From Chloroflexota bacterium (GTDB lineage Bacteria; Chloroflexota; Dehalococcoidia; Lucifugimonadales; Lucifugimonadaceae): 64,000 nucleotides of DNA. Below, one piece after another: positions 1 through 64,000 of this stretch. Within the stretch, counting starts at the first letter, position 1, and every line of letters starts with the position of its first letter. A model generated the notes under the pieces. The model ran no database searches. It had not been told where the DNA came from and was given only the letters and a program-made list of their open reading frames with translations. The stretch spans positions 1 to 64,000 of the forward strand of contig JABMNO010000038.1 of the NCBI GenBank assembly GCA_013204555.1, given 5' to 3'. Both the position numbers and the translations under genes were made by a program.

Positions 1-298
1 AAATCACCTCATAGACCCCCCGGAACACGAGGCTGACTCTTCCCGTGTGCTCGCCAGTATTGGGATAAATCCGGAGTCCCATTTTCCTCATTCCGAGTGT
101 TCGTCCAGATACAGCACAAGTTACTGGAAAATACGCGACGAGCGCTGCGGTTGTGACTATGTTTAGAATCAGAAAAACTTGTCCGTCAATGTCACCAATC
201 AAAATGAAAGTCGCGATTAGCGAGGTAAAAATTATTAATAAAATCAGGTCGATTAGCCACGCCGATATTCTTGCCTTTAGCACATCAATCGCCCTCAA
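1..298 (-). CDS. RDD family membrane protein, C-terminally cut by the window edge
   Basis: About 99 codons are visible; the 3' end lies outside the window. Reading begins at a TTG at 298, just after the stop of the Rhs remnant; a GTG at 283 is an alternative. The visible part starts LRAIDVLKARISAWLIDLIL, in which the Arg and Asp of the first helix are the RDD signature. A second hydrophobic stretch and the motif GRTLGMRKMGLRI follow, matching the G-x-T-x-G-K/R element of RDD proteins. RDD proteins are small integral membrane proteins of mostly unknown function. The gene is 16 bases downstream of an Rhs C-terminus, so an accessory or immunity role is conceivable but unproven. Confidence 0.65.
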   Translation of the reverse strand, partial: MRAIDVLKARISAWLIDLILLIIFTSLIATFILIGDIDGQVFLILNIVTTAALVAYFPVTCAVSGRTLGMRKMGLRIYPNTGEHTGRVSLVFRGVYEVI

Positions 299-1284
299 CT
301 CAATATCGTCAGATCAATAGTTGCCTTCAAAAACTTTGATTCGACGGCTGCCATGGCCCCACGTTCCACCTACATAGGAATAGTTGGTCTGCCAGGTCGC
401 CCCCGAAAAATCGTCCCTTAAGCTCATTACGTCTCTGGCGAGGCCTATCGGATCTCTATTTCTCAATCTGCGACTGAGTGTCGCGATTCCAGTGGCAATG
501 GTGTTCAGGGGTGTTGTGACAGTAACGTTTCCATCTCGATCTCCGGAAACTCCTCCAATACCCGGCACAGAACCCGAAAACGATTTACGATTCGTCAATC
601 CGAATGCGCTCACCTCACTGGTTTGTTCGACCGAGATGACATGCTCCTGCGGTTCAAATTGGGCTGCCAGTTCTCCGCTGCTGATGTTGAGATCAGACTG
701 AGTTCCAGAAGCGTAATAAAAATCTTCTCCTCCAAGTGATTGCACAGCCACGAAGTAACCGGAACCCCCGGCTGCAGGACCGATTGAGACGATTGCGACT
801 CCGCTATCAGGACGGTACTGTCGACCCGCCCAGTAGGCTACATCGGTGGTCATCAGTTGGTCAGGATACATCTGCGGATTCTCGTGATACGGGTTTGATC
901 GCGCTAACGGTTTGCCAACATCAATTATGTAAGGATTAGGCGAATCATTTGCTTCATCACCGATATGTCCACTCGGATCCTTGTATTTGAGTGGATTGTT
1001 TGACACATACACATACCGATTAAACATATCCGCCCGTGTCCCCCCCGGCACGATGCTGTCCGCGGAGATGAAGCGGCCTATTTCTGAGTCGTAGTAGCGG
1101 GCGTTGTAGAAGCCGAGGCCGGTTGCGGCGTCTCGGCGTTGGCCGGTGAAGTTGACCCTCACGTCACGGGGCTCCTCAGGGTGACGGGGGTCGCCGAACG
1201 GATCGGCCTCCCGGTTTGGCGCTCCGAACGGCCACCAGTGGTCATATAACGTGCGGCGTCCGCCTCCAGCGGCCAGCACGTCGG

Positions 1285-1303
1285 CCCTTCGATGGGCTCA
1301 GGA
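1285..1303. repeat. CCCTTCGA(T/C)..GGCTCAGGA dispersed repeat, copy 1
   Basis: Reads cccttcgatgggctcagga. It matches the second copy at 1351 apart from one base and one extra base in the middle. It falls inside the Rhs remnant next to the frame break. I recall similar TTCGAC..GCTCAGG repeats dispersed in other environmental bacterial genomes; that is memory, not a search. Confidence 0.6.
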
Positions 1304-1350
1304 TGCAGATCGCCAGATGCGACTGGGCTGCCAAGGTGGTCGGTGAAGTG

Positions 1351-1375
1351 CCCTTCGACACGGCTCAGGAGAACG
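1351..1375. repeat. CCCTTCGAC..GGCTCAGGA dispersed repeat, copy 2
   Basis: Reads cccttcgacacggctcagga followed by gaacg. Same orientation as copy 1, 66 bases away. Both are read through in the Rhs frame, where they encode LSRVEG and PEPIEG on the minus strand. Confidence 0.6.
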
Positions 1376-1646
1376 AATTGGAGGTCCGTACTGGTCCCCG
1401 GCCCCTTCGTGTACGACGCCACGTACCGCCCGGCATGGGATAGCTGGATGGTGTCGCTGCGGTTGTCATAAATGTCGCGTTGGGCAGGTTTGAAATCTGC
1501 CGCTACGGTGAGTCTTCATTGCTGTGATTATGTGGCGAATTGGCGATGGGATGACGCTGTGAGCAGTTCCGCGTGGCTGCGCGTGCTTGCGTGCCGCGTT
1601 TAATTGGCGGGCATGGCGTGGCCGGGACGGTTACAATTGTGGGGTT

Positions 1647-1723
1647 CGGGGAGTGGCGCAGCCTGGTAGCGCGCTGCGTTCGGGACGCAGAGGTCCCGGG
1701 TTCAAATCCCGGCTCCCCGACCA
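1647..1723 (+). tRNA. tRNA-Pro (anticodon CGG)
   Basis: The acceptor stem CGGGGAG/CTCCCCG pairs fully. The anticodon arm CTGCG-TTCGGGA-CGCAG gives anticodon CGG. The T-arm is CCGGG-TTCAAAT-CCCGG, the discriminator is A, and CCA is encoded at 1721-1723. Length is 77 bases. Its 3' end, with 25 bases of following DNA, is duplicated at 3980-4013, as integrative elements that use tRNA genes leave behind. Confidence 0.96.
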
Positions 1724-1748
1724 CCAAGTCTCAATATGGCCCCAACTG
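1715..1748. repeat. 34-base direct repeat, left copy (tRNA-Pro 3' end and flank; candidate att site)
   Basis: The 34 bases begin with ccccgaccacc of the tRNA 3' end and run through aagtctcaatatggccccaactg into the terminator stem. The same 34 bases occur at 3980-4013 in the same orientation. Beyond the repeat both copies are still loosely alike (a second ggggcc stem half, then a T-rich stretch and gatggca), so the original duplication was probably longer. Confidence 0.75.
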
Positions 1749-1774
1749 GAGAAGATTCCGGTTGGGGCCTTTTT
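1738..1774 (+). terminator. Rho-independent terminator of tRNA-Pro
   Basis: ggccccaactgg and ccggttggggcc form a 12-base stem around an 8-base loop (one G-T pair), followed directly by five Ts. It lies 14 bases after the tRNA CCA end. Confidence 0.85.
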
Positions 1775-2523
1775 GATGGCAGATTTGACGGCAACCGGAA
1801 GTGGATCGGACGCTTCAACCACCCATCGACTCAGTATCCGAACATCAGAATCCCCTCAGAGGGAAGACCCAAACGCCCTGACGAGAACAGCGCGTCAAGT
1901 AGATAGGGTGCATTCTCGAAGTCATTACTTACGGTGTCTCTGCCGCTACCCCGCCGTAACACGCACCGGGTGTCTGCTGGTTACGAGGGCGACTTTAGCG
2001 GCGCTGAGAACTGCGGCAGACGCGAACAGAGCGTCCGGTGGGGACTGCGTGGACAGTCCCCATTACTCCGAACGCTCTAACCTCAATGTAACCGCAGGCT
2101 TGCGATGTGGCTAGTGGCGGGTGGTGGTGGTGGCATGATGGTGTGATGCGGTAGTGGGTAGCAGTGGCGATGGAGTTGGTGTTGTGTGGTTAGCGCGTTT
2201 TCATCGCTACCAAGTTTTTCGATTCCGCTGCCTACACGCTGCGCCTTAATCGCTCTCTTGTTCGCTCGTAAGCGGTTTTATATCGAGTATCGCGACGCGG
2301 AGAGAGCAGGCGGTAGAGGTACGGGGGGTACATTCCTAGGAAACTGGTGGTTGTGGGGGTACTGGGGTGCAGATTGTTGCGGGTCACTTCCGCACTTGCC
2401 AACGCGCCCCGTTCGGGTTAGGGTGATCTCGATTTTGGCCTCACGGTGATAGTCCTTTATGGATGTAGCTGGACGGACTAGCCGCTAATCACTGAGAGCC
2501 TTTCGCATCCGCTCACACTAAAC
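1775..2523. other. No gene seen; inside the tRNA-Pro direct repeats
   Basis: About 750 bases between the tRNA terminator and the ribosome site of the alpha-hydroxyacid oxidase. I find no open frame on either strand with protein-like composition and no integrase remnant. The stretch 2108-2195 is a GT-rich low-complexity run (many gtggtggtgg units). If the flanking repeats mark an old insertion, this is where its recombination genes may have decayed. Confidence 0.5.
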
Positions 2524-2529
2524 AGGAAG
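2524..2529 (+). promoter_or_regulatory. Shine-Dalgarno site AGGAAG before an ATA codon
   Basis: AGGAAG is followed by five bases and then ATA at 2535, in frame with the alpha-hydroxyacid oxidase. The family N-terminus begins exactly there, so this site argues for initiation at 2535 although ATA is not a normal start codon. Confidence 0.45.
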
Positions 2530-2534
2530 ATCCG

Positions 2535-3632
2535 ATAGCAAACGACCCTATAAATCTTTACGACTACGAAGCCCGGGCTAAGCTCGCCTTGCCCCACGAC
2601 CACTGGGACTTTATCGACGCCGGGGCGATGGACGAAATCACCACCAAGAGCAACCGCAACGCCTTCGACCAATTGTCGATTCGCCCCCGGTTCATGCGCA
2701 GCGTGGAAGAATGCAACATTGCGACCACCATGCTTGGTCAAGACATCAGCATGCCAGTCTTTATCTGCCCCACTGGCAGCCACGCCCTCGCCCATCCTGA
2801 CGCCGAAGTAGCTACCGCCAAGGCCGCTGGCCGGTCGAACACCCTGATGATGCTCAGCACCTCGTCCAACTGCAGTTTGGAAGAGGTTGCCGAAGCCTCC
2901 ACCGGACCGCTTTGGTTCCAGCTCTACCACCGGGGTAAGGCCCTGACCGAGATGCTGGTGCACCGGGCCGAGGCAGCGGGATACAAGGCCATTGTGCTGA
3001 CCATTGATACTCCGGTGCCGAGTCCCAAAGAACGGGACCTGCGCAATAAGTTTGAGGCCACCTTGGAGTTGGGCAACTTCCGAGATCTGAACCTGCCCCG
3101 AAATGTAATCCGCGGCACCGATGAGACTCCCGGGTGGGATGTCTCCCAGGTTGACGCCATCAGCTGGAAGGACTTGGAATGGCTCCGCAGCCTGACTTCC
3201 CTGCCCCTGGTGCTCAAGGGAGTCCGGGTTGGCGAGGACGCCAAGATTGCGGCGGAAAGCGGTTGTGAAGGCATTTTGGTCTCTACCCACGGTGGGCGGC
3301 AGCTGGACCAGACCCTTAGCTCTATCGAGACGGTGCCAGAGATTGTCGAGGCCGTGAAGGGCAATTGCGAAGTCTACCTGGACTCCGGCGTCCGGCGTGG
3401 CAGCGACGTGCTCAAGGCGTTGGCCATGGGCGTCAAGGCCGTGGGAATTGGCCGTCCCCTCTATTGGGGTCTGGCGACTCAAGGCGAAGACGGCGTCCAC
3501 AACGTTCTGGAATTGCTGCGTGAAGAAGTGGCCCGGGTCATGGCCTACTGCGGCCAGAGTGACGTTGGCAACCTGGAAAAGAACCTGATCAACATACCCA
3601 ACAACTGGGGGCCAGGTACGACCGCACCGTAA
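2535..3632 (+). CDS. FMN-dependent alpha-hydroxyacid oxidase/dehydrogenase (lactate oxidase-like)
   Basis: The enzyme oxidises 2-hydroxyacids such as lactate or glycolate to 2-oxoacids using FMN in a TIM barrel. The family signature ILVSTHGGRQLD holds the active-site His near residue 252 (usually SNHGGRQLD; here Asn is Thr). LDSGVRRGSDVLKALAMG and AVGIGRP form the FMN-phosphate region, and LKGV carries the conserved Lys. The first canonical start is TTG at 2589. However, the reading frame codes for the typical family N-terminus DPINLYDYEARAKLALP before it, starting at an ATA at 2535 with a Shine-Dalgarno site five bases upstream. I therefore place the start at 2535. The gene stands alone between the two tRNA-Pro repeats and could be cargo of an old insertion. 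Substrate cannot be told from sequence. Confidence 0.88.
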   Translation: MANDPINLYDYEARAKLALPHDHWDFIDAGAMDEITTKSNRNAFDQLSIRPRFMRSVEECNIATTMLGQDISMPVFICPTGSHALAHPDAEVATAKAAGRSNTLMMLSTSSNCSLEEVAEASTGPLWFQLYHRGKALTEMLVHRAEAAGYKAIVLTIDTPVPSPKERDLRNKFEATLELGNFRDLNLPRNVIRGTDETPGWDVSQVDAISWKDLEWLRSLTSLPLVLKGVRVGEDAKIAAESGCEGILVSTHGGRQLDQTLSSIETVPEIVEAVKGNCEVYLDSGVRRGSDVLKALAMGVKAVGIGRPLYWGLATQGEDGVHNVLELLREEVARVMAYCGQSDVGNLEKNLINIPNNWGPGTTAP

Positions 3633-3643
3633 ATCGTTTCTAA

Positions 3644-3671
3644 CTCACTCGGCCAATATCGGCCGAGTGAG
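3644..3671 (+). terminator. Hairpin after the alpha-hydroxyacid oxidase
   Basis: ctcactcggcc and ggccgagtgag form a perfect 11-base stem around aatatc, 12 bases after the stop codon. There is no T run, so it may end transcripts weakly or protect the mRNA 3' end. Confidence 0.6.
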
Positions 3672-3940
3672 CGGCGATCCGCACGGCGCCGGGCGCGAAC
3701 TGGATCTGATTTGGATCAACAGTTCCGGTTTCAGAAAGGCCGCTCTGCCTGCTACAGACTGACCAGCGCGTCTCGATGTGGCCCGTCCCGCGTCCAAGCT
3801 TCTGCTCGGTCATCGCCGATCAGGATCCCGTCGATAGAGAAGCCCTCGGTCGTATACACGTAAGCAACCCGCGGCCGAAGCCGTCCGTGGTTCGTGGCCC
3901 GTCTTCCTGGCGCACCGTACTCCCCGCGAGTTTGCGTAGG

Positions 3941-3988
3941 CGGGGGTAGCTTCGGCAAGGCAGGGTTCAGACCCTGGCCCCCCGACCA
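3941..3988 (+). pseudogene. tRNA-Pro-like remnant lacking the D and anticodon arms
   Basis: The 48 bases keep an acceptor-like pair (CGGGGGT with CCCCCCG, one mismatch), a T-arm-like hairpin CAGGG-TTCAGA-CCCTG with a 6-base loop, and a terminal ACCA. Only about 13 bases separate the acceptor strand from the T-arm, so there is no room for D and anticodon arms. The last bases are identical to the intact tRNA-Pro at 1647. It is most simply the displaced end of a tRNA-Pro copy left by integration or tandem duplication. Confidence 0.6.
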
Positions 3989-4013
3989 CCAAGTCTCAAT
4001 ATGGCCCCAACTG
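3980..4013. repeat. 34-base direct repeat, right copy (candidate att site)
   Basis: Identical to 1715-1748 over 34 bases. After it comes aagcggggccgagtgggcctatttgatgg, a decayed version of the tRNA-Pro terminator region. The distance between copies is 2265 bases. Confidence 0.75.
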
Positions 4014-4263
4014 AAGCGGGGCCGAGTGGGCCTATTTGATGGCAATTGGGATCAATCTGGATTCATTGTGGCACTATCAGAGTTGCCTCGTGCCCATGCG
4101 TGTTTGCTCCTCCACGGCGGCATCTGATTTCGTGGTCGCAGGGGTAGTAGCCCCACGTTGAGATTCCACGATGACGCCGTTTGTTGCTAAGGTCTGTGGG
4201 CATCAATTTGCTGCGCTGTGATGGGCAGAGGCTGGAAACCGGGCGTGGATCCCTGTTCTCCAT

Positions 4264-4270
4264 AGGAGGA
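4264..4270 (+). promoter_or_regulatory. Strong Shine-Dalgarno site AGGAGGA before an ATC codon
   Basis: AGGAGGA ends six bases before ATC at 4277. Starting there gives the NHL protein a lipoprotein signal of exactly the expected length. No ATG, GTG or TTG in frame lies at a suitable distance. Confidence 0.5.
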
Positions 4271-4276
4271 ATCGCT

Positions 4277-5266
4277 ATCGAAGGGCTGTTTCGCCTCTTT
4301 TTACCGGGAGTCCTACCTATTCTGGTGATCCTGACAGGCTGCGTAGGTGGAGCATCAAGCGCCAAGCCAATAGACGTTCCGGCTGCGCCCACGCCCACGG
4401 TGAATCCTTTGCTGCCAGAAGCTCCTCCGGTTTTCCTGCGCAAGTGGGGCATTGAGGGCAGCAGCAGCGGGCAGACAAACAGTCTCGCGGGTGTGGCAGT
4501 AGATGGCGTCGGCAACTTATACGCGGCTGAGCCTGACACCCATCGCATCCAGAAGTTCACCGACGAGGGAGTATTTCTGACTGAGTGGGGTAGGTTTGGA
4601 GATGATCCCGGCCAGTTCAGTTTTCCGAATGACGTGGCGGTTGGTCCCGCCGGATTCATCTATGTGGCGGACAGCCTCAATCATCGGATCCAGAAGTTCA
4701 CCGCTGATGGCACGTTTGTCACGCAATGGGGTGACCTGGGCAGCAACGATGGCGATTTCTTCAATGCGCGCAACCTGGCGATCGACTCCTCCGGAAATGT
4801 CTTCGTGGCTGACTTCCAGAATCACCGCATCCAGAAATTCACGGCCGATGGGGTGTTCCTGATGCAGTGGGGCCGCCACGGCAAGTTGGACGGCCAGTTT
4901 CTCTTTCCAAACGATGTGGCGCTCGACTCTTCAGACAACGTCTATGTAACGGATGGCGTCGCCCGAATCCAAGTGTTCACTAATGAGGGCGTATTCCTAC
5001 ACACGTGGGGCAGCCAGGGAATCGGCGAAGGCCAGTTCGACAGGCCGTTCGGGATCGCCATCGACGCCACCGACGCGATCTACGTTGTTGAGCCACTCAT
5101 GAATCGCGTCCAGAAGTTCAGTGGTGATGGCACACTGCGCACCATCTGGGGCAGCTCTGGCACCGGCGAAGGCCAATTCGATAGGCCCTTCGGGATCGCA
5201 ATCGATGCAGTTGGCAGGATCTATCTGGCCGACCCCGGTAACCAGCGCGTTCAGGTGTTCCGATAG
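4277..5266 (+). CDS. NHL-repeat beta-propeller lipoprotein
   Basis: From 4277 the protein begins (I/M)EGLFRLFLPGVLPILVILTGC: one positive charge, a hydrophobic core and the lipobox LTGC with Cys at residue 22. Export and lipidation at the outer face of the membrane are therefore likely. After a Pro/Ala linker come six repeats of about 47 residues, with the core D(S/A)xGNxYVAD..NHRIQKF..DG.F...WG and GQF, the pattern of six-bladed NHL propellers. NHL propellers bind proteins, carbohydrates or nucleic acids, or act as scaffolds; the ligand here is unknown. The start is ATC with a very good ribosome site. The nearest accepted alternative is TTG at 4181 or GTG at 4196, which would put an unlikely 27-32 residue tail before the signal. 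A strong terminator follows. Confidence 0.85.
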   Translation: MEGLFRLFLPGVLPILVILTGCVGGASSAKPIDVPAAPTPTVNPLLPEAPPVFLRKWGIEGSSSGQTNSLAGVAVDGVGNLYAAEPDTHRIQKFTDEGVFLTEWGRFGDDPGQFSFPNDVAVGPAGFIYVADSLNHRIQKFTADGTFVTQWGDLGSNDGDFFNARNLAIDSSGNVFVADFQNHRIQKFTADGVFLMQWGRHGKLDGQFLFPNDVALDSSDNVYVTDGVARIQVFTNEGVFLHTWGSQGIGEGQFDRPFGIAIDATDAIYVVEPLMNRVQKFSGDGTLRTIWGSSGTGEGQFDRPFGIAIDAVGRIYLADPGNQRVQVFR

Positions 5267-5308
5267 GGCGCTCCATCCCCGGGATGTGCGGACGGTTGCG
5301 CTCGGCAA

Positions 5309-5344
5309 AGAGAAGGCCGGTGCGAATTCGCACCGGCCTTCTCT
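5309..5344. terminator. Perfect 36-base palindromic terminator
   Basis: agagaaggccggtgcgaa and ttcgcaccggccttctct are exact complements. It lies between the convergent NHL and thioredoxin-reductase-like genes and can serve both strands. No long T run follows on either side, though the region after it is pyrimidine-rich. Confidence 0.75.
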
Positions 5345-5384
5345 GGTCTTCATTATTGGCATGCCCACTCAGGGCAGGGGGACT

Positions 5385-6365
5385 TTAGTCGCCGCCTAAC
5401 GCCATGGAGGCTTCAGCTTGATTGGCTTTGATCTCCGAGGCGTGCTCGTAGGCTGAGAGTGCTGCGATGGCGCCCTGGGCCGCTGCGGTGATGGTTTGCT
5501 TGAGGTTGCCGGAGCCGTCTGTGAGGTCGCCAGCGGCGTAGAGGCCACTTACGTTGGTCTTCATCTCACGGTTGACGTGAATCTCATCTGTCTCGCTATT
5601 GATCTCAACCCCAAGCGTCTTGGCGATCTCATTGCGGGGGTCTGCACCAATTTCGATGAAGATACCGTCGATATCGACCTGATCTGAGCCCTGGAATGGC
5701 TTGCTGAACTTCGCACCGACGAGCCCGAAGTCGTTTTCGAGCAACTCGGTGATCTCAGTCTCCATGACCTGGTGGACGTTCTCTGACTGGTTGAGCTGTG
5801 TGACAAGCACCGGCTCCGGGCGGGTGAACTCACCTTTGCGGTAGACGAGCCAGACTTCCATTGCGTACTTGCCGAGCAGGATAGCGCCTTCGACGGCCGC
5901 ACTGCCGCCGCCTACGACCACGACTTTCTTGTTGCGGTAGAGAGGTGCGTCGCACGTGGAGCAGTAGGAGACGCCTTTACCCATGAGGCTTTCCTCGTTA
6001 GGCAGGTTGAGTTTCCGGCGCTCCCGACCGATGGCGAGGATTACGCTCAGGGATTCGATTTTGGTGCCATCTTGAAGCGTAGTTACGAAGCCCTCGCCGC
6101 TTTTCTCTACCGCCTCAATGTTGGAGTTGTGAATTGGAACTTCCAACAGATCAACTTGCTCTTTCATCTTGAGCATGAGGTCGTAGCCGTCGATGCTGGG
6201 GAAGCCGGGGTAGTTCTCTATGTCTCCGCCAATTGCCGTTTCGCCTCCAAACTGCTCGGCCGCGATCAGAGTATTCATCTGGTAGCGGGCGGAGTAAAGA
6301 GCGGCGGAGAAGGCCGATGCGCCCTGTCCGGCAATTAGGACATCTACTTGTTTTGTTTCTGCCAT
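5385..6365 (-). CDS. Thioredoxin-disulfide-reductase-like FAD/NAD(P) oxidoreductase
   Basis: Low-molecular-weight thioredoxin reductase fold: an N-terminal FAD site (VDVLIAGQGASAFSAALYSAR), FGGETAIGGDIENYPGF, a redox-active CSTC pair around residue 139, a second nucleotide site VVVVGGGSAAVEGA, and the C-terminal FAD motif GLYAAGDLTDG. Length about 326 residues is normal. Two things differ from standard TrxB. The FAD loop is GQGASAF rather than GSGPAG, and the usual NADPH-phosphate motif HRRxxxR is replaced by YRKGEFTR. NADPH may therefore not be the electron donor; ferredoxin or NADH are possible. I start at the ATG at 6365 because the family begins there; an upstream in-frame ATG at 6422 would add 19 residues. 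Confidence 0.88.
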   Translation of the reverse strand: MAETKQVDVLIAGQGASAFSAALYSARYQMNTLIAAEQFGGETAIGGDIENYPGFPSIDGYDLMLKMKEQVDLLEVPIHNSNIEAVEKSGEGFVTTLQDGTKIESLSVILAIGRERRKLNLPNEESLMGKGVSYCSTCDAPLYRNKKVVVVGGGSAAVEGAILLGKYAMEVWLVYRKGEFTRPEPVLVTQLNQSENVHQVMETEITELLENDFGLVGAKFSKPFQGSDQVDIDGIFIEIGADPRNEIAKTLGVEINSETDEIHVNREMKTNVSGLYAAGDLTDGSGNLKQTITAAAQGAIAALSAYEHASEIKANQAEASMALGGD

Positions 6366-6595
6366 TCGTTGTGTCCCTGGACTTTTGAGTCGGGTAATTG
6401 GTTCAGCGGATGGTTGGTGCAAGATCGCTGTTCACGATTCTGTAACTCAAATGCAATTGTATCTTGACCAAAGCCGCCGATATTCAAGCTTGCTACACAT
6501 TAGATGCAACGAATAACATCAAAGATTGTGGGGCTGCGCGGTGGCAGTGGTAACCACGGTTGAAAATGGCTGTCGCAATGGGGGATTTCTGCTGA

Positions 6596-7765
6596 ATGTT
6601 TGATGTTGTGGTAATTGGGGCAGGGCCTGGCGGAGCACAGGCGGCGTTGGCTTTTTCGGAGCGTGGACGCAGCGTTGCGCTTCTGGATTCTCGCCATGAC
6701 ATTGGTAACAAGCTTTGCACTGGCATAGTTAGTACTGAGTGCGCTGAAGAGTACTCGGTTCCGCAGGACCTTCGGAAATTTTCAGCCAATGGTGCGACGG
6801 TACACACGCCAAGCGGACGGTCCATCGTTATCCGCCGAAACGAGTCTCAGGCGATCGCTATTGATCGCGAGAAATTTGTTCGCGGGGTGGCGACCGCTGC
6901 CGAAAATAGCGGGACTCAGTTGATGCTCGGATTCAGGGCAACTGGGATCGTCATCAATAAGTTTGGAGTGCGCGTAACCGCGTCCTCAAACGGTCGAACT
7001 GAAGTTATCGAAGCACGATCTGTTGTGCTGGCGACTGGATTTCAGGCTCCACTAGCAGACCAGATTGGTCTGGATACACCGAACACCATTGGGCTGGCTG
7101 CGCAAGTCGAAATTGAGACCGACGATGTTGCCACAGTGCAGGTTTATGCCCGTCGCTATCTTCCACAGACAAGTTTTGGGTGGATATCTCCGACGGGTCC
7201 GGGTACCGCCCACATTGGCCTGCTGGGTCGTGAGCACCCTGTATCTGCCCTCCAGGGTTTCACTGATGGTCTTGAGCAGGATGGCTTCAAGTACAAAGTC
7301 TTGTCCAGGCCGCGATACTGGGGAGTCCCGTTGCGGGCTTCACGGCGCTCTTATGGTTACCGATGTCTGGCAGTGGGTGACGCAGCCGGACAGATTAAGC
7401 CGACCACTGGTGGTGGCATTTATTACGCGATGAAGGCGGGCGATATGGCCGCTCAAACGCTGGACGACGCCCTCGCCCGCGATGATTTCTCCACCGGTCG
7501 CTTAAAGAAGTATGAAGAGCACTGGAAATCCCTGCTGGGCAAGGAGTTGCGGTTGGGGTACATGGCGAGGCTGTTTTATGAGCGGCTGACGGACGCCGAA
7601 TTGGATCGCATACTTTTGGCCGCCGATGACAGCGGTATCCTGGATGGTGACGTCTCATTTGACCACCACAGCGTTCTTATAACTAAGGCGCTGAAATCTT
7701 CCCTATTCATGTCCGTACTTAGCGCCGTTCCTGGCGTGGCGGCGAGATTGGCACTTTCACGATAG
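6596..7765 (+). CDS. Geranylgeranyl reductase family flavoprotein
   Basis: FAD-dependent oxidoreductase that, in known family members, reduces isoprenoid double bonds in lipids, quinones or chlorophyll. It starts FDVVVIGAGPGGAQAALAF (Rossmann FAD site), has the family CTGIVS motif near residue 41, an ExR-like second strand, and the FAD-binding C-terminal motif AVGDAAGQIKPTTGGGIYYA around residues 260-280. At 389 residues it is a normal length. In a Chloroflexota setting a menaquinone or membrane-lipid substrate is plausible but not shown. It stands alone, reading away from the thioredoxin-reductase-like gene. Confidence 0.85.
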   Translation: MFDVVVIGAGPGGAQAALAFSERGRSVALLDSRHDIGNKLCTGIVSTECAEEYSVPQDLRKFSANGATVHTPSGRSIVIRRNESQAIAIDREKFVRGVATAAENSGTQLMLGFRATGIVINKFGVRVTASSNGRTEVIEARSVVLATGFQAPLADQIGLDTPNTIGLAAQVEIETDDVATVQVYARRYLPQTSFGWISPTGPGTAHIGLLGREHPVSALQGFTDGLEQDGFKYKVLSRPRYWGVPLRASRRSYGYRCLAVGDAAGQIKPTTGGGIYYAMKAGDMAAQTLDDALARDDFSTGRLKKYEEHWKSLLGKELRLGYMARLFYERLTDAELDRILLAADDSGILDGDVSFDHHSVLITKALKSSLFMSVLSAVPGVAARLALSR

Positions 7766-7850
7766 CGTCGCCTATCAGTGAACTAACGAGTTGGGCGTAG
7801 GCTGATAGCGCTCTAACCCACCCACACTTCGCAATTCGATAGGTCACCAA

Positions 7851-9149
7851 GTGGCAGATAACCTCAATATCGTTGTAGTTGGACTCGGATATGTCGGTAT
7901 TCCACTGGCGGTATCGTTGGCTCGGACGTTCAATACGATCGGCTATGACATCAATCAGAGTCGCGTTGATGAATTGCGAAGTGGTCGTGATCGCACAGAT
8001 AGCGTAGAGCCATCAACTCTGGCGGCGGCGAGGCTGGAGTTCACCACAGACGCCGGGTGCATCGCAGACGCCGATGTTGTGATCGTTGCGGTGCCCACTC
8101 CCGTGGATAGTTCTAACGTTCCAGACATGGCGCTTCTGGAGGCGGCAACCCTCACCGTGGGGGAGCACATATCACCTGGCACCACGGTGATCTATGAATC
8201 GACCGTGTATCCCGGGGCGACGGAGGATGTTTGCGTTCCCATTCTGGAGTTGGCGTCAGGTTTTAAATCTGGCGTGGGATTCAAGGTTGGTTACTCTCCA
8301 GAGCGGATCAATCCGGGTGATGGTGAGCATTCACTTCGAACCGTGGTGAAGATCATCTCGGCGCAGGATGAAGAAGCGATGGAAGTAGTTGAGCGCGTCT
8401 ACTCCAGCGTCGCGGAGGCCGGGCTTCACAAGGCGGCGAGCATCCGTGTTGCCGAAGCGGCCAAGGTTCTTGAAAACACACAGCGCGATGTGAATATCGC
8501 GCTGGTGAATGAGCTGTCGGTACTGTTTCACCGAATGGGAATTGAGACTTCGGAAGTGCTGGATGCCGCTGCCACGAAGTGGAATTTCCATAAATACACA
8601 CCCGGGCTGGTTGGTGGCCACTGCATTGGCGTAGATCCGTACTACATGAGCTATGCGGCATCTCTGTATGGGTTTGAGACTGAGATGGTGCTCGCGGGCC
8701 GCCGAATCAATAACTCCATGAGTGATTTTGTCGTTGCGGAGACGATCAGTGAGTTGAAAGCCGCTGGTGTTGATCCGGCAGCAGCCAGTGTGCTGGTCCT
8801 GGGGATCACTTACAAATCTGACGTTCCTGACACCCGAAACTCGCTTGTTATTCCTGTTTTGGAGCAGCTGGCAGACAAGATTGGGGTTCTCAGGATTTAC
8901 GACCCGATAGTAGGCGTCCAGGGCTTTAGTTTTGACGCTGAGGAACTGGAAACATCGCCGTTCGACTTAGCAGATCGGTACGACGCCATTATTCTGGCGG
9001 AGCCCCACAAGACTCTCTCCGCACGATCTCCAGAAGAGATGCTTGGGTTACTGCGACCCGATGCGTCAGGCGGACTCTTCATGGATATAAAGGGGACGTT
9101 TGATCGTGGCTCCTTTGAGGAAGCGGGAGTCAGGTACTGGACGCTCTGA
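7851..9149 (+). CDS. UDP-N-acetyl-hexosamine 6-dehydrogenase (WecC/TviB/WbpA type)
   Basis: Oxidises the C6 of a UDP-HexNAc to the uronic acid in two NAD-dependent steps. The NAD site is VVVGLGYVGIPLA at the N-terminus. VAVPTPVD, YESTVYPGATE, GYSPERINPG and the catalytic-Cys motif GLVGGHCIGVDPYY near residue 255 are those of the UDP-HexNAc branch (TviB, WbpA, WecC), not the UDP-glucose branch, which has GFGGSCxPKD. The C-terminal UDP-binding domain carries GITYKSDVPDTRNS. Length 432. The start is GTG. It probably feeds the neighbouring polysaccharide locus together with the Ugd at 9988. Confidence 0.92.
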   Translation: MADNLNIVVVGLGYVGIPLAVSLARTFNTIGYDINQSRVDELRSGRDRTDSVEPSTLAAARLEFTTDAGCIADADVVIVAVPTPVDSSNVPDMALLEAATLTVGEHISPGTTVIYESTVYPGATEDVCVPILELASGFKSGVGFKVGYSPERINPGDGEHSLRTVVKIISAQDEEAMEVVERVYSSVAEAGLHKAASIRVAEAAKVLENTQRDVNIALVNELSVLFHRMGIETSEVLDAAATKWNFHKYTPGLVGGHCIGVDPYYMSYAASLYGFETEMVLAGRRINNSMSDFVVAETISELKAAGVDPAAASVLVLGITYKSDVPDTRNSLVIPVLEQLADKIGVLRIYDPIVGVQGFSFDAEELETSPFDLADRYDAIILAEPHKTLSARSPEEMLGLLRPDASGGLFMDIKGTFDRGSFEEAGVRYWTL

Positions 9150-9179
9150 CCGCTAGATCAGTAGTGGCAAGTTCCGCGA

Positions 9180-9692
9180 TTACCTTCGCCCAATGATGTA
9201 GAGGAGCCATGCTGCTCCTACCACCGCCAGAACGGTTCCGGTGAACAGTCCAACGGCGAGGTCGACTCCCGAATCCCGGTCCGCAGTGACGACATCGATC
9301 CAGATGCCGTCGCCCAGAAGAACACCGGCCACAATTGCCGAGGCGACACGCTCAAACGGGGTTTCTGTTGCCTGCGTGCTGGCATCTGTCTGAAAGACGT
9401 GGCGTTCCGTTTGCGTGGGCTCGGCGGCGGCGGGTTCCATTGGTTTGGCAACTTGTATCCGCACTGGTGATTCCACGGGAGTTCTGGCCGGAGCCGATAC
9501 GGCAGGGCGGGCCTCGGAACGACTCGCATGGATACGGCGGCGCCTATCGCTGTATTCAACGTTGGGAGAGCAGTGAAGTTGGTGTTGGCGGTGCCACAGC
9601 CAGCGAAAAGCGTGCGGTTTCCGCACCCGGCTCGGGCAGCGATGCCCACAGGGTTCTGCATGTACTGAAAAACGGTCGTGAGGCGTTGACAA
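9180..9692 (-). CDS. Small hypothetical membrane protein
   Basis: I do not recognise a family. The C-terminal 60 residues contain two hydrophobic segments (VASAIVAGVLLGDGIWI and LAVGLFTGTVLAVVGAAWLLYII) and end with IGRR. Before them is an Ala/Pro/Thr-rich linker. The N-terminal 80 residues are His/Arg/Cys-rich and look non-coding, so the true start may be the ATG near 9440. The gene is convergent with the dehydrogenase at 7851, 30 bases from its stop, inside the polysaccharide locus. Confidence 0.4.
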   Translation of the reverse strand: MSTPHDRFSVHAEPCGHRCPSRVRKPHAFRWLWHRQHQLHCSPNVEYSDRRRRIHASRSEARPAVSAPARTPVESPVRIQVAKPMEPAAAEPTQTERHVFQTDASTQATETPFERVASAIVAGVLLGDGIWIDVVTADRDSGVDLAVGLFTGTVLAVVGAAWLLYIIGRR

Positions 9693-9987
9693 GATGAAGT
9701 TGGCGTCGAGTGTTGAAAGTGGCGAGCAGAGTGATTGTAATAGCGTAAACGCTTAACGTTACTTGGGCTTCGAGACTTCTTCACCCGTGATTACCATTTT
9801 GTTACCAAATGTCTACCCAGTGCCCAATCATTGGGAGGTTTAACGTAAACGAATCGTTACGCACTGAATCTATGGCTACTGGTAGGCTAGATTTCATTGA
9901 ATGGCATAGGGCGGTTCCGCGTAGGAGCCGGATTACTGGCGGGGGCGACTGACGTCCAGTTGGCACAAAAATCTTTGAGATTGGGCT

Positions 9988-11313
9988 TTGAGTGGGCAAG
10001 TGAGTAATAACGGCTCTATAGCGGTCATTGGAGCGGGCTACGTGGGGCTTGTTAATGCCGCGTGTCTGGCAGACATCGGTCACTCAGTCGCGTGCTTTGA
10101 CACCGACGCCCAAAAAGTAAGCCGGCTTTCCAGCGGCATCGTAGATATTCTTGAGCCCGGCCTCCCCGAGCTTGTCGCCAAAAATTTGGACTCAGGCCGC
10201 CTTTCATTCCACAGCGTCGCTGACAAGGCCCTTAATTCTGCTGAAACGGTGTTTTTGTGCGTCGACACACCTACCGACCCCGTGACGGGGCCAAATCTTC
10301 GGAATCTCATGGGAGCCGTCGATTCGGTCTTGGATCATGGTGAGAACGTATCGACCCTTGTGTTGAGGAGCACGGTGCCTCCCGGCACGACTGCCAAAGT
10401 TAGCGCTGAGATTGCCGTCAAGAACGGTCACAGGTCGATGGACATTGTTGTTCATCCGGAATTCTTTCAGGAGGGCCAGGCAGTTGATGATTGCCAGTCA
10501 CCCTGCCGGATTGTGGTTGGTTCTGACAATGAAGCCGCAGCGCTTCGAGTGGCAGGAGTGTGGCAAAACACGGATGTACCGTTCTTGACTACTGATACGG
10601 CCACGGCAGAGATGATTAAGCAGGCATCGAACGCTTTTCTGGCAGCCAAGATCAGTTTCATCAATGACATAGCCCGCATCTGCGACGCAACAGGTGCAGA
10701 TATTGATCTGGTGGCCAAAGGCATGGGGCTTGACCCACGGATAGGCCATCGTTACTTGCAAGCGGGAATCGGTTTCGGCGGCAGTTGCTTGCCAAAGGAC
10801 CTTCGGGCGCTGATTTCTTCGGCTAAATTGCTCGGCTGGACTCCGCCTACTCTTGCAGCAGCACTGAAAGTCAATGATGATCAAATCGCGGTAATCGCCG
10901 AGAAGCTGGAAAAGCGGCTTGGTGGTTTACAGGGCAAGAAAGTGGCCATGCTTGGCCTCACATTCAAACCGGACACGGCCGATTTCAGAGATTCGCCAGC
11001 GATGGCTCTTGGACAGTACCTCTCCCGGGCGGGGGGCAAAGTTCGGGCAACTGATCCTGCACTGGATCAGTTGCCGCAAGAGGCCCGGGACGAGTTTGAT
11101 CTAGTTGCGGACCCCGCTGAGTGTGTAGTGGGCGCCGACGCCGTTGTGCTCGCCACCGCATGGCCGATCTACCAGAAATTGAATTGGAGTGAGATCGCCA
11201 GTTCTATGTCAGGCGATCTTGTTGTCGATGGTCGCAATGTCCTGGATGTCGCTGAAATCAAGTCAGCCGGTTTGCGGTACGTTGGCGTAGGTCGGGGCAG
11301 CGTTTCCGACTAG
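9988..11313 (+). CDS. ugd: UDP-glucose 6-dehydrogenase
   Basis: Makes UDP-glucuronate from UDP-glucose with two NAD. N-terminal NAD site IAVIGAGYVGLVNAACLAD, then CVDTPTDP, LRSTVPPGTT, the substrate loop EFFQEGQAVDD, and the catalytic Cys in GFGGSCLPKDLRAL near residue 264. The C-terminal domain has MLGLTFKPDTADFRDSPA. Length 441 is typical. The chosen start is TTG at 9988; GTG at 10000 is possible and neither has a clear ribosome site. The upstream 290 bases are AT-rich with several aacgtaaacg-like words and probably hold the promoter. Confidence 0.93.
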   Translation: MSGQVSNNGSIAVIGAGYVGLVNAACLADIGHSVACFDTDAQKVSRLSSGIVDILEPGLPELVAKNLDSGRLSFHSVADKALNSAETVFLCVDTPTDPVTGPNLRNLMGAVDSVLDHGENVSTLVLRSTVPPGTTAKVSAEIAVKNGHRSMDIVVHPEFFQEGQAVDDCQSPCRIVVGSDNEAAALRVAGVWQNTDVPFLTTDTATAEMIKQASNAFLAAKISFINDIARICDATGADIDLVAKGMGLDPRIGHRYLQAGIGFGGSCLPKDLRALISSAKLLGWTPPTLAAALKVNDDQIAVIAEKLEKRLGGLQGKKVAMLGLTFKPDTADFRDSPAMALGQYLSRAGGKVRATDPALDQLPQEARDEFDLVADPAECVVGADAVVLATAWPIYQKLNWSEIASSMSGDLVVDGRNVLDVAEIKSAGLRYVGVGRGSVSD

Positions 11314-11412
11314 CGCCGGTCATGGTGATGAGCTACTCAGATGTGCCGGCCTACTGCAAGCTTGAGCCACGTTCCCAACGTACCAGCGATGGCGACTGGT
11401 AGTTTCCACTGA

Positions 11413-13974
11413 GTGATGGATATTTCATCTTTGATCGATCGGGGTCCGATGGCTTCAGCCCGAACTCGTGTGATTGTGATCGCGTTCATCATCCTGATCG
11501 CGGTGGTGCTTAGCGTTTCATTTCGAGCGGCACAGATCAAGGGCGACGTCGAGAGGCTATCCAAATATTCTGATGATCTGAGATCGTTGAGTTCCGCTGA
11601 TGCCCTTTCAGGCGATCCAGATGATGTTGAGAACGTTCTTCAGAAACTCAAAGAAGTTCAATCTCAGGTCCGAGGGATTCATTCGGATCTGGCGTTCGTA
11701 CGCCTCGCCGAGCCCATCATTGGGTGGATACCGCTGGTTGGCGCAGATATCAGCGCGGCATCAAATCTCGGTGATCGGGCGCTAGCCGATGTTGATGCAG
11801 CGGTAGAGGTGGCGCTGGCTGGGCAGGTATTGCTTGAGTTTGGCGATTTGATATCGGGCTCAGCGCAGGACTTGCACGCGGCATATGCTTCAGGCCGGGT
11901 GCATGCGTCACTTGAGACTGCGATGGCTCATATTTCAGCGGCCGACGAGTTTCTTCAGCGGTCTGACAAGATAGCGTCTTCCGATCAGTCTGAGTCACCC
12001 GATCTAGTTTCTCAATATGTTCAAATTCTTGAGGAGCAGGAGCCACGCCTGAGGGAGATCGTGGATTGGACCACCTCATTGGTGTTGGTTGGTGAGCAAC
12101 TTGGCCCGCTTCTGGAATCAACACTTCCGCTTCTTGAACTCGCGGAAGAGGGAGGTATTAGCAGCCTCGCGAAACAGGAAGAGGTAGTGACTCTTCTGGT
12201 GGATCTGGCAGCCAAAGGCGGGCTCATACGAGAGTCGGCCAGGCAGGTGCGCACAGGGGTTCCTGTTGACCTGAAGAGTACTACGCTGGGCAAGCAAGTG
12301 AGTGTGCTGGTAGGCGCACTTGAGGCGATTGAGCCGTTCGCTCGGGGTGCTCGGACCGGGCTTGTTGCGGCGGAGCCAATTTTGAGATTCGTCTCAGAGT
12401 CGAACCTTCGTTTGCTATCGGATGGCGCTGGGGTTCGCGAAATGGTGGGGTTACTTGAGGCCGCCGGGCCGGAGATAGCCTTCTCGGCGGAACAGATCAG
12501 AGACGCGACCGAGGACATCAGCCGGACGTTGAATGGCAGCAATGCGGGAGTAGCGCAGGAGCTTATCGATCTTGCCCGCGAAGTGTCTGGGGCGCTTCAG
12601 ATAGCCGCGACCTTGCCTGATATTGCCGACGAGCTTCTGGGTCTTAGTGAACAGCGAACACATCTTGTGCTTGGGCAAACGTCGGATGAGTTGCGGGCGA
12701 GCGGCGGCTTTGTCTCGGGGATCTGGCTGATTACATTTGACGGTGGTGCTCTGGTATCGAGAGAGTACGTTGATGTGGTTGAAGTCGACGACATCTCCCG
12801 ACTGGGTCTCTACCCACGCCCACCCAGGCCGCTGGAAGATCATATGGCTGCGTCCGTCTGGCTCATGAGGGACGTTGGATGGGAGCCGGACTTCCCTTCC
12901 ACCGCGGCCATTGCACGGAGTCTGCTATTCCTGGGGCAACAGCGTGAGGTGGACTCAGTAATAGCGATTACACCACAGGCATTCATCAAGGTAGCCGAAG
13001 CACTTGGCGGGATATCTACCGGCGTAGGAAATCTGGCAGCCGACGACTTGCTACCGATTCTGGAGGAAGGGACAGATCAGCGTGGACGGGAGTTCATGGA
13101 TGTGCTCTTTCAGGGTTTGATTGAAACTGTTAACGGTCCTAACGTATCCAATAACGCGCTTGATCTTGCCAGCGCCTTCTCAGCAGCTCTGGATGAGAAG
13201 AACATCCTGGTGAACATGGCGGATGAGACTGCACAGCAAGCGGTATCGGCCAATGGGTGGGCCGGACAATTGTCGAATTCGGAACTGCCTCAACAACGAG
13301 ATCGCCTCACGCCAATTGACTCTAATGTGGGTTGGAGCAAGGTAGACCGCAACATTGAGCGGTCAATGGACTACTCAATTTCGCTGATAGAGCGTGCCAG
13401 GCCAGTCGCGAAGGTTCGGCTGGAGTATCAAAATCACAGTGGGCCAGGCGCTTCAAATTGCGATAGTCAGAAGAAGGACAGAGGCATTGCCTATGAGCTT
13501 TTGAAGAACGCCTGCTATTGGAACTTTGCCCGGATTTTCGTGCCTGCCGACGCCCATCTGATCACAAGCGACGCCATTCCGCTTCCTGAACATAGCGTTC
13601 AGTCCGAAACAGGATTCAAGGCGGTAGGAGAAGATACCTTTGAAGCCGGGTTTGTGGCGGGCGTGGCGTATTTCGGTGGATTAAAGACCGTGCCAGCAAA
13701 CGAATCTGCGACGCTGGAATTTACTTATGACTTGCCGACATCAGTTGTAGATTGGAACGAAACGGGAGCCAGATACGTTCTTGAGATACAGGCGCAGGCT
13801 GGTACAAGTGGGCGAGAGACGATCGTAAGTGTGAATTTCCCGGCCGGGTACGAGTATGCTTCGAGCAATATTTCACCCACTCTGACTCTTGATGGAAGAG
13901 TTGTGTTTGGGTTCAACTTGATTGCGGATGTTTTGTTGGAACTTGAACTAAAAAAGGCTGGCACACCAGATTGA
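11413..13974 (+). CDS. DUF4012-domain membrane-anchored protein
   Basis: 853 residues. One N-terminal membrane helix (VIVIAFIILIAVVLSVSF, about residues 20-38), then a long helical extracytoplasmic region and the DUF4012 core (HLVLGQTSDELRASGGFVSG and following, from about residue 415). DUF4012 proteins have no proven biochemical role but recur in exopolysaccharide gene clusters of Actinobacteria and Chloroflexota. That fits the UDP-sugar dehydrogenases before it and the ligase-like gene after it. GTG at 11413 is directly followed by ATG at 11416; either may start. The stop overlaps the lipoprotein reading frame, pointing to one transcript. Confidence 0.8.
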   Translation: MMDISSLIDRGPMASARTRVIVIAFIILIAVVLSVSFRAAQIKGDVERLSKYSDDLRSLSSADALSGDPDDVENVLQKLKEVQSQVRGIHSDLAFVRLAEPIIGWIPLVGADISAASNLGDRALADVDAAVEVALAGQVLLEFGDLISGSAQDLHAAYASGRVHASLETAMAHISAADEFLQRSDKIASSDQSESPDLVSQYVQILEEQEPRLREIVDWTTSLVLVGEQLGPLLESTLPLLELAEEGGISSLAKQEEVVTLLVDLAAKGGLIRESARQVRTGVPVDLKSTTLGKQVSVLVGALEAIEPFARGARTGLVAAEPILRFVSESNLRLLSDGAGVREMVGLLEAAGPEIAFSAEQIRDATEDISRTLNGSNAGVAQELIDLAREVSGALQIAATLPDIADELLGLSEQRTHLVLGQTSDELRASGGFVSGIWLITFDGGALVSREYVDVVEVDDISRLGLYPRPPRPLEDHMAASVWLMRDVGWEPDFPSTAAIARSLLFLGQQREVDSVIAITPQAFIKVAEALGGISTGVGNLAADDLLPILEEGTDQRGREFMDVLFQGLIETVNGPNVSNNALDLASAFSAALDEKNILVNMADETAQQAVSANGWAGQLSNSELPQQRDRLTPIDSNVGWSKVDRNIERSMDYSISLIERARPVAKVRLEYQNHSGPGASNCDSQKKDRGIAYELLKNACYWNFARIFVPADAHLITSDAIPLPEHSVQSETGFKAVGEDTFEAGFVAGVAYFGGLKTVPANESATLEFTYDLPTSVVDWNETGARYVLEIQAQAGTSGRETIVSVNFPAGYEYASSNISPTLTLDGRVVFGFNLIADVLLELELKKAGTPD

Positions 13975-13979
13975 TTGAG

Positions 13980-15236
13980 ATGTGGAAAACGAAGGCCCTC
14001 CTATTTCTCACGGCAATCGCTGGAGCAACCGTAATGGCATGCGGTGGTGGCAGCAACGAGGCCGATCCATCTCCAGAACCGGAGTTGACTCCGGGGCTGG
14101 GTCAAATTGCAGAGAGTCGGCCGACGCCTACGGCTACGCCACCGAATTCTTCACCATTCCCAACCGCTCGTCCCTCTCCCACTCCGGCAGTGGCTGACGT
14201 TGTTTCGGTCAACCGTATTGAGTTTGATGTTGTTGAGTTGTCGGTCCCCATCTGTAATACGTCTCTGCGAGATGGCATTCTTCCAGGCTTTGGCACCGTT
14301 CCAGTGCCCACGCCCACGCCTACCCCCACGCCGATCGCACTTCCGACGCCACGCTCAGTCGATGCGGCAAAGGCGGAGATAGAGAACTACCTCGCTACCG
14401 CGACCGATCTGCTGCGTACCTCTACTCGCTACGCAGATATAACGAATGACGCATGGCAAAGTTCACCTGGCCTGGAGGATCGCGCTGCGCTCATATTCGT
14501 TGAAGGCCGCAGGCTGGCGGCCCTCTGCAACACAGTTGCGCTCACGGACTTCCCGCCAGAGGTCGCTTCGGCAAACGATGCTCTGGCAGAGTTTCTCCGG
14601 GAACGACAGTCATGGTCAGCAGGATCGGCAAGCTCTATCCGCGAACTGAGTATCTCATCGACAGATTTGTTGGAAGCACAACGTGACCAGACCCGGACAC
14701 TGGCAAATGACGCTTCAGATTTCCTGGCCGCGTTGGCAGACGCCTTTGATATCAATCTGCCTCTGGCGCCTCGCACGGAGGCCGTGGAAAGCGCACGGGC
14801 CCGAATCTCCACGGTACGGCCAAGCGACTGGTATTTGGTCCGGCTTGATTCTCAAATCGTATTCACCGCACCCGAAGAGCTTCAGGAGGATGGGCTTGTT
14901 GGCCTGGGAACGGGCCGTGAGGGTTACGGCACTTCAATCCGAGCGCGCCGGGTGAGAAATGCACCGGACTGGAACCTGGAAAAGATGAACGCTCAAATCC
15001 GACCTCTTTTTGATCAGTTTGGGACGTTGATGGAGACATCAGAGCTTTCGGTTGATGGTCATCCGGCATCTCGCCACAGGATTATCGACGAGGAACAGGA
15101 TTGGCGAACCGATTTTGTGATTACGGTTGCCGGAGATTACAGCTTCATCTTTGAGTTAGGCTGCCCCGGCACGTTCTTTGAAGATTGCCTGACAACAATG
15201 GACCAGGTGCTCGCAGGATCAACACTCTCGCCTTGA
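13980..15236 (+). CDS. Hypothetical lipoprotein, polysaccharide locus
   Basis: 418 residues from the ATG at 13980, five bases after the DUF4012 stop. The N-terminus WKTKALLFLTAIAGATVMAC is a lipoprotein signal with lipobox VMAC. It is followed by a Pro/Thr-rich linker (PTPTATPP, then PTPTPTPTPIALPTP), helical regions and a C-terminal domain of about 140 residues (DWYLVRLDSQIVFTAPEELQ and following) that I do not recognise. It is likely anchored on the outer face of the cytoplasmic membrane. Coupling to DUF4012 suggests the two act together in surface polysaccharide handling; that is inference. Confidence 0.7.
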   Translation: MWKTKALLFLTAIAGATVMACGGGSNEADPSPEPELTPGLGQIAESRPTPTATPPNSSPFPTARPSPTPAVADVVSVNRIEFDVVELSVPICNTSLRDGILPGFGTVPVPTPTPTPTPIALPTPRSVDAAKAEIENYLATATDLLRTSTRYADITNDAWQSSPGLEDRAALIFVEGRRLAALCNTVALTDFPPEVASANDALAEFLRERQSWSAGSASSIRELSISSTDLLEAQRDQTRTLANDASDFLAALADAFDINLPLAPRTEAVESARARISTVRPSDWYLVRLDSQIVFTAPEELQEDGLVGLGTGREGYGTSIRARRVRNAPDWNLEKMNAQIRPLFDQFGTLMETSELSVDGHPASRHRIIDEEQDWRTDFVITVAGDYSFIFELGCPGTFFEDCLTTMDQVLAGSTLSP

Positions 15237-15247
15237 GCGTCCCCTGA

Positions 15248-17398
15248 TTAGCCTCCGAGAGAGCTACGGGCGTCTTCGAGCCGCTCGTCCCATCTGGCAA
15301 GATGCGCGTCACTCCAACTCATCTGTTTCCAATTTGTCACGGCAGACTCAATAGCCACCAGGTTACCCTCGGCGAAGGCTTGCAATACGAGCTCGTGGTT
15401 GGATTCAAACACAAATGGGCCGATGTCCATTCCTGCGTCTGTGTGCTCTCTTGCGAGGGCCATTAGTTCATCGTGTCTTTCAGGGATGTTTTGTGCCCCC
15501 GAGCGGTAGAAACGCGCCGCGGCCAGCCGCACCTTCATATTTTCAGGCTGGTCTTTGATAACGGTAATGACCTCGGGCTCTACGATCGAAAATACGGCGC
15601 TGCGGTCGGTCGCGTCGATGTTTTGGAGCTCCGTGGCAATGACATCCATGAATTGAGTTCTACTGATGGTGCCAAGCTGGGTAAAGACATCAAGGTTTTG
15701 AACCACATCCTGTGGAGTTCCAGGCAGCAGTACCTTCTGAGCGGCTCTCCATGGCTGTAGCTGAGTGAATACCAGACTCAAGACCAATACGGTGACTATT
15801 GCAGTGGGGCCGATCCAAATTTTCAGAACCTCAGACCATGATTCGGTGCCGGGCATTGACGTGGAGCGCGCTGCTTCCCTGTCCCGCCTTCGTCGTGCCA
15901 CCCTGGCTTCTCGAGAGGTTTCTCGGCGCTCAATGGGGGCGCTCCCTCGTGGCGCGAGGAAATCGCCAGGCGTGTGCTCCGCTGCTCGAGCCGCAACCCG
16001 CGACTCAGTAGCGCCTACATAGGCAAGCATCAGAATGAGGACCAACATCGTGGACGCGGTATCAAACAAGAAAAGCAAATGAATGAAAAATCCGAAGATC
16101 GCTCCGAGCATAGCGAGATCAATCCATTGCGATTCCTCACGAGCCCTGAACCGCGTGTAGGCGAGCCACAATGCCCAGATCCACATCAGGGCGTAGGGGG
16201 TGAAGCCAAGCACGCCAGTTGTGGAGAGAATTTCAGCCGGATCGTTGTGGGCTACATCAAGTTCGGGGAATACGCCGAGGAAATCATCATCTTCCAGGTG
16301 GTTGTTCCAGACCGTTGAGTAGTTTTCAAATCCGTAACCAGTGATTGGTCGTTCCGAAAATGCCTGAAGTGCCGACCGGGTACCGACGCCTCGGGAGTGT
16401 AGGGATTGATCTGCTTCTGTGGATCCAACGGATCGGAACAGAACTGGAGATAGATCTTTAAGACCGCTCAACGCGCTTGAGGGCAAGACCAAGAACAAGA
16501 CCACTCCTGTGGCCAGTACTGCGAGGGCTATCCGTGATACCAGTCGCCAGCCGTAATGTGAGCCCCAAATTGAGTAGGCAATGCCAGCTGCTGCAAGCCC
16601 TGCTGCCAGCCCCATCAGGGATCCACGAGACCCAGATTCAATCAGAATATATATCCCGGCGACAATGACAAGCAGATACAAGGCAGCGATGGGTAGTCTT
16701 AGATCGTCACTGATGCCCGGTGAAGCCGCCCTCGCTCCCGTTGTTCTTCGGCCCCGATGTCTTGGGGCGGGACTCGCTGACCCATCTGTTGCGACGGCAG
16801 GAGAAGGGCGCCACATCTTGTCCATGAACAAGCCGAACCCAAGCAGGGAGAGAGTCATTCCTAGTGAGCCGACGTATGTTGCGTTGCCCAGACTAATTGT
16901 CAGACGGCCTATATCCTGGCCTCGGAGCCATGAAAATGCCCCCCAGGTCTGTTCGTTCGCCTGAAGAAGTCCAAGGAATGATATGAATAGACCTATGCTC
17001 AGGAACGCCGTCAGATATAGCCGCCACTGAGTGACGCCCTTGATCATCGACATCATGATGACCAGAGCTGCCCACCAGTGAAACAGATCAAACGTCCCTG
17101 TCATGCGTTCGTAGTTGCTCCAGATCGACCGCTGGAAGCTAACTCCAAACACGGCTGAGACGAGTGTCGCCAGCACGAATAGGCCCAGGAAAATCGCCAG
17201 TTTGGACTGTGCCGGCCGATATTCAGGTCGCCTCAGCATCAGGATCAGCCAGAGGGCGAATGTAATCTCAATGACCGTCCGACTGAACAGCGCTTTTCCA
17301 ACAATGAACGGGAAAATCGTGCTGGGAGAGACGATCAAAGGAGTGAAGAGAAGGGCCATTAAGCCGAAGCGAATGGCCCATATTAGTGCGAAATCCAT
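15248..17398 (-). CDS. O-antigen ligase/polymerase-like (Wzy/WaaL) membrane protein with C-terminal soluble domain
   Basis: About 716 residues. Ten or more membrane helices fill the first 500 residues. The O-antigen ligase features are the GSRGSLMG loop, RPITGYGFENY and AHNDPAEILSTTGVLGF, the last with the conserved His. A basic linker (REARVARRRRDREAARS) leads to a last helix and a C-terminal helical domain resembling tetratricopeptide repeats. Such proteins join or polymerise lipid-linked glycans, or glycosylate proteins, outside the membrane. I start at the ATG at 17398 (MDFALIWAIRFG); an ATG at 17443 adds 15 hydrophilic residues. It is convergent with the lipoprotein gene, only 11 bases apart, at the end of the polysaccharide locus. 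Confidence 0.82.
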   Translation of the reverse strand: MDFALIWAIRFGLMALLFTPLIVSPSTIFPFIVGKALFSRTVIEITFALWLILMLRRPEYRPAQSKLAIFLGLFVLATLVSAVFGVSFQRSIWSNYERMTGTFDLFHWWAALVIMMSMIKGVTQWRLYLTAFLSIGLFISFLGLLQANEQTWGAFSWLRGQDIGRLTISLGNATYVGSLGMTLSLLGFGLFMDKMWRPSPAVATDGSASPAPRHRGRRTTGARAASPGISDDLRLPIAALYLLVIVAGIYILIESGSRGSLMGLAAGLAAAGIAYSIWGSHYGWRLVSRIALAVLATGVVLFLVLPSSALSGLKDLSPVLFRSVGSTEADQSLHSRGVGTRSALQAFSERPITGYGFENYSTVWNNHLEDDDFLGVFPELDVAHNDPAEILSTTGVLGFTPYALMWIWALWLAYTRFRAREESQWIDLAMLGAIFGFFIHLLFLFDTASTMLVLILMLAYVGATESRVAARAAEHTPGDFLAPRGSAPIERRETSREARVARRRRDREAARSTSMPGTESWSEVLKIWIGPTAIVTVLVLSLVFTQLQPWRAAQKVLLPGTPQDVVQNLDVFTQLGTISRTQFMDVIATELQNIDATDRSAVFSIVEPEVITVIKDQPENMKVRLAAARFYRSGAQNIPERHDELMALAREHTDAGMDIGPFVFESNHELVLQAFAEGNLVAIESAVTNWKQMSWSDAHLARWDERLEDARSSLGG

Positions 17399-17464
17399 CG
17401 GCGGATTATATTCTTTGCCAGCGGAGTCGTCGCAACTGGTCAATCACGGGATTTACTCATTTGG

Positions 17465-18547
17465 CTAACCGGGCCCTCCACCGAGCTTCACGCGATTGAG
17501 GGATTCAGTGGCGGACGGGTTTCGATTGCGCAGGATTGCCAGGTAGTAGGAAACCATGTCTCCCAGGAGCGATCCTACGAGCATTCTTCCCAGGGTGTTT
17601 GGGGCATCTATTTGCAAGAGAAGGTTCTGGACATGGTTGGCTGATAGCTCATCCAGGATTCTGTCTATGTCATCGGCCGCAAACTCATCGCAATCATCGG
17701 GCTTCAGCGCGACTACACAGGGCGGTGCCGGCCAATCCGTCGCCTGGAATATTCCCTGCACTGTGTTGTGTTTCATCTCGGGGATCTGATCCCAGCCTGC
17801 CCAGCAATCGGCATTTTCGTTGAGTTGGCTTTTCCAACGTGCGGCAACACCAAGTAGGGGGCGCACCCCCGCGATTAGCGGATATCGACCCTCAAGCTCC
17901 ATGGCAATCTGCTTAGCTACGTTCTCATCCACAGATACCTCAGGCGCCAGTTGCGCTGCGACGTCTGATAGCTCACTGATGGCTGGTGGCACATCTTCTG
18001 AAAGATCCTGTGCGAGTCCATGTTCCTGGAGCGCACGGTAGAGGGTCACGAATGTGAATCCCAGAGCGGCGCGCGGCTCATGATCCCACTCTATGTTTGC
18101 AGCGAGAACGCCATTCCCCATGGCGGCCGCACGAAGCCGGCCTGGCCCCGAGATCACGATCCTCGGGATATCTAGCTCGCACGCCTGCTGGAACGCTGTG
18201 TTTGTTTCGACAGTGTTGCCTGAGACGCTCACCGCTACAACCAGTGTGTTGCGTCTCGCCCAGGAGGGCAGTTCATAGTCGCGCCATGGGACCACTTCCA
18301 CGCCTTCTGGCTGGGCATCCGTCAGACCTCGAACAAGCTCAGCACCGATGCCTGAGCCGCCCATACCGACAACAAGCACGCGACTGACATCCCGTTCGGG
18401 CTCAACGCCACTGAAACTCGCACCCAGGTCCCACCCTGCTTCAACCTGCGATGGCAATGACAAAAATCGGCTTCCGATGTTTGTCGGGTCGAGGTTGGCA
18501 TAGGTAGCGGGGGCGTCTAGCTTGTGGGGACCGTTTTCAAGGATCAT
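17465..18547 (-). CDS. Bifunctional phosphoglucose/phosphomannose isomerase
   Basis: Interconverts fructose-6-P with glucose-6-P and mannose-6-P. Two SIS domains: VLVVGMGGSGIGAELVRG with the glycine loop near residue 60, VSVSGNTVET as the phosphate-binding Ser motif near residue 108, and the family signature NENADCWAGWDQIPEMKHN near residue 240 containing the active-site Glu and His. Length 360 fits. Supplying mannose-6-P or fructose-6-P for nucleotide sugars agrees with the polysaccharide genes downstream. The stop is 66 bases before the ligase-like gene start, so the two may be co-transcribed. Confidence 0.9.
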   Translation of the reverse strand: MILENGPHKLDAPATYANLDPTNIGSRFLSLPSQVEAGWDLGASFSGVEPERDVSRVLVVGMGGSGIGAELVRGLTDAQPEGVEVVPWRDYELPSWARRNTLVVAVSVSGNTVETNTAFQQACELDIPRIVISGPGRLRAAAMGNGVLAANIEWDHEPRAALGFTFVTLYRALQEHGLAQDLSEDVPPAISELSDVAAQLAPEVSVDENVAKQIAMELEGRYPLIAGVRPLLGVAARWKSQLNENADCWAGWDQIPEMKHNTVQGIFQATDWPAPPCVVALKPDDCDEFAADDIDRILDELSANHVQNLLLQIDAPNTLGRMLVGSLLGDMVSYYLAILRNRNPSATESLNRVKLGGGPG

Positions 18548-18676
18548 TGTTGGCTTGTGGTGCCATACTCTCGATTAGTTGGTAGAGGCTGAGACGCGCC
18601 GCCGCTATGCTATAGTTGCCCATCCGGAAATCAAAGCAAATTTATATCTAAAAGTGCCCTGAGTGGACCCGAATTA

Positions 18677-19897
18677 ATGCCTTTCGACATCCAAGTTTTG
18701 GACAACGGTACGGTAACCAGCCCAAAGGGATTCAGGGCGGGCGCGGTCTATTCTGGTCTGAAGACCCCGGGACCTGGCAAGCTTGATCTGGGCCTGCTGG
18801 TTTCCGATACCCCCGCAAAAACGGCCGCTACGTTCAGCCAGAACAGCATCCTATCCCCGTCAGTCACGGTCTCACGAGAGAGCCTCAAGGGCGGGCGCGA
18901 GAAGCGGGCCGTGGTGGTGAACAGCGGCAATGCCAACTGTGCCGTCGGCGAACAAGGATTCAAAGACGCTCGTGAGGTGGTCTCCCTTGCTGCTGACCAC
19001 ATTGGGGTTGATGCATCTGAGGTGCTCGTCTGCTCCACGGGTGTAATCGGCGTAGAACTTCCAATGGGCTTGATACGGGCTCACATGGGCACTATTGAGC
19101 TCAGTGACGATGGCGGGAATGATCTCGTCAAAGCGATTGTCACCACTGATAAACGCCTGAAGCAGAAGGCAGTCTCAATTAACGTTGGGGGCGTCACTGT
19201 CTCCATTGGTGGTATTTCCAAAGGTTCAGGAATGATCCACCCCAATATGGCCACCATGCTCTCGTTTCTGAGTACCGATGCGAATGTGGAGCAGGAATTC
19301 CTGTCCGCCACGCTTCAGGCAGCTGTGGACGTTTCTTTCAACATGCTTACCGTAGATACAGATCAAAGCACCAACGACACCTGCATTCTCATGGCCAACG
19401 GTGCGGCAAATAATGCCGAGATAACCGCTGGCACTGCGGAGGGAGAACTCTTCGCCGCCGCTGTTACGGATATAGCGATTCACCTGGCGAGAGAGATGGC
19501 GCGCGACGGTGAAGGGGCGTCAAAGCTCATCGATTCCACCGTGACGGGTGCGTACACAGTTGCAGACGCACGGATGGCAGCTCGGTCGATCGCGAGTTCG
19601 CCCCTTGTGAAGACAGCGGTTTACGGACGAGATCCGAACTGGGGTCGGATCTTGATGGCGGTTGGCAAGACGAGTATCCCGCTGGATGAATCAAAAATCC
19701 AGGTATTTATCAATGACATCCAGATTGTGGAAGGCGGCGCGGCCATCCCGTATCACGTTGAATCCGTGGTACAGGCTCTTGGCCGGCCCGAGGTGTATCT
19801 TCGTGTGGCCCTCAATGTTGGTGACGGAGATGCAACTGCCTGGGGATGTGACCTTACTGAGGAGTACGTGGTTTTCAACTCCGCGTACACCACCTAA
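18677..19897 (+). CDS. argJ: Glutamate N-acetyltransferase / amino-acid acetyltransferase
   Basis: ArgJ moves acetyl from N-acetylornithine to glutamate, making arginine synthesis cyclic. Family motifs: NSGNANCAVGEQG (oxyanion hole region), STGVIGVELPM, and GSGMIHPNMATMLSF, where autocleavage occurs before the nucleophilic Thr near residue 192, splitting alpha and beta chains. The C-terminal DPNWGRI is also conserved. Length 406. Start ATG at 18677. Upstream tatgctatagt at about 18606 could be a promoter -10 region. First gene of argJ-argB-argD; argC is not in the window. Confidence 0.95.
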   Translation: MPFDIQVLDNGTVTSPKGFRAGAVYSGLKTPGPGKLDLGLLVSDTPAKTAATFSQNSILSPSVTVSRESLKGGREKRAVVVNSGNANCAVGEQGFKDAREVVSLAADHIGVDASEVLVCSTGVIGVELPMGLIRAHMGTIELSDDGGNDLVKAIVTTDKRLKQKAVSINVGGVTVSIGGISKGSGMIHPNMATMLSFLSTDANVEQEFLSATLQAAVDVSFNMLTVDTDQSTNDTCILMANGAANNAEITAGTAEGELFAAAVTDIAIHLAREMARDGEGASKLIDSTVTGAYTVADARMAARSIASSPLVKTAVYGRDPNWGRILMAVGKTSIPLDESKIQVFINDIQIVEGGAAIPYHVESVVQALGRPEVYLRVALNVGDGDATAWGCDLTEEYVVFNSAYTT

Positions 19898-19984
19898 TTC
19901 CGCTCTAATCTCATCCCAGCAGAAGCAGATGCTTGCACAGAGCAACGCCTTCATCCCTATTGGGAAAGTTAAAGGCGCGCCGAA

Positions 19985-20785
19985 ATGGTGAGCATATATG
20001 CAGCGCCGCCCGGCTCAATCATCGTCATCAAGGTGGGTGGGAGCACGCTGGGGGCGGGCGACAGCACCAGCCCGGACATCATTGAACTGGCGAAACGAGG
20101 CTTCCGGCCCGTTGTTGTCCACGGTGGTGGCGCGGTGATTTCAGAGTGGGTCAGACGGCAGGGAATTCAGCCGGAGTTCATACGAGGTCTGAGGCGAACC
20201 GACACGCAGACTCTGAATGTCGCGGTCGCTGTGCTGGGTGGGCTTGTGAACGCTCAAATCGTGGCCGAGATTAATGCACTTGGCGGAAAAGCGATGGGTT
20301 TATCTGGCGTGTCCGGAAGGATGCTGCAGGCCGAGGTGTTGGATACTGAACTTGGATATGTGGGTAGGATTGTTGCGGTGGACAGGTCATCCCTGGACGC
20401 GGCTCTTGAGAACGGATTCATACCTGTAGTCGCCCCTATAGCGACAAATCTCAGAGCGACAGGTCCGGATGACGCGATCTTGAACGTCAATGCCGATACA
20501 TCGGCCGGGCACATCGCGAGAGAAATTCGAGCGCATCAGATGATCTTTCAGACTGATGTCAGTGGAGTTCTGGACGCCAGGCGTCGGCTGATTCCAAGGA
20601 TGACAAAAGATCAGGGCAACGATCTCATAGCGGGTGGAGTGGCGGCAGGCGGAATGATTCCAAAGATTGAAGCGTGTATCGAAGCTCTTGCAACGGCCCG
20701 CTCGGGTCATATTATCGATGGCCGCACGGCGGGCGCGTTGATCGCCTGCGTTGAAGGCCAGGACGTGGGTACGAGGATTGTGTAG
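19985..20785 (+). CDS. argB: Acetylglutamate kinase
   Basis: Phosphorylates N-acetylglutamate in arginine synthesis. Amino-acid-kinase fold: IIVIKVGGSTL with the phosphate-binding Lys and Gly, VVVHGGGAVISEW with the substrate Gly loop, LRRTDTQTLNVAVAVLGG, INALGGKAMGLSG, and NVNADTSAGHIA. Near the C-terminus GGVAAGGMIPKIEACIEAL matches the nucleotide-binding Lys region. Length 266. Start ATG at 19985, 88 bases after argJ; no hairpin in the gap. Confidence 0.95.
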   Translation: MVSIYAAPPGSIIVIKVGGSTLGAGDSTSPDIIELAKRGFRPVVVHGGGAVISEWVRRQGIQPEFIRGLRRTDTQTLNVAVAVLGGLVNAQIVAEINALGGKAMGLSGVSGRMLQAEVLDTELGYVGRIVAVDRSSLDAALENGFIPVVAPIATNLRATGPDDAILNVNADTSAGHIAREIRAHQMIFQTDVSGVLDARRRLIPRMTKDQGNDLIAGGVAAGGMIPKIEACIEALATARSGHIIDGRTAGALIACVEGQDVGTRIV

Positions 20786-20854
20786 CGGGTCGCGAATATA
20801 ATCGCCATTCCAAAACGAGTCGTCGCGCATCAGCGGCGGGAGGAGTTTGAGGCA

Positions 20855-22051
20855 ATGACCAGTACGGCCGAATACAAGGCCCTTGAAGCGAAGTACTACA
20901 TGCAGGTTGTTAATCGGCGCCCTATGGTGCTGGTGCGTGCAGAAGGCACTCGTGTGTGGGACAACGACGATAAGTCTTACCTCGACTTCACAGCGGGCTG
21001 GGCCGTCCTGAACATTGGGCACTCCCACCCTGCGGTCGTTGAGGCAGTGCGAGAGCAGGCGGGCCTGATCAATCAGATGTCCAACGTGTTCTACACAACG
21101 CCCCAGCTGAAGCTGGCGCAAATACTGGTCGATAACTCCTGCATGGACAGGGTTTTCTTCTGCAACTCTGGTGCGGAGGCAAATGAAGGCATTTCAAAGC
21201 TCGCACGCAAGTGGGGCAAGGTAAAACTCAACGGCGCCTACGAAATCATCACCATGAACAACTCGTTCCATGGTCGAACGTTTGGGATGATGGCGGCTAC
21301 CGGCCAGGCGCACTACCAGGAGAACTGGATGCCGCTGATGCCGGGTTTCGTGAATGTTGACTACAACGACATTGAAGCGATCAAGGCCGCAACCAACGAT
21401 AAGACTTGTGCTGTGATGGTTGAGCCCGTCCAGGGCGAGGGTGGCGTCAACGTTCCAGATGACGACTACTTGAAGAAGGTCCAGGAGTGGTGCAACGCCA
21501 ATAACCTGGTCTTTATTGTTGATGAAGTTCAAACGGGCATGGGCAGACTGGGCACGATGTTTGGGTACCAGCGCTACGACGTTGAGCCGGATGCTATGAC
21601 GCTCGCCAAGGCGCTGGGTTCCGGTGCGCCGCTGGGAGCATTCCTCTGCAAGGATGAGTTCTCAGTGCTGGAGCCAGGCGATCACGGTTCCACGTTCGGT
21701 GGCAATGCTCTCACAACCGCGTCTGGAGCAGCCGCGGCCGAGGTGATTGTTGAAGAGAACATTCCGGAAATGGCAGCAAAAACCGGCGAGTACCTGACCG
21801 GCAAACTGACTGCGCTCAAGGAGAAGTACGACTTCATTACGGACGTTCGCGGTCCAGGTCTTTTGATCGGAATCGAGATGTCGAGTGAGATTGCTCCTGC
21901 TGTTGTCACGGAAGTTGAGGCGAATGGCCTGCTCATGAACGCTATCCGGCCCACGATTCTCCGGCTAATGCCGCCGTTGAACGTGAGTCGCGAAGAGGTC
22001 GACGAAGCAGTCGATATTCTTGATGCGGCTCTGGGCAAAATCGGAAGCTAA
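20855..22051 (+). CDS. argD: Acetylornithine aminotransferase (class III)
   Basis: PLP-dependent transfer of the amino group from glutamate to N-acetylglutamate semialdehyde. Motifs: DFTAGWAVLNIGHSHP, FCNSGAEANEGISKLARK, NNSFHGRTFG, FIVDEVQTGMGRLGTMFG, and the PLP Lys in TLAKALGSGAPLGAF around residue 252. Length 398. A good ribosome site (gggaggag) lies nine bases before the ATG. Could also act as another omega-aminotransferase, but the neighbours argJ and argB settle it. A terminator follows. Confidence 0.93.
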   Translation: MTSTAEYKALEAKYYMQVVNRRPMVLVRAEGTRVWDNDDKSYLDFTAGWAVLNIGHSHPAVVEAVREQAGLINQMSNVFYTTPQLKLAQILVDNSCMDRVFFCNSGAEANEGISKLARKWGKVKLNGAYEIITMNNSFHGRTFGMMAATGQAHYQENWMPLMPGFVNVDYNDIEAIKAATNDKTCAVMVEPVQGEGGVNVPDDDYLKKVQEWCNANNLVFIVDEVQTGMGRLGTMFGYQRYDVEPDAMTLAKALGSGAPLGAFLCKDEFSVLEPGDHGSTFGGNALTTASGAAAAEVIVEENIPEMAAKTGEYLTGKLTALKEKYDFITDVRGPGLLIGIEMSSEIAPAVVTEVEANGLLMNAIRPTILRLMPPLNVSREEVDEAVDILDAALGKIGS

Positions 22052-22083
22052 CCTTAGTTGATTCGACCCCTCAGCAGATAACG

Positions 22084-22117
22084 AGAACAGGTCTGGGAGG
22101 TTCCAGACCTGTTCTTG
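22084..22117 (+). terminator. Terminator after argD
   Basis: agaacaggtctgg and ccagacctgttct form a perfect 13-base stem around gaggtt. It is followed by tgcg, so there is only a short T stretch. It closes the argJBD transcript. Confidence 0.75.
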
Positions 22118-22196
22118 CGTCAATGCGTAATCCGGCCTGTACTGCTGAACCATGGATTGTGAGTGGGCGTAGTACGCTAATGCTGGAAATCGCAAT

Positions 22197-22568
22197 GTGG
22201 TCGGTAACATGAAACAGACGCCCAAACCATCAAAGAAGTCAGCGAACAGGGAGTTTGCCCTGTTCGGGATACTTCTTTTTATGGGCGTTGGGTTGCTTGC
22301 GGTACCCATAGTTATTGGGCTGCTTTTTGTTATCGCATATATGCCCGTTGGCGTGGCGATATTTATTCCTCTGGCATATTTCACGCGCCGCCGTTGGTCA
22401 CCGTGGCTCAAGGAGCGGAGCGACAGGTACTTTTCTTCACCAGAACTCGACAGGCTGGAGGCGAGTATGCGTGGACCTATCAGGGAGCCGGTGACGCCGG
22501 ACGTGGGGCACACTCCTCCGTCTTCCTCTGGTGACCGAAGTGATCTCAGGGATGTAAATCGACCCTGA
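22197..22568 (+). CDS. Small hypothetical membrane protein
   Basis: 123 residues from a GTG at 22197 (ATG at 22209 is equally possible). A basic N-terminus (KQTPKPSKKSANREF) is followed by two membrane segments (ALFGILLFMGVGLLAVPIVI and LLFVIAYMPVGVAIFIPLAY), an Arg/Trp-rich boundary FTRRRWSPWLK and a hydrophilic tail. No family recognised. Convergent with the methyltransferase, seven bases between stops. Confidence 0.6.
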   Translation: MVGNMKQTPKPSKKSANREFALFGILLFMGVGLLAVPIVIGLLFVIAYMPVGVAIFIPLAYFTRRRWSPWLKERSDRYFSSPELDRLEASMRGPIREPVTPDVGHTPPSSSGDRSDLRDVNRP

Positions 22569-22575
22569 CCGGTCC

Positions 22576-23172
22576 CTAGAACCCGGGATCGCCCTTGCAA
22601 GCCACAAGGCGCGACAGAGCATTCCAGATTTCTTTACCTTCTCGCTCGTGCCGGAAAATCCCCTCTTCGTAGTGGACAATCCGAAAGTCTGAGAAGAGCC
22701 GGAGCAGTTCATTTGACGCCATTCTCCATGCGGGGCTTCCCGGTCCGGAAACATCGAGCGAAGACTGTGTGTGCTGCTCAAAAACAACAAATCCGGTTGG
22801 GGAGACCCATTCCTTGATGGATGGGATCAGATTGCGGTTCATGTAGAAGCAGCTGACTATCAGCTCGTATGGTGCGTTAGGAACGGGGTCAACGTCCAAA
22901 TCCAACTGATGCCAGTTCACTTTAACCCCACGGTCTTTTGCCCTCTCAGCGCCGCCTTTGACCGCTGAGGGTGAGATGTCTACAGCATCCACATCCCATC
23001 CGTTCTCGGCAAGGTAGAGGGCATTACGGCCAAGTCCGGAGGGCAGGTCGAGCGCACGTCCAGCGGGAATACGCGTGATCCAAGACTCCAGCAGGTCGGA
23101 CGGCCAGTCTCGGCCCTGATAGCTACCAGAGGAGTAGCGTTCTTCCCACGATTGGTACTCTGCCTTGCTCAC
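22576..23172 (-). CDS. Class I SAM-dependent methyltransferase (TehB/Methyltransf_25 type)
   Basis: 198 residues. The SAM site is RALDLPSGLGRNALYLAENG with the acidic residue VDAVDIS ending the second strand; motif II is YELIVSCFYMN. The N-terminus (YQSWEERYSSGSY...WPSDLLESWI) matches the TehB/thiopurine-like family layout. The substrate is unknown. It is 63 bases downstream of the alpha/beta hydrolase, same strand. Confidence 0.82.
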   Translation of the reverse strand: MSKAEYQSWEERYSSGSYQGRDWPSDLLESWITRIPAGRALDLPSGLGRNALYLAENGWDVDAVDISPSAVKGGAERAKDRGVKVNWHQLDLDVDPVPNAPYELIVSCFYMNRNLIPSIKEWVSPTGFVVFEQHTQSSLDVSGPGSPAWRMASNELLRLFSDFRIVHYEEGIFRHEREGKEIWNALSRLVACKGDPGF

Positions 23173-23235
23173 GGTCTTACTCTCCCGCCAAAAGCTGTTG
23201 TGGCGAACATTGTATTCAGACCCGTGGGGTGATGC

Positions 23236-24021
23236 TTACGCGGCTTCGTTTTTCAGGGTTGATAGAAGAAATGAACGTAAGTAAGGCAAGATTAGCTCAC
23301 GGCGGTCCATGCAGTTGAAGTGATCGGCGCCCGGCAGCGACAGGAAAAGCGACCCCGGGATCAATTTGGCGGTGGCCGATGCCTGACTGTGAAGAGCGTC
23401 TTCGGTACCGCAAAACAGCATTGCAGGGATCATGAGTTTTGTGAGGGCCTCGCCCACTCCAACATCTTTCATCCGCTTTGTCGCTTCAAGCATCGCGACC
23501 AGCGCAGGGGCATGGTTGGCTAACTCACGGGAGCGGCGCGGCTCGAGAATCATCTTGCCCAATCCAGATTCGATCTGGGATACGAACATCTCTGGTCCGC
23601 CGCGCAGTGCGTTGATCCAGCGATCGAATATCTGGGGAGGAGGTTTTTCATGCCCGGTTCCGCCAACGGTCAGCGATAGGAGTCTCTCCGGGACATATTT
23701 TGCGAATCCAAGTGCGATCCGCCCGCCAATTGAGTAGCCAACTACGTGAGCAGCCTGGATCTCAAGATCGTCCAGAACGGCGATCATATCTTCGACAAGA
23801 AGGGGTAGGACGTACGATTCAGCCGTATCAGGTTTATCGCTTTTTCCATGCCCGCGCAGGTCTGGCACTATGACCTGGAAGTGCTCGCTCAGAGGTTCAA
23901 TGTAGCCTGCGTCAACCCAAGAGTAGATTGAGCCTGAAACATCGTGCAACAGTAGCAGTGGTGGTCCACTGCCTTCTACTTCGTAGTTGAGGCGAAATGA
24001 CTTGTTATTTGCGGTCGGCAT
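23236..24021 (-). CDS. Alpha/beta hydrolase
   Basis: 261 residues with the full catalytic triad. Oxyanion motif LLLLHDVSGS (usually HGxxG; here HDVSG), PDLRGHGKSDKP, nucleophile elbow VVGYSIGGRIA with Ser near residue 96, Asp in FCGTEDALH, and His in LPGADHFNCMD. Related to esterase, dienelactone hydrolase and carboxylesterase groups; substrate not predictable. It lies 37 bases downstream of argG on the same strand, so may share its transcript. Confidence 0.85.
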   Translation of the reverse strand: MPTANNKSFRLNYEVEGSGPPLLLLHDVSGSIYSWVDAGYIEPLSEHFQVIVPDLRGHGKSDKPDTAESYVLPLLVEDMIAVLDDLEIQAAHVVGYSIGGRIALGFAKYVPERLLSLTVGGTGHEKPPPQIFDRWINALRGGPEMFVSQIESGLGKMILEPRRSRELANHAPALVAMLEATKRMKDVGVGEALTKLMIPAMLFCGTEDALHSQASATAKLIPGSLFLSLPGADHFNCMDRRELILPYLRSFLLSTLKNEAA

Positions 24022-24058
24022 GATTTCGGAATGTCCTCCGCATTAATGATGGCCGGAG

Positions 24059-25357
24059 TCAGTCCGTCGTTCTTCGGCGTTGGCGCATGCCCACCGTGCG
24101 TGCATGCACCTGTATCACCTGCGCGAAACCCTCCGATGCCTCGTGGTCGAATTGAGGCTCAGACTGGTCTTCTTCCGACGTGTCTTCCATGGAACTGGCG
24201 GAAGTGAACAGGCCGTGGGGCATTGAATCACGATCGATATCGGCAGATTCGAAGAATACGTTTCCGCGGTAGAGGCGTACGGCAACGGTGCCGGTTACGA
24301 GTTTCGTTAACTCTGCAAGCGCCGCGAGAGATGCTCCCGTTGATTGATCCAGCCAGTAGCCCTCGTAGATCTGCTTGCTCAGTGAGCGCGAGATCATCTC
24401 AAACTGCTCACGGGTGCGCCGGTCGAAGATGAACTGCGTCAGGAGTTCATATGCCGTTCCAAGAAGCTCCATGGCAGGTGCTTCGTAGATGCCGCGTGAT
24501 TTCACTCCCACGAAACGGTTCTCTACGACGTGAAGGCCAATTCCCACGCCATGCTTGCCGCCAATCTGGTTGGCCTGTTCAAACATCGCGACTGAGTCGA
24601 TGGCTTTGCCGTTGAGTTCCACCGGATCTCCGCCCTCGAACCGGATTGAGATCGTTTCAGGAGTGTCCGGGGCGTCCCATGCCCAGTTGCCCATCCCCGG
24701 TTCTACAAAAAATGGAGGAATTCCAACGTCCTCAAGATCGCCTGCTTCGTGGGTGAGGCCCAAGATGTTAGCGTCGGTTGAGTAGCGGGACTCGCGAGCA
24801 GGCCTGATCGGGAGATCGTTCTTTTCGCAATAATCGATCATCTCCGTGCGCCCCGGGAACTCCTTCAGGAATTCAGAGTCTCGCCATGGTGCGTAGACGT
24901 CGGTGTTCGGGTCCAGGAAGTTGGCCGCTAGCTGGAAGCGCATCTGGTCGTTGCCTCGGCCAGTCGCGCCATGGAACATCACGGGAATGCCTTCATCACC
25001 CATTCTCTCCAGGATGATCGCCGTCGTGACGGGGCGAGCAATTCCTGTGGTGTTCCAGTAGCCACCCTCGTACTTGGCCTGCGCCTGGATGACCTTTAGG
25101 CCCTCTTTGATAAGAGCCTCTTTGCCGGGCAGAATGTGTGAGGCCTTCGCGCCGCAAGCCACCATTCGGTCGGCAACAGCGTCGAGATTCTCTTCGTCTG
25201 GCTGGCCGAGATCGACTGTGAATCCGTGAACTTCGAATCCCTTGCGGGTCAGCCAACTCGTGACGGTGCAGCTATCCAGTCCGCCAGATACGGCGCCGCC
25301 AATCAGCGGCCCTCGGGATTCAAGGATCTCATTAGCGTTCAACGACGTTCGCTCCAA
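24059..25357 (-). CDS. argG: Argininosuccinate synthase
   Basis: Joins citrulline and aspartate using ATP. P-loop-like SGGLDS near residue 24, GFTVDLGQPDEE, KYEGGYWNTTGIARP, FHGATGRGNDQMRF and PIRPARESRYSTDANILG are family motifs, and GKHGVGIGLHVVENRFVGVKSRG gives the C-terminal part. Length 432, with a 40-residue acidic/Gln-rich tail beyond the usual end. The start ATG is 113 bases from the divergent argH. Confidence 0.93.
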   Translation of the reverse strand: MERTSLNANEILESRGPLIGGAVSGGLDSCTVTSWLTRKGFEVHGFTVDLGQPDEENLDAVADRMVACGAKASHILPGKEALIKEGLKVIQAQAKYEGGYWNTTGIARPVTTAIILERMGDEGIPVMFHGATGRGNDQMRFQLAANFLDPNTDVYAPWRDSEFLKEFPGRTEMIDYCEKNDLPIRPARESRYSTDANILGLTHEAGDLEDVGIPPFFVEPGMGNWAWDAPDTPETISIRFEGGDPVELNGKAIDSVAMFEQANQIGGKHGVGIGLHVVENRFVGVKSRGIYEAPAMELLGTAYELLTQFIFDRRTREQFEMISRSLSKQIYEGYWLDQSTGASLAALAELTKLVTGTVAVRLYRGNVFFESADIDRDSMPHGLFTSASSMEDTSEEDQSEPQFDHEASEGFAQVIQVHARTVGMRQRRRTTD

Positions 25358-25458
25358 CTCGGTTCACAGTACGTGAAACTGGTTCAAATCATTCATGAAA
25401 ACGCTACTCGTGCGAAATGCGCGCGTCAACAAACTGGGTGAACGCGTAGCGTGGTGCG

Positions 25459-25470
25459 TACAATTTCCGT
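25459..25470 (+). promoter_or_regulatory. Likely -10 element TACAAT, leaderless argH start
   Basis: TACAAT at 25459-25464 is followed by six bases and then the argH ATG at 25471. That spacing puts transcription start on or next to the ATG, and no ribosome site is present. A -35 element is not clear. The divergent argG promoter must lie in the same 113 bases. Confidence 0.4.
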
Positions 25471-26865
25471 ATGACTTCCAATCAGAACGATCCAGCGGCA
25501 AGCGCGAGAGGTTCACAACTCGCGTCCGATTTCACGGTGTCGCTTCACTACGATCGACGGCTATACCGGCAAGACATCGCGGGCTCAATTGCGCATGCCC
25601 GGATGCTGGCGCGCCAGGAAATCATTTCGGCTGAATCGGCCACGTCAATCGTGACGGGCCTTCAGTCCATAGAGGCCGAAATCGCCGCTGGAGATTTCCC
25701 GTGGCGGGATGATCTTGAAGATATTCATATGAATATTGAGGCCCGGCTCTTCGAAGTCATTGGTGAGGTCGCCGGTGAGCTTCATACGGCCCGTTCTCGG
25801 AATGATCAGGTTTCTACAGACACGCGGTTGTACGCCAAAAGCGCGGCACTCGAATTGATCGACGCGGTTCGGTTGGCTCAGGACGCGCTTTTGCATCAGG
25901 CGGATATGCATGTCGAGACGGTGGTTCCGGGATACACGCACATGCAGCGGGGGCAGCCGGTGTCACTGGCACATCATCTGCTCGCCTATTTCGAGATGTT
26001 GGATCGTGACGCTGGGAGATTCGCTTCTGCTGCTGGCGCTGCGGACGTATCAACCCTTGGGAGTGGGGCTATGGCGGGTGTTCCCTACCCGGTAGATCGG
26101 GAATCGGTCGCAGCGGACCTCGGATTCGGTGGGGTCACGGCAAATAGCATGGACGCCGTCTCTGACAGGGATTTCTCTCTGGACCTGATCTACGCCACGT
26201 CCGTTTGCATGCTGCATCTCTCCCGCCTCGCGGAGGAGCTAATTATCTGGTCATCGGACGAATTCGGGTTCGTGCGAATGGGTGACGGCTACACGAGCGG
26301 ATCCAGCATCATGCCACAGAAGCGGAATCCTGATTTTGCAGAGCTGACACGAGGCAAATCCGGTCGCGTGGTTGGGAATCTGATGGCTGCGATGATGACG
26401 TTGAAAGGCCTGCCGCTTACATACAACCGCGACTTGCAGGAAGACAAAGAAGGTCTGTTCGATTCGGTCGATACGACACTGTCCGCACTGCACGTCGTTC
26501 AGGGCATGGTCAGGTCCGCTGAATTCGATGCTGGCAGGATGAGGCGGGCCGCTGAGTCCAGCTACGTTCTTGCGACTGATATCGCTGACTATCTTGTGGG
26601 CAAAGGAATGCCATTCAGGCAGGCACATGTCATCGTGTCGAATCTGTCGGAGCAGGCGGCTGGCAGCGGCAGGTATCTGCATGAGCTGTCTCTTGATGAA
26701 TATCGGGCCGCGTCTGAACTATTTGATGGTGCAGTCTTTGACATCACTGTCGACTCGTCAGTGGCTGCACGAGACGTAGAGGGCGGAACGGCCTTCAACC
26801 GCGTTAGGGAAGCGTTGCAAGCAGCGAAGGCTCGTTTAGCGGCGGCATCAGATCATGCCAGCTAA
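25471..26865 (+). CDS. argH: Argininosuccinate lyase
   Basis: Splits argininosuccinate to arginine and fumarate. Superfamily signature SGSSIMPQKRNPDFAEL at about residues 275-290, TARSRNDQVSTDTRLY near residue 110, and GYTHMQRGQPVSLAHHLLAYF with the catalytic His. Length 464. The N-terminal SARGSQLASDFTVSLHYDRRLYRQDIAGSIAH layout is as in the family. Overlaps rpe by 11 bases, so the two are translationally coupled. Confidence 0.95.
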   Translation: MTSNQNDPAASARGSQLASDFTVSLHYDRRLYRQDIAGSIAHARMLARQEIISAESATSIVTGLQSIEAEIAAGDFPWRDDLEDIHMNIEARLFEVIGEVAGELHTARSRNDQVSTDTRLYAKSAALELIDAVRLAQDALLHQADMHVETVVPGYTHMQRGQPVSLAHHLLAYFEMLDRDAGRFASAAGAADVSTLGSGAMAGVPYPVDRESVAADLGFGGVTANSMDAVSDRDFSLDLIYATSVCMLHLSRLAEELIIWSSDEFGFVRMGDGYTSGSSIMPQKRNPDFAELTRGKSGRVVGNLMAAMMTLKGLPLTYNRDLQEDKEGLFDSVDTTLSALHVVQGMVRSAEFDAGRMRRAAESSYVLATDIADYLVGKGMPFRQAHVIVSNLSEQAAGSGRYLHELSLDEYRAASELFDGAVFDITVDSSVAARDVEGGTAFNRVREALQAAKARLAAASDHAS

Positions 26866-27535
26866 TCACCCGCTCAAGATATCGCCCTCAATCCTGTCTG
26901 CCGATTTCGGTTGGCTGGGCGAACAATTGGCGGTGGCAGAGGCGGGTGGCGCCGATGAGATTCATTTTGACGTAATGGATGGGCAGTTCGTTCCCGGAAT
27001 CACGTTTGGGTTCGTTGTCCTCCAGGCCGTTAGAGCAGCAACCAGGTTGCCGATAGACGTCCATATGATGGTGATGGAACCTGCTCGCTATGCCGCCGAG
27101 TACTCAACGATTTCAGATCTGACCATGACCGCTCATGTGGAGTCGACGAACGATATCGACGCCACGCTCGATCAGATAACAGCTTCGGGCATCAGGCCAG
27201 GCGTGACGCTAAATCCGGATACTCCGATAAGCGCGATTACATCGACGCTTGGCAAGGTCGACCGGGTGCTGGTGATGACAGTGACACCCGGCGCTGGCGG
27301 CCAGTCATTCATGGCAGAGATGCTGCCGAAGATCGAAGCACTTGCCGCGTTACGTGATTCATCGTACCCGGGACTTGAAATCGCGGTGGATGGGGGCATC
27401 AAAGTGGATACGGCTCCGCTTGCTGCACGCGCCGGGGCCACGACGCTTATCTCAGGCTCTGGAATCTTTGGTCACCCGCACGGCATTTCGGCTGGTATCG
27501 CGAGCATCAGGGCTGCCGCTCGTCCAACCCATTAA
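26855..27535 (+). CDS. rpe: Ribulose-phosphate 3-epimerase
   Basis: Interconverts ribulose-5-P and xylulose-5-P. TIM barrel with KISPSILSADFGWL, the metal His/Asp motif IHFDVMDGQFVPGITFG, DVHMMVMEP, MTVTPGAGGQSF and IAVDGGIKVDTAPL, and GSGIFG at the phosphate site. Length 226. Coupled to argH by an 11-base overlap, an unusual pairing; shared regulation with arginine synthesis is likely but its logic is unclear. Confidence 0.94.
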   Translation: MPANHPLKISPSILSADFGWLGEQLAVAEAGGADEIHFDVMDGQFVPGITFGFVVLQAVRAATRLPIDVHMMVMEPARYAAEYSTISDLTMTAHVESTNDIDATLDQITASGIRPGVTLNPDTPISAITSTLGKVDRVLVMTVTPGAGGQSFMAEMLPKIEALAALRDSSYPGLEIAVDGGIKVDTAPLAARAGATTLISGSGIFGHPHGISAGIASIRAAARPTH

Positions 27536-27540
27536 ACAAA

Positions 27541-27568
27541 AAAACCGCCATCGGCCGATGGCGGTTTT
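27541..27568. terminator. Bidirectional terminator between rpe and rpmB
   Basis: aaaaccgccatcgg and ccgatggcggtttt form a perfect 28-base palindrome with A runs on the left and T runs on the right, six bases after the rpe stop. It can end both convergent transcripts. Confidence 0.9.
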
Positions 27569-27584
27569 CTCAGATACGCGGCCG

Positions 27585-27773
27585 TTACTTACGCGGTGGC
27601 TTGACCGACGTCCGAAGACAGCGGGCGCAAATAAATACTTTCGTGGCCTCGCCGTTCACCACCATGTTTCGCTTGAAGACATTCGGCTTGAACTGACGAT
27701 TCGTTGCCTTCATCGAGTGGCTGCGGTTGTGCCCAAACTGTGGACCCTTACCGCAAACTGAACACTTGGCCAT
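27585..27773 (-). CDS. rpmB: 50S ribosomal protein L28
   Basis: 62 residues: AKCSVCGKGPQFGHNRSHSM, then NRQFKPN and ICARCLRTSVK. Two CxxC pairs (CSVC and CARC) suggest the zinc-binding form. I start at the ATG at 27773 because L28 begins MAKxCxxCGK and because agaggaattcg lies before it. An upstream in-frame start exists but is not conserved. Confidence 0.93.
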   Translation of the reverse strand: MAKCSVCGKGPQFGHNRSHSMKATNRQFKPNVFKRNMVVNGEATKVFICARCLRTSVKPPRK

Positions 27774-28110
27774 CGAATTCCTCTTTAAAGTTATGTGGGG
27801 ATTAGTGGCAATCAACGTCGCCACATAAGGTTGTTAGCAAATTGGTGGAGGCTGCTGGGAACGCGCGCCTCTAGGGATACGTTTACGCTATCTACATTAA
27901 CATGCGGCAAGTCCGCGCAGCAAGGAGATTAGCTCCAATCGTATGGCGATCGATTGATGAGTGAGAAGTTCAATTCATGCTGATGAACGGCGCCGGGGTG
28001 CAATTGCATGCGGGCTATAACGTTCTGTTACAGCGAATAATGCACGATATCCGTGTTTTATTTGGATTCAGATCTGCCCTCGGGCGTCACCACGAGCAGG
28101 CCGGGGTGGG

Positions 28111-29766
28111 TTGGTGGTGGCGGGCTTGAGTTCCATGGACGCACGGACGCTGGCGGAGGCGATACGCGCTGCTCATCGCGCGGTTGAATGGAATAAGGCG
28201 CAGATGAACGCCTTGAATGTGTTTCCGGTGCCCGATGGCGACACCGGAACCAATATGGCCCTGACACTTGAATCCGTCGTTGGGGGAAGTAGCAGGCATG
28301 ACACCGGCTCGCTCCCTGAGGCCACGTCTTCCATGGCACACTCAGCGCTCATGGGGGCCAGAGGCAACTCAGGATTAATTCTTTCTCAACTATTTGCTGG
28401 GATCGCCGAAGCGACCTCTGGCAGTACGGAGTTTGGGCCTGACGAGCTTTTCCGGTCTCTCAGTCTGGCGACGGACTCAGCCTATTCGGCCGTCCAGAAC
28501 CCAACCGAAGGCACGATGCTCACGGTGCTGCGACTTTGTCGAGACGCGGCTGAGCAGTCGGTCAACAGTAATCTCTCGCTACTTGAAGCATTTTCTGAGG
28601 TTTGCAGGGCTGCAAATGATGCGGTTGAAGATAGCCCAAATCTTCTGGACGTTCTGGCAGCCGCAGGCGTAGTTGACTCGGGTGGATACGGCTTATTGGT
28701 GATGTTTGCTGGCGCACTCAGCTACTTGAGTGGCGAGTCCAACGGAGCGATAGATGTCAGAGCCCCCGGCGTGACATCAACACAGGCGTTAAGCGACTTC
28801 CTGACGGATGCTGAGGAGGAATCATGGGGTTACTGCACGGTGTTCCTGATCACTGGTGATGCGCTTGATCCGGGAGAGATAAGAACCTCCATGAGCGAGC
28901 TGGGCCGTTCTGCAGTCGTCGCAGGGAGCGGATCCAACGTGAAAGTGCATGTCCACGTGGACAATCCAGGCCCGGCGGTTGAGTTTGCTGCGAAACTGGG
29001 TACGCTCTCAGATATCACCATCCTAAATATGGACGAGCAGACCGCCGATCGTGCTACGGATCAAAGGGGTAACCAGGCCAGAGGCGCCCCCGCGGTCACC
29101 CTGGAATCCAAGTGCGGCATCGTGTCGATAGTTGTTGGTAGCGGCATGAGGCGACTGTTCATTGATGGTGGACTGGGTGCAGTTGAGGTGGTGACGGGTG
29201 GTGACTCCATGAACCCCAGCGTTGGGGAGATAGTGGCGGCTATCGAGCGTTGCCCGCAGGATGAGATCGTGATCTTGCCAAACAATTCGAACGTAATTGG
29301 CACCGCTAATCAGGCTGCCAACGAAAGTAGCAAGCAGGTCTCAGTAGTGCCAACCAGATCAATGCAGGCCGGGGTGTCAGCTCTTCTCGCCTACAGTCCT
29401 CAACTTGGCGCTTCAGATAATCGGACTGCGATGGACGCTGCCGCATCGGACGTTGTTGTGGGAAGTGTCACAATTGCGACGCGAGACTTCGATCTCAATG
29501 GCGAAAACGTTGCTTCTGGCTCTGTTATCGGAATATTGGGGGAAGAAATAGTCGCTGCGGGCTCAGATCTCCATACCGTTGCGATGACACTGTTGACTAA
29601 TATGTCGCAACGCGGTGAACTTCTCACCATCTATCGTGGAGATGGCGTGGATCAGCGGGCGGCCGGAGCATTGGCCGCCGCGGTGACCCGCCAGTTTGGC
29701 ACGATAGAAGTGGAAATCTTCGACGGTGGACAGCCGCACTACCAATTACTGGTAGCGGTGGAATAA
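28111..29766 (+). CDS. DAK2-domain fatty acid kinase subunit (FakA/YloV-like)
   Basis: FakA phosphorylates fatty acids held by a FakB (DegV) partner, feeding exogenous or recycled acyl chains into phospholipids. The DAK2/DhaL nucleotide site is NALNVFPVPDGDTGTNMALTL with the metal-binding Asp residues, followed by SALMGARGNSGLILSQLF and GTMLTVLR. The middle domain contains GSGSNVKVHVHVDNPG, and the C-terminal domain ends with HYQLLVAVE, as in FakA. Length 551. The start is uncertain: TTG 28111, GTG 28114 or ATG 28135; the ATG gives the best family N-terminus. Its partner DegV gene follows 13 bases later. Confidence 0.88.
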   Translation: MVVAGLSSMDARTLAEAIRAAHRAVEWNKAQMNALNVFPVPDGDTGTNMALTLESVVGGSSRHDTGSLPEATSSMAHSALMGARGNSGLILSQLFAGIAEATSGSTEFGPDELFRSLSLATDSAYSAVQNPTEGTMLTVLRLCRDAAEQSVNSNLSLLEAFSEVCRAANDAVEDSPNLLDVLAAAGVVDSGGYGLLVMFAGALSYLSGESNGAIDVRAPGVTSTQALSDFLTDAEEESWGYCTVFLITGDALDPGEIRTSMSELGRSAVVAGSGSNVKVHVHVDNPGPAVEFAAKLGTLSDITILNMDEQTADRATDQRGNQARGAPAVTLESKCGIVSIVVGSGMRRLFIDGGLGAVEVVTGGDSMNPSVGEIVAAIERCPQDEIVILPNNSNVIGTANQAANESSKQVSVVPTRSMQAGVSALLAYSPQLGASDNRTAMDAAASDVVVGSVTIATRDFDLNGENVASGSVIGILGEEIVAAGSDLHTVAMTLLTNMSQRGELLTIYRGDGVDQRAAGALAAAVTRQFGTIEVEIFDGGQPHYQLLVAVE

Positions 29767-29779
29767 AAGGAATTCTGAA

Positions 29780-30625
29780 TTGGGTGTTGTAGTAGTCACT
29801 GATAGCACGGCAGACATAGCGCCGGAGCTGATTGAAGAACTCGGCATTCATGTCGTGCCCTTGAAGGTCATCTTTGGTACTGAAGAGTTCATAGACGGGA
29901 CTACGATCAAGGCGCCGGAGTTCTATCGGAAACTTGAAGCCTCCTCCGTGTTTCCAACCACGTCACAGCCCTCGCCCGGCGAGTTTGTGGAGAAGTACCG
30001 AGAGATCAGCGCTGGTGCTGATGGAATCGTCTCAATTCATATCAGTGCAAAGTTGAGCGGAACGTACGATTCCGCGATTCAGGCGCGGGACGAACTTGCA
30101 GGAGCAGGGCCTGAGATAAGAGTTATTGATGGAAAGTCCGCCAGCATGGGCACCGGGCTCACCGTACTTGCCGCTGCGCGGGCCGCCAGGGACGGCGCGA
30201 GTCTTGATGAAGTTGCAGCGCTCGCCGAAAGTCTTATCCCCAGAACCCACGTCTTGTTTCTCCTGGATACGCTTGAATACTTGAAGCGTGGCGGTCGGAT
30301 TGGGAAGGCGTCCGCGTTCATCGGGACGTTGTTGAAGTTCCATCCGCTGCTTGGAATAGTTGACGGAGAAGTCGCGCCAATCGCACGGCCTCGTAGCAAG
30401 CAGAAAGGTGTGTCAGCGCTGCTTTCCAGGCTTGAGGCGGAGGGGCGTATTGAGCAGGCTGCGGTGATTGTCGCGAACGATCAAGTCTCCGCAGATGGCC
30501 TGTCTGTGCAGGTCGCGACTATGACCGGGCTGACGGTACCGCCAACAACCACCATCGGCCCCGTGATCGGTGCGCACGCTGGCCCCGGGCTAATCGGGGT
30601 GGCCTACACCATCGCCAGCAACTGA
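29780..30625 (+). CDS. DegV family fatty-acid-binding protein (FakB-like)
   Basis: DegV/FakB proteins bind a fatty acid and present it to FakA. Motifs: VVVVTDSTADIAPELIEELG, the TTSQPSPGEF motif near residue 57, SIHISAKLSGTYDSA with the carboxylate-binding Ser, and LKRGGRIGKASAFIG. Length 281. The TTG start has an AGGA site nine bases upstream. Adjacent to FakA-like and recG, one likely operon. Confidence 0.9.
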   Translation: MGVVVVTDSTADIAPELIEELGIHVVPLKVIFGTEEFIDGTTIKAPEFYRKLEASSVFPTTSQPSPGEFVEKYREISAGADGIVSIHISAKLSGTYDSAIQARDELAGAGPEIRVIDGKSASMGTGLTVLAAARAARDGASLDEVAALAESLIPRTHVLFLLDTLEYLKRGGRIGKASAFIGTLLKFHPLLGIVDGEVAPIARPRSKQKGVSALLSRLEAEGRIEQAAVIVANDQVSADGLSVQVATMTGLTVPPTTTIGPVIGAHAGPGLIGVAYTIASN

Positions 30626-30630
30626 TCGCC

Positions 30631-33120
30631 ATGGCCCGGGAAGATCGCGGCACCCGCACGCTTGCATCAAAGCTTGAGTTGCTGATCAAGGTTCTGGAAC
30701 TTGAGCGGTCACAGGGGCACAGGAACGCAGCGGTATCCGGCGGGCTTGACGCCTTCCTTGGTGCATCGGCAGCGGAGTTCAGAGAAGTCCTGGCGGATGT
30801 GGACCGCAGCGCGGGTACGTACGCGTCTCGTGACGTGACGGCACGGGAAGTAATGGTCAGCCAGATATTCAGTTCGTCCGGAGCGATACCGAAAAGCGCG
30901 CCTGCACGCCCTGTTCCCAAAGTTACGGTGGCTCCGAAGCCTGCCCCAAAGAAGTCCCAGAAAAAGATTGAGCCGCCAACAGCTCTTCCCATCTCGACCC
31001 ACCTTGATGACTTGAAGTTCATCAGGAAGCCCACACGAGAAAAGTTCAGGCGCATGGAAGTGGAGACGCTTAGCGACCTCCTGTACCTGTTTCCGATTCG
31101 CCATATCGATTACAGCAACGTGAAGAAAATCGCGTATCTGGAGATCGATGAAGAGGCCAGCGTAATTGGCAAGGTCATTAGCTCTTCGACGAAGCGAATT
31201 GGTCGAGGGGCAACCGCTGTATCGATCAACGATGGCACCGGAGTCATCGATGCCACGTGGTTCAATCAGCCGTATCTCTCAAGCCGCTTCAAGCCAGGGA
31301 CCACACTGGCGCTGAGCGGCAAAGTTGGGGTGTTCCGTGATCGTGCTCAGTTTCAGAACCCTGAGTATGAGACCGTGTCGGGAACCTCTGCTGAGGAGTT
31401 GATTCACACCGGGAATCTCCTCCCCGTGTATCCATCCACAGATGGCATGTACCAACGCACGCTGCGGACGGCCACTGCCAACGCTCTGGAAGTCGGGTTA
31501 CCGTCGGTGGTCGATCCGTTGCCGGAGGAAATTCGGAAGAGCCAGAAGCTCTACAAACTCACTCGTGCCATCTATTCCATGCACCTTCCTGAGTCGAAAG
31601 AAGATTTTGCTGAGGCACGTCGGCGTCTGGCATGGGATGAGCTTTTCGTGAACCAGGTGGCCGTACAGAAGCGACGCCTCCAGTGGCGGGAACGCGACGC
31701 TGGCGTGTCGATCGCGCTGAATATGGCGGTGATGGATCATTTTCGGGGTCTGCTGCCGTTCAATCTGACGAACGGACAGGAGTTGGCGCTTGCCGACATC
31801 GTGGGTGAGTTGCAAAGTACGGTTCCGATGGCCCGACTACTTCAAGGCGAAGTGGGCAGTGGCAAAACCGTGATCGCCCTCGCAGCGATGCTTCTGGCGG
31901 CAGGAGAGGGATACCAGGCCGCGTTGATGGCGCCAACAGAAGTGCTGGCTGAGCAGCATTTCCTGAATATCGCATCAATACTCACATCTGGAGACGCATC
32001 GGTTTTTAACGCCAGCGGTTTTAACGAAGGTCTTGTGCGGTCCTTTGAAATGCCTGGTTTTGATGAGCCGCTGCGGATAGCGCTACTTCTGGGAAGCATT
32101 CGGCAGTCCGAAAAGGCTGAGATCCAGCGCCAGCTATCTGAAGGTCATATTCACCTTGCCATTGGCACACATGCGCTGTTCCAGGAAGACGTGGAGATAC
32201 CGCAGCTCGCACTCGCCGTCATTGATGAGCAGCATCGGTTTGGCGTTGAGCAGCGAGCAGCGCTTCAGGGCAAGGGTATTCGTCCCCATCTGCTGGCGAT
32301 GTCGGCGACTCCAATTCCTCGCAGTCTCGCGCTCACTCTGTACGGTGACCTTGATATATCAACCCTCCGAGAGCTGCCCGGTGGTCGCAAATCGATAAAA
32401 ACACGCTGGCTTCGGTCCGTCGCAGAACGAGCGGAAGGCTATCGACTGATCCGTGAGGAGGTGGCAGCGGGGAGGCAGGCGTTCGTCGTGTGCCCGTTCA
32501 TCGAGCCGTCGGACCAGATCGAAGCTCGCTCGGCCACTACCGAATACGAGCGGCTAAGGCTTGGAGAACTGAAAGGACTCAGGTTGGGTCTGCTTCATGG
32601 GCGGATGAGTCTGGCAGAGAAGCAAATTGTTATGGCGCAGGTTCATGCTGGAGAGATCGATGTGCTGGTCGCCACACCTGTCATCGAAGTGGGTATCGAC
32701 GTTCCGAACGCTACTGTGATGATGGTGGAAAGCGCCGAGCGATTTGGCCTTTCACAGCTACACCAGTTGCGCGGCCGCGTGGGACGTGGCGAGCATGCCA
32801 GTCACTGCTTCGTCCTCACTGATGGTGCAGGGATGGAGGCCCAGGAACGCCTGCATATCATTGAGCGCGCTCATGATGGGTTTGAACTGTCCGAGGAGGA
32901 CCTTCGAATCCGCGGGGCCGGGGACTACTTGGGCACCCGACAGAGCGGAATGCCTGACCTGAAGGTCGCGACTCTCCGTGACGTTGAGTTGATGGCCTTC
33001 GTCAAGGTGGAGGCCGCGGCCCTTCTAGAGATAGATCCGGGGTTGAGAAAGCGCGCTCACATGGCTCTCTCGAAGCTCGTCAACGTACAGCTAGAAAAGA
33101 TGACCGGCTCGCTGAGCTAA
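30631..33120 (+). CDS. recG: ATP-dependent DNA helicase RecG
   Basis: Branch-migrating helicase that rescues stalled forks. After a wedge/OB domain (SINDGTGVIDATWFNQPYL), it has Walker A LLQGEVGSGKTV near residue 404, the DEQH box VIDEQHRFGVEQR near 531, SATPIPRSLALTLYGDLD and the C-terminal QLHQLRGRVGRGEHASHC and GAGDYLGTRQSG. At 829 residues it is about 140 longer than standard RecG. The extra part is an N-terminal helical segment and a Pro/Lys linker (APKPAPKKSQKK), seen also in other long RecG proteins. Five bases after the DegV gene. Confidence 0.94.
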   Translation: MAREDRGTRTLASKLELLIKVLELERSQGHRNAAVSGGLDAFLGASAAEFREVLADVDRSAGTYASRDVTAREVMVSQIFSSSGAIPKSAPARPVPKVTVAPKPAPKKSQKKIEPPTALPISTHLDDLKFIRKPTREKFRRMEVETLSDLLYLFPIRHIDYSNVKKIAYLEIDEEASVIGKVISSSTKRIGRGATAVSINDGTGVIDATWFNQPYLSSRFKPGTTLALSGKVGVFRDRAQFQNPEYETVSGTSAEELIHTGNLLPVYPSTDGMYQRTLRTATANALEVGLPSVVDPLPEEIRKSQKLYKLTRAIYSMHLPESKEDFAEARRRLAWDELFVNQVAVQKRRLQWRERDAGVSIALNMAVMDHFRGLLPFNLTNGQELALADIVGELQSTVPMARLLQGEVGSGKTVIALAAMLLAAGEGYQAALMAPTEVLAEQHFLNIASILTSGDASVFNASGFNEGLVRSFEMPGFDEPLRIALLLGSIRQSEKAEIQRQLSEGHIHLAIGTHALFQEDVEIPQLALAVIDEQHRFGVEQRAALQGKGIRPHLLAMSATPIPRSLALTLYGDLDISTLRELPGGRKSIKTRWLRSVAERAEGYRLIREEVAAGRQAFVVCPFIEPSDQIEARSATTEYERLRLGELKGLRLGLLHGRMSLAEKQIVMAQVHAGEIDVLVATPVIEVGIDVPNATVMMVESAERFGLSQLHQLRGRVGRGEHASHCFVLTDGAGMEAQERLHIIERAHDGFELSEEDLRIRGAGDYLGTRQSGMPDLKVATLRDVELMAFVKVEAAALLEIDPGLRKRAHMALSKLVNVQLEKMTGSLS

Positions 33121-33127
33121 TCCAAGT

Positions 33128-33508
33128 TTATTTCGAGATCTGATTCTCCGCTTCGCGCTTTGCCTCGCCCCGACGCATCAGGTAACTGCCAAGTGCGCCA
33201 ATGGTGACGGCCCACCACGTGTATGGCACGATCGCGATTCCGAGCACTGGGAGCAGGATGCTCCATGGGTCGCCGAAATCGACCAGGAATCCAACGCCAA
33301 TCGTTATTCCTGCCGGAATCGCCATTAGCGCACCGACGTAGAGTCCGAATTTCACGATCTGGCCTTCATCGGCCTTCGCGACGCCTCCGCCGATCAATCC
33401 GGCGACGAATGGCCCTAGCGGGACGCTAATGAAGTGGACAATTGGTACCCCAATCGTCAGTAATGAGACCAAGACCAATCCGGTGGCGACGAGGACGCCA
33501 TTGAGCAT
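33128..33508 (-). CDS. Small hypothetical membrane protein
   Basis: 126 residues, four hydrophobic segments: GVLVATGLVLVSLLTIGVPIV, LGPFVAGLIGGGVA, FGLYVGALMAIPAGITIGVGFLV and ILLPVLGIAIVPYTWWAVTI. A charged tail (MRRGEAKREAENQISK) follows. The GPFVAGLIGG element recalls DUF5518-like membrane proteins, but I am not certain. Seven bases between its stop and the recG stop, convergent. Confidence 0.65.
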   Translation of the reverse strand: MLNGVLVATGLVLVSLLTIGVPIVHFISVPLGPFVAGLIGGGVAKADEGQIVKFGLYVGALMAIPAGITIGVGFLVDFGDPWSILLPVLGIAIVPYTWWAVTIGALGSYLMRRGEAKREAENQISK

Positions 33509-33596
33509 AAATAGTTCTCCAGGGCCTGCAATAAGACTGCCAGTGGGATGTGGTTCAAACCGAACCAGAGTACCAGCCTACGCTTCCATCAATCAG

Positions 33597-34022
33597 CTAA
33601 TTTGAAATAGCCACCATGTCAACGATCTGCGGTGGGTTGGTCAGCGTTTGGTGGACCGGGCATCGAGTTGCAACATAGGAGAGCCGTTCTCTTTGCTCAT
33701 CATTCAGTTGGCCGTGCAACGTGATGGAACGGTGAATTATGTCAATCTGGTGGCCGGGTTCCTCGCAATTTTCGCAGTCGTCCTGGTATTCGCGGCCATG
33801 AGAGAGCTCGATTTCGACGCCATCGAGCGGCCACGCTTTGCGTTTGGCGTACATGATCAGCGTCATTGAGGTGCATGCGCCAAGACCTGCCAGAACAAAC
33901 TCGTATGGACTTGGCCCAACATCATCGCCAATGCCCGCGGGCTCGTCTGCCATGAACTCATGATTTCCAGCCAGGATAGTCGTCTGAAAATTGTCGTCAC
34001 TCAGAACTCTTACCGTCGCCAT
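33597..34022 (-). CDS. OsmC family protein
   Basis: OsmC/Ohr-type peroxide detoxification or related role. 141 residues. The two redox Cys are in GLGACTSMTLIMYAKRKAW and VATRCPVHQTL, with the family GPSPYEFVLAGLG before the first. The His/Glu/Cys-rich insert CENCEEPGHQID, with a CxxC pair, is less common and could bind metal. Start ATG. It is 90 bases from the divergent GMC gene. Confidence 0.88.
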   Translation of the reverse strand: MATVRVLSDDNFQTTILAGNHEFMADEPAGIGDDVGPSPYEFVLAGLGACTSMTLIMYAKRKAWPLDGVEIELSHGREYQDDCENCEEPGHQIDIIHRSITLHGQLNDEQRERLSYVATRCPVHQTLTNPPQIVDMVAISN

Positions 34023-34111
34023 ATCCTGTATTCTCCCTAACGCTTGTCAGTACACACTTGTTACTTAGATGAGCGTGCAACGTGCAGTGTTCGCCGTAAG
34101 GAATGTGAGCC

Positions 34112-35758
34112 TTGTCGCAGACCAGTCAAGAAGACCAGATCGCAGATGTACTTATCATTGGCGCAGGGGCGTCCGGCGCCGCTGTTGCGTGGAAGCTGAG
34201 TGAAGCCGGTTTCAACGTAGTGTGCCTGGAGCAGGGACGATGGGTTCGCCCGGAGAACTACGTTACGGGCGACGCCGACTGGGAGCTCCGAGCACTCACC
34301 GACTGGTCGTTTGATCCCAACGTTCGACAGCGCCCGGAAGACTATCCGGTCAACGGCGCCAACACTCCTATTACGCCGCTGATGTTCAACGCTGTGGGCG
34401 GGAGCACTATCCATTGGACTGCCCACACTCCTCGATTCCATCCGTCTGACTTCCGGGTCAAGAGTCTCGACGATGTTGCTGCCGATTGGCCGCTGACGTA
34501 CTTCGATCTTGAGCCGTTTTACGATCTCAACGACGAGATGATGGGCTGCTCCGGGATCTCAGGTGATCCGGCTAATCCAACTCGAAGTCCTAGGCAGATG
34601 CCGCCACTGGGACTCGGTGAGGACGGCAAGAAGCTGGTGGCGGGGTTTGAGAAGCTCGGATGGCACTGGTGGCCATCGGACTCCTACGTGAACTCAGTTC
34701 CGTATGGTGAAGGTCGTGGCGCATGTAACTACTGCGGCCCCAACGGGCTGGGTTGCAAGGTCAAGGCCAAGGGATCAACCGACGTCACGTACTGGCCACA
34801 TGCAATCGAAAACGGCGTCGCGCTACGAACGCGTTGCCGCGTTACCAGGGTGACCGTGGACGAGGACGGCAAGGCGACTGGTGCCGATTATCTTGATCGG
34901 AACGGCCGGTTGCGTCACCAGGCCGCAAAGTCCGTAGTGCTTGCGGCAAACGGCATCGGAACGCCACGCCTCATGTTGATGTCGAAGTCAGACGCCCATC
35001 CAGAAGGCCTGGCGAACAGTTCCGGGCTTGTTGGCAAGAACCTGATGTTTCATCCCTACGCGGTCGTCATGGGATTATTTCCGGAGTCGTTGGAGTCGTG
35101 GAAAGGCCCTCAGGGCAACATTTTCATGAGCCAGGAGTTTTACGAGACCGACCAGAGCAAGGATTTTGTTCGCGGCTACTCGTATCAGATCGTTCGTAGC
35201 AGCGGCCCGGCGTGGCATGCTCGCGGTGGCTTTGACGGTCCAGTTCCGTGGGGCGAGAACCACCACGACGCGTTCGCCAACCGGTTTGGCAAAGCCATTG
35301 GAATTGCTGTTATCGGGGAAGACCTTCCAGAGGAACACAACACGGTTTCGTTGGATGAACAGCTGGTTGATGGATCTGACCTGCCCGCCCCTAAAATCGA
35401 TTACACCCTGAGCACCAATTCACGCCGGTTGCTTGATGATGGAATCGCCAACGCCCAAAAGGTTCTGAAAGCGGCCGGCGCAATAGACGTATCCGTGAAT
35501 CCATTACTGAAAGCCGGTGGCTGGCATCTTATGGGAACAGCACGGATGGGAACTAATCCCGCCGAATCGGTCGTCAACGAGTGGGGGCAGGCGCATGACA
35601 TCGACAACGTGTTCATCGTTGATGGGAGTGTTCTTATCACGGGCGGCGCGGTGAACCCAACGCCCACTATTCAGGCGCTGGCACTTCGCACGGCCGACTA
35701 CATAGTGCGAGAGCGTTCCGAGTTGAAATCAGAGCCCACACAGGTGGTATCAGAATGA
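34112..35758 (+). CDS. GMC oxidoreductase (gluconate dehydrogenase-like large subunit)
   Basis: FAD enzyme oxidising an alcohol or sugar group. N-terminal FAD site VLIIGAGASGAAVAWKLSEAG with LEQG, FNAVGGSTIHWTAHTPRF, and the C-terminal HLMGTARMGTNP with active-site His, plus NVFIVDGSVLITGGAVNPTPTIQALA. A Cys cluster GACNYCGPNGLGCKVKAKGST lies near residue 205. Relatives of the gluconate dehydrogenase group have a further Cys between the second and last, so a metal or Fe-S site may be altered here. The start is TTG with AAGGAATG upstream. The next gene overlaps by four bases (ATGA) and codes its small subunit. Confidence 0.9.
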   Translation: MSQTSQEDQIADVLIIGAGASGAAVAWKLSEAGFNVVCLEQGRWVRPENYVTGDADWELRALTDWSFDPNVRQRPEDYPVNGANTPITPLMFNAVGGSTIHWTAHTPRFHPSDFRVKSLDDVAADWPLTYFDLEPFYDLNDEMMGCSGISGDPANPTRSPRQMPPLGLGEDGKKLVAGFEKLGWHWWPSDSYVNSVPYGEGRGACNYCGPNGLGCKVKAKGSTDVTYWPHAIENGVALRTRCRVTRVTVDEDGKATGADYLDRNGRLRHQAAKSVVLAANGIGTPRLMLMSKSDAHPEGLANSSGLVGKNLMFHPYAVVMGLFPESLESWKGPQGNIFMSQEFYETDQSKDFVRGYSYQIVRSSGPAWHARGGFDGPVPWGENHHDAFANRFGKAIGIAVIGEDLPEEHNTVSLDEQLVDGSDLPAPKIDYTLSTNSRRLLDDGIANAQKVLKAAGAIDVSVNPLLKAGGWHLMGTARMGTNPAESVVNEWGQAHDIDNVFIVDGSVLITGGAVNPTPTIQALALRTADYIVRERSELKSEPTQVVSE

Positions 35759-36225
35759 GTCCAGTAGAAGGCGGGCGTCTAACAGACGCCGACCGCACAA
35801 CGCTATCGACTGTTCTCGACCGACTCATCCCGGCAGTCGATGATCTTCCCGGCGCCGGCAAGATGGGACTCGCACGCGAGATTGAAACGCGGGCACGGCG
35901 TAATCGTCGACTACGGAGTTCGCTAACCGCGGTCATGGACGCGCTGTCGCTGGATTTGAGCGCCCATGCGGCTGGCGGGTTCAACGCTCTTGATACCGAT
36001 GCTCAGATTGAGGCGCTGGAGATTGTCGAAAGTTCAATTCCAGACCAGTTCGCACCGTTCCTGCAACTGGTCTACACCATCTACTACATGCAAGATGCGG
36101 TGCTCAAGCGCGTCGGCTGGACCACCGGTGCAGTCCAACCTGCCGGCTTCGATGTAGAGCCTTTTGACGAGACGATTCTTGCAAACGCCCGGCAACGGGA
36201 GCCATTCTGGCGGAAGACTGAGTAG
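35755..36225 (+). CDS. Gluconate 2-dehydrogenase subunit 3-like protein
   Basis: 156 residues. LTDADRTTLSTVLDRLIPAVDDLPGAGKMG matches the gluconate dehydrogenase small subunit start, and FLQLVYTIYYMQDAVLKRVGW the conserved centre. Family members usually carry a twin-arginine signal that exports the complex; none is visible here, so this complex may be cytoplasmic or ride on another protein. ATGA overlap with the large subunit shows translational coupling. Confidence 0.85.
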   Translation: MSPVEGGRLTDADRTTLSTVLDRLIPAVDDLPGAGKMGLAREIETRARRNRRLRSSLTAVMDALSLDLSAHAAGGFNALDTDAQIEALEIVESSIPDQFAPFLQLVYTIYYMQDAVLKRVGWTTGAVQPAGFDVEPFDETILANARQREPFWRKTE

Positions 36226-36389
36226 GTGGTGCTGTTCACTACTTGCAAAACACGCTGAGCGTGAGAATCCCTCGTTTCTAGCGGACCTTGGAGCCAGTCA
36301 CGGGCAGGTGGAGTTGGGGCAGGATCGAACTACGCCGCAGGCACAGTGACTCGGACGCCGAACACGAATTATTGGTTGTTTTAACAGCG

Positions 36390-36425
36390 TAACAACGTTG
36401 GTTCGAATCCCGTTGGGCGGTCCTA
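36390..36425 (+). other. tRNA T-arm-like sequence next to an IS3 relic
   Basis: The stretch aacgttggTTCGAATcccgttgggcgg looks like a tRNA T-arm and 3' acceptor strand with two extra bases in the stem. I cannot fold a whole tRNA around it, and no CCA follows (gtccta). It may be the displaced 3' end of a tRNA cut by an insertion. Low confidence. Confidence 0.25.
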
Positions 36426-36499
36426 ACGAGACGAATTCAAGAACTTTTTAGGTTAGCGTTGATCTGAACGAGTAGACGGGGCTTTCGCCGGAACAAAGA

Positions 36500-36990
36500 A
36501 GAAGCCACCCCAACGAAGTGGAATGGTGTTTGAATTTTGGTCTCTTCAGCGGGGACCAGCTCCTAACGTTGGTCGATAACTTTAGCCGAGTTAGTCCCTG
36601 GATCGAGGTCGGCCGGAGCCTCACAAGGAAGAAGGTCGTGGAGATCCCGGAACGACTTGCTTACCAGCTTCGCTTGCCGATAACGATACGAGTCGATCAT
36701 GGTACAAAGTTCACCTCATAGGCCTTTGACCAGTGGGCCTACATGAACGGAGTTGAGATCGACTTCACCAGGCCCGGGAAACCAACTGACATCGCATTCA
36801 TCGAATCGTTCAACGGCCGGATCCGCAGGAGTGCCTGAACGAGAACTGGTTTTTGTCGCTCGAAGATGCAAAGGAATAGGTTGAAGTCTGGCGGTGGGAG
36901 TACAACAATGAGCGGTCACATAGTGCACTGGTCCAGATGGCTCCGACCCAGTTCGCGATGGCCCAGCAAGCTGGAGTCGCAGCGGCAGGA
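36500..36990 (+). pseudogene. IS3-family transposase OrfB (integrase core), degraded
   Basis: The DDE integrase core is readable in pieces: LLTLVDNFSRVSPWIEVGRS, LPITIRVDHGTKFTS, then after an in-frame TAG at 36718, AFDQWAYMNGVEIDFTRPG with KPTDIAFIESFNGR. Following a frameshift near 36830 come LNENWFLSLEDAKE, a TAG near 36877, and VEVWRWEYNNERSHSAL. The Asp, Asp (in VDHG, usually VDNG) and Glu positions are recognisable. OrfA and the first half of OrfB are missing. Two stops and a frameshift show it is dead. I could not find terminal inverted repeats. Confidence 0.85.
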
Positions 36991-36993
36991 TGA

Positions 36994-37307
36994 AGGCCGG
37001 AAATTATCCCTTCACCTGGAGCGCGAAATGGGGCAAAGTCGTGTGCCCAGTTTCTACAATATTTATCTGGACTCCCTTCTGGGGGTGAGGTCAAAATATT
37101 TTTTGGTCATGCGTGTCAACGAATTGACGAAGACCGTATTGTCAGCAGGCGTGTCAGCGCCAGATGTTCTTGGTGAGCGGGTAACCAACGAGGGCGAGCA
37201 ATAAAGATGGTTCCAGGCTTCAGCGATCGTGTCCCCTATACCACGAATTCACACGGTATCGTGGAGGTGCGGCGTCGATTCTCGGTTGTTGCCGTCACGC
37301 CCGTTTG
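36994..37307. other. No gene seen
   Basis: About 310 bases between the IS3 relic and the MFS ribosome site. No protein-like frame on either strand. The end of it, cgtttggaggaattg, is the probable ribosome site of the MFS gene. Confidence 0.5.
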
Positions 37308-37323
37308 GAGGAATTGAGCCTCA

Positions 37324-39357
37324 GTGTTTGTCCCGGGATTCCTGAGGCCGCGAGATACGCTTTCCGATGGTGAGGTTCAGTCCGGTCTGAAGTGGTTGAC
37401 CCGGGAAGGCACCGCATCGATGGGCTACGAAGCGATCACCAGCGGTGGGTTCATGGCGGCGTTCGCAATCGCATTGGGTGCTAATAACACACAGATCGGC
37501 ATCCTGGCATCCCTGCCGTTCTTGACTCAACCTCTGCGGATTCCAGCGGTAATTTTGATTGAGCGAATTCGGAACCGGAAACTCATATCGCTTCTCGCTG
37601 CGATATTTGCGCAGAGCATCTGGATTCCTATTGCGCTGATACCGCTGCTCATCGATTCTCCCAGCAGCGTCGCGGTCTTCGCCCTCATGGCTGGAGTGGC
37701 GATACGAAGCCTGATCACACCATTCTGGAGTTCTGCATGGATGGGTTGGATGAAAGATCTTGTTCCGGCTGAGATACGCGGAAGATATTTCGCTCGCAGG
37801 CTGGCATGGGCGAGCGCTGTTGGGATGATTCTGGGGCTCGGTGGCGCTGTATTCGTTGACTACTGGACCGGGCGTGATCTCGATCCGGCCGATGCGGCGC
37901 TGGGGTACACCTACGTGCTTCTGGTCGGCGCTCTTTTGCTCGGCATCTCGGTTCCATTTTTCATCTCCAAGATGCCGGAGCCAAAGATGCAAGTGGACCT
38001 GTTTGACCGTCGATCAATGCTTGCAAGCCTGTCCGAACCCGTTAAAGACTCGAACTTCCGTCAATTATTGATCTTCCAGAGTTCGTGGGCTCTCGTAATG
38101 AACCTGGCGATCCCATTCTTCGCAGTCTACATGATCAAGGTATTAGGCCTGTCCGTGACGGTAGTGATGTTGCTCACGGCGGTGAGTCAGATCTCGAACA
38201 TCCTGTTCTTGCGTGTGTGGGGTGGCATGGTCGACCGTCTCGGCAACAAGGTAATAATCCGGGTGTCTTCATCGCTATATCTACTGGTACTTCTGGGATG
38301 GACGTTCACCTCAATGCCTGATCGCCATGCGCTGACGATCCCAATGCTCGTAGCGTTCCATATTCTTGCCGGAATCGCATCTGCTGGCCTCAATGTGGCC
38401 AACGGTACGGTCGCAATGAAGTTGGCCCGCAGCGGACACGAAACCGCTTACCTGGCGGCGGCGAGCCTGGCTGTGAATTTCGGAGCAGGAGTTGGTCCGC
38501 TGATCGGTGGACAGTTCGCCGACTACTTTAACTCTCGAAGTTTCAAAGTCAGTTTAGACTTCATATCTTCTGGTGAAGTCACCGGATTTTCGCCATTCTA
38601 CTTGACCGGTTTCGACTTCTTGTTTGCGATTGCGTTTGTGCTCGGAGTGATCGTCCTGGGTCAATTGAGAACGGTTCGTGAGGAAGGAGAGGTTGATCAA
38701 AGGCAGGTCATCGATGAGCTGTTGGCGCCCTGGAGAGGTCTCTCGCGCCCGATGAGTTCGGTGCCCGGGTTTGGCCTGATCAGCCAGTATCCTCTGACGT
38801 ACCTCACCCGGGCCCCAATACCCGGGTTTGATGTTGCGATCGGCGTGACTGCGTACCAGATTGCCGATGCGGCTGGAGTAGCAACCAGGGCGACCCTTCG
38901 TAGCCGAACTGTTGCCACACGCCTGAGGGTGGACATAGCCCATACCGTGCATCAAATGTTGGTAGCAACCGAACATGCAGGCGAACACGCCGGGGAGGTG
39001 TCCCGATACACGGTGCGCGGCGCTATACATGCCGCAGCCGACGCGTCTGCCGAGATGATTCACGTAATTGAAGCTGCCGGATACGGTGTGATGAGGGCGG
39101 TGGATCATTTGGGAAGCGACCCAGCGGCAGCACTTTATGGTTTTGGATACGGTGTTGCGCAGGCCGCATCTGAAGGAGACATAGACCCCGAACTTGCATC
39201 CGAAATGATGAACGAAGTCGCCGAAGGGATGGTCCAATCTATCGATGATATCGACGCGGCGGAAGCCCGGGATTACATCGAAAACGGGATGATAGCGGCC
39301 AGGGAAGAACTAGAGTTCGACAGCGAGCCGGGGCCGGGGTCGGGAGAAAACGGTTGA
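37324..39357 (+). CDS. MFS transporter with long C-terminal extension
   Basis: 677 residues. The first 455 form a 12-helix MFS permease; MGWMKDLVPAEIRGRYFARR is the motif-A-like loop between helices, and GGMVDRLGNKVIIR its repeat in the second half. The last 220 residues are soluble: a Pro/Gly segment (RPMSSVPGFGLISQYPLTYL) then Ala-rich helices with many His and Glu (LVATEHAGEHAGEVSR, AADASAEMIHVIEAAGYGV). I do not recognise this extension. The start is GTG with GGAGG 11 bases upstream. The substrate is unknown. It lies apart from any catabolic operon. Confidence 0.82.
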   Translation: MFVPGFLRPRDTLSDGEVQSGLKWLTREGTASMGYEAITSGGFMAAFAIALGANNTQIGILASLPFLTQPLRIPAVILIERIRNRKLISLLAAIFAQSIWIPIALIPLLIDSPSSVAVFALMAGVAIRSLITPFWSSAWMGWMKDLVPAEIRGRYFARRLAWASAVGMILGLGGAVFVDYWTGRDLDPADAALGYTYVLLVGALLLGISVPFFISKMPEPKMQVDLFDRRSMLASLSEPVKDSNFRQLLIFQSSWALVMNLAIPFFAVYMIKVLGLSVTVVMLLTAVSQISNILFLRVWGGMVDRLGNKVIIRVSSSLYLLVLLGWTFTSMPDRHALTIPMLVAFHILAGIASAGLNVANGTVAMKLARSGHETAYLAAASLAVNFGAGVGPLIGGQFADYFNSRSFKVSLDFISSGEVTGFSPFYLTGFDFLFAIAFVLGVIVLGQLRTVREEGEVDQRQVIDELLAPWRGLSRPMSSVPGFGLISQYPLTYLTRAPIPGFDVAIGVTAYQIADAAGVATRATLRSRTVATRLRVDIAHTVHQMLVATEHAGEHAGEVSRYTVRGAIHAAADASAEMIHVIEAAGYGVMRAVDHLGSDPAAALYGFGYGVAQAASEGDIDPELASEMMNEVAEGMVQSIDDIDAAEARDYIENGMIAAREELEFDSEPGPGSGENG

Positions 39358-39497
39358 GGAAAGTCCTGTGTTATCCAAGATGAAACCCGCCCACAATAAT
39401 CGGCACGGAGCTTGCTGAACATGAGCGACCGCGATTTGGTGTGAAAGCCGAATTATGCCCATTGTTTTGAAGCGCTATCATTCTCCGCTCCGTTTCG

Positions 39498-39776
39498 TCA
39501 CGCACCGTTCAACTTTTGCGTGAAGGTTTCTATCTGCCGGGAGAGAGCTTCAATCTTCACATCCAATTCCGTGATGGTTGCTCGCGTGTGAATCAAAATG
39601 GCCGCGAAATTAGCGGCGAGACCACTGAAGAACCAAATCCCACCGATCATAAGCACAGTGGCCATAACTCGACCGACTGTCGTGACCGGAGTGAAATCAC
39701 CGTAGCCCACCGTGGTGACGGTAAGCAGTGACCACCAAAGAGCGTTAGTAGACGGTCCGATAATTGAACCGATCAC
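39498..39776 (-). CDS. Potassium-channel pore fragment
   Basis: 92 residues from a GTG. Contains the pore helix and K+ selectivity filter ALWWSLLTVTTVGYGDFTPVT, one membrane helix (VMATVLMIGGIWFFSGLAANFAAIL) and a short C-terminal coiled coil (TELDVKIEALSRQIETFTQKL). The first membrane helix expected before the pore is missing: upstream in frame there are about 30 codons without a hydrophobic stretch, then a TAA near 39867. It is probably a truncated channel; a pore-only gene product would not be expected to fold as a channel by itself. Confidence 0.7.
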   Translation of the reverse strand: MIGSIIGPSTNALWWSLLTVTTVGYGDFTPVTTVGRVMATVLMIGGIWFFSGLAANFAAILIHTRATITELDVKIEALSRQIETFTQKLNGA

Positions 39777-40072
39777 GGGTGGACTGGGAGCCGATAGAAA
39801 GGACCGGTTATTCCTCCGGCGGGCGTCAGATCGAAAACGACCGAATATTCGGGACCCCCCTTTTTATTCATCGTCTGATGGGCCGTGTCGAGACAGCATG
39901 ATATTCGAATTCGCAACTGCTCGTGGGCGCTCAGGCGTAATCCTTCCTCAGAACTAAGAACTCCCGACTGGTGGACCGGGAATTGATCGAGTTTCGTGTC
40001 TGGCGGAAGACTAGTAGGGCGGGCCTACTCGGGATGCCTGAAGCCCACCGCCTTTCCATCAAGGACTCGTCC
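39777..40072. other. No intact gene seen
   Basis: About 300 bases between the channel fragment and the Ldh2-type gene. The first 90 continue the channel frame without a membrane helix. Nothing else protein-like. Confidence 0.45.
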
Positions 40073-41167
40073 CTAAGACAGCGTGTAATCCACTGATAGT
40101 TCAGCGCAGATGCTCTTGAACCAGTCGATTACCTCGTTGTGGAGTGGAATGCCGTCTCGAGTCCGTGCAACCTCTGTCTCAGCCTCGTACAGACCCGCGT
40201 AGAGCACTCGCTCTTCGCCTGGGATTGGCTTCGTGGTGCGTAGGCCTTTGAGCATGCCGTCCATATCGTCTTTGAACTCATCGACATCGCAGAATCCGGC
40301 GATGTCCCATGCCTGCACGTAGTGCGCGCGCCTGGCGATATCGGCGGACCGGAATCCCGGAGCCATACTGAGCGGTCCGCACATGATGTCGACCACAACT
40401 CCAAGGCTGTAGCCCTTGTGTGAGCCAAGTTCTCGGGTTCCACCCATTGGTAGCTGGCGTCGAAGGCTGCCTGCGCCAAACTCGGCTACCTGGCCGCCCT
40501 CCATATCCGGGGAGCCATCTTCGTTGCCAAGCCAACCGCCCTCAAGCGCCTTGCCCATTCGTGCAGCTAATCCGATCTTGTTTCCGGCGATCGCAGTCAT
40601 CGCTGCATCGAAGATGAAGGGCTCCTCATTGCGAGCCGGTGCAGCCCAGGCGATGGGGTTCGTGCCGAGTTTTGCTTCAGCGCCGTATGTTGGGAGCATG
40701 GCGTTGCCGCCCGCCGTCATGGCCATGCCAATCATGTCGGCCTTTGCCGCCATTCTGGCGTGATAGCCAACTGCGCCTGCGTGACCTGAGTTGCGGATGG
40801 CGATACCGCCTGAGCCAACCTTGCGGGCCTTCTCTATGGCGATCTCCATCGCTTTGGGGGCGATGATGTTGCCGAGGGCGCCGTCGGCGTCGATTGTCGC
40901 CGTACTGGGAGTTTCGTGAATGATCTGGAAGTTTGGCGTGGGGTTCATAGTCCCATCGGTGTACGCCTTGATGTAGTACCGAAGCATGTTCGATACACCG
41001 TGCGTGTCTACGCCTCGAAGGTCGGCATAAAGGAGCACATCAGCACCAAGCACTGCATCTTCTTCGTTGAGACCTACCTTCCGGAACAACTCCTCAACGG
41101 TTGAGCGGAGGTTTTCCGGCTTTACACGGGTCGATTCACTCTCTGGAACCTGGAAATGCTTGAGCAT
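40073..41167 (-). CDS. Ldh2/malate-lactate dehydrogenase family oxidoreductase
   Basis: NAD(P)-dependent 2-hydroxyacid or ureidoglycolate-type dehydrogenase of the Ldh2 (MDH-2) fold. LLYADLRGVDTHGVSNMLRYY carries the conserved His, then TIDADGALG, GIAIRNSGHAGAVGYHARMAAK, NAMLPTYGAEAKLGTNPIAWAAP and GSHKGYSLGVVVDIM. I start at the ATG at 41167 (LKHFQVPESES); an ATG at 41200 adds 11 residues. Length about 364. The substrate could be malate, sulfolactate or a related acid. Confidence 0.88.
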   Translation of the reverse strand: MLKHFQVPESESTRVKPENLRSTVEELFRKVGLNEEDAVLGADVLLYADLRGVDTHGVSNMLRYYIKAYTDGTMNPTPNFQIIHETPSTATIDADGALGNIIAPKAMEIAIEKARKVGSGGIAIRNSGHAGAVGYHARMAAKADMIGMAMTAGGNAMLPTYGAEAKLGTNPIAWAAPARNEEPFIFDAAMTAIAGNKIGLAARMGKALEGGWLGNEDGSPDMEGGQVAEFGAGSLRRQLPMGGTRELGSHKGYSLGVVVDIMCGPLSMAPGFRSADIARRAHYVQAWDIAGFCDVDEFKDDMDGMLKGLRTTKPIPGEERVLYAGLYEAETEVARTRDGIPLHNEVIDWFKSICAELSVDYTLS

Positions 41168-41377
41168 TTGTTTCTCCTGGCTGGCGTACTCTGCGATCAC
41201 CGCGACGGGTTGCGCTCATCGAGCATCAATGCTGCACTATGAAATCGGGCGGATTCTACACCCGGATGATCTGTTTGCCGCTGACGAATACTGGGAGCCG
41301 GGATTCGTTGACACCGCGAAGAGGCGGTTGCTACGCTGAGCTAGGTTCCGCGCGCCAAGCGCGGTAATATCGGTGCG

Positions 41378-41453
41378 ATGGGGATGTAGCTCAGCTGGGA
41401 GAGCGCTGCGTTCGCAATGCAGAGGCCGGGGGTTCGAGTCCCCCCATCTCCAC
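41378..41453 (+). tRNA. tRNA-Ala (anticodon CGC)
   Basis: Acceptor stem GGGGATG/CATCTCC with one G-T pair, D-arm GCTCAGCTGGGAGAGC, anticodon arm CTGCG-TTCGCAA-TGCAG giving CGC, T-arm GGGGG-TTCGAGT-CCCCC, discriminator A and encoded CCA. 76 bases. Confidence 0.96.
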
Positions 41454-41695
41454 CACACAACTTACCGCCTTCGTTGGTTTCTTTCGTTCTGGCGGTAGGT
41501 GCAACAGTCATCGATTCCCCTTCTTGACGGCGGGATCAATCCATTCATGAGCGCAAACATGATGTTTCAACGCGCCCGGATCAATGTGCCCGGAACGTTG
41601 GGACGATTTATGATGAGTGCTGTTAATTCGAATATAACTGCGAAGCTGGCCGGTGTGCACTGCGGGAAATTTGTCAGCGTCGTATAAGTACGGAT

Positions 41696-42649
41696 TTGAG
41701 GCGTATTTTCCTGGTGGCACAACACACTGTTACGGGCGGTGCTGGATTCATCGGTTCGACTATTGCGAAATCGCTACTGAATCGCGGCGACCACGTCACC
41801 GTTATTGATGACCTTTCAAGTGGATACGCTTCCAACCTTGAGCAACTTCCAGGTGTCGATTTCATTGAAGCTTCGGTGTTGAACGATACCGCTGTTCGGA
41901 AAGCTGTGGCTGGCTCGGATACCGTCTTCCACCTCGCCGCATCTGTTGGGAACAAGCGCTCAATTGACGATCCCATTTCAGACGCTAAGACAAATCTGCT
42001 TGGCACGATCAATGTGCTGGAAGCGTCGCGTTCGGCAGGCGTTCGCAAGATCGTAGTGAGTTCATCGGCGGGAATTTTTGGCGAGCTCAAAGAACTTCCC
42101 ATTAATGAGTCTCATCCGCTGGAACCAGACTCCCCATACGGCGTCAGCAAACTCGCAGCCGAAAAAGTCTGTCTCGCATACTCAAGACTCTACGATTTAG
42201 AAGCCATTGCCCTGCGATATTTCAACGTTTACGGCCCAAACCAGCGCTTCGACGCCTATGGCAACGTCATACCCATTTTCGTATTCAAGCTGCTCAACAA
42301 CGAGCCGATTACGATTTTTGGCGACGGCGAACAGACCCGGGATTTCGTATCGGTTCATGACGTTGTGCAGGCTAACCTTGCGGCGTCGAAATCAGAAGGC
42401 GTCAGCGGAGCGTTCAATATAGCGAGCGGTACTCGCATCACTATCAACGATCTAGTTTCAATGCTTGACGAGCGAATTCCCATGAATTGCGAAATTAGAA
42501 CAGGGGAGCCACGCCCTGGTGATGTCCGCGACAGCCTGGGTGACATCTGGAAAGCCCGTGAGCTCATTGGTTTCGATCCACAGGTGTCACTGGACGCCGG
42601 TCTCACAGAGTACGTTGATTGGGCGCAACAAGAGATCAAGCGCACTTGA
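41696..42649 (+). CDS. NAD-dependent nucleotide-sugar epimerase (GalE/WbpP-like)
   Basis: Extended short-chain fold. VTGGAGFIGSTIAKSLLNRG is the NAD site, VIDDLSSG binds the ribose, VVSSSAGIFGE and SPYGVSKLAAEK hold the catalytic Ser and Tyr-x3-Lys, and ALRYFNVYGPNQ is typical of UDP-hexose 4-epimerases. Length 317. The start is TTG; GTG at 41714 is an alternative and would remove a few residues before the first strand. First gene of a five-gene polysaccharide operon beginning 240 bases after tRNA-Ala. Confidence 0.88.
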   Translation: MRRIFLVAQHTVTGGAGFIGSTIAKSLLNRGDHVTVIDDLSSGYASNLEQLPGVDFIEASVLNDTAVRKAVAGSDTVFHLAASVGNKRSIDDPISDAKTNLLGTINVLEASRSAGVRKIVVSSSAGIFGELKELPINESHPLEPDSPYGVSKLAAEKVCLAYSRLYDLEAIALRYFNVYGPNQRFDAYGNVIPIFVFKLLNNEPITIFGDGEQTRDFVSVHDVVQANLAASKSEGVSGAFNIASGTRITINDLVSMLDERIPMNCEIRTGEPRPGDVRDSLGDIWKARELIGFDPQVSLDAGLTEYVDWAQQEIKRT

Positions 42650-43530
42650 CCGGGGTACTGGTTCTGGGTGGCTCTGGAATGCTTGGCCACAAGATGTATC
42701 AGGTCCTTGGAGCCCGATTTCCTGAAACATACGCAACCTTGAGAAATTCACGCTCACGCGAACTTCTGGAGTCGATCAATCTATTTGACGAGAAGCGTGT
42801 GATCGAGGGCGTTGACGTGCTCGACTCTGCTCAGATGACAAAACTCATATCTGATATCCGTCCGGGCAACGTCGTAAATTGCGTCGGAATCGTGAAACAA
42901 CGTGAGCAGGCGAGTGACGCTATTGCGTCCATCAACACGAACGCGCTTCTTCCACATCAACTGGCAGAAATATGCCAGTCCGTTGGAGCAAGGCTTATCC
43001 ACTTCAGCACAGATTGCGTGTTTGACGGAATCAAGGGTGCGTACACAGAGGAGGATGTAAGCAATGCCACCGACCTCTATGGCCGTTCAAAATATCTTGG
43101 GGAAACTACTGGCGATTCTGGCCTCACATTGCGCTCTTCGATCATAGGACGAGAATTAGCAAGTTATGATTCATTACTGGAATGGTTTCTGGCGCAAAAT
43201 CATAGACAGGTAAAGGGTTTCAAAAAAGCGCTGTACGCAGGGATTACGACGAATGAAATGGCGCGGCTGGTAGGTGATCTGATTGAAGACCATCCGACGT
43301 TGACCGGTCTTTATCAAGTGTCTGGCCCCTGGATCTCTAAGTTCGACCTGTTGGTCATCGTGCGCGATAAATTCGGTCTGGATATCAGAATTGAGCCGGA
43401 CCAAGAGGTGACGATCGATCGGACTCTGGTTGGAGATAGATTCGAGGCCGCAACGAACTACAGATCGCCTTCATGGGCACAATTGATTGAAGAACTGGTC
43501 TCTGACCCGACGCCATACAGGAGAGCGTAA
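42646..43530 (+). CDS. RmlD/WbjC-like NAD(P)-dependent sugar-nucleotide reductase
   Basis: 295 residues of the RmlD superfamily. GVLVLGGSGMLGHKMYQVLG is the NADP site, HFSTDCVFDG and DLYGRSKYLGE the catalytic Ser/Thr and Tyr-x3-Lys. With the two genes that follow, it fits the WbjC (CapF) step of UDP-L-FucNAc synthesis, though it lacks the cupin domain of CapF; a dTDP-4-dehydrorhamnose reductase role is the alternative. TTG start overlaps the previous stop (TTGA), so I start there and not at the earlier in-frame codon. Confidence 0.82.
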   Translation: MTGVLVLGGSGMLGHKMYQVLGARFPETYATLRNSRSRELLESINLFDEKRVIEGVDVLDSAQMTKLISDIRPGNVVNCVGIVKQREQASDAIASINTNALLPHQLAEICQSVGARLIHFSTDCVFDGIKGAYTEEDVSNATDLYGRSKYLGETTGDSGLTLRSSIIGRELASYDSLLEWFLAQNHRQVKGFKKALYAGITTNEMARLVGDLIEDHPTLTGLYQVSGPWISKFDLLVIVRDKFGLDIRIEPDQEVTIDRTLVGDRFEAATNYRSPSWAQLIEELVSDPTPYRRA

Positions 43531-43532
43531 CC

Positions 43533-44612
43533 GTGAACGACAAGGTACTTGAAGGAAAGCGCATCCTGGTGCCCGGTGGTACCGGATCACTGGGCAAAGT
43601 GCTCGTAAGGCGCCTCCTATCCGGGGAGATGGGCACTCCAAAGTCGATCACGGTCTATTCACGTGATGAGGCCAAGCAGCACCAGATGCGCCTTGATTAC
43701 CTGAATCGGACCATAGCCACGGACGAAATCATCTTTGAGAATTTTAAGAAAACCCTCAAATTTCAGATAGGGGACGTAAAGGATTTCGCCAGCCTGAGTT
43801 CCGCGCTTCGACAGGCCGATGTCGTGTTCAACGCAGCAGCGCTCAAGCAAGTGCCCACGTGTGAGTATTTTCCATTCGAGGCCGTACAAACCAACATCGT
43901 AGGCGCGGAGAACATTGTTAGCGCCATCCAGCAGCTCAATCTGCCGGTTGAGACAGTTGTTGGGGTTTCAACTGATAAGGCTTGCATGCCCATCAACGTT
44001 ATGGGCATGACCAAAGCAGTTCAGGAACGAATCTTCATCCAGGCCAACATGCGTGCCCCCCACACAAGGTTCGTTTGCGTGCGATACGGCAACGTTCTTG
44101 CGTCACGCGGCTCTGTTATTCCGCTGTTCCACGAGCAGATCAACAGCGGTGGGCCTGTCACCATCACAGACGCGAAAATGACGCGCTTCCTGATAACGCT
44201 AGACCAGGCTGTGGACTGCATATTCGCAGCTGTGCGGTCTGCGAAACCGGGTGAGATATTCGTGCCACTGGCCCAATCAGCGAATATGATCGATGTGGCC
44301 GTTGCACTTATTGGCGATCGAGACATTCAGACCGAGGATATTGGTATCCGGCCCGGTGAGAAGCTACATGAAGCGCTCGTGAGCGAGGAAGAGTCTCACC
44401 GCACTAAGCGAAGAGGCGACTGGTACGCGATTCAGCCCATGCTGCCGGAGCTGAGCCAGGAAGATGATGCGGACTCCTCAGGACCCGACCTGGAGGGTGA
44501 ATTCAGTTCTGCAAACCAGGTGATGACGCTCGAAGAGACGGAGGAGATGCTGCGGCGCAACCGGCTCATGATCTCGCAGTCCGGTGGAACGGCGTCCGGG
44601 ATGATCAAGTGA
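43533..44612 (+). CDS. UDP-GlcNAc 4,6-dehydratase / 5-epimerase (WbjB/CapE-like)
   Basis: Polysaccharide-biosynthesis CapD-type short enzyme. NAD site KRILVPGGTGSLGKVLVRRLL, SRDEAKQHQMRL, FNAAALKQVPTCEYFPFEAV and VSTDKACMPINVMGMTKA. In the last motif Met replaces the usual Tyr of YxxxK (MGMTK), as in FlaA1/CapE dehydratases. GIRPGEKLHEALVSEEE marks the substrate region. Length 359. It removes water from UDP-GlcNAc and epimerises C5, first step toward UDP-L-FucNAc. Two bases after the previous stop. Confidence 0.9.
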   Translation: MNDKVLEGKRILVPGGTGSLGKVLVRRLLSGEMGTPKSITVYSRDEAKQHQMRLDYLNRTIATDEIIFENFKKTLKFQIGDVKDFASLSSALRQADVVFNAAALKQVPTCEYFPFEAVQTNIVGAENIVSAIQQLNLPVETVVGVSTDKACMPINVMGMTKAVQERIFIQANMRAPHTRFVCVRYGNVLASRGSVIPLFHEQINSGGPVTITDAKMTRFLITLDQAVDCIFAAVRSAKPGEIFVPLAQSANMIDVAVALIGDRDIQTEDIGIRPGEKLHEALVSEEESHRTKRRGDWYAIQPMLPELSQEDDADSSGPDLEGEFSSANQVMTLEETEEMLRRNRLMISQSGGTASGMIK

Positions 44613-45739
44613 GGGTCATGACGGTGCTGGGCACGCGCCCGGAAATCATCCGCCTGTCACGGCTGATTGAGGTGCTGGACAAGTCCTGTGACCACACACT
44701 GGTCCACACTGGGCAGAACTATGACCCTCTGCTGAGCGACCTGTTCTTTGACGAGTTGGGAGTGCGTAGACCGGACGAATATCTTGGTGTTAAATCCCAC
44801 GAATTCGGAGAGCAACTGGGTCAACTGTTCGGCAAGATCGAAAAGCTGTTCAAGCAATACCGCCCGGAGAGACTTCTAGTTCTCGGGGATACGAACAGCG
44901 GCCTGGTGGCAATAATCGCCAAAAGGCTGGGCATCCAGGTATTCCACATGGAGGCCGGAAACCGCTGTTACGACGATCGTGTTCCAGAGGAAGTTAACCG
45001 GCGCATAATCGACCACTCAAGCACGGTGCTAATTCCATATACCCATCGCAGTAAGGAAAACCTGCTGGCGGAGGGAATTGCCCGGGAGCGGATTTTCGTG
45101 TCAGGGAATCCAATAAATGAGGTCCTGACACACTACGCGCCCAGTATTGACTCAAGTTCCATCGTGGATCACCTTGGATTGCAGGAGTCTGATTACTTCC
45201 TGGTGACGGCACATCGCTCAGAAAATGTCGATCAGGAATCGCGTCTTCGGACCCTGATCGACGCCCTGGCGAACCTGCAGCAAGTCTTCGGTAAACGAGT
45301 GGTCTGTTCCGTACATCCCCGAACGAGATCAAGAATTGATGCGGTGTCGGACCCGCTTCAGACCAAAGAACTCGATTTGATTGAGCCACTTGGACTGTTC
45401 GATTTCGTGCGGCTCGAAAAATCGGCGTTCTGCATCATCACTGATTCTGGCACGGTCCAGGAGGAGGCCTGCATTTTCGGTAAGCCGAACGTAACAATTC
45501 GTGAGGTAACTGAGCGCCCGGAAACGATAGAGGCAGGATCCAACATCCTCTCAGGCATTGAGCCGGATGCGGTCGAAAGCGCAGCCCGACTCGTGACCGA
45601 TCAGATCGGTTCGTGGAACCCTCCTGCGGAATATCTCGCGGAAGGCGTCTCTCAGATCGTCTCTCGCATCGTTCTTGGATACCGTTTGTTGGATCGGGCC
45701 GAGCAAACGTGGCTCGACGACTCAGCTCCTCAGGTTTAA
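44609..45739 (+). CDS. UDP-N-acetylglucosamine 2-epimerase family (WbjD/CapG-like)
   Basis: Epimerises C2 of a UDP-HexNAc. VLGTRPEIIRLSRLIEVLD, HTGQNYD, LGDTNSGLVAIIAKR, FHMEAGNRCYDDRVPEEVNRR (more like WbjD/CapG than WecB, which has AGLRTGD), TAHRSEN and SVHPRTRSRI, TDSGTVQEEACIFGKP. Length 376. GTGA overlaps the upstream stop. With the preceding two genes it completes the predicted UDP-N-acetyl-L-fucosamine pathway. Confidence 0.9.
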   Translation: MRVMTVLGTRPEIIRLSRLIEVLDKSCDHTLVHTGQNYDPLLSDLFFDELGVRRPDEYLGVKSHEFGEQLGQLFGKIEKLFKQYRPERLLVLGDTNSGLVAIIAKRLGIQVFHMEAGNRCYDDRVPEEVNRRIIDHSSTVLIPYTHRSKENLLAEGIARERIFVSGNPINEVLTHYAPSIDSSSIVDHLGLQESDYFLVTAHRSENVDQESRLRTLIDALANLQQVFGKRVVCSVHPRTRSRIDAVSDPLQTKELDLIEPLGLFDFVRLEKSAFCIITDSGTVQEEACIFGKPNVTIREVTERPETIEAGSNILSGIEPDAVESAARLVTDQIGSWNPPAEYLAEGVSQIVSRIVLGYRLLDRAEQTWLDDSAPQV

Positions 45740-45752
45740 CTGGAATTCCCAG

Positions 45753-47030
45753 TTGACCCATGTACTGATCCTCAGTCTGGACTTTCCGCCAGACAACGTG
45801 TCAACCGGACATCTGATGGGAGATCTGGCGTCTGACATGGTTGCGCGAGGTCACAAGGTGACTGTGATCACCACCAGGCCGCACGCCCGAAGGGATTCAA
45901 TCGCAGAGGAAAACCAGTCTCTGCGCCCTCTCTGGTGGTTTTTCCTGAGCAAGAGCGAATACGGCGGAGCCCCGGTTTACCACACGTTCATGGCGAGCCG
46001 ATCATCGAACATCGTCTCCCGGCTGATTCCATGGTTCATGTTTCATCTCATCAGCCTGGTTGCGGGCTTGCTGATACCCAGGAGAGTAGATGTGATTCTC
46101 ACCCCGTCTCCACTCCTATCGCTTGGGGTCGTCGCGTGGCTTATTGGGCTGCGCCATCGCTGCCGGTTTGTCTACAACGTCCAGGATCTACATCCCGACT
46201 CAGCGGTCAGTATGGGGCGCATCAATAACCCGGTGATTCGGGCTGCTTTGTACCGTCTTGAATCGTTCGTCTATTGGACTGCTGGGGCGATCACCACTAT
46301 CACGCCCGGCATAAAACAAAGGATCGAGAGCAAAGGGATTTCAGCCGAGAAGGTTGTCTATATCCCTAACTGGGTCGATACCGATAGAGAAGTTCCGGTG
46401 GCAAAGTCGAACCCGTTTTCGATAGAACATGGGCTCGATTCTCAGTTCGTCGTAAGTTACGCAGGCACGCTGGGCATGGCGCAGAGTTTTGATGAGTTCC
46501 TTGAGGCCGCCCGTATCTTGAGGGCCCAGTCGCATATCCGGTTCCTGCTTGTTGGTGAAGGAACGCATCGCGAGCGCCTTTTGCGAACCATCCAGGATCA
46601 GGATCTGGACAACGTCCTGATTCTGCCCAATCAACCGCAGCAGTTGATGCCAATGATTTACGGCGCTTCGGACATGTCGTTTGTAACGCTCTTGCCAGAA
46701 TTGGGATCCACTGCACTCCCATCGAAGGTGTACCGCATCATGTCGAGCGCCACACCCGTGTTGGCATTGACTGAAAAGGATTCGGGACTGTCTGACCTTG
46801 TACTGGAGGCCAACTGCGGAGCGGTAATCGAACCGGGCTCAAGTGTCGAGTTGGCGAGCGCGATAGAGCGATTCGCCGCGGACCCGGACCTTGTAGCGCA
46901 AACCGGTCTGGCAGGAAGACGCTTTGCACAAGATAACTACGCCCGCCCAGACCTGGTATCCAATTACATCGAACTGTTCAACCGTCTTGTACCAGGTGCC
47001 ACAGCTGCGGCTTCCTCCTCCAGACCCTAG
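45753..47030 (+). CDS. Glycosyltransferase family 4 (WbuB/L-FucNAc transferase-like)
   Basis: About 425 residues with two Rossmann halves. The start region LTHVLILSLDFPPDNVSTGHLMGDLASDMVARGHKVTVIT and VYNVQDLHPDSAV match WbuB-type transferases, which in enterobacteria move L-FucNAc onto a lipid carrier. Two hydrophobic segments at about residues 90-130 suggest membrane association. VVSYAGTLGMAQSFDEFLEA and the C-terminal TALPSKVYRIMSSATPVLAL (E-x7-E region) are GT4-like. I start at TTG 45753, 13 bases after the epimerase, since the family begins there. Its last four bases overlap the stop of the convergent amidohydrolase. Confidence 0.85.
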   Translation: MTHVLILSLDFPPDNVSTGHLMGDLASDMVARGHKVTVITTRPHARRDSIAEENQSLRPLWWFFLSKSEYGGAPVYHTFMASRSSNIVSRLIPWFMFHLISLVAGLLIPRRVDVILTPSPLLSLGVVAWLIGLRHRCRFVYNVQDLHPDSAVSMGRINNPVIRAALYRLESFVYWTAGAITTITPGIKQRIESKGISAEKVVYIPNWVDTDREVPVAKSNPFSIEHGLDSQFVVSYAGTLGMAQSFDEFLEAARILRAQSHIRFLLVGEGTHRERLLRTIQDQDLDNVLILPNQPQQLMPMIYGASDMSFVTLLPELGSTALPSKVYRIMSSATPVLALTEKDSGLSDLVLEANCGAVIEPGSSVELASAIERFAADPDLVAQTGLAGRRFAQDNYARPDLVSNYIELFNRLVPGATAAASSSRP

Positions 47031-48304
47031 ATCAGGCTGTGGCGGTCTATCAGATTACCGCCCTGGAATATGTCTGTGATGTCTCGGAGAGCCTTGATGT
47101 CCTTTGTTGGGTCTCCGTCTACGACCAGGAGATCCGCCTTCTTTCCTGGTTGAAGGCTGCCTACCTGCGCGTCTATCCAACTTGACCTGGCGGCGTCGTG
47201 GGTGCCTGAGACGATCGCCTCCATTGGGGTCATCCCGCCGACAACGTTCGCCTCTAACTCGCTCTGGAACCTCCCTAACTTGAAGTAACTCCAAGCTGAG
47301 TCGGAGCCGCTGGCCATCGTGATACCGGCCTCTCTCATCGCAATGAATTCTGCGATGCGGGCGTCTCGGTCAAGATACATTTGATCCAGAGCCGCCTGAT
47401 CTTCAGCGTCGAGTCCCTGTGAAGCCTTCAGCTCCTCCAATCGCTCGATGTGCCCGCCCGCGCCAAACTCCGAAGCCATTAACGTTGGGTTCACGAATAT
47501 TCCTCGCTCGGCGATACGTTCAGCCAGCTCAGGCTGGAATACTCTAGTGCCGTCTGGCTCCTTGAATATTCCGTGGATTACGGTGTCGATTCCAGCTTCG
47601 ACGGCGTTTGATATGCCTTGAGTTGAGGTGCAGTGTGCGGCTGTGTGTTTTCCAAATCTGTGCGCCTCATCAACAATTGATTTCAATTCATCCACGTTAA
47701 ACGACGGCCGTAGTGGGAATGAGGTCCGCGTGCTCCCTCCAGTGGCGGTGATCTTGATGAAGTCCGCACCCTCTTTGACGAGTTGCCGGACAGCGGCGCG
47801 GCACTCTTCGGCGCCGGTGGCCTGCACTCCGAAGTAGCTGAGGTGGCCGCCAATGATCGCCATGGGGCGACCCGCCAATACCAATCTCGGCCCAGGCGTG
47901 ATTCCAAGTTCCATCGCTTCACGGAGCATAAGAGTCGTCTGGTTCTTGGCCCCACAGTCCCGAACTGTCGTCACACCAGATTGGAGGTGAGTTCTCGCGT
48001 TACGAGCGGCCTGCAGCGTCAGCACCTCATCAGGCATCAGCGTTAGTTCATCACCAGATCGGCCGTCACCGAAACCGATCAGGTGAACGTGGCAATCGAC
48101 CAGTCCAGGCACCAACGTCGCATCGGGATAGTCGAACTCCTCGACTGGCGCTCCCTCGGGAGGCAGGACGTCCTTCTCCGCACCCGCTGCCCGGATGGTG
48201 TCACCCTCCACCAAGATGGCAGCGCGCTCAATAGGCGGGCTGCCGGTGCCATCAACCAGCTTCCCCACTCGGATCAGTTTCAATCCATCCGTGCTGTGAC
48301 TCAT
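47027..48304 (-). CDS. Metal-dependent amidohydrolase (imidazolonepropionase-like)
   Basis: TIM-barrel hydrolase of the amidohydrolase superfamily. Metal ligands: VDCHVHL near residue 70, Lys in FIKITATGG near 183, HTAAHC near 215, VIHG near 235, and the Asp in ASGSDSAW near 325. VPGLVD and the C-terminal GSLQPGKKADLLVVDGDP are typical. Length 425. Members hydrolyse cyclic amides, ureas or lactones; the substrate here is unknown. Divergent from the LLM flavin gene. Confidence 0.9.
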   Translation of the reverse strand: MSHSTDGLKLIRVGKLVDGTGSPPIERAAILVEGDTIRAAGAEKDVLPPEGAPVEEFDYPDATLVPGLVDCHVHLIGFGDGRSGDELTLMPDEVLTLQAARNARTHLQSGVTTVRDCGAKNQTTLMLREAMELGITPGPRLVLAGRPMAIIGGHLSYFGVQATGAEECRAAVRQLVKEGADFIKITATGGSTRTSFPLRPSFNVDELKSIVDEAHRFGKHTAAHCTSTQGISNAVEAGIDTVIHGIFKEPDGTRVFQPELAERIAERGIFVNPTLMASEFGAGGHIERLEELKASQGLDAEDQAALDQMYLDRDARIAEFIAMREAGITMASGSDSAWSYFKLGRFQSELEANVVGGMTPMEAIVSGTHDAARSSWIDAQVGSLQPGKKADLLVVDGDPTKDIKALRDITDIFQGGNLIDRHSLI

Positions 48305-48488
48305 GCTGCTCCAATGCTGCGATTTCTATGCTGGCGAGGGCGACGCGGTTGATCTCCCTAAAGACGTTAAAAGAACTCTTATTCACCTGATTGCGCTACT
48401 CTGGCGTTATGCTAACCGTTGGTACACCGGGGCGTTGCCCGGCGAGCCCGAATGTTTCAGATTCGCAAATAGTTCAGGGGCGTATTCG

Positions 48489-49412
48489 ATGCAAATCGGC
48501 GTGAAGTTACCTCAGTTCGGTCCCGGTACAGAGCCTGACATGATGTTGAGTTGGGCTCAATTCGCTGAGGCGGCCGGCTTCGACTTCATACTCACTGGCG
48601 ATCACATCGCGCTCACTCCTGAGGTGATGGTCGATTATCCGGCGCCGTATTACGAGCCGTTTACCACTCTCGCGTGGATCGCTGCGAAAACGCGGCGTAT
48701 CAAGCTGGGATTTTCCGTAATAGTGGTCCCATACCGGCATCCGGCACTGCTGGCCCACCTTGCGTCTTCGCTCGATCAGTTGAGCGGAGGACGACTGATC
48801 GTCGGCGTGGGCGTCGGATGGGCCGAGAGTGAGTTCGAGGTCCTCGGTATGCCTTTCAACGAGCGCGGCGCCACTACTGATGAGTTCCTGACAGCTCTGA
48901 AGTTGCTGTGGACGAACGACGCCGCCTCGTTCAATGGGAAGTACGTGTCATTCAAAGACGTATCGGTCTCACCGCGTCCGCTTCAGTTGCCGCATCCACC
49001 GATATGGGTAGGAGGGAGCAGCAAACGTGCGATGAAACGCGCAGTCCTTCATGGCGACGCGTGGCATCCAATTGGGCCAAGAATGGACTGGCTACGGGAT
49101 CAGGGACTGCCAGAAATACAGCGGATCGCAGAGGCTGAAGGTCGGCAAGTACCGGTACTGGCTCCCCGCATCTTCTGTCGTCTGACGGACGCTCCGCTTC
49201 CGGAAGATGAGCGCATCGCTGGTGAAGGCACGCTTGATCAAGTCAGACAGGACTTCCAGGATCTACAGGAATTCGGAGCCGAGTACATACATCTCGACAC
49301 GAAACGAAACAGCCCGACTGCTGATTCCGGCCGCCACCACGAAGACGCATGGCGAGATCTGACAATGCTTGCGAGTCAGGTATTTGACCTGTCATCAGGA
49401 ACGCTCAGGTAG
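48489..49412 (+). CDS. LLM-class flavin-dependent oxidoreductase
   Basis: Bacterial-luciferase-like monooxygenase or F420-dependent enzyme. 307 residues from ATG 48489 (MQIGVKLPQFG); an open frame extends 62 codons upstream but is not homologous. LSWAQFAEAAGFDFILTGDHIAL, SVIVVPYRHPALLAHLASSLDQLSGGRLIVGVGVGW and PPIWVGGSSKRAMKRA are family motifs. ribosome-like aggggcg precedes. Cofactor (FMN or F420) cannot be decided by eye. First of the co-oriented catabolic genes. Confidence 0.9.
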   Translation: MQIGVKLPQFGPGTEPDMMLSWAQFAEAAGFDFILTGDHIALTPEVMVDYPAPYYEPFTTLAWIAAKTRRIKLGFSVIVVPYRHPALLAHLASSLDQLSGGRLIVGVGVGWAESEFEVLGMPFNERGATTDEFLTALKLLWTNDAASFNGKYVSFKDVSVSPRPLQLPHPPIWVGGSSKRAMKRAVLHGDAWHPIGPRMDWLRDQGLPEIQRIAEAEGRQVPVLAPRIFCRLTDAPLPEDERIAGEGTLDQVRQDFQDLQEFGAEYIHLDTKRNSPTADSGRHHEDAWRDLTMLASQVFDLSSGTLR

Positions 49413-49502
49413 GGTCCACGCACCTCGCATTGCCGACGCGTGAATCTGGCGGTAAGCTACCGGCGCTGCTCACCGAAGCTATTTAATTAAGGCACATGAC
49501 AT

Positions 49503-50402
49503 ATGCGTTTCGCGTTTATTGATGATTTTGTACCCGCAGTGATCGTTGGCGATCAAGTCGTTGAAGTCCAGGACATCCTTGACTCCATTCCCATGATCAA
49601 TGCTCAGGATCTGCTGGAGGGCTTGGCCAGTCGCTTTGATGAGTTCCGGCCGCAGCTTGAGGCCGCTGCAAAGGAACGCAAGGGCAAGCCCCTCAGTTCC
49701 GTGCGAATCAGGCCACCGGTCCCACAGCCCGGCAAGATTGTGTGCATGGCGGGCAATTACATGGAATCCGGCACGATCCCTCAGGCTTATGACGTCGACG
49801 CATTCCTGAAAGCACCAAGTTCGATTCTCGGCAGTGGAGACACAGTCGTGCTCCCAGACGTCCCGGCTAGCGTGTTCCATCACGAGTCAGAACTGGGCGT
49901 CGTTATTGGTAAAACAGCAAGCAAAGTCAGTGCTGCTAACGCGCTCGATCATGTCTTCGGCTACCTCAACTTCATGGACGTATCAGCCAGAGGAATTGCA
50001 CCAAATGGCAACAATAGCTTCTGGTGGCAGAAGTCATGGGACACGTTTGGTCCCATCGGTCCGTGGATACTGACCACGGACGATTGCCCGGACCCGCAGA
50101 ACCTGGACATCAAACTGTGGAATAACGGCGATCTCAGGCATGACTTCAACACCTCAGATATGGCGCGATCGGTCAGTGAAGTAATCGAGTGGGTCTCGAA
50201 TGAGGTCACGCTAAATCCAGGCGACATCATCGCCACGGGCACCAACCACCTGGGATTGGGACCGTTGCAGGATGGTGAGACCGTGGAGTTGGAAATCACA
50301 GGCCTGGGTCGGCTTTCCGTAAACATTCGTGATGATCAAAAGCGGACATGGGTACGCGAAACCGTGGCACAGCAAGAAGCCAGGGAAGCTGCTGGCAAGT
50401 AA
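49503..50402 (+). CDS. Fumarylacetoacetate hydrolase family protein
   Basis: C-C hydrolase or decarboxylase/isomerase acting on 2,4-diketo acids. 299 residues. Metal site: Glu and Glu in VFHHESELGVVIGK near residue 127 and Asp in FGYLNFMDVSARG near 160; QKSWDTFGPIGPWI, and the C-terminal GDIIATGTNHLGLGPLQDGE are conserved. In several pathways (catechol meta cleavage, non-phosphorylative L-fucose or L-rhamnose oxidation) such enzymes release pyruvate. Beside a sugar-isomerase-like gene and oxidoreductases it suits a sugar-acid route. Confidence 0.9.
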   Translation: MRFAFIDDFVPAVIVGDQVVEVQDILDSIPMINAQDLLEGLASRFDEFRPQLEAAAKERKGKPLSSVRIRPPVPQPGKIVCMAGNYMESGTIPQAYDVDAFLKAPSSILGSGDTVVLPDVPASVFHHESELGVVIGKTASKVSAANALDHVFGYLNFMDVSARGIAPNGNNSFWWQKSWDTFGPIGPWILTTDDCPDPQNLDIKLWNNGDLRHDFNTSDMARSVSEVIEWVSNEVTLNPGDIIATGTNHLGLGPLQDGETVELEITGLGRLSVNIRDDQKRTWVRETVAQQEAREAAGK

Positions 50403-50413
50403 GTAACACCCTC

Positions 50414-50443
50414 GTCTCGACCGGGCCTTGGCCTGGTCGAGAC
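50414..50443 (+). terminator. Hairpin between FAH and TIM-barrel genes
   Basis: gtctcgaccgggcc and ggcctggtcgagac make a 14-base stem (one G-T pair) with a two-base loop. No T run follows. It may be a partial terminator or an RNA-processing site inside the operon. Confidence 0.5.
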
Positions 50444-50463
50444 CACCCAACAGAGGAATATCG

Positions 50464-51294
50464 ATGAAACTCTCGCTGTCTACCCGCGTTGCTGAGATGC
50501 CGAAGCAGAAGACGAAAACCCTGCTTGGGCTGAAGGAACTGACCGCGTTGGCCAAAGAGTCCGGCTACGATGCCATTTGCATGAGAGCGTCACAGATTGG
50601 TATCCAGCACTCTGCTGCCGAACAGACGGCCGCAAGCGAGGTGGTTGAGACCGCTGGCCTCCCCGTATCCATGGTGACCGGCGATATCGATACGCCCGCT
50701 AACAACGACTCAGCTCAGATGGCATTGCGCAACATCACGCCTTTCCTCGATCTCACTGAAAGATTGGGCTCGGACCTGATCCGGATCGGAATGAAGGCCG
50801 ATTCCGATATTCACTGGGCGCAGAAAGCTGCGGATGAAGCCGCCGAACGTGGCATCCGACTGGCCCATCAAAGCCACACATGCACCCTGTTCGAAACGAT
50901 CGAGAAATCGGTCGCCGTGCTGAAGGAGGTAAATAGGGACAATTTTGGCATCATCTATGAACCGGCCAATCTCCTTGTCTGCGGTCAGGAGTACGGGGCA
51001 ACACCGCTCAAGGCGTTTGAGCCGTGGCTAATGAACGTCTATTTGCAGAACATGTGGCCCCATGAGGATGGAACTCAGACCATTGCGACATGGTTCAATG
51101 GCCCCGTCCCGTTCGATCTGGTGCCATTTGGTGATCCCAGGGGCCTCGACTTTGAGCTGATCATGAATGCGCTCTCAGAAATGAATTACGCGGGTTACGT
51201 GACCGTCCACCACAATGTTGCAGACGGCATGGACATCCAGACAGGCGTCAGCCAGTTCGCAGATCATCTGAGGGCCGTCGGCGATTTTGAGTAG
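50464..51294 (+). CDS. Sugar phosphate isomerase/epimerase family TIM barrel (AP endonuclease 2 fold)
   Basis: 276 residues from ATG 50464 with agaggaatatcg before it. MKLSLSTRVAEM, YDAICMRAS, RLAHQSHTCTLFETIEKSV, NFGIIYEPANLLVCGQEYG and YVTVHHNVADG hold the Glu and His metal ligands of the xylose-isomerase-like family. Members include hexulose epimerases, inosose isomerases and 2-keto-myo-inositol dehydratases. Substrate unknown. 61 bases after the FAH gene, likely co-transcribed. Confidence 0.85.
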   Translation: MKLSLSTRVAEMPKQKTKTLLGLKELTALAKESGYDAICMRASQIGIQHSAAEQTAASEVVETAGLPVSMVTGDIDTPANNDSAQMALRNITPFLDLTERLGSDLIRIGMKADSDIHWAQKAADEAAERGIRLAHQSHTCTLFETIEKSVAVLKEVNRDNFGIIYEPANLLVCGQEYGATPLKAFEPWLMNVYLQNMWPHEDGTQTIATWFNGPVPFDLVPFGDPRGLDFELIMNALSEMNYAGYVTVHHNVADGMDIQTGVSQFADHLRAVGDFE

Positions 51295-51400
51295 TCGCTG
51301 CCGATCTATATTTCTCTAAGATAACTGAGGCATGGCCGACCCCGGCCAATCTGTTCTGTCCAAGTCACCAACAACAATTTACTAACTGAATCTTTTTTCA

Positions 51401-51429
51401 TTGACTGCAATTTGGGGAGGTGTCATAAT
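51401..51429 (+). promoter_or_regulatory. Sigma-70-type promoter of the ABC binding protein
   Basis: TTGACT at 51401-51406 and CATAAT at 51424-51429 are separated by exactly 17 bases. The transcript would begin near 51436 and have an untranslated leader of about 80 bases before the ATG at 51515. Confidence 0.65.
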
Positions 51430-51514
51430 CCGGCCCACTACCCATACGGGCTAGAGCGTGGGGCCTCACAAAAGTGATTGGCTCGCGTACTCCGTAGTTG
51501 AAGAAAGTTGTTAC

Positions 51515-53374
51515 ATGCGCATCGATTTCGGTTCTGGAAAATTGAAGAGGTTGATGCCGGTAGGCATTGTCCTCATAGCCGCGTTCGCGGTCGCTTGTGG
51601 GAGCGATGACGAAGCAGCGGCGACTGTTGCTCCGGCAGCGGCCACGTCGGCGCCTGCGCCAACGGCGGCGCCCGTAGCCACAATTGTGCCTACACCTACA
51701 GTGGCAAGTGCGCCTACAGCGGTGGTCGCAACAATTGCGGCTCCGCAGACAGGCCCAACGGGCACACTTACGGTGGCCCTGCCTTCTGTTGGGGCACCGA
51801 TATTTGTAAACAGTCTCGCACCGTACCCGCGCGGAGCATTCCGCAATGACTGGGGTATCTGTGAAAGTCTCGCCGGTGTAGAAACGGCTGACGCCACTCG
51901 GGTTGTTGGTCAACTGGCAGAGTCATGGGAAGTATCCGCAGACGCAAGTCAGATGACGTTCAATCTTCGTCAGGGCGTCCAGTTCCATAAGGGCGCTGGC
52001 GAAGTGACGGCAGAAGACGTGGTCTTCAGCTACAACAACGCCGGTGCGGACAACGCTGAGAGCACCGCAGGCGGCGGCGCAGCACTCCTCTCTACATGGG
52101 ATGCATGGCAGGTTGGCCCAGACAAGTACACCGTCGTAGCCCCATTTGACACACCGGAAGCACTGCCAACAAGGTGGGGCTTCATCAACGGTGGTGAGAG
52201 CGGATCTCAGTGTGTACTGAGCAAGACTATCTACGACACAGTTGGTGAAGAAGAAGCCGTAACAACAATGGTCGCCACAGGCCCCTGGGATGCCCAGGTC
52301 TGGACGGCGGGAGTTGAACTAAAGGCAGACGCCGTAGTCGATCACTGGCGGATTACGCCTGGCTTCGCGAAATTGCACATACTCGAGGTTCCAGAAGAGC
52401 AGACCCGCCTGGCGATGATTCGCTCAGGACAGGCCGACATCATTGAGGCATCTCTTAAGAACGTAAAGCCTCTTGTAAATGAAGGCTTTGAAGCCAACGA
52501 TACCCTTCGCAACTTCTACCACGCTGCCGTCTTCATGGGCGGTAACTTCTGGTACGACCCTGCAGTCCACACTTTTGAAGGCACTGCGGTAAATCTGCGC
52601 CCTGGATTCAAGCCGGATGCAGAGCACCCGTGGATTGGCAACCCAAGAGACCCGGCGCAGCACGAGAGTGCTCGTAAAGTGCGGTTGGCCATGTCAATGG
52701 CGATCGACCGTGACGCTATTGCAGAGACGATCCTTGGCGGCCTGGCACCGGTTTCGTACCAGCCTGGCATCCCGACAACGGTGTCGGAGTGGGACGACAA
52801 GTGGAATATTCCGTTCGACCCAGCAGGCGCCAAAGCACTGCTAGCCGAAGCGGGATACCCGGACGGCTTTACTTTTGACTTCTGGATCCCCAACGACTTC
52901 CCGAACGTTGACGTTGAGGTGGCAGAAGCGATTGCGGCCATGTGGGACAACATTGGTATCGAGACTGCTCGGGAGACCATTGCATACACAGCTGGTCGAC
53001 CTAACCTGATGACCAAGGAACAGGACCGTCCCTGGATGTGGTTCATGGTGGGTGATGGCATCAACTACGCCAGCGCACACTTGAGAACCGCCACGTACAA
53101 CTCACACGACGTGGGTTGGAACGGTGGGGTTGAGATTCCAGAGCTGGCAAGCTTCCAGAACCGCTGGGAGTCACTAACAGGAGATCGTGACGCTCAATTG
53201 GAAATCTGGTACGAGCGTGCCGACTGGCTCCGGGAATGGAACCCCTTCATAACGATTGCAGACATCCCAAAGCTGTGGGTCACCGATCCCAAGACGGTAA
53301 CCGGCTGGGAGATGTTTGCCCACGTTGAGCCCGGTACTGTGAATAGCCTTGAGGTTATACAGCCGGTCAACTAA
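51515..53374 (+). CDS. ABC transporter substrate-binding lipoprotein (family 5, peptide/nickel/sugar type)
   Basis: About 619 residues from ATG 51515. Signal RLMPVGIVLIAAFAVACGS with lipobox; then an Ala/Thr/Pro linker and SBP_bac_5 features: LAESWEVSADASQMTFNLRQGVQFHKG, AEDVVFSYNN, and VRLAMSMAIDRDAIAETILGG, ending with the C-terminal lobe. It is an extracytoplasmic receptor for oligopeptides, nickel, or oligosaccharides. It is long for the family (usually 500-550), the extra part being the linker. Two hairpins before the permease genes would let it be made in excess. I start here rather than at 51458 because the signal fits. Confidence 0.9.
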   Translation: MRIDFGSGKLKRLMPVGIVLIAAFAVACGSDDEAAATVAPAAATSAPAPTAAPVATIVPTPTVASAPTAVVATIAAPQTGPTGTLTVALPSVGAPIFVNSLAPYPRGAFRNDWGICESLAGVETADATRVVGQLAESWEVSADASQMTFNLRQGVQFHKGAGEVTAEDVVFSYNNAGADNAESTAGGGAALLSTWDAWQVGPDKYTVVAPFDTPEALPTRWGFINGGESGSQCVLSKTIYDTVGEEEAVTTMVATGPWDAQVWTAGVELKADAVVDHWRITPGFAKLHILEVPEEQTRLAMIRSGQADIIEASLKNVKPLVNEGFEANDTLRNFYHAAVFMGGNFWYDPAVHTFEGTAVNLRPGFKPDAEHPWIGNPRDPAQHESARKVRLAMSMAIDRDAIAETILGGLAPVSYQPGIPTTVSEWDDKWNIPFDPAGAKALLAEAGYPDGFTFDFWIPNDFPNVDVEVAEAIAAMWDNIGIETARETIAYTAGRPNLMTKEQDRPWMWFMVGDGINYASAHLRTATYNSHDVGWNGGVEIPELASFQNRWESLTGDRDAQLEIWYERADWLREWNPFITIADIPKLWVTDPKTVTGWEMFAHVEPGTVNSLEVIQPVN

Positions 53375-53382
53375 GAAAAATG

Positions 53383-53410
53383 GCGTTACGGAGCACCCGC
53401 TCCGTAACGC
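53383..53410 (+). terminator. First hairpin after the binding protein
   Basis: gcgttacggagc and gctccgtaacgc form a perfect 12-base stem around accc, nine bases after the stop. No T run follows, so it may act as partial terminator or mRNA stabiliser. Confidence 0.6.
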
Positions 53411-53446
53411 TGTGGGTTGAAACGCAACCACGCACGTACGACGATG

Positions 53447-53482
53447 GTAGAGGGGTCGGTGCCCTCCGGCTCCTCTACTTTT
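53447..53482 (+). terminator. Second hairpin with T run
   Basis: gtagagg pairs with cctctac around an 18-base loop, followed directly by tttt. It lies 61 bases before the first permease, so it may reduce permease expression. Confidence 0.5.
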
Positions 53483-53542
53483 ACTCCGTCCCGACCGCGG
53501 CCGGTCAGGATTACTGCCCGCAGGCTCTGAAACGGATGCACC

Positions 53543-54460
53543 ATGGCTCTTTTCCTGGCGCGGCGGCTGCTCGCCGCAGGCTTCACCATGTTCCTCGCGA
53601 CGGTTCTGGTATTCACCATGGCCAGGCTAACCGGTGATCCCAGAGAGCAGTTCCTGACAGTTGAAACGACTCAGGAAAATTGGGACGCCTGGGGCAAGAA
53701 ATTTGGCCTGGACAAGCCACTACCCGTCCAGTACCTCGTCTGGCTCGGCAATTCAGCCCGATTGGACATGGGCACCTCACTCAATCAGGCCCGCCCGGTC
53801 TGGGATCTGATCCAAGATCGACTGTGGCCAACGATTGAGCTGGCACTGACCGGATGGTTCCTGTCAATCGCGATTGGGGTGCCTCTAGGCGTGCTCTCGG
53901 CGGTTAAACGCGGCACCGCCGCTGACTATCTCGCTCGGACGTTGGCCATGTTGGGTCAGGCGCTTCCACCGTTCTGGTTGGGCCTGATTCTGATCCTCAT
54001 CTTCGCAGTCGAACTTCAGTGGCTACCCGCCGGTACGCGCGGCGGATTTTCCAATTTGATAATGCCCGCCATGACCCTCGCTCTGATTAACACCGCCAGC
54101 AACCTGCGCATCACGCGCTCCGCCATGCTGGAGGTATTGGATTCTGAATACGTCAAGATGGCCCGCGCCAAAGGGGTGTCTCCTAAATGGGTTATCTGGA
54201 AGCACGCCTTCCGGAATGCGGCGATAGCGCCGCTCACAAACGCAGGACTGCTGTTGGCAGGCTTTCTTGCCGGGACGGTTGTCACTGAGACGGTGTTCGC
54301 ATGGCCCGGGCTGGGCAGGCTGGCGGTTGATGCAGTCAGGACGAACGACTTTCCAGTGATCTCCGGACTGACGCTGGTATTCACAGCCATCTACGTCTCG
54401 GCCAACTTCTTGATTGATCTCTCATACGGGTTCGTCGACCCAAGAATCAGATTGGGTTAG
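53543..54460 (+). CDS. ABC transporter permease (DppB-like)
   Basis: 305 residues, six membrane helices. MALFLARRLLAAGFTMFLATVLVF and the coupling motif MARAKGVSPKWVIWKHAFRNA near residues 210-230 are typical of the first permease of peptide/nickel-type importers; the C-terminal FVDPRIRLG is conserved. Forms the channel with the next gene. Its stop lies seven bases before the next ATG. Confidence 0.92.
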   Translation: MALFLARRLLAAGFTMFLATVLVFTMARLTGDPREQFLTVETTQENWDAWGKKFGLDKPLPVQYLVWLGNSARLDMGTSLNQARPVWDLIQDRLWPTIELALTGWFLSIAIGVPLGVLSAVKRGTAADYLARTLAMLGQALPPFWLGLILILIFAVELQWLPAGTRGGFSNLIMPAMTLALINTASNLRITRSAMLEVLDSEYVKMARAKGVSPKWVIWKHAFRNAAIAPLTNAGLLLAGFLAGTVVTETVFAWPGLGRLAVDAVRTNDFPVISGLTLVFTAIYVSANFLIDLSYGFVDPRIRLG

Positions 54461-54467
54461 TCGATAT

Positions 54468-55388
54468 ATGGACAAGGTTTCAGACGTTGTAGATACGGGC
54501 GATTTTCCAGCGATGGTACCCTCGGCCCGGCGCTCCCGATTGTCGAGAGGTTTATACATCCTGCGGCGATGGCCAATATTTCCAGCCGCGATATTAGCCT
54601 TATTAATTTTCGGCGGAATATTCGCACCGTGGGTCGCTCCAGACGATCCTAAGTCCGTGAATCTGAGAGAACGTAACGCTCCGCCCGTTTGGATGCAGGA
54701 AGGAACCTCAGCCCATATCCTTGGGGCGGATCCGTTGGGTCGAGATCTGTTGAGCAGGGTGATACATGGCGCCAGAATTTCGCTTCTGGTCGTTGGAGTA
54801 TCCGTCGGAGTTGGCCTTGTTGTTGGCGTTGGATCCGGCGTTATTGCAGGCTTCTATGGTGGCTGGATTGACGAAATAATTATGCGTCTGGCTGATACTT
54901 CGCGCGCCATTCCTTTTATCTTGATCGCTCTGGTCGCGGCCGTTGTATTTGGTCAAAAATTTGAAGTAATCCTTGGTATTCTTGCGTTTGCCACCTGGCC
55001 AGTATTCGCGCGGCAAACGCGTGCTGAAGTCCTGACGCTCCGTGGACGGGACTATGTGCTAATGGCGCGCGTTGCAGGCGCCTCCGGCCGACACATCATG
55101 TTGCGTCACATAATTCCTGGCCTCATCAATACCATCACGGTTATTGCAACGCTGCAGGTCGGGTCGCTGATCCTGACGGAAGCCATCCTGAGTTTCCTTG
55201 GGGCGGGGTTTCCGCCGCCCACGCCCGCGTGGGGTGTGATGATCGCTGACGGGCAGGATTACCTCACGGAAGCCTGGTGGGTCTCATTCTTCCCGGGTCT
55301 GGCGATCATGCTGACCGTCCTCAGTCTCAACTTCATGGGAGACTGGCTGCGGGACTTCCTGGACCCGCGGCTCAGGCAGATCGAGTAG
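54468..55388 (+). CDS. ABC transporter permease (DppC-like)
   Basis: 306 residues from ATG 54468; an upstream open stretch overlapping the previous gene is not homologous. Has the DppC lead segment GADPLGRDLLSRVIHGARISLLVVG, EAA loop MARVAGASGRHIMLRHIIPGL and C-terminal FMGDWLRDFLDPRLRQ. No ATPase subunits (DppD/DppF) follow; the next gene is an aldo/keto reductase, so the ATPases must be encoded elsewhere. Confidence 0.92.
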   Translation: MDKVSDVVDTGDFPAMVPSARRSRLSRGLYILRRWPIFPAAILALLIFGGIFAPWVAPDDPKSVNLRERNAPPVWMQEGTSAHILGADPLGRDLLSRVIHGARISLLVVGVSVGVGLVVGVGSGVIAGFYGGWIDEIIMRLADTSRAIPFILIALVAAVVFGQKFEVILGILAFATWPVFARQTRAEVLTLRGRDYVLMARVAGASGRHIMLRHIIPGLINTITVIATLQVGSLILTEAILSFLGAGFPPPTPAWGVMIADGQDYLTEAWWVSFFPGLAIMLTVLSLNFMGDWLRDFLDPRLRQIE

Positions 55389-55454
55389 GACGTAGCGGTT
55401 TCGGGGTATCGGATCGCCTGACCAGATCATCTGGATGTATGTGAGGCCAATCTC

Positions 55455-56459
55455 GTGAATTATCGGCAGTTGGGCAGCACCGGGCTTCGGGTATCGGAGC
55501 TTGGCTTCGGTGCGGGGATAGTTGCTGGGCTGTTCATGCGCGGAACGGCGGAAGACCAGCTGCGGGCCGCCCAACGGGCCATCGAACTCGGAGTAAATCA
55601 TTTCGATACAGCACCGCTCTACGGTGAGGGGGCTTCTGAAGAGAATCTTGGGCGAGTCCTTAACGCGATAAGTTCCAACGTAGTGGTCGCCACCAAGGTC
55701 GAGTACTACTCTGAACACTTCGCTGATTTCCAGGGCCGGACCAGGAAGAGTATCGAGGCGAGCCTGAGGCGATTAGGTCGCGACTATGTCGATGTGCTTT
55801 ACCTCCACAACCACATTCGATTCCAGGAAATAGAGCCGAACGACGGGTACGAATCTGTCACCCCGAACCAGGTGCTCAGGCCCGGCGGGATTGCCGATGC
55901 ACTTGATCGAGTACGGGATGATGGACTGGCGCGGCACATTGGCTTCACTGGCACGGGAGACCCAGCCGCAGTGCTGGAGGTGCTGGAGAGCGGCCGGTTT
56001 GAGGTAGTTCAGGCTTACTACAGTCTCCTCAATCCCAGTGGCAGAATTGAGCTTCCGCCATCATCTCCGCTCCACAACTTCCAGCAGGTGATCAGCCGCG
56101 GCGTCGCACAGGATATGGGCGTGGTGGCTATCCGGGTGATGAGCGGTGGCGTCCTTGGCGGCACAGCCGCTCGGCAGGGTCCCGCTGGGACGACAAGTTC
56201 TGAGGCTATCCACGGCCTGGACCGTCAGCAAGAGCTGTCGCAAGTTCCAGCGCTCAGTTTCCTCTCAAGCGACGGTGGATTGGATCTGAGCGACGCGGCG
56301 ATCCGGTTTGCTCTCAGCAATTCAGAGATATCCAGCGCCCTCCTCGGCTTCTCCACGGTGGAGCAGATAGAGGCAGCGGCTGGCGCGCTGACGAAAGGTC
56401 CGCTGCGTGAATCTGACCTTGATCGTCTGGCCCCACTGTGGGCGAGCGGCTTTCGATAG
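55455..56459 (+). CDS. Aldo/keto reductase
   Basis: NADPH-dependent TIM-barrel reductase. GTG start. LGSTGLRVSELGFGAG, VNHFDTAPLYGEGASEENLG with the catalytic Asp and Tyr, VATKVEYYSEHF with Lys, and VDVLYLHNHIRF with His make the catalytic tetrad. Length 334. Resembles the galactose/fucose dehydrogenase branch that includes L-fucose dehydrogenase-like AKRs; that is tentative. Convergent with the SDR gene. Confidence 0.88.
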   Translation: MNYRQLGSTGLRVSELGFGAGIVAGLFMRGTAEDQLRAAQRAIELGVNHFDTAPLYGEGASEENLGRVLNAISSNVVVATKVEYYSEHFADFQGRTRKSIEASLRRLGRDYVDVLYLHNHIRFQEIEPNDGYESVTPNQVLRPGGIADALDRVRDDGLARHIGFTGTGDPAAVLEVLESGRFEVVQAYYSLLNPSGRIELPPSSPLHNFQQVISRGVAQDMGVVAIRVMSGGVLGGTAARQGPAGTTSSEAIHGLDRQQELSQVPALSFLSSDGGLDLSDAAIRFALSNSEISSALLGFSTVEQIEAAAGALTKGPLRESDLDRLAPLWASGFR

Positions 56460-56477
56460 CCCCCAACGGGGATAGGG

Positions 56478-57263
56478 CTAGTAGGCCGGTCGCAGGCCCA
56501 GCCCACCGTCAGCGATGATGAACTGACCGGTAATCATCTCCGAAGCGTCTGACGCCAGATACAGCGCCGTGCCAGCGAGATCATCGAACTCCAGAGGCCG
56601 GCCCATCAGGAACCGTACCTTGGTGGGTCGCCGAACTTCTGATTCGCTTGTCGCATCAAGGTCTGGTCTCGGAATGGAACCCGGCCCAATAGCATTCACC
56701 CGTATGCCATACGGGCCAAGCTCTTGAGCCATCACGCGAGACATGTGTATCACCGCCGCCTTGCAGATGCTGTAACCGGGACTGTTCGGTTGCACCTGCT
56801 GACCCACTCGTGAGGCGATGTTGACGATCGACCCCGCGATCTCACGATCAATCATGTGACGCCCCACCGCCTGCGTCATGAAGAACGTACCGCGCACCAT
56901 GACGCGGTAGTGGTCATCGAGAGCTTCAGGCGCGTAGTCCATCGCAGTGGACGGAGTGTCATCAGTCTTTCCAGCGTTGTTGATCAGCACATGCAGGTTG
57001 CCGAGTTGATCTACCGCGGCCGAAACCGCCTGCTGAATCGCTTCCATGTCCTGTATGTCTACGGGAATGAAACAGCAGCTTTGTCCTGCCGCCCTTATCT
57101 CTGCCCCCACGGAGGCCGCATCTTCTTCCCGCTCCGGTAGATCAAGGATGGCGACGTTCGCCCCCGCTCCTGCAAGAGCGAGAGCGTAGCTGCGCCCCAT
57201 ATTACGAGAACCACCGGTGACGATAGCGTTCCGATTGGTGAGGTCGAATGATGGCATATACAT
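56478..57263 (-). CDS. SDR family NAD(P)-dependent dehydrogenase
   Basis: 261 residues, classical SDR. NAIVTGGSRNMGRSYALALA at the NAD site (the GxxxGxG loop, here GGSRNMG), LINNAGKTDD (usually NNAG), NIASRVGQQ with catalytic Ser, YSICKAAVIHMSRVMAQELG with Tyr-x3-Lys, and VNAIGPGSIPRP. The C-terminal ASEMITGQFIIADGGLGL is conserved. The stop of Gfo/Idh is one base from its start region, so the three minus-strand genes form one operon. Confidence 0.9.
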   Translation of the reverse strand: MYMPSFDLTNRNAIVTGGSRNMGRSYALALAGAGANVAILDLPEREEDAASVGAEIRAAGQSCCFIPVDIQDMEAIQQAVSAAVDQLGNLHVLINNAGKTDDTPSTAMDYAPEALDDHYRVMVRGTFFMTQAVGRHMIDREIAGSIVNIASRVGQQVQPNSPGYSICKAAVIHMSRVMAQELGPYGIRVNAIGPGSIPRPDLDATSESEVRRPTKVRFLMGRPLEFDDLAGTALYLASDASEMITGQFIIADGGLGLRPAY

Positions 57264-58391
57264 CTACAGGTCTACTGGCTTGCCGCTCGCGGCCGATTCA
57301 TAACCCGCCAGGATCACCTCAACGTGATGCTGGGCGTCGCGCGCTGTTATCTCGGGCGTCGTACCGTTCTCGACACAATCTAAGAAGGCCCGGATATCTC
57401 CATCCCCCGGTGATGGCTTCAACGGCAATCTGCGGTTCTTGGGCCGCGATTGAATCTCCCGGTCGGTCGACGACCACATCGACATGGGGTCGAACGGATG
57501 GACCGTTGGCATCACGAACGGCGGTTCATCATTGAACACCTCAATGTATGACTCGTCCTCGCCAAATGTCGAAATGCCATCGCCAATCATCGTGATGCGT
57601 TGCTGCCCACTACGGGGATGACTGGTAGCACCAATTCGGCCACTGGAAATACTTGCAACAGTACCGTCTTCAAGCGTCAAAACCAGCGCCCCGTAGTCCT
57701 CTATGTCATGCGAGGCGTGCTCCTTAAAGAAGAGGTTTCCGGTGATGCCATACACGGTCTTCACGCGTTGGCCGGTGAGCCACGTGACAAGGGCGATTGG
57801 GTAGACGCCCATATCGAACAACTCACGTTTAGCCGTCACGAACGTGAACTTGCCATCACTGGAGCGTTCTTTCCTGACAAGGTCTGGAGAGACGGTGCCC
57901 GGCTTTCCTTTGGCCATCAACATGTCACAGTGGATGGCACGCAGAGGTCCAACCCCACCGCCGTCCAACGCACGTTTGGCCTCCATCGCCCAGGTTGTAT
58001 TGACCTGGCTGAACATTTGATTCACCACGCCAGCGGCCTCAGCCTCATCGGCAATCAGCTTCGCATCTTCAAGGGTGCCAGCAAGCGGTTTGTCGAGATA
58101 GATGTGCTTGCCCGCCCGTACCGCTTTGGAGGCAACACTCCCTCGTCGCTCAATATCCGCGCAGCTACAGACGATATGAACGTCATCACGCGCCAGAGCT
58201 TCATCCAGCGACAGATAGGGGACGCCAAGTTCACTCGCCAGGATGCGGTTCAGCCCCTCCCGGTAGTCAGACAGTCCATCTTCGTCCGCCACCGCAATCA
58301 GCTCAACGCGGGGATCAGCCGCAAATGAGCGCGAGTAGCCCTCAAGGTGGGTGCGATTACCGCCCACTGCGACGACGCCGTACTTGGCCAT
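57264..58391 (-). CDS. Gfo/Idh/MocA family oxidoreductase
   Basis: 375 residues from ATG 58391. N-terminal NAD fold KYGVVAVGGNRTHLEGYSRSF (a variant glycine loop), VIV-type CSCADIERRGSVASKAVRAGKHIYLDKPLAGT with the catalytic EKP changed to DKP, and a C-terminal domain. These enzymes oxidise or dehydrate sugars, inositols and related polyols. TAATG overlap with the short gene upstream shows translational coupling. I start here because the longer frame upstream is non-homologous and lies on the neighbour. Confidence 0.88.
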   Translation of the reverse strand: MAKYGVVAVGGNRTHLEGYSRSFAADPRVELIAVADEDGLSDYREGLNRILASELGVPYLSLDEALARDDVHIVCSCADIERRGSVASKAVRAGKHIYLDKPLAGTLEDAKLIADEAEAAGVVNQMFSQVNTTWAMEAKRALDGGGVGPLRAIHCDMLMAKGKPGTVSPDLVRKERSSDGKFTFVTAKRELFDMGVYPIALVTWLTGQRVKTVYGITGNLFFKEHASHDIEDYGALVLTLEDGTVASISSGRIGATSHPRSGQQRITMIGDGISTFGEDESYIEVFNDEPPFVMPTVHPFDPMSMWSSTDREIQSRPKNRRLPLKPSPGDGDIRAFLDCVENGTTPEITARDAQHHVEVILAGYESAASGKPVDL

Positions 58392-58759
58392 TACTCCACC
58401 TCGCTTTCTAGCGCATCGATATCGTGGTAAATAGTGCCGCGTGAGCCCATGAGCATCACGTTGCCGCCAACGCGCCCTGAAGGTCCCGCGCTGATACTGA
58501 GGATGGCGCTCTGACCCGCGTCCCACTTGAGTGCAGTGACTACGGGCTTATCGTCGCCTCCGATCGAATAGGTCGATTGCGGCTGACCGCCAAACCAGGC
58601 AACCCCCGCGGTCTCGGCCGCCTGCCGATGATGAGCGGCCTCCGAAGCTCCGCCGCGTGCGTGTACGGTGAGTCTCAAAGCTACCGGCTTACCGATCCGG
58701 CCTTCATCAATTACGCCCTGGACCGTCGCCTGCAGCGACTCCCAACTCCACTCAGACAA
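58391..58759 (-). CDS. Short protein resembling a Gfo/Idh C-terminal domain
   Basis: 122 residues. It has RIGKPVALRLTVHARGG, a Trp/Gly/Gln stretch (AWFGGQPQSTYSIGG), ALKWDAGQSAILSISAG and VMLMGSRGTIYHDI, the layout of the substrate domain of Gfo/Idh oxidoreductases, without the NAD-binding half. Its stop TAA shares a base with the ATG of the full-length Gfo/Idh gene. It may be a subunit, a truncated duplicate, or a regulator of the full enzyme. Confidence 0.65.
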   Translation of the reverse strand: MSEWSWESLQATVQGVIDEGRIGKPVALRLTVHARGGASEAAHHRQAAETAGVAWFGGQPQSTYSIGGDDKPVVTALKWDAGQSAILSISAGPSGRVGGNVMLMGSRGTIYHDIDALESEVE

Positions 58760-59114
58760 TTCATTGCTCCTTACCAGCTGTTGTATCCGCGAATTAGCAG
58801 CTTTAATCCGACTACGTTAGCGCTGGATCGCGCCACGACTCTAGCACTAATTGGCCGACTAGTTCGCTGACGAATTTGTAGCACTCCTCCGGGACACACA
58901 AGGAGCATCCATCGGAGCGTCGGTGGCAGATCAGGACGATCCGGCTCAGCCCTGTGCGGATGCCTGTTTTCGCATGTTCGGGTGAGCACATCCCGTTACT
59001 GGAAGAGATATCAGAGGCAATGCTGAACATTGTGCGTCCAATGCATGCCGGTTGCTTCCTGCCGGATGAGGTATCAACGTTTGTCGACTTCTTAAGATTG
59101 GCAATAAATATGTT
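58760..59114. other. No gene seen, left flank of the IS1595-type element
   Basis: About 355 bases upstream of the Gfo/Idh operon and before the element. It probably holds the operon promoter on the minus strand. No sequence matching the missing PKD N-terminus is visible here, so the element did not simply split one gene. Confidence 0.5.
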
Positions 59115-59120
59115 TGGGGC

Positions 59121-59140
59121 TGATGTACTTGACTCCGCTG
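59121..59140 (+). repeat. Left terminal inverted repeat of the IS1595-type element
   Basis: tgatgtacttgactccgctg, preceded by ggggc. Matches the right end at 18 of 20 bases. Confidence 0.8.
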
Positions 59141-59156
59141 GTGGTAGTATGCCGGG

Positions 59157-59975
59157 ATGTCGCGGATTACGTCCCTCTTCCGACCTTCTTATTGGAACCC
59201 GCTCTCAAGCCATACCGAGATATACCGACTTCTCATGGAGACCCGGTTGGAGCGCACGCGGTCAGAAACCCGTCTCGCGATTCATACGGTCTGGTTTTGG
59301 CTCGCGGAATTGGTTGGTGTCACCGTGGCACCAATAGTCGCAGTTGTTTTCCCGCCTTGTTTCATTGATATTGAAAAGATCGTCCAGGCAACAGCTTGGG
59401 CAGCGGGTCTAGGGCTGGCAACAGCAGCAGGGGTGTTGATCATTGTCATGTTTATTTCTTGGGTGTTTGCCCCTTCAAAGCAAAGAGATGAGTCGCGCTC
59501 TGAATTGAGACGAATATCCAAGTTTTTGGTGCTGGATACCCAACTCAAGCACTTGGCAAGCATTAGGGAGCGGGGGGTACGGGCGCGCAACGTTGCATCA
59601 ACCCGATGGGGTGATTTCAACTCAGATGACGAAAGAGATGACTGGTTGGCGGCATTCCCTAAGTGGCAGGGTGAAATTAAGGCAGTAATGGAACAGGTCA
59701 ACGATGCGGAAGCAGATTTATATGCCACTCTTGACCTTATCGAAGCGCCCTTGTTTGAGAGCATTGATGACGACGAAGTTCGGAGGGTTGTCCGGATGTA
59801 TACGCACCACTGCCGAAACATCAAAGAGTTCATTATTCGGCACAGGGACTACACCCAAACACTACCGCCCAGTTATGACGTGCATGAAGATGAACGGGGC
59901 ACGCTTACCGCGTCAAATCCTGAAACGTCAGACGATCTGCCTGAACCAGTTCCCGAAGAGCGTCCCGAAAAATGA
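59157..59975 (+). CDS. Passenger membrane protein of the IS1595-type element
   Basis: 272 residues, starting 16 bases inside the left inverted repeat. Two membrane helices (FWLAELVGVTVAPIVAVVF and AAGLGLATAAGVLIIVMFISWVF) near residues 45-110 are followed by a soluble helical region rich in Arg, Glu and Asp (RWGDFNSDDERDDWLAAFP) and an acidic Pro tail. I do not recognise a family. Its last 71 bases overlap the end of the convergent transposase. Placement within the element's repeats makes it cargo. Confidence 0.7.
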   Translation: MSRITSLFRPSYWNPLSSHTEIYRLLMETRLERTRSETRLAIHTVWFWLAELVGVTVAPIVAVVFPPCFIDIEKIVQATAWAAGLGLATAAGVLIIVMFISWVFAPSKQRDESRSELRRISKFLVLDTQLKHLASIRERGVRARNVASTRWGDFNSDDERDDWLAAFPKWQGEIKAVMEQVNDAEADLYATLDLIEAPLFESIDDDEVRRVVRMYTHHCRNIKEFIIRHRDYTQTLPPSYDVHEDERGTLTASNPETSDDLPEPVPEERPEK

Positions 59976-60807
59976 ACGGGTTATTCCGATAGTTGAACCT
60001 GAACTCAAACTCATCCAGATACCGCTCTAGGTGCTTCCGAGAGACCTTATGAAAACTGCCAGTCACGCCACGCTTGAAAAGCGACCACATACCCTCAATG
60101 GTGTTCGTGGTCACGTCACCGCGTACCCATTCGTCTTCGGAATGGTTGACCGTCTCATGGCGGGTGTTCTCATCACCGGCAATGTTCTTGTACGCAATCC
60201 ATTCATCTGTGTAGATCGCTTCCGCATCGTCGGAAATGTTCTCATCAAAGAAGTCTCGGATTTCCTTCGCAGTACGGTTCTCGGCAACCTTCATACGACC
60301 TTCACCGCCGCGCTCAATCGCACCCAGTACGACCGTCTTGTTGCCCTTGTAGCCTTGCCCTCTGCCACGGGTCTTGCCGCCAATGAACGTTTCGTCAACT
60401 TCGATGATCCCAGAGAGAAGTGCATCGGGGGTCTTCAACGCTTCACGGATGCGGTGAGAGAGATGCCACGCCGTCTTGTAGGCAACGTTGATCGTTCTAC
60501 CCAGTTGGCGGGCACTGATGCCCTTCTTGCCCTCTACGATGAGGTAGATCGCCATGAACCACTTCACAAGCGGGAGGTGAGTATCGTGCATGATCGTGCC
60601 GCTCGTTACCGAGAACTGATTCCGGCAATCCGAACACTGAAAGAGGTTCCTATTGGGTAGGTCTGTAATGCTCATAGAGCCACACACCATGCAAACAGGG
60701 CCGTTGGGCCAGCGCAGCGTTTCAAGGTACTCGCGGCACTGGTCCTCTGAGCCAAACTGCTCAATTAGTGCCATGAGGTTCATTTCATATGTCTGAGGCT
60801 GAGTCAT
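59905..60807 (-). CDS. IS1595 family transposase
   Basis: 300 residues. N-terminal zinc ribbon with Cys pairs at about 39/42 (CMVC) and 58/61 (CSDC), then the ISXO2-like DDE domain: Asp in IIEVDETFIGGK near residue 138, Asp in AIYTDEWIAY near 201, and Glu in TNTIEGMWSLFKRG near 238. The intermediate NHSEDEWVRGDV is conserved. No stop or frameshift, so it may be active. On the minus strand, overlapping the start of the small ORF and the end of the passenger. Confidence 0.95.
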   Translation of the reverse strand: MTQPQTYEMNLMALIEQFGSEDQCREYLETLRWPNGPVCMVCGSMSITDLPNRNLFQCSDCRNQFSVTSGTIMHDTHLPLVKWFMAIYLIVEGKKGISARQLGRTINVAYKTAWHLSHRIREALKTPDALLSGIIEVDETFIGGKTRGRGQGYKGNKTVVLGAIERGGEGRMKVAENRTAKEIRDFFDENISDDAEAIYTDEWIAYKNIAGDENTRHETVNHSEDEWVRGDVTTNTIEGMWSLFKRGVTGSFHKVSRKHLERYLDEFEFRFNYRNNPFIFRDALRELVQADRLTFQDLTR

Positions 60808-60962
60808 CTAAGAAACCCCGTCGGCGCAAGAAGCGGAAATTGCTACCTGATGCCGTATTCGATTTGCCTGACGATGAGGCGATATTGAAACTGTTCCCGA
60901 AGAAGGTCGTTGAGGCTATGAACAAGGTCGTTGAACACGTACCGAAACCCTCTAAGGAGTAG
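60789..60962 (+). CDS. 57-residue basic protein inside the IS1595-type element
   Basis: Reads MSEAESSKKPRRRKKRKLLP followed by an acidic and hydrophobic helix (DAVFDLPDDEAILKLFPKK, then VVEAMNKVVEHVPK). The Arg/Lys-rich N-terminus suggests nucleic-acid binding. It starts 19 bases inside the divergent transposase gene, antisense to its first six codons, and ends 15 bases before the right inverted repeat. It is short but the compositional pattern and location support it as a real accessory gene, perhaps a transposition regulator; that is inference. Confidence 0.5.
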   Translation: MSEAESSKKPRRRKKRKLLPDAVFDLPDDEAILKLFPKKVVEAMNKVVEHVPKPSKE

Positions 60963-60977
60963 TTTATGTCAGTTCCA

Positions 60978-60997
60978 CAGCGGAGTTAAGTATATCA
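60978..60997 (-). repeat. Right terminal inverted repeat of the IS1595-type element
   Basis: cagcggagttaagtatatca; its complement tgatatacttaactccgctg matches the left repeat at 18 of 20 bases. Confidence 0.8.
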
Positions 60998-61015
60998 TTC
61001 CTCATCTTCGACCCG

Positions 61016-61864
61016 ATGCCAATCTTCCCAACAGAGTTCGATGACATCGGAACGCTGGATACGCACGAGGCGCTGGTCGACTGGGGTGACGGAAGTACGT
61101 CCACGATTACCGTTGTGGAACCACTTGGAATCGTACGAGGTGTTATCACAGGAACACATACGTTCACGGAACCCGGCACCGTGACCGTCACGATCACCCT
61201 GACCGATGACGACGGCGCCAGCGATGTTGAAACGTTCCTTGTTGAAGTCAGAGGCTCACGCAGCTTGCTACAACGCGCCGCTGACAACCTCTCGAACCAC
61301 GAGGCAGAGTCGAACCACATCCGTAACGCCATCAAGGACCTGAACAAGGCGCTGGAAGATGAGAACTGGATTGATGAGATCCATGCTGACCCGAAGAAGG
61401 GCCAGAAAATCTTCCACTCAGCCGCTTCAGCTGTTCACCAGCTGGAAGAGGCCCTTGGGAAGGACGACCGCCATGGTGACGACGGCGATGATGATGAGCA
61501 CGACGAGAAGCACAAGAGCGCTCTCAGTCCCGAAGCACGTGCATCGATCGAGTCAGCCCTGAGCGACATTCAGATCGCCATCGTGCTGCTGGCGGAGATC
61601 CGTGTGGAAGAGTCGGCAGGCCTGATCGCACTTGACCCTGAAAACCAGGACGAAGTTGATCGCGAGAACGCGAAGGCCGCACAGGACTTCGTAGACGCCG
61701 GCAACTACGTTGCAACTGGCAGACTGGACAAGGGTATCCGTGAGTACGCCAAAGCCTGGCACCACGCCGTGAAGGCGGAGGAAGAGGCCCTGGAGCCACT
61801 CGACGACGATGACCACCACGGCGCCAGCGATGATGATGACGGCAAGAAGAAGAAGGACAAGTAG
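61016..61864 (+). CDS. PKD-domain protein, N-terminally truncated, with Asp/His-rich C-terminal region
   Basis: 282 residues. The first 75 are most of a PKD domain: EFDDIGTLDTHEALVDWGDG, then TGTHTFTEPGTVTVTITLTD with DDDGASDVETFLVEV. PKD domains are extracellular beta-sandwiches; the first strand and a signal peptide are missing. The rest is helical with acidic/His runs (DDRHGDDGDDDEHDEKHK and DDDDHHGASDDDDGKKKKDK) that may bind metal. The coding frame begins just past the right end of the IS element, so the insertion or an associated deletion likely removed the beginning. The product, if made, would not be exported. Confidence 0.7.
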   Translation: MPIFPTEFDDIGTLDTHEALVDWGDGSTSTITVVEPLGIVRGVITGTHTFTEPGTVTVTITLTDDDGASDVETFLVEVRGSRSLLQRAADNLSNHEAESNHIRNAIKDLNKALEDENWIDEIHADPKKGQKIFHSAASAVHQLEEALGKDDRHGDDGDDDEHDEKHKSALSPEARASIESALSDIQIAIVLLAEIRVEESAGLIALDPENQDEVDRENAKAAQDFVDAGNYVATGRLDKGIREYAKAWHHAVKAEEEALEPLDDDDHHGASDDDDGKKKKDK

Positions 61865-61892
61865 CCCGAGGCCACTAACAGACTAGAAACGC

Positions 61893-61934
61893 AAGAAGCC
61901 GCACCCGGCATACCAGGTGCGGCTTCTTCTTTAA
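61893..61934 (+). terminator. Terminator after the PKD gene
   Basis: aagaagccgcacc and ggtgcggcttctt form a perfect 13-base stem around a 10-base loop, followed by cttt. Sits 28 bases past the PKD stop and could also end msrA from the other side. Confidence 0.85.
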
Positions 61935-61968
61935 GACGATGCGAGACGAGTCAGGCCTCTGACACGGG

Positions 61969-62604
61969 TCAGTTGTACGCAACCTGACAGAATCCGTGGT
62001 TGCAGTAGCCGTTGGGGTTCTTGGCCAGGTACTGCTGGTGGTACACCTCGGCATAGTACAACTCACCGGCCGGGGCAATCTCTGTGGTGATATCACCAAA
62101 CCCGGACTCAGCGAGCTTCTGCTGATAGGAATCTCGGCTCTGCTCTGCGGCCGCTAGTTGGGCGTCATTCCGAGCGAATATGGCGCTCCGATACTGGCTG
62201 CCCACGTCATTACCCTGCCCCATGTACTGCACCGGGTCGTGATTCTCCCAGAAGACCTTGAAAAGCTCCTGCACATCAACGATTTCTGGATCGAATACGA
62301 CCAGTACCGCCTCGGTGTGTCCTGTCATTGAGGTGCAGGTCTCTTCGTATGTTGGATTCGGCGTTGTGCCGCCGCTGTATACAGCCGCGGTCGTGAAGAC
62401 GCCCGGCAGTTGCCAGAAAAATCGCTCGGCGCCCCAGAAACAGCCCATCCCAAAAATGATCGTCTCCAGATGAGATGGAAACGGCCCAACGATTGGATGG
62501 CCATTAACGTAATGCGTTGAGGACGTGCGAATCGGGGTATCTCGACCAGGCAGACAGTCCTCTGGTGCGGGAACTCCAGCGGGGGAGCGACTGAATGTGA
62601 ACAC
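61969..62604 (-). CDS. msrA: Peptide-methionine (S)-S-oxide reductase
   Basis: Repairs methionine-S-sulfoxide with thioredoxin. Catalytic Cys in [10 protein letters not shown] at residue 55, [44 protein letters not shown], and resolving Cys near the end in [12 protein letters not shown]. 211 residues with a 45-residue lead ([22 protein letters not shown]), the long E. coli-like form. Start ATG. Downstream is the shared terminator. Confidence 0.93.
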
Positions 62605-62723
62605 GGTGCTTCTTCCTTACTATCGGTCCAGATTACTGAATATGATCCTCACGGGCTACTTTAGGTGCAACTCACTATCGAGAAGAACCACGACGGGGAC
62701 GTAGCCGAGGCTGCAAAAAAGTC

Positions 62724-64000
62724 TTAGTCCAGGGGCGGCGGTGAGAGCGATCTGGCTTTGCGGAAAACTGAGAACAGCAGGCCTCCCACCAGAACCGCGA
62801 TAAACCCAATCAGCACCGGCATAAGCCAGGGGAGACGCTCGGTGAGTGGCTCTTTCGGGAGGGTGGGAGCGATGAACTCGCCATTGGTGCTGTGTGGCCC
62901 TGCCACCGCAGTCAGAAGGTCGGCCGAGTTGACTCTGTTACCGATGACAACGCCAGTATCGTAAACGGGTGCGTTGCTCTCATCATTACCGTAATACAGC
63001 GAGTAGCCCTGCGGAGCATCAGCCAGGAATACCAACCGTTTTTGATAGCCCTCGAACACACCGCCGGTGATCTCAATTGGCGGATTATCCCGGTTAAATA
63101 TGGTCAGTCGTACGTACCGCGCTGTGGTCTCTGGAATCTGAACAACGAGACGGTCCAGCGGATTTAATCCAACCGTGTAAGAGAAGATCTCACCCCCCGA
63201 AGGCAGCGCTATCCACTTCTCCCGATCAACACTCGCCTGAATTGCCACCTGGCGATTGAAGTTCTGATCTGGAGTGGCAAGAGAGATGTCGTGATAGGGC
63301 ACCCCGGAACGGCCAAGATCGAAATCGATCGTCGATATGCGTTCGGTCGTATCGTTGACCTGACTCATCGAAACCGGCCTGGAGGTGATCAACTGTGGAG
63401 GCACAGTTTCTTCACTGAAACCGATTGCCGACCCCATCTTTAGATCACCGGTGCCATCATCAATGATCTTCAGCCGAAGGTATCGCGAAGAACTGGTCGG
63501 GTAACGCAGCACATATGACTCAACGACCGTCGATCCCTTGACGACCCGGTAGATCTCATCGGTCCCGATACTTGACCATGATGAGTTGTCCTGTGACGCC
63601 TCAATCTCCACCTCTCTCCACAGTTCAGACATTGAAGACGCACCCAGTTCAATCACGTTGTGCCGAATTGCGCCGGGGCCAAAATCGAGAGTCATTTGGG
63701 ACTGAGTATCGGGAACATAACCGCGGTCAATCACCTGAAGCGCGCTGGCTGTCCGCTCAACACTGCCACGCAGAGTCTCCAGCAGGTAAGGCGTTTCCAC
63801 CCCGGCTCCTGAGATCACACGCAGGTCCCGCAGTCCTCCTGCGGCATGAACGTATACCTCCTCATCAATGATCAATGACAGCGGCTCGTCGGAACTCACC
63901 CCGGCCGGGAGCGATAGCGATTTTACGTACTGCCACTGCTCAGCAGAGAAGTCAGCGCTGACCGCACTGGCAATCAGCAGTGACGCTACAGCCGCAAGGA
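62724..64000 (-). CDS. DUF3999-like exported membrane protein, cut by the window edge
   Basis: The reading frame runs from 62724 to the window end without its start. The visible N-terminal part, LAAVASLLIASAVSADFSAE, is a signal-peptide core and cleavage region. DEEVYVHAAGGLRDLRVISGAG, SSWSSIGTDEIYRV and YLRLKIIDDGTG, repeated as RYVRLTIFN, suggest discoidin-like beta-sandwich modules as in DUF3999. A single C-terminal helix (LPWLMPVLIGFIAVLVGGLLF) anchors it, with a short basic tail. Likely faces the periplasm or outside. A GTG at 63899 is in frame but lies after the signal peptide, so I do not start there. Confidence 0.75.
   Translation of the reverse strand, partial: LAAVASLLIASAVSADFSAEQWQYVKSLSLPAGVSSDEPLSLIIDEEVYVHAAGGLRDLRVISGAGVETPYLLETLRGSVERTASALQVIDRGYVPDTQSQMTLDFGPGAIRHNVIELGASSMSELWREVEIEASQDNSSWSSIGTDEIYRVVKGSTVVESYVLRYPTSSSRYLRLKIIDDGTGDLKMGSAIGFSEETVPPQLITSRPVSMSQVNDTTERISTIDFDLGRSGVPYHDISLATPDQNFNRQVAIQASVDREKWIALPSGGEIFSYTVGLNPLDRLVVQIPETTARYVRLTIFNRDNPPIEITGGVFEGYQKRLVFLADAPQGYSLYYGNDESNAPVYDTGVVIGNRVNSADLLTAVAGPHSTNGEFIAPTLPKEPLTERLPWLMPVLIGFIAVLVGGLLFSVFRKARSLSPPPLD

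Follow-up and report, generated by a model that had tools for sequence, protein, structure and literature searches.

An IS1595-family transporter insertion sequence with a conserved small protein and a cargo slot for apparently exchanged membrane proteins

The window, a stretch of 64,000 nucleotides from a Chloroflexota bacterium, contains an element of 1887 bp that, by its architecture and family membership, is almost certainly a transporter insertion sequence (IS) of the IS1595 family. Comparison with its relatives moderately favours a compact element in two parts, composed of a constant mobility module and a cargo slot in which membrane proteins have been replaced. The mobility module would comprise the DDE transposase, which would act on both ends (of about 25 bp) and generate an 8-bp target duplication, as well as a small basic accessory protein and a terminal repeat with an inward promoter. 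The cargo slot would extend from the transposase stop to the far end and, in this subgroup, would hold a membrane-anchored protein in fixed orientation, replaced as a cassette between elements. More tentatively, this protein may act at the membrane as an effector of defence or exclusion, in which case a new cargo would benefit the host and hence the element, and the diversity of cargo would reflect an arms race. The features of the window element are as follows.

59116..61002, minus strand (transposase orientation): whole element, 1887 bp, anchored on the TTGAC of the family end consensus
59116..59140, plus strand: cargo-end terminal inverted repeat, holding TTGAC at 59129-59133
59157..59975, plus strand: cargo gene for a 272-aa membrane protein; two transmembrane (TM) segments are predicted, at about residues 52-70 and 87-105, ahead of a helical C-terminal part
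59535..59846, plus strand: residues 127-230 of the cargo protein, its C-terminal domain, weakly shared with loci L163 and L164
59905..60807, minus strand: gene for an IS1595-family DDE transposase of 300 aa; it converges on the cargo gene, and the two overlap by about 70 bp at the 3' end of the latter
60789..60962, plus strand: gene for the small basic protein of 57 aa; it diverges from the transposase gene, whose start it overlaps
60961..60989, minus strand: putative inward promoter, -35-like TTAACT, 17 bp, -10-like TAAACT (60961-60966)
60978..61002, minus strand: transposase-end terminal inverted repeat, containing the -35-like TTAACT (60984-60989)

The element and its relatives

The IS1595 family is divided into the groups ISPna2, ISH4, IS1016, IS1595, ISSod11, ISNwi and ISNha5. 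The transposase of the window element matches the IS1595 profile NF033547 (E=1e-64) and contains both the catalytic domain (DDE_Tnp_IS1595, PF12762, E=9e-37) and the zinc ribbon (Zn_ribbon_IS1595, PF12760, E=2e-15) of the family. It is flanked by inverted repeats (59121-59140 and 60978-60997) identical at 18 of 20 bases, for which the chance expectation in 2.9 kb is about 0.007, and these repeats fit the end consensus of the relatives. An earlier note had described two such repeats enclosing a transposase, a membrane-protein gene and a 57-codon basic ORF, with the passenger starting 16 bases inside one end and the small ORF stopping 15 bases before the other; all these features were found and both distances are correct. 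The borders that it gave, 59115-61003, were close, and anchoring on the consensus moved them to 59116-61002. Its assignment to an IS1595-type element with extra genes also held, relatives with the same ends having a gene in the same slot.

Relatives were sampled by scanning genome contigs and viral contigs for the transposase, and by profile searches of four sets at phylum level (about 1,100 genomes) and of the genomes behind the first loci. After removal of duplicates, 46 distinct transposases of the subgroup were obtained, from Chloroflexota, Planctomycetota, Acidobacteriota, Actinomycetota, Rokubacteria and viral contigs. To call ends, a script matched inverted repeats to 8-bp duplications and to the end motif; both ends could be called in 36 elements (L066, L136 and L137 were excluded, their ends being uncertain), of which 25 have exact 8-bp target duplications, with an end consensus near GGTGATTATCTACTTGACNCNGG. 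Most elements are 1.7-2.5 kb long and some reach 3-4.6 kb. The order of genes is the same in nearly all of them: counted from the transposase-side end, the end repeat is followed by the small ORF, reading outward, by the transposase, reading inward, and then by a cargo gene that reads towards the transposase; the called start of the cargo gene usually lies 35-50 bp inside the far end. Transposases flanked directly by their ends and lacking a passenger, named in the earlier note as the finding that would speak against its proposal, did not appear as intact elements in the subgroup. L136, a short element whose ends are uncertain, retains only a 90-aa remnant in place of the cargo. In a viral contig, a truncated element of the subgroup (L066:4743-7172), which has kept the beta-rich part of its cargo but neither the TM part nor the far end, adjoins a RuvC-like gene inside a phage genome.

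The subgroup shares with the IS1595 family the Zn_ribbon_IS1595 and DDE_Tnp_IS1595 domains, the 8-bp duplications (in the relatives) and ends that often begin with GG. Where one account gives a lone transposase gene as the usual content of a family member (PMC8101967), however, the subgroup also has a cargo gene and a second gene that is conserved. The notion of transporter IS (tIS), an IS with passenger genes, is credited in several papers to the 2009 article that defined IS1595 (PMC3129680; PMC7986276; PMC12888890), and tIS66 carrying fosZ is given as an example (PMC12888890). As in these elements, the additional genes sit between the IS ends, in the window as well as in relatives whose duplications are exact; unlike them, the subgroup restricts its cargo to membrane proteins, of which almost every copy has a different one, and keeps a conserved small protein beside the transposase. 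No description of the subgroup was found in the open literature searched, the 2009 article standing outside that search. The subgroup would count as a new form of transporter IS, set apart by the conserved accessory protein and by membrane cargo that is apparently exchanged.

The window copy itself is flanked by no 8-bp target duplication, in contrast to the exact ones of 25 relatives, and its own mobility is therefore unproven. On its right flank, an ORF with a PKD domain (61016-61864) begins its domain match at about profile position 25 of 85, and its frame, as read from the sequence, runs back into the element without a stop. Because the N-terminal part of this ORF is missing at the border and the duplication is absent, one flank of the window copy appears to have been deleted, recombined with another copy or mis-joined in assembly. 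The genome of origin has a single copy of the passenger, and its further IS1595 transposases are related to that of the element only distantly.

The small basic protein and promoter-like signals

The 57-aa ORF has no match to known families, but a profile built on it (consensus MPxKKKxxxELTxxEAxxKLFPxxV, with the basic start MPxKKK) finds matches beside 38 of the 46 transposases, and in six of the remaining eight (L022, L139 and L147-L150) a short basic ORF that looks similar by eye lies in the same place. Among 251 Chloroflexota genomes the profile has eight matches, all of them beside a transposase of the subgroup. Between related pairs, differences at codon positions 1, 2 and 3 number 161, 128 and 286, a bias that identifies the ORF as a real protein; together with the conservation of the profile and its exclusive location, it rules out a chance ORF. 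Because it is conserved and found only beside these transposases, the small protein very probably belongs to the mobility module and not to the cargo, and we infer that it acts as a transposition co-factor or regulator. The earlier note had counted it as one of two non-transposase genes; conserved and exclusive to the element, it looks instead like a transposition accessory protein and not like a function delivered to the host.

Across the family, TTGAC stands in the transposase-side end, and in 90% of the elements, compared with 26% of shuffled sequences, a TATAAT-like box with at least four of six matches lies about 17 bp after it. This signal is probably the transposase promoter, which would read through the small gene in antisense. 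For a second inward promoter, at the cargo end, the backing is weaker (57% compared with 13% in shuffles), and none is visible in the window copy.

Membrane cargo and its probable replacement

Every well-delimited element of the subgroup has a cargo gene, always in the same orientation and in most cases with an intact frame. A hydropathy script called a TM segment among the first 140 residues or so in 27 of 31 cargo proteins, the sister lineage described below being left out of the count, and in 23 of 118 control ORFs of 180-450 aa taken from flanking DNA (P=4e-12). Of the four exceptions, L019 carries its TM segments further along, the C-terminus of L141 is hydrophobic, and in L134 and L137 the other ORF of the slot is a membrane protein. 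The sequences themselves are mostly unalignable between elements. By sequence, some cargo proteins are predicted to join TM segments to a helical domain (e.g., those of the window, L010, L014 and L152) and others to a beta-rich domain (e.g., L013, L068, L088, L067 and L131). Two weak models lie behind this division, one of the window protein (see below) and one of the L068 protein; the latter, built from three sequences (pLDDT 61), has two long helices and a beta-rich domain, and a structure search with it returned weak generic matches only. The earlier note had raised a conserved passenger as the sign of a delivered function; position, orientation and membrane character are indeed conserved, but the sequence is not, and it has apparently been replaced between elements.

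Similarity between transposases is a poor guide to similarity between cargo proteins. The cargo of L131 resembles that of L141 and L142 at the level of shuffled sequences, despite transposases that are 88% and 80% identical, and so does the cargo of L015 that of L016 (73%). The proteins of L131, L141 and L142 also differ in length and topology, the first having two TM segments and a beta-type domain, the second its hydrophobic C-terminus, and the third two TM segments and a coiled coil. Conversely, related cargo is found with distant transposases in the pairs L131/L067 (57%), L013/L068 (57%) and L068/L088 (58%). At the DNA level, identity is high in the transposase-side half, drops after the transposase stop and climbs again near the far end, the break being abrupt in several pairs. 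This mismatch between the two relationships indicates that the cargo is replaced as a cassette, and such an exchange may be regarded as highly probable from these sequence comparisons. Remnants of internal end repeats, which would point to stacking of elements as the route of exchange, were sought in the longer elements, with weak motif matches of which none is convincing.

It could instead be supposed that the membrane gene is a single resident gene of common ancestry that diverges so fast that its similarity has been lost, and not an exchanged cassette. This would agree with the constant position and orientation, with the frequent two-TM start, with the fact that some distant cargo pairs can still be aligned, and with the proteasome-like lineage described below, which keeps its cargo class at low identity. 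It is nevertheless unlikely, given that transposases 80-88% identical accompany unrelated cargo, that the cargo of L131 resembles that of a lineage only 57% identical, and that the DNA break is abrupt; the mismatch of transposase and cargo similarities disfavours it.

Other contents of the slot were found in related lineages. In the transposase tree, where branches are partly supported, L139 and L147-L150 form a sister lineage, near which lies L146, carrying a TM protein. The cargo of the sister lineage is related to proteasome beta subunits (PF00227, 1.5e-8 for L148); when a profile of the five sequences is aligned to solved beta subunits, the match runs from their mature N-terminal threonine onward, and T2 and D18 of L148 are invariant in the alignment. 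These proteins thus resemble the beta subunits and HslV (Ntn hydrolases) from the catalytic threonine onward, but differ from them in being borne singly on a transposon and in their low identity; they are absent from the window element. That this lineage retains one class of cargo indicates that exchange is not unlimited. A single-gene relative of proteasome beta subunits, with conserved N-terminal threonine, borne on a transposon (e.g., L148:5995-6906) is unusual in itself. Among more distant IS1595 elements with exact 8-bp duplications, L046:2399-3788 carries a Dam-type methylase and a PD-(D/E)XK nuclease, and L083:5896-8618 a DNA methylase with an Mrr domain and a RhuM-family gene. A third such element (L026:5074-5949), also with an exact 8-bp duplication, encodes a 291-aa protein with no Pfam match, in which a CxxC...GEH motif is reminiscent, by eye, of HNH-type nucleases.

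The presence of cargo in every well-delimited element, in one orientation and convergent with the transposase, would also be expected if the protein were a sequence-tolerant part of the transposition machinery, such as a membrane tether or a regulator of the transposase. This is improbable, since the cargo is not conserved in sequence as the transposase and the small protein are, and since the slot of related lineages holds a soluble hydrolase or restriction-modification genes. From its variability, the cargo would have no role in transposition.

Possible functions of the cargo

The passenger of the window, described in the earlier note as an unrecognised membrane-protein gene, has two predicted TM segments and indeed matches no known family, and no homologues were found in plasmids, phages or viral contigs. 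Its AF2 model without alignment is poor (pLDDT 55), with generic helical bundles as Foldseek matches. For the C-terminal domain, a search of 301 Chloroflexota genomes found weak relatives, and a profile search with the same domain in 201 genomes returned the window itself only. Two of the weak relatives, L163 and L164 (E about 2e-4 per genome, which is marginal for the number of genomes searched), are also similar to each other, and they support the view that the window ORF is real. L163 is a stand-alone 2-TM gene adjoining an IlvD-like gene. L164, also a 2-TM gene, is separated by 17 bp from a gene whose product has an Mrr restriction domain and matches the PADLOC candidate PDC-S02 (5e-8). 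The locus L164:458-2085, in which the 2-TM gene and a winged-helix-like Mrr-domain protein apparently form one operon, is a possible two-gene defence system. This one locus, at marginal E-values, hints at a nuclease partner. Passenger homologues free of the repeats, which the earlier note had set against its proposal, thus amount to these two, outside recognised elements and weakly similar (about 18-26% identity).

These stand-alone relatives in other chromosomes, like the diversity of the sequences, could suggest that the cargo is a neutral passenger, made of host genes caught by chance and without selected function. Such an origin has little probability, in view of the strong excess of membrane proteins, the fixed position and orientation, and the frames left intact in most elements. 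A toxin-antitoxin addiction module, with the membrane protein as toxin and the 57-aa protein as antitoxin, is very improbable and disfavoured, for although a small basic and a small membrane protein do share a single mobile element and such pairs are reported from other transposons (PMC7157771), the two do not co-vary, the small protein being recognisable and the supposed toxin unrelated from copy to copy, and their genes lie at opposite ends and not in one transcript.

Within the two-part element with replaceable cargo, it is tentatively proposed that the cargo is a membrane-acting effector of defence or exclusion. The contents of L046 and L083 provide the main indirect argument, by indicating that the slot can hold defence-type genes in the wider family. 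There is also a likeness to the two-TM membrane effectors of anti-phage systems, such as Cap15 of CBASS, in which, as in the cargo, two N-terminal TM helices precede a soluble domain of varied fold; it is a resemblance only, as the cargo differs from them in having no convincing PADLOC match and no partner gene in the element. A PADLOC search of 32 proteins gave three weak single matches (E 0.007-0.025), none of them for the window, and no convincing defence family in the TM group, a failure to match known defence profiles that leaves room for a new kind. Other cargo queries, including L164, found no homologues in plasmids, and two cargo queries against viral contigs matched only themselves. 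It is still more doubtful, though conceivable, that the elements form a dedicated-slot lineage of swapped effectors (membrane-anchored or, in the sister lineage, proteasome-like), which would constitute a mobile stock of defence or exclusion functions across phyla and viruses.

Insertion sequences are usually described as carrying just what movement requires. In nearly every well-delimited element of this subgroup, the cargo gene fills about 40% of the length, its place, orientation and membrane character being constrained and its sequence not. The small accessory protein may be a new component of IS1595 transposition that is open to clean testing, and, if the slot holds effectors of defence or exclusion, these elements would provide a ready catalogue of about 30 candidates, almost none of them with a family name.
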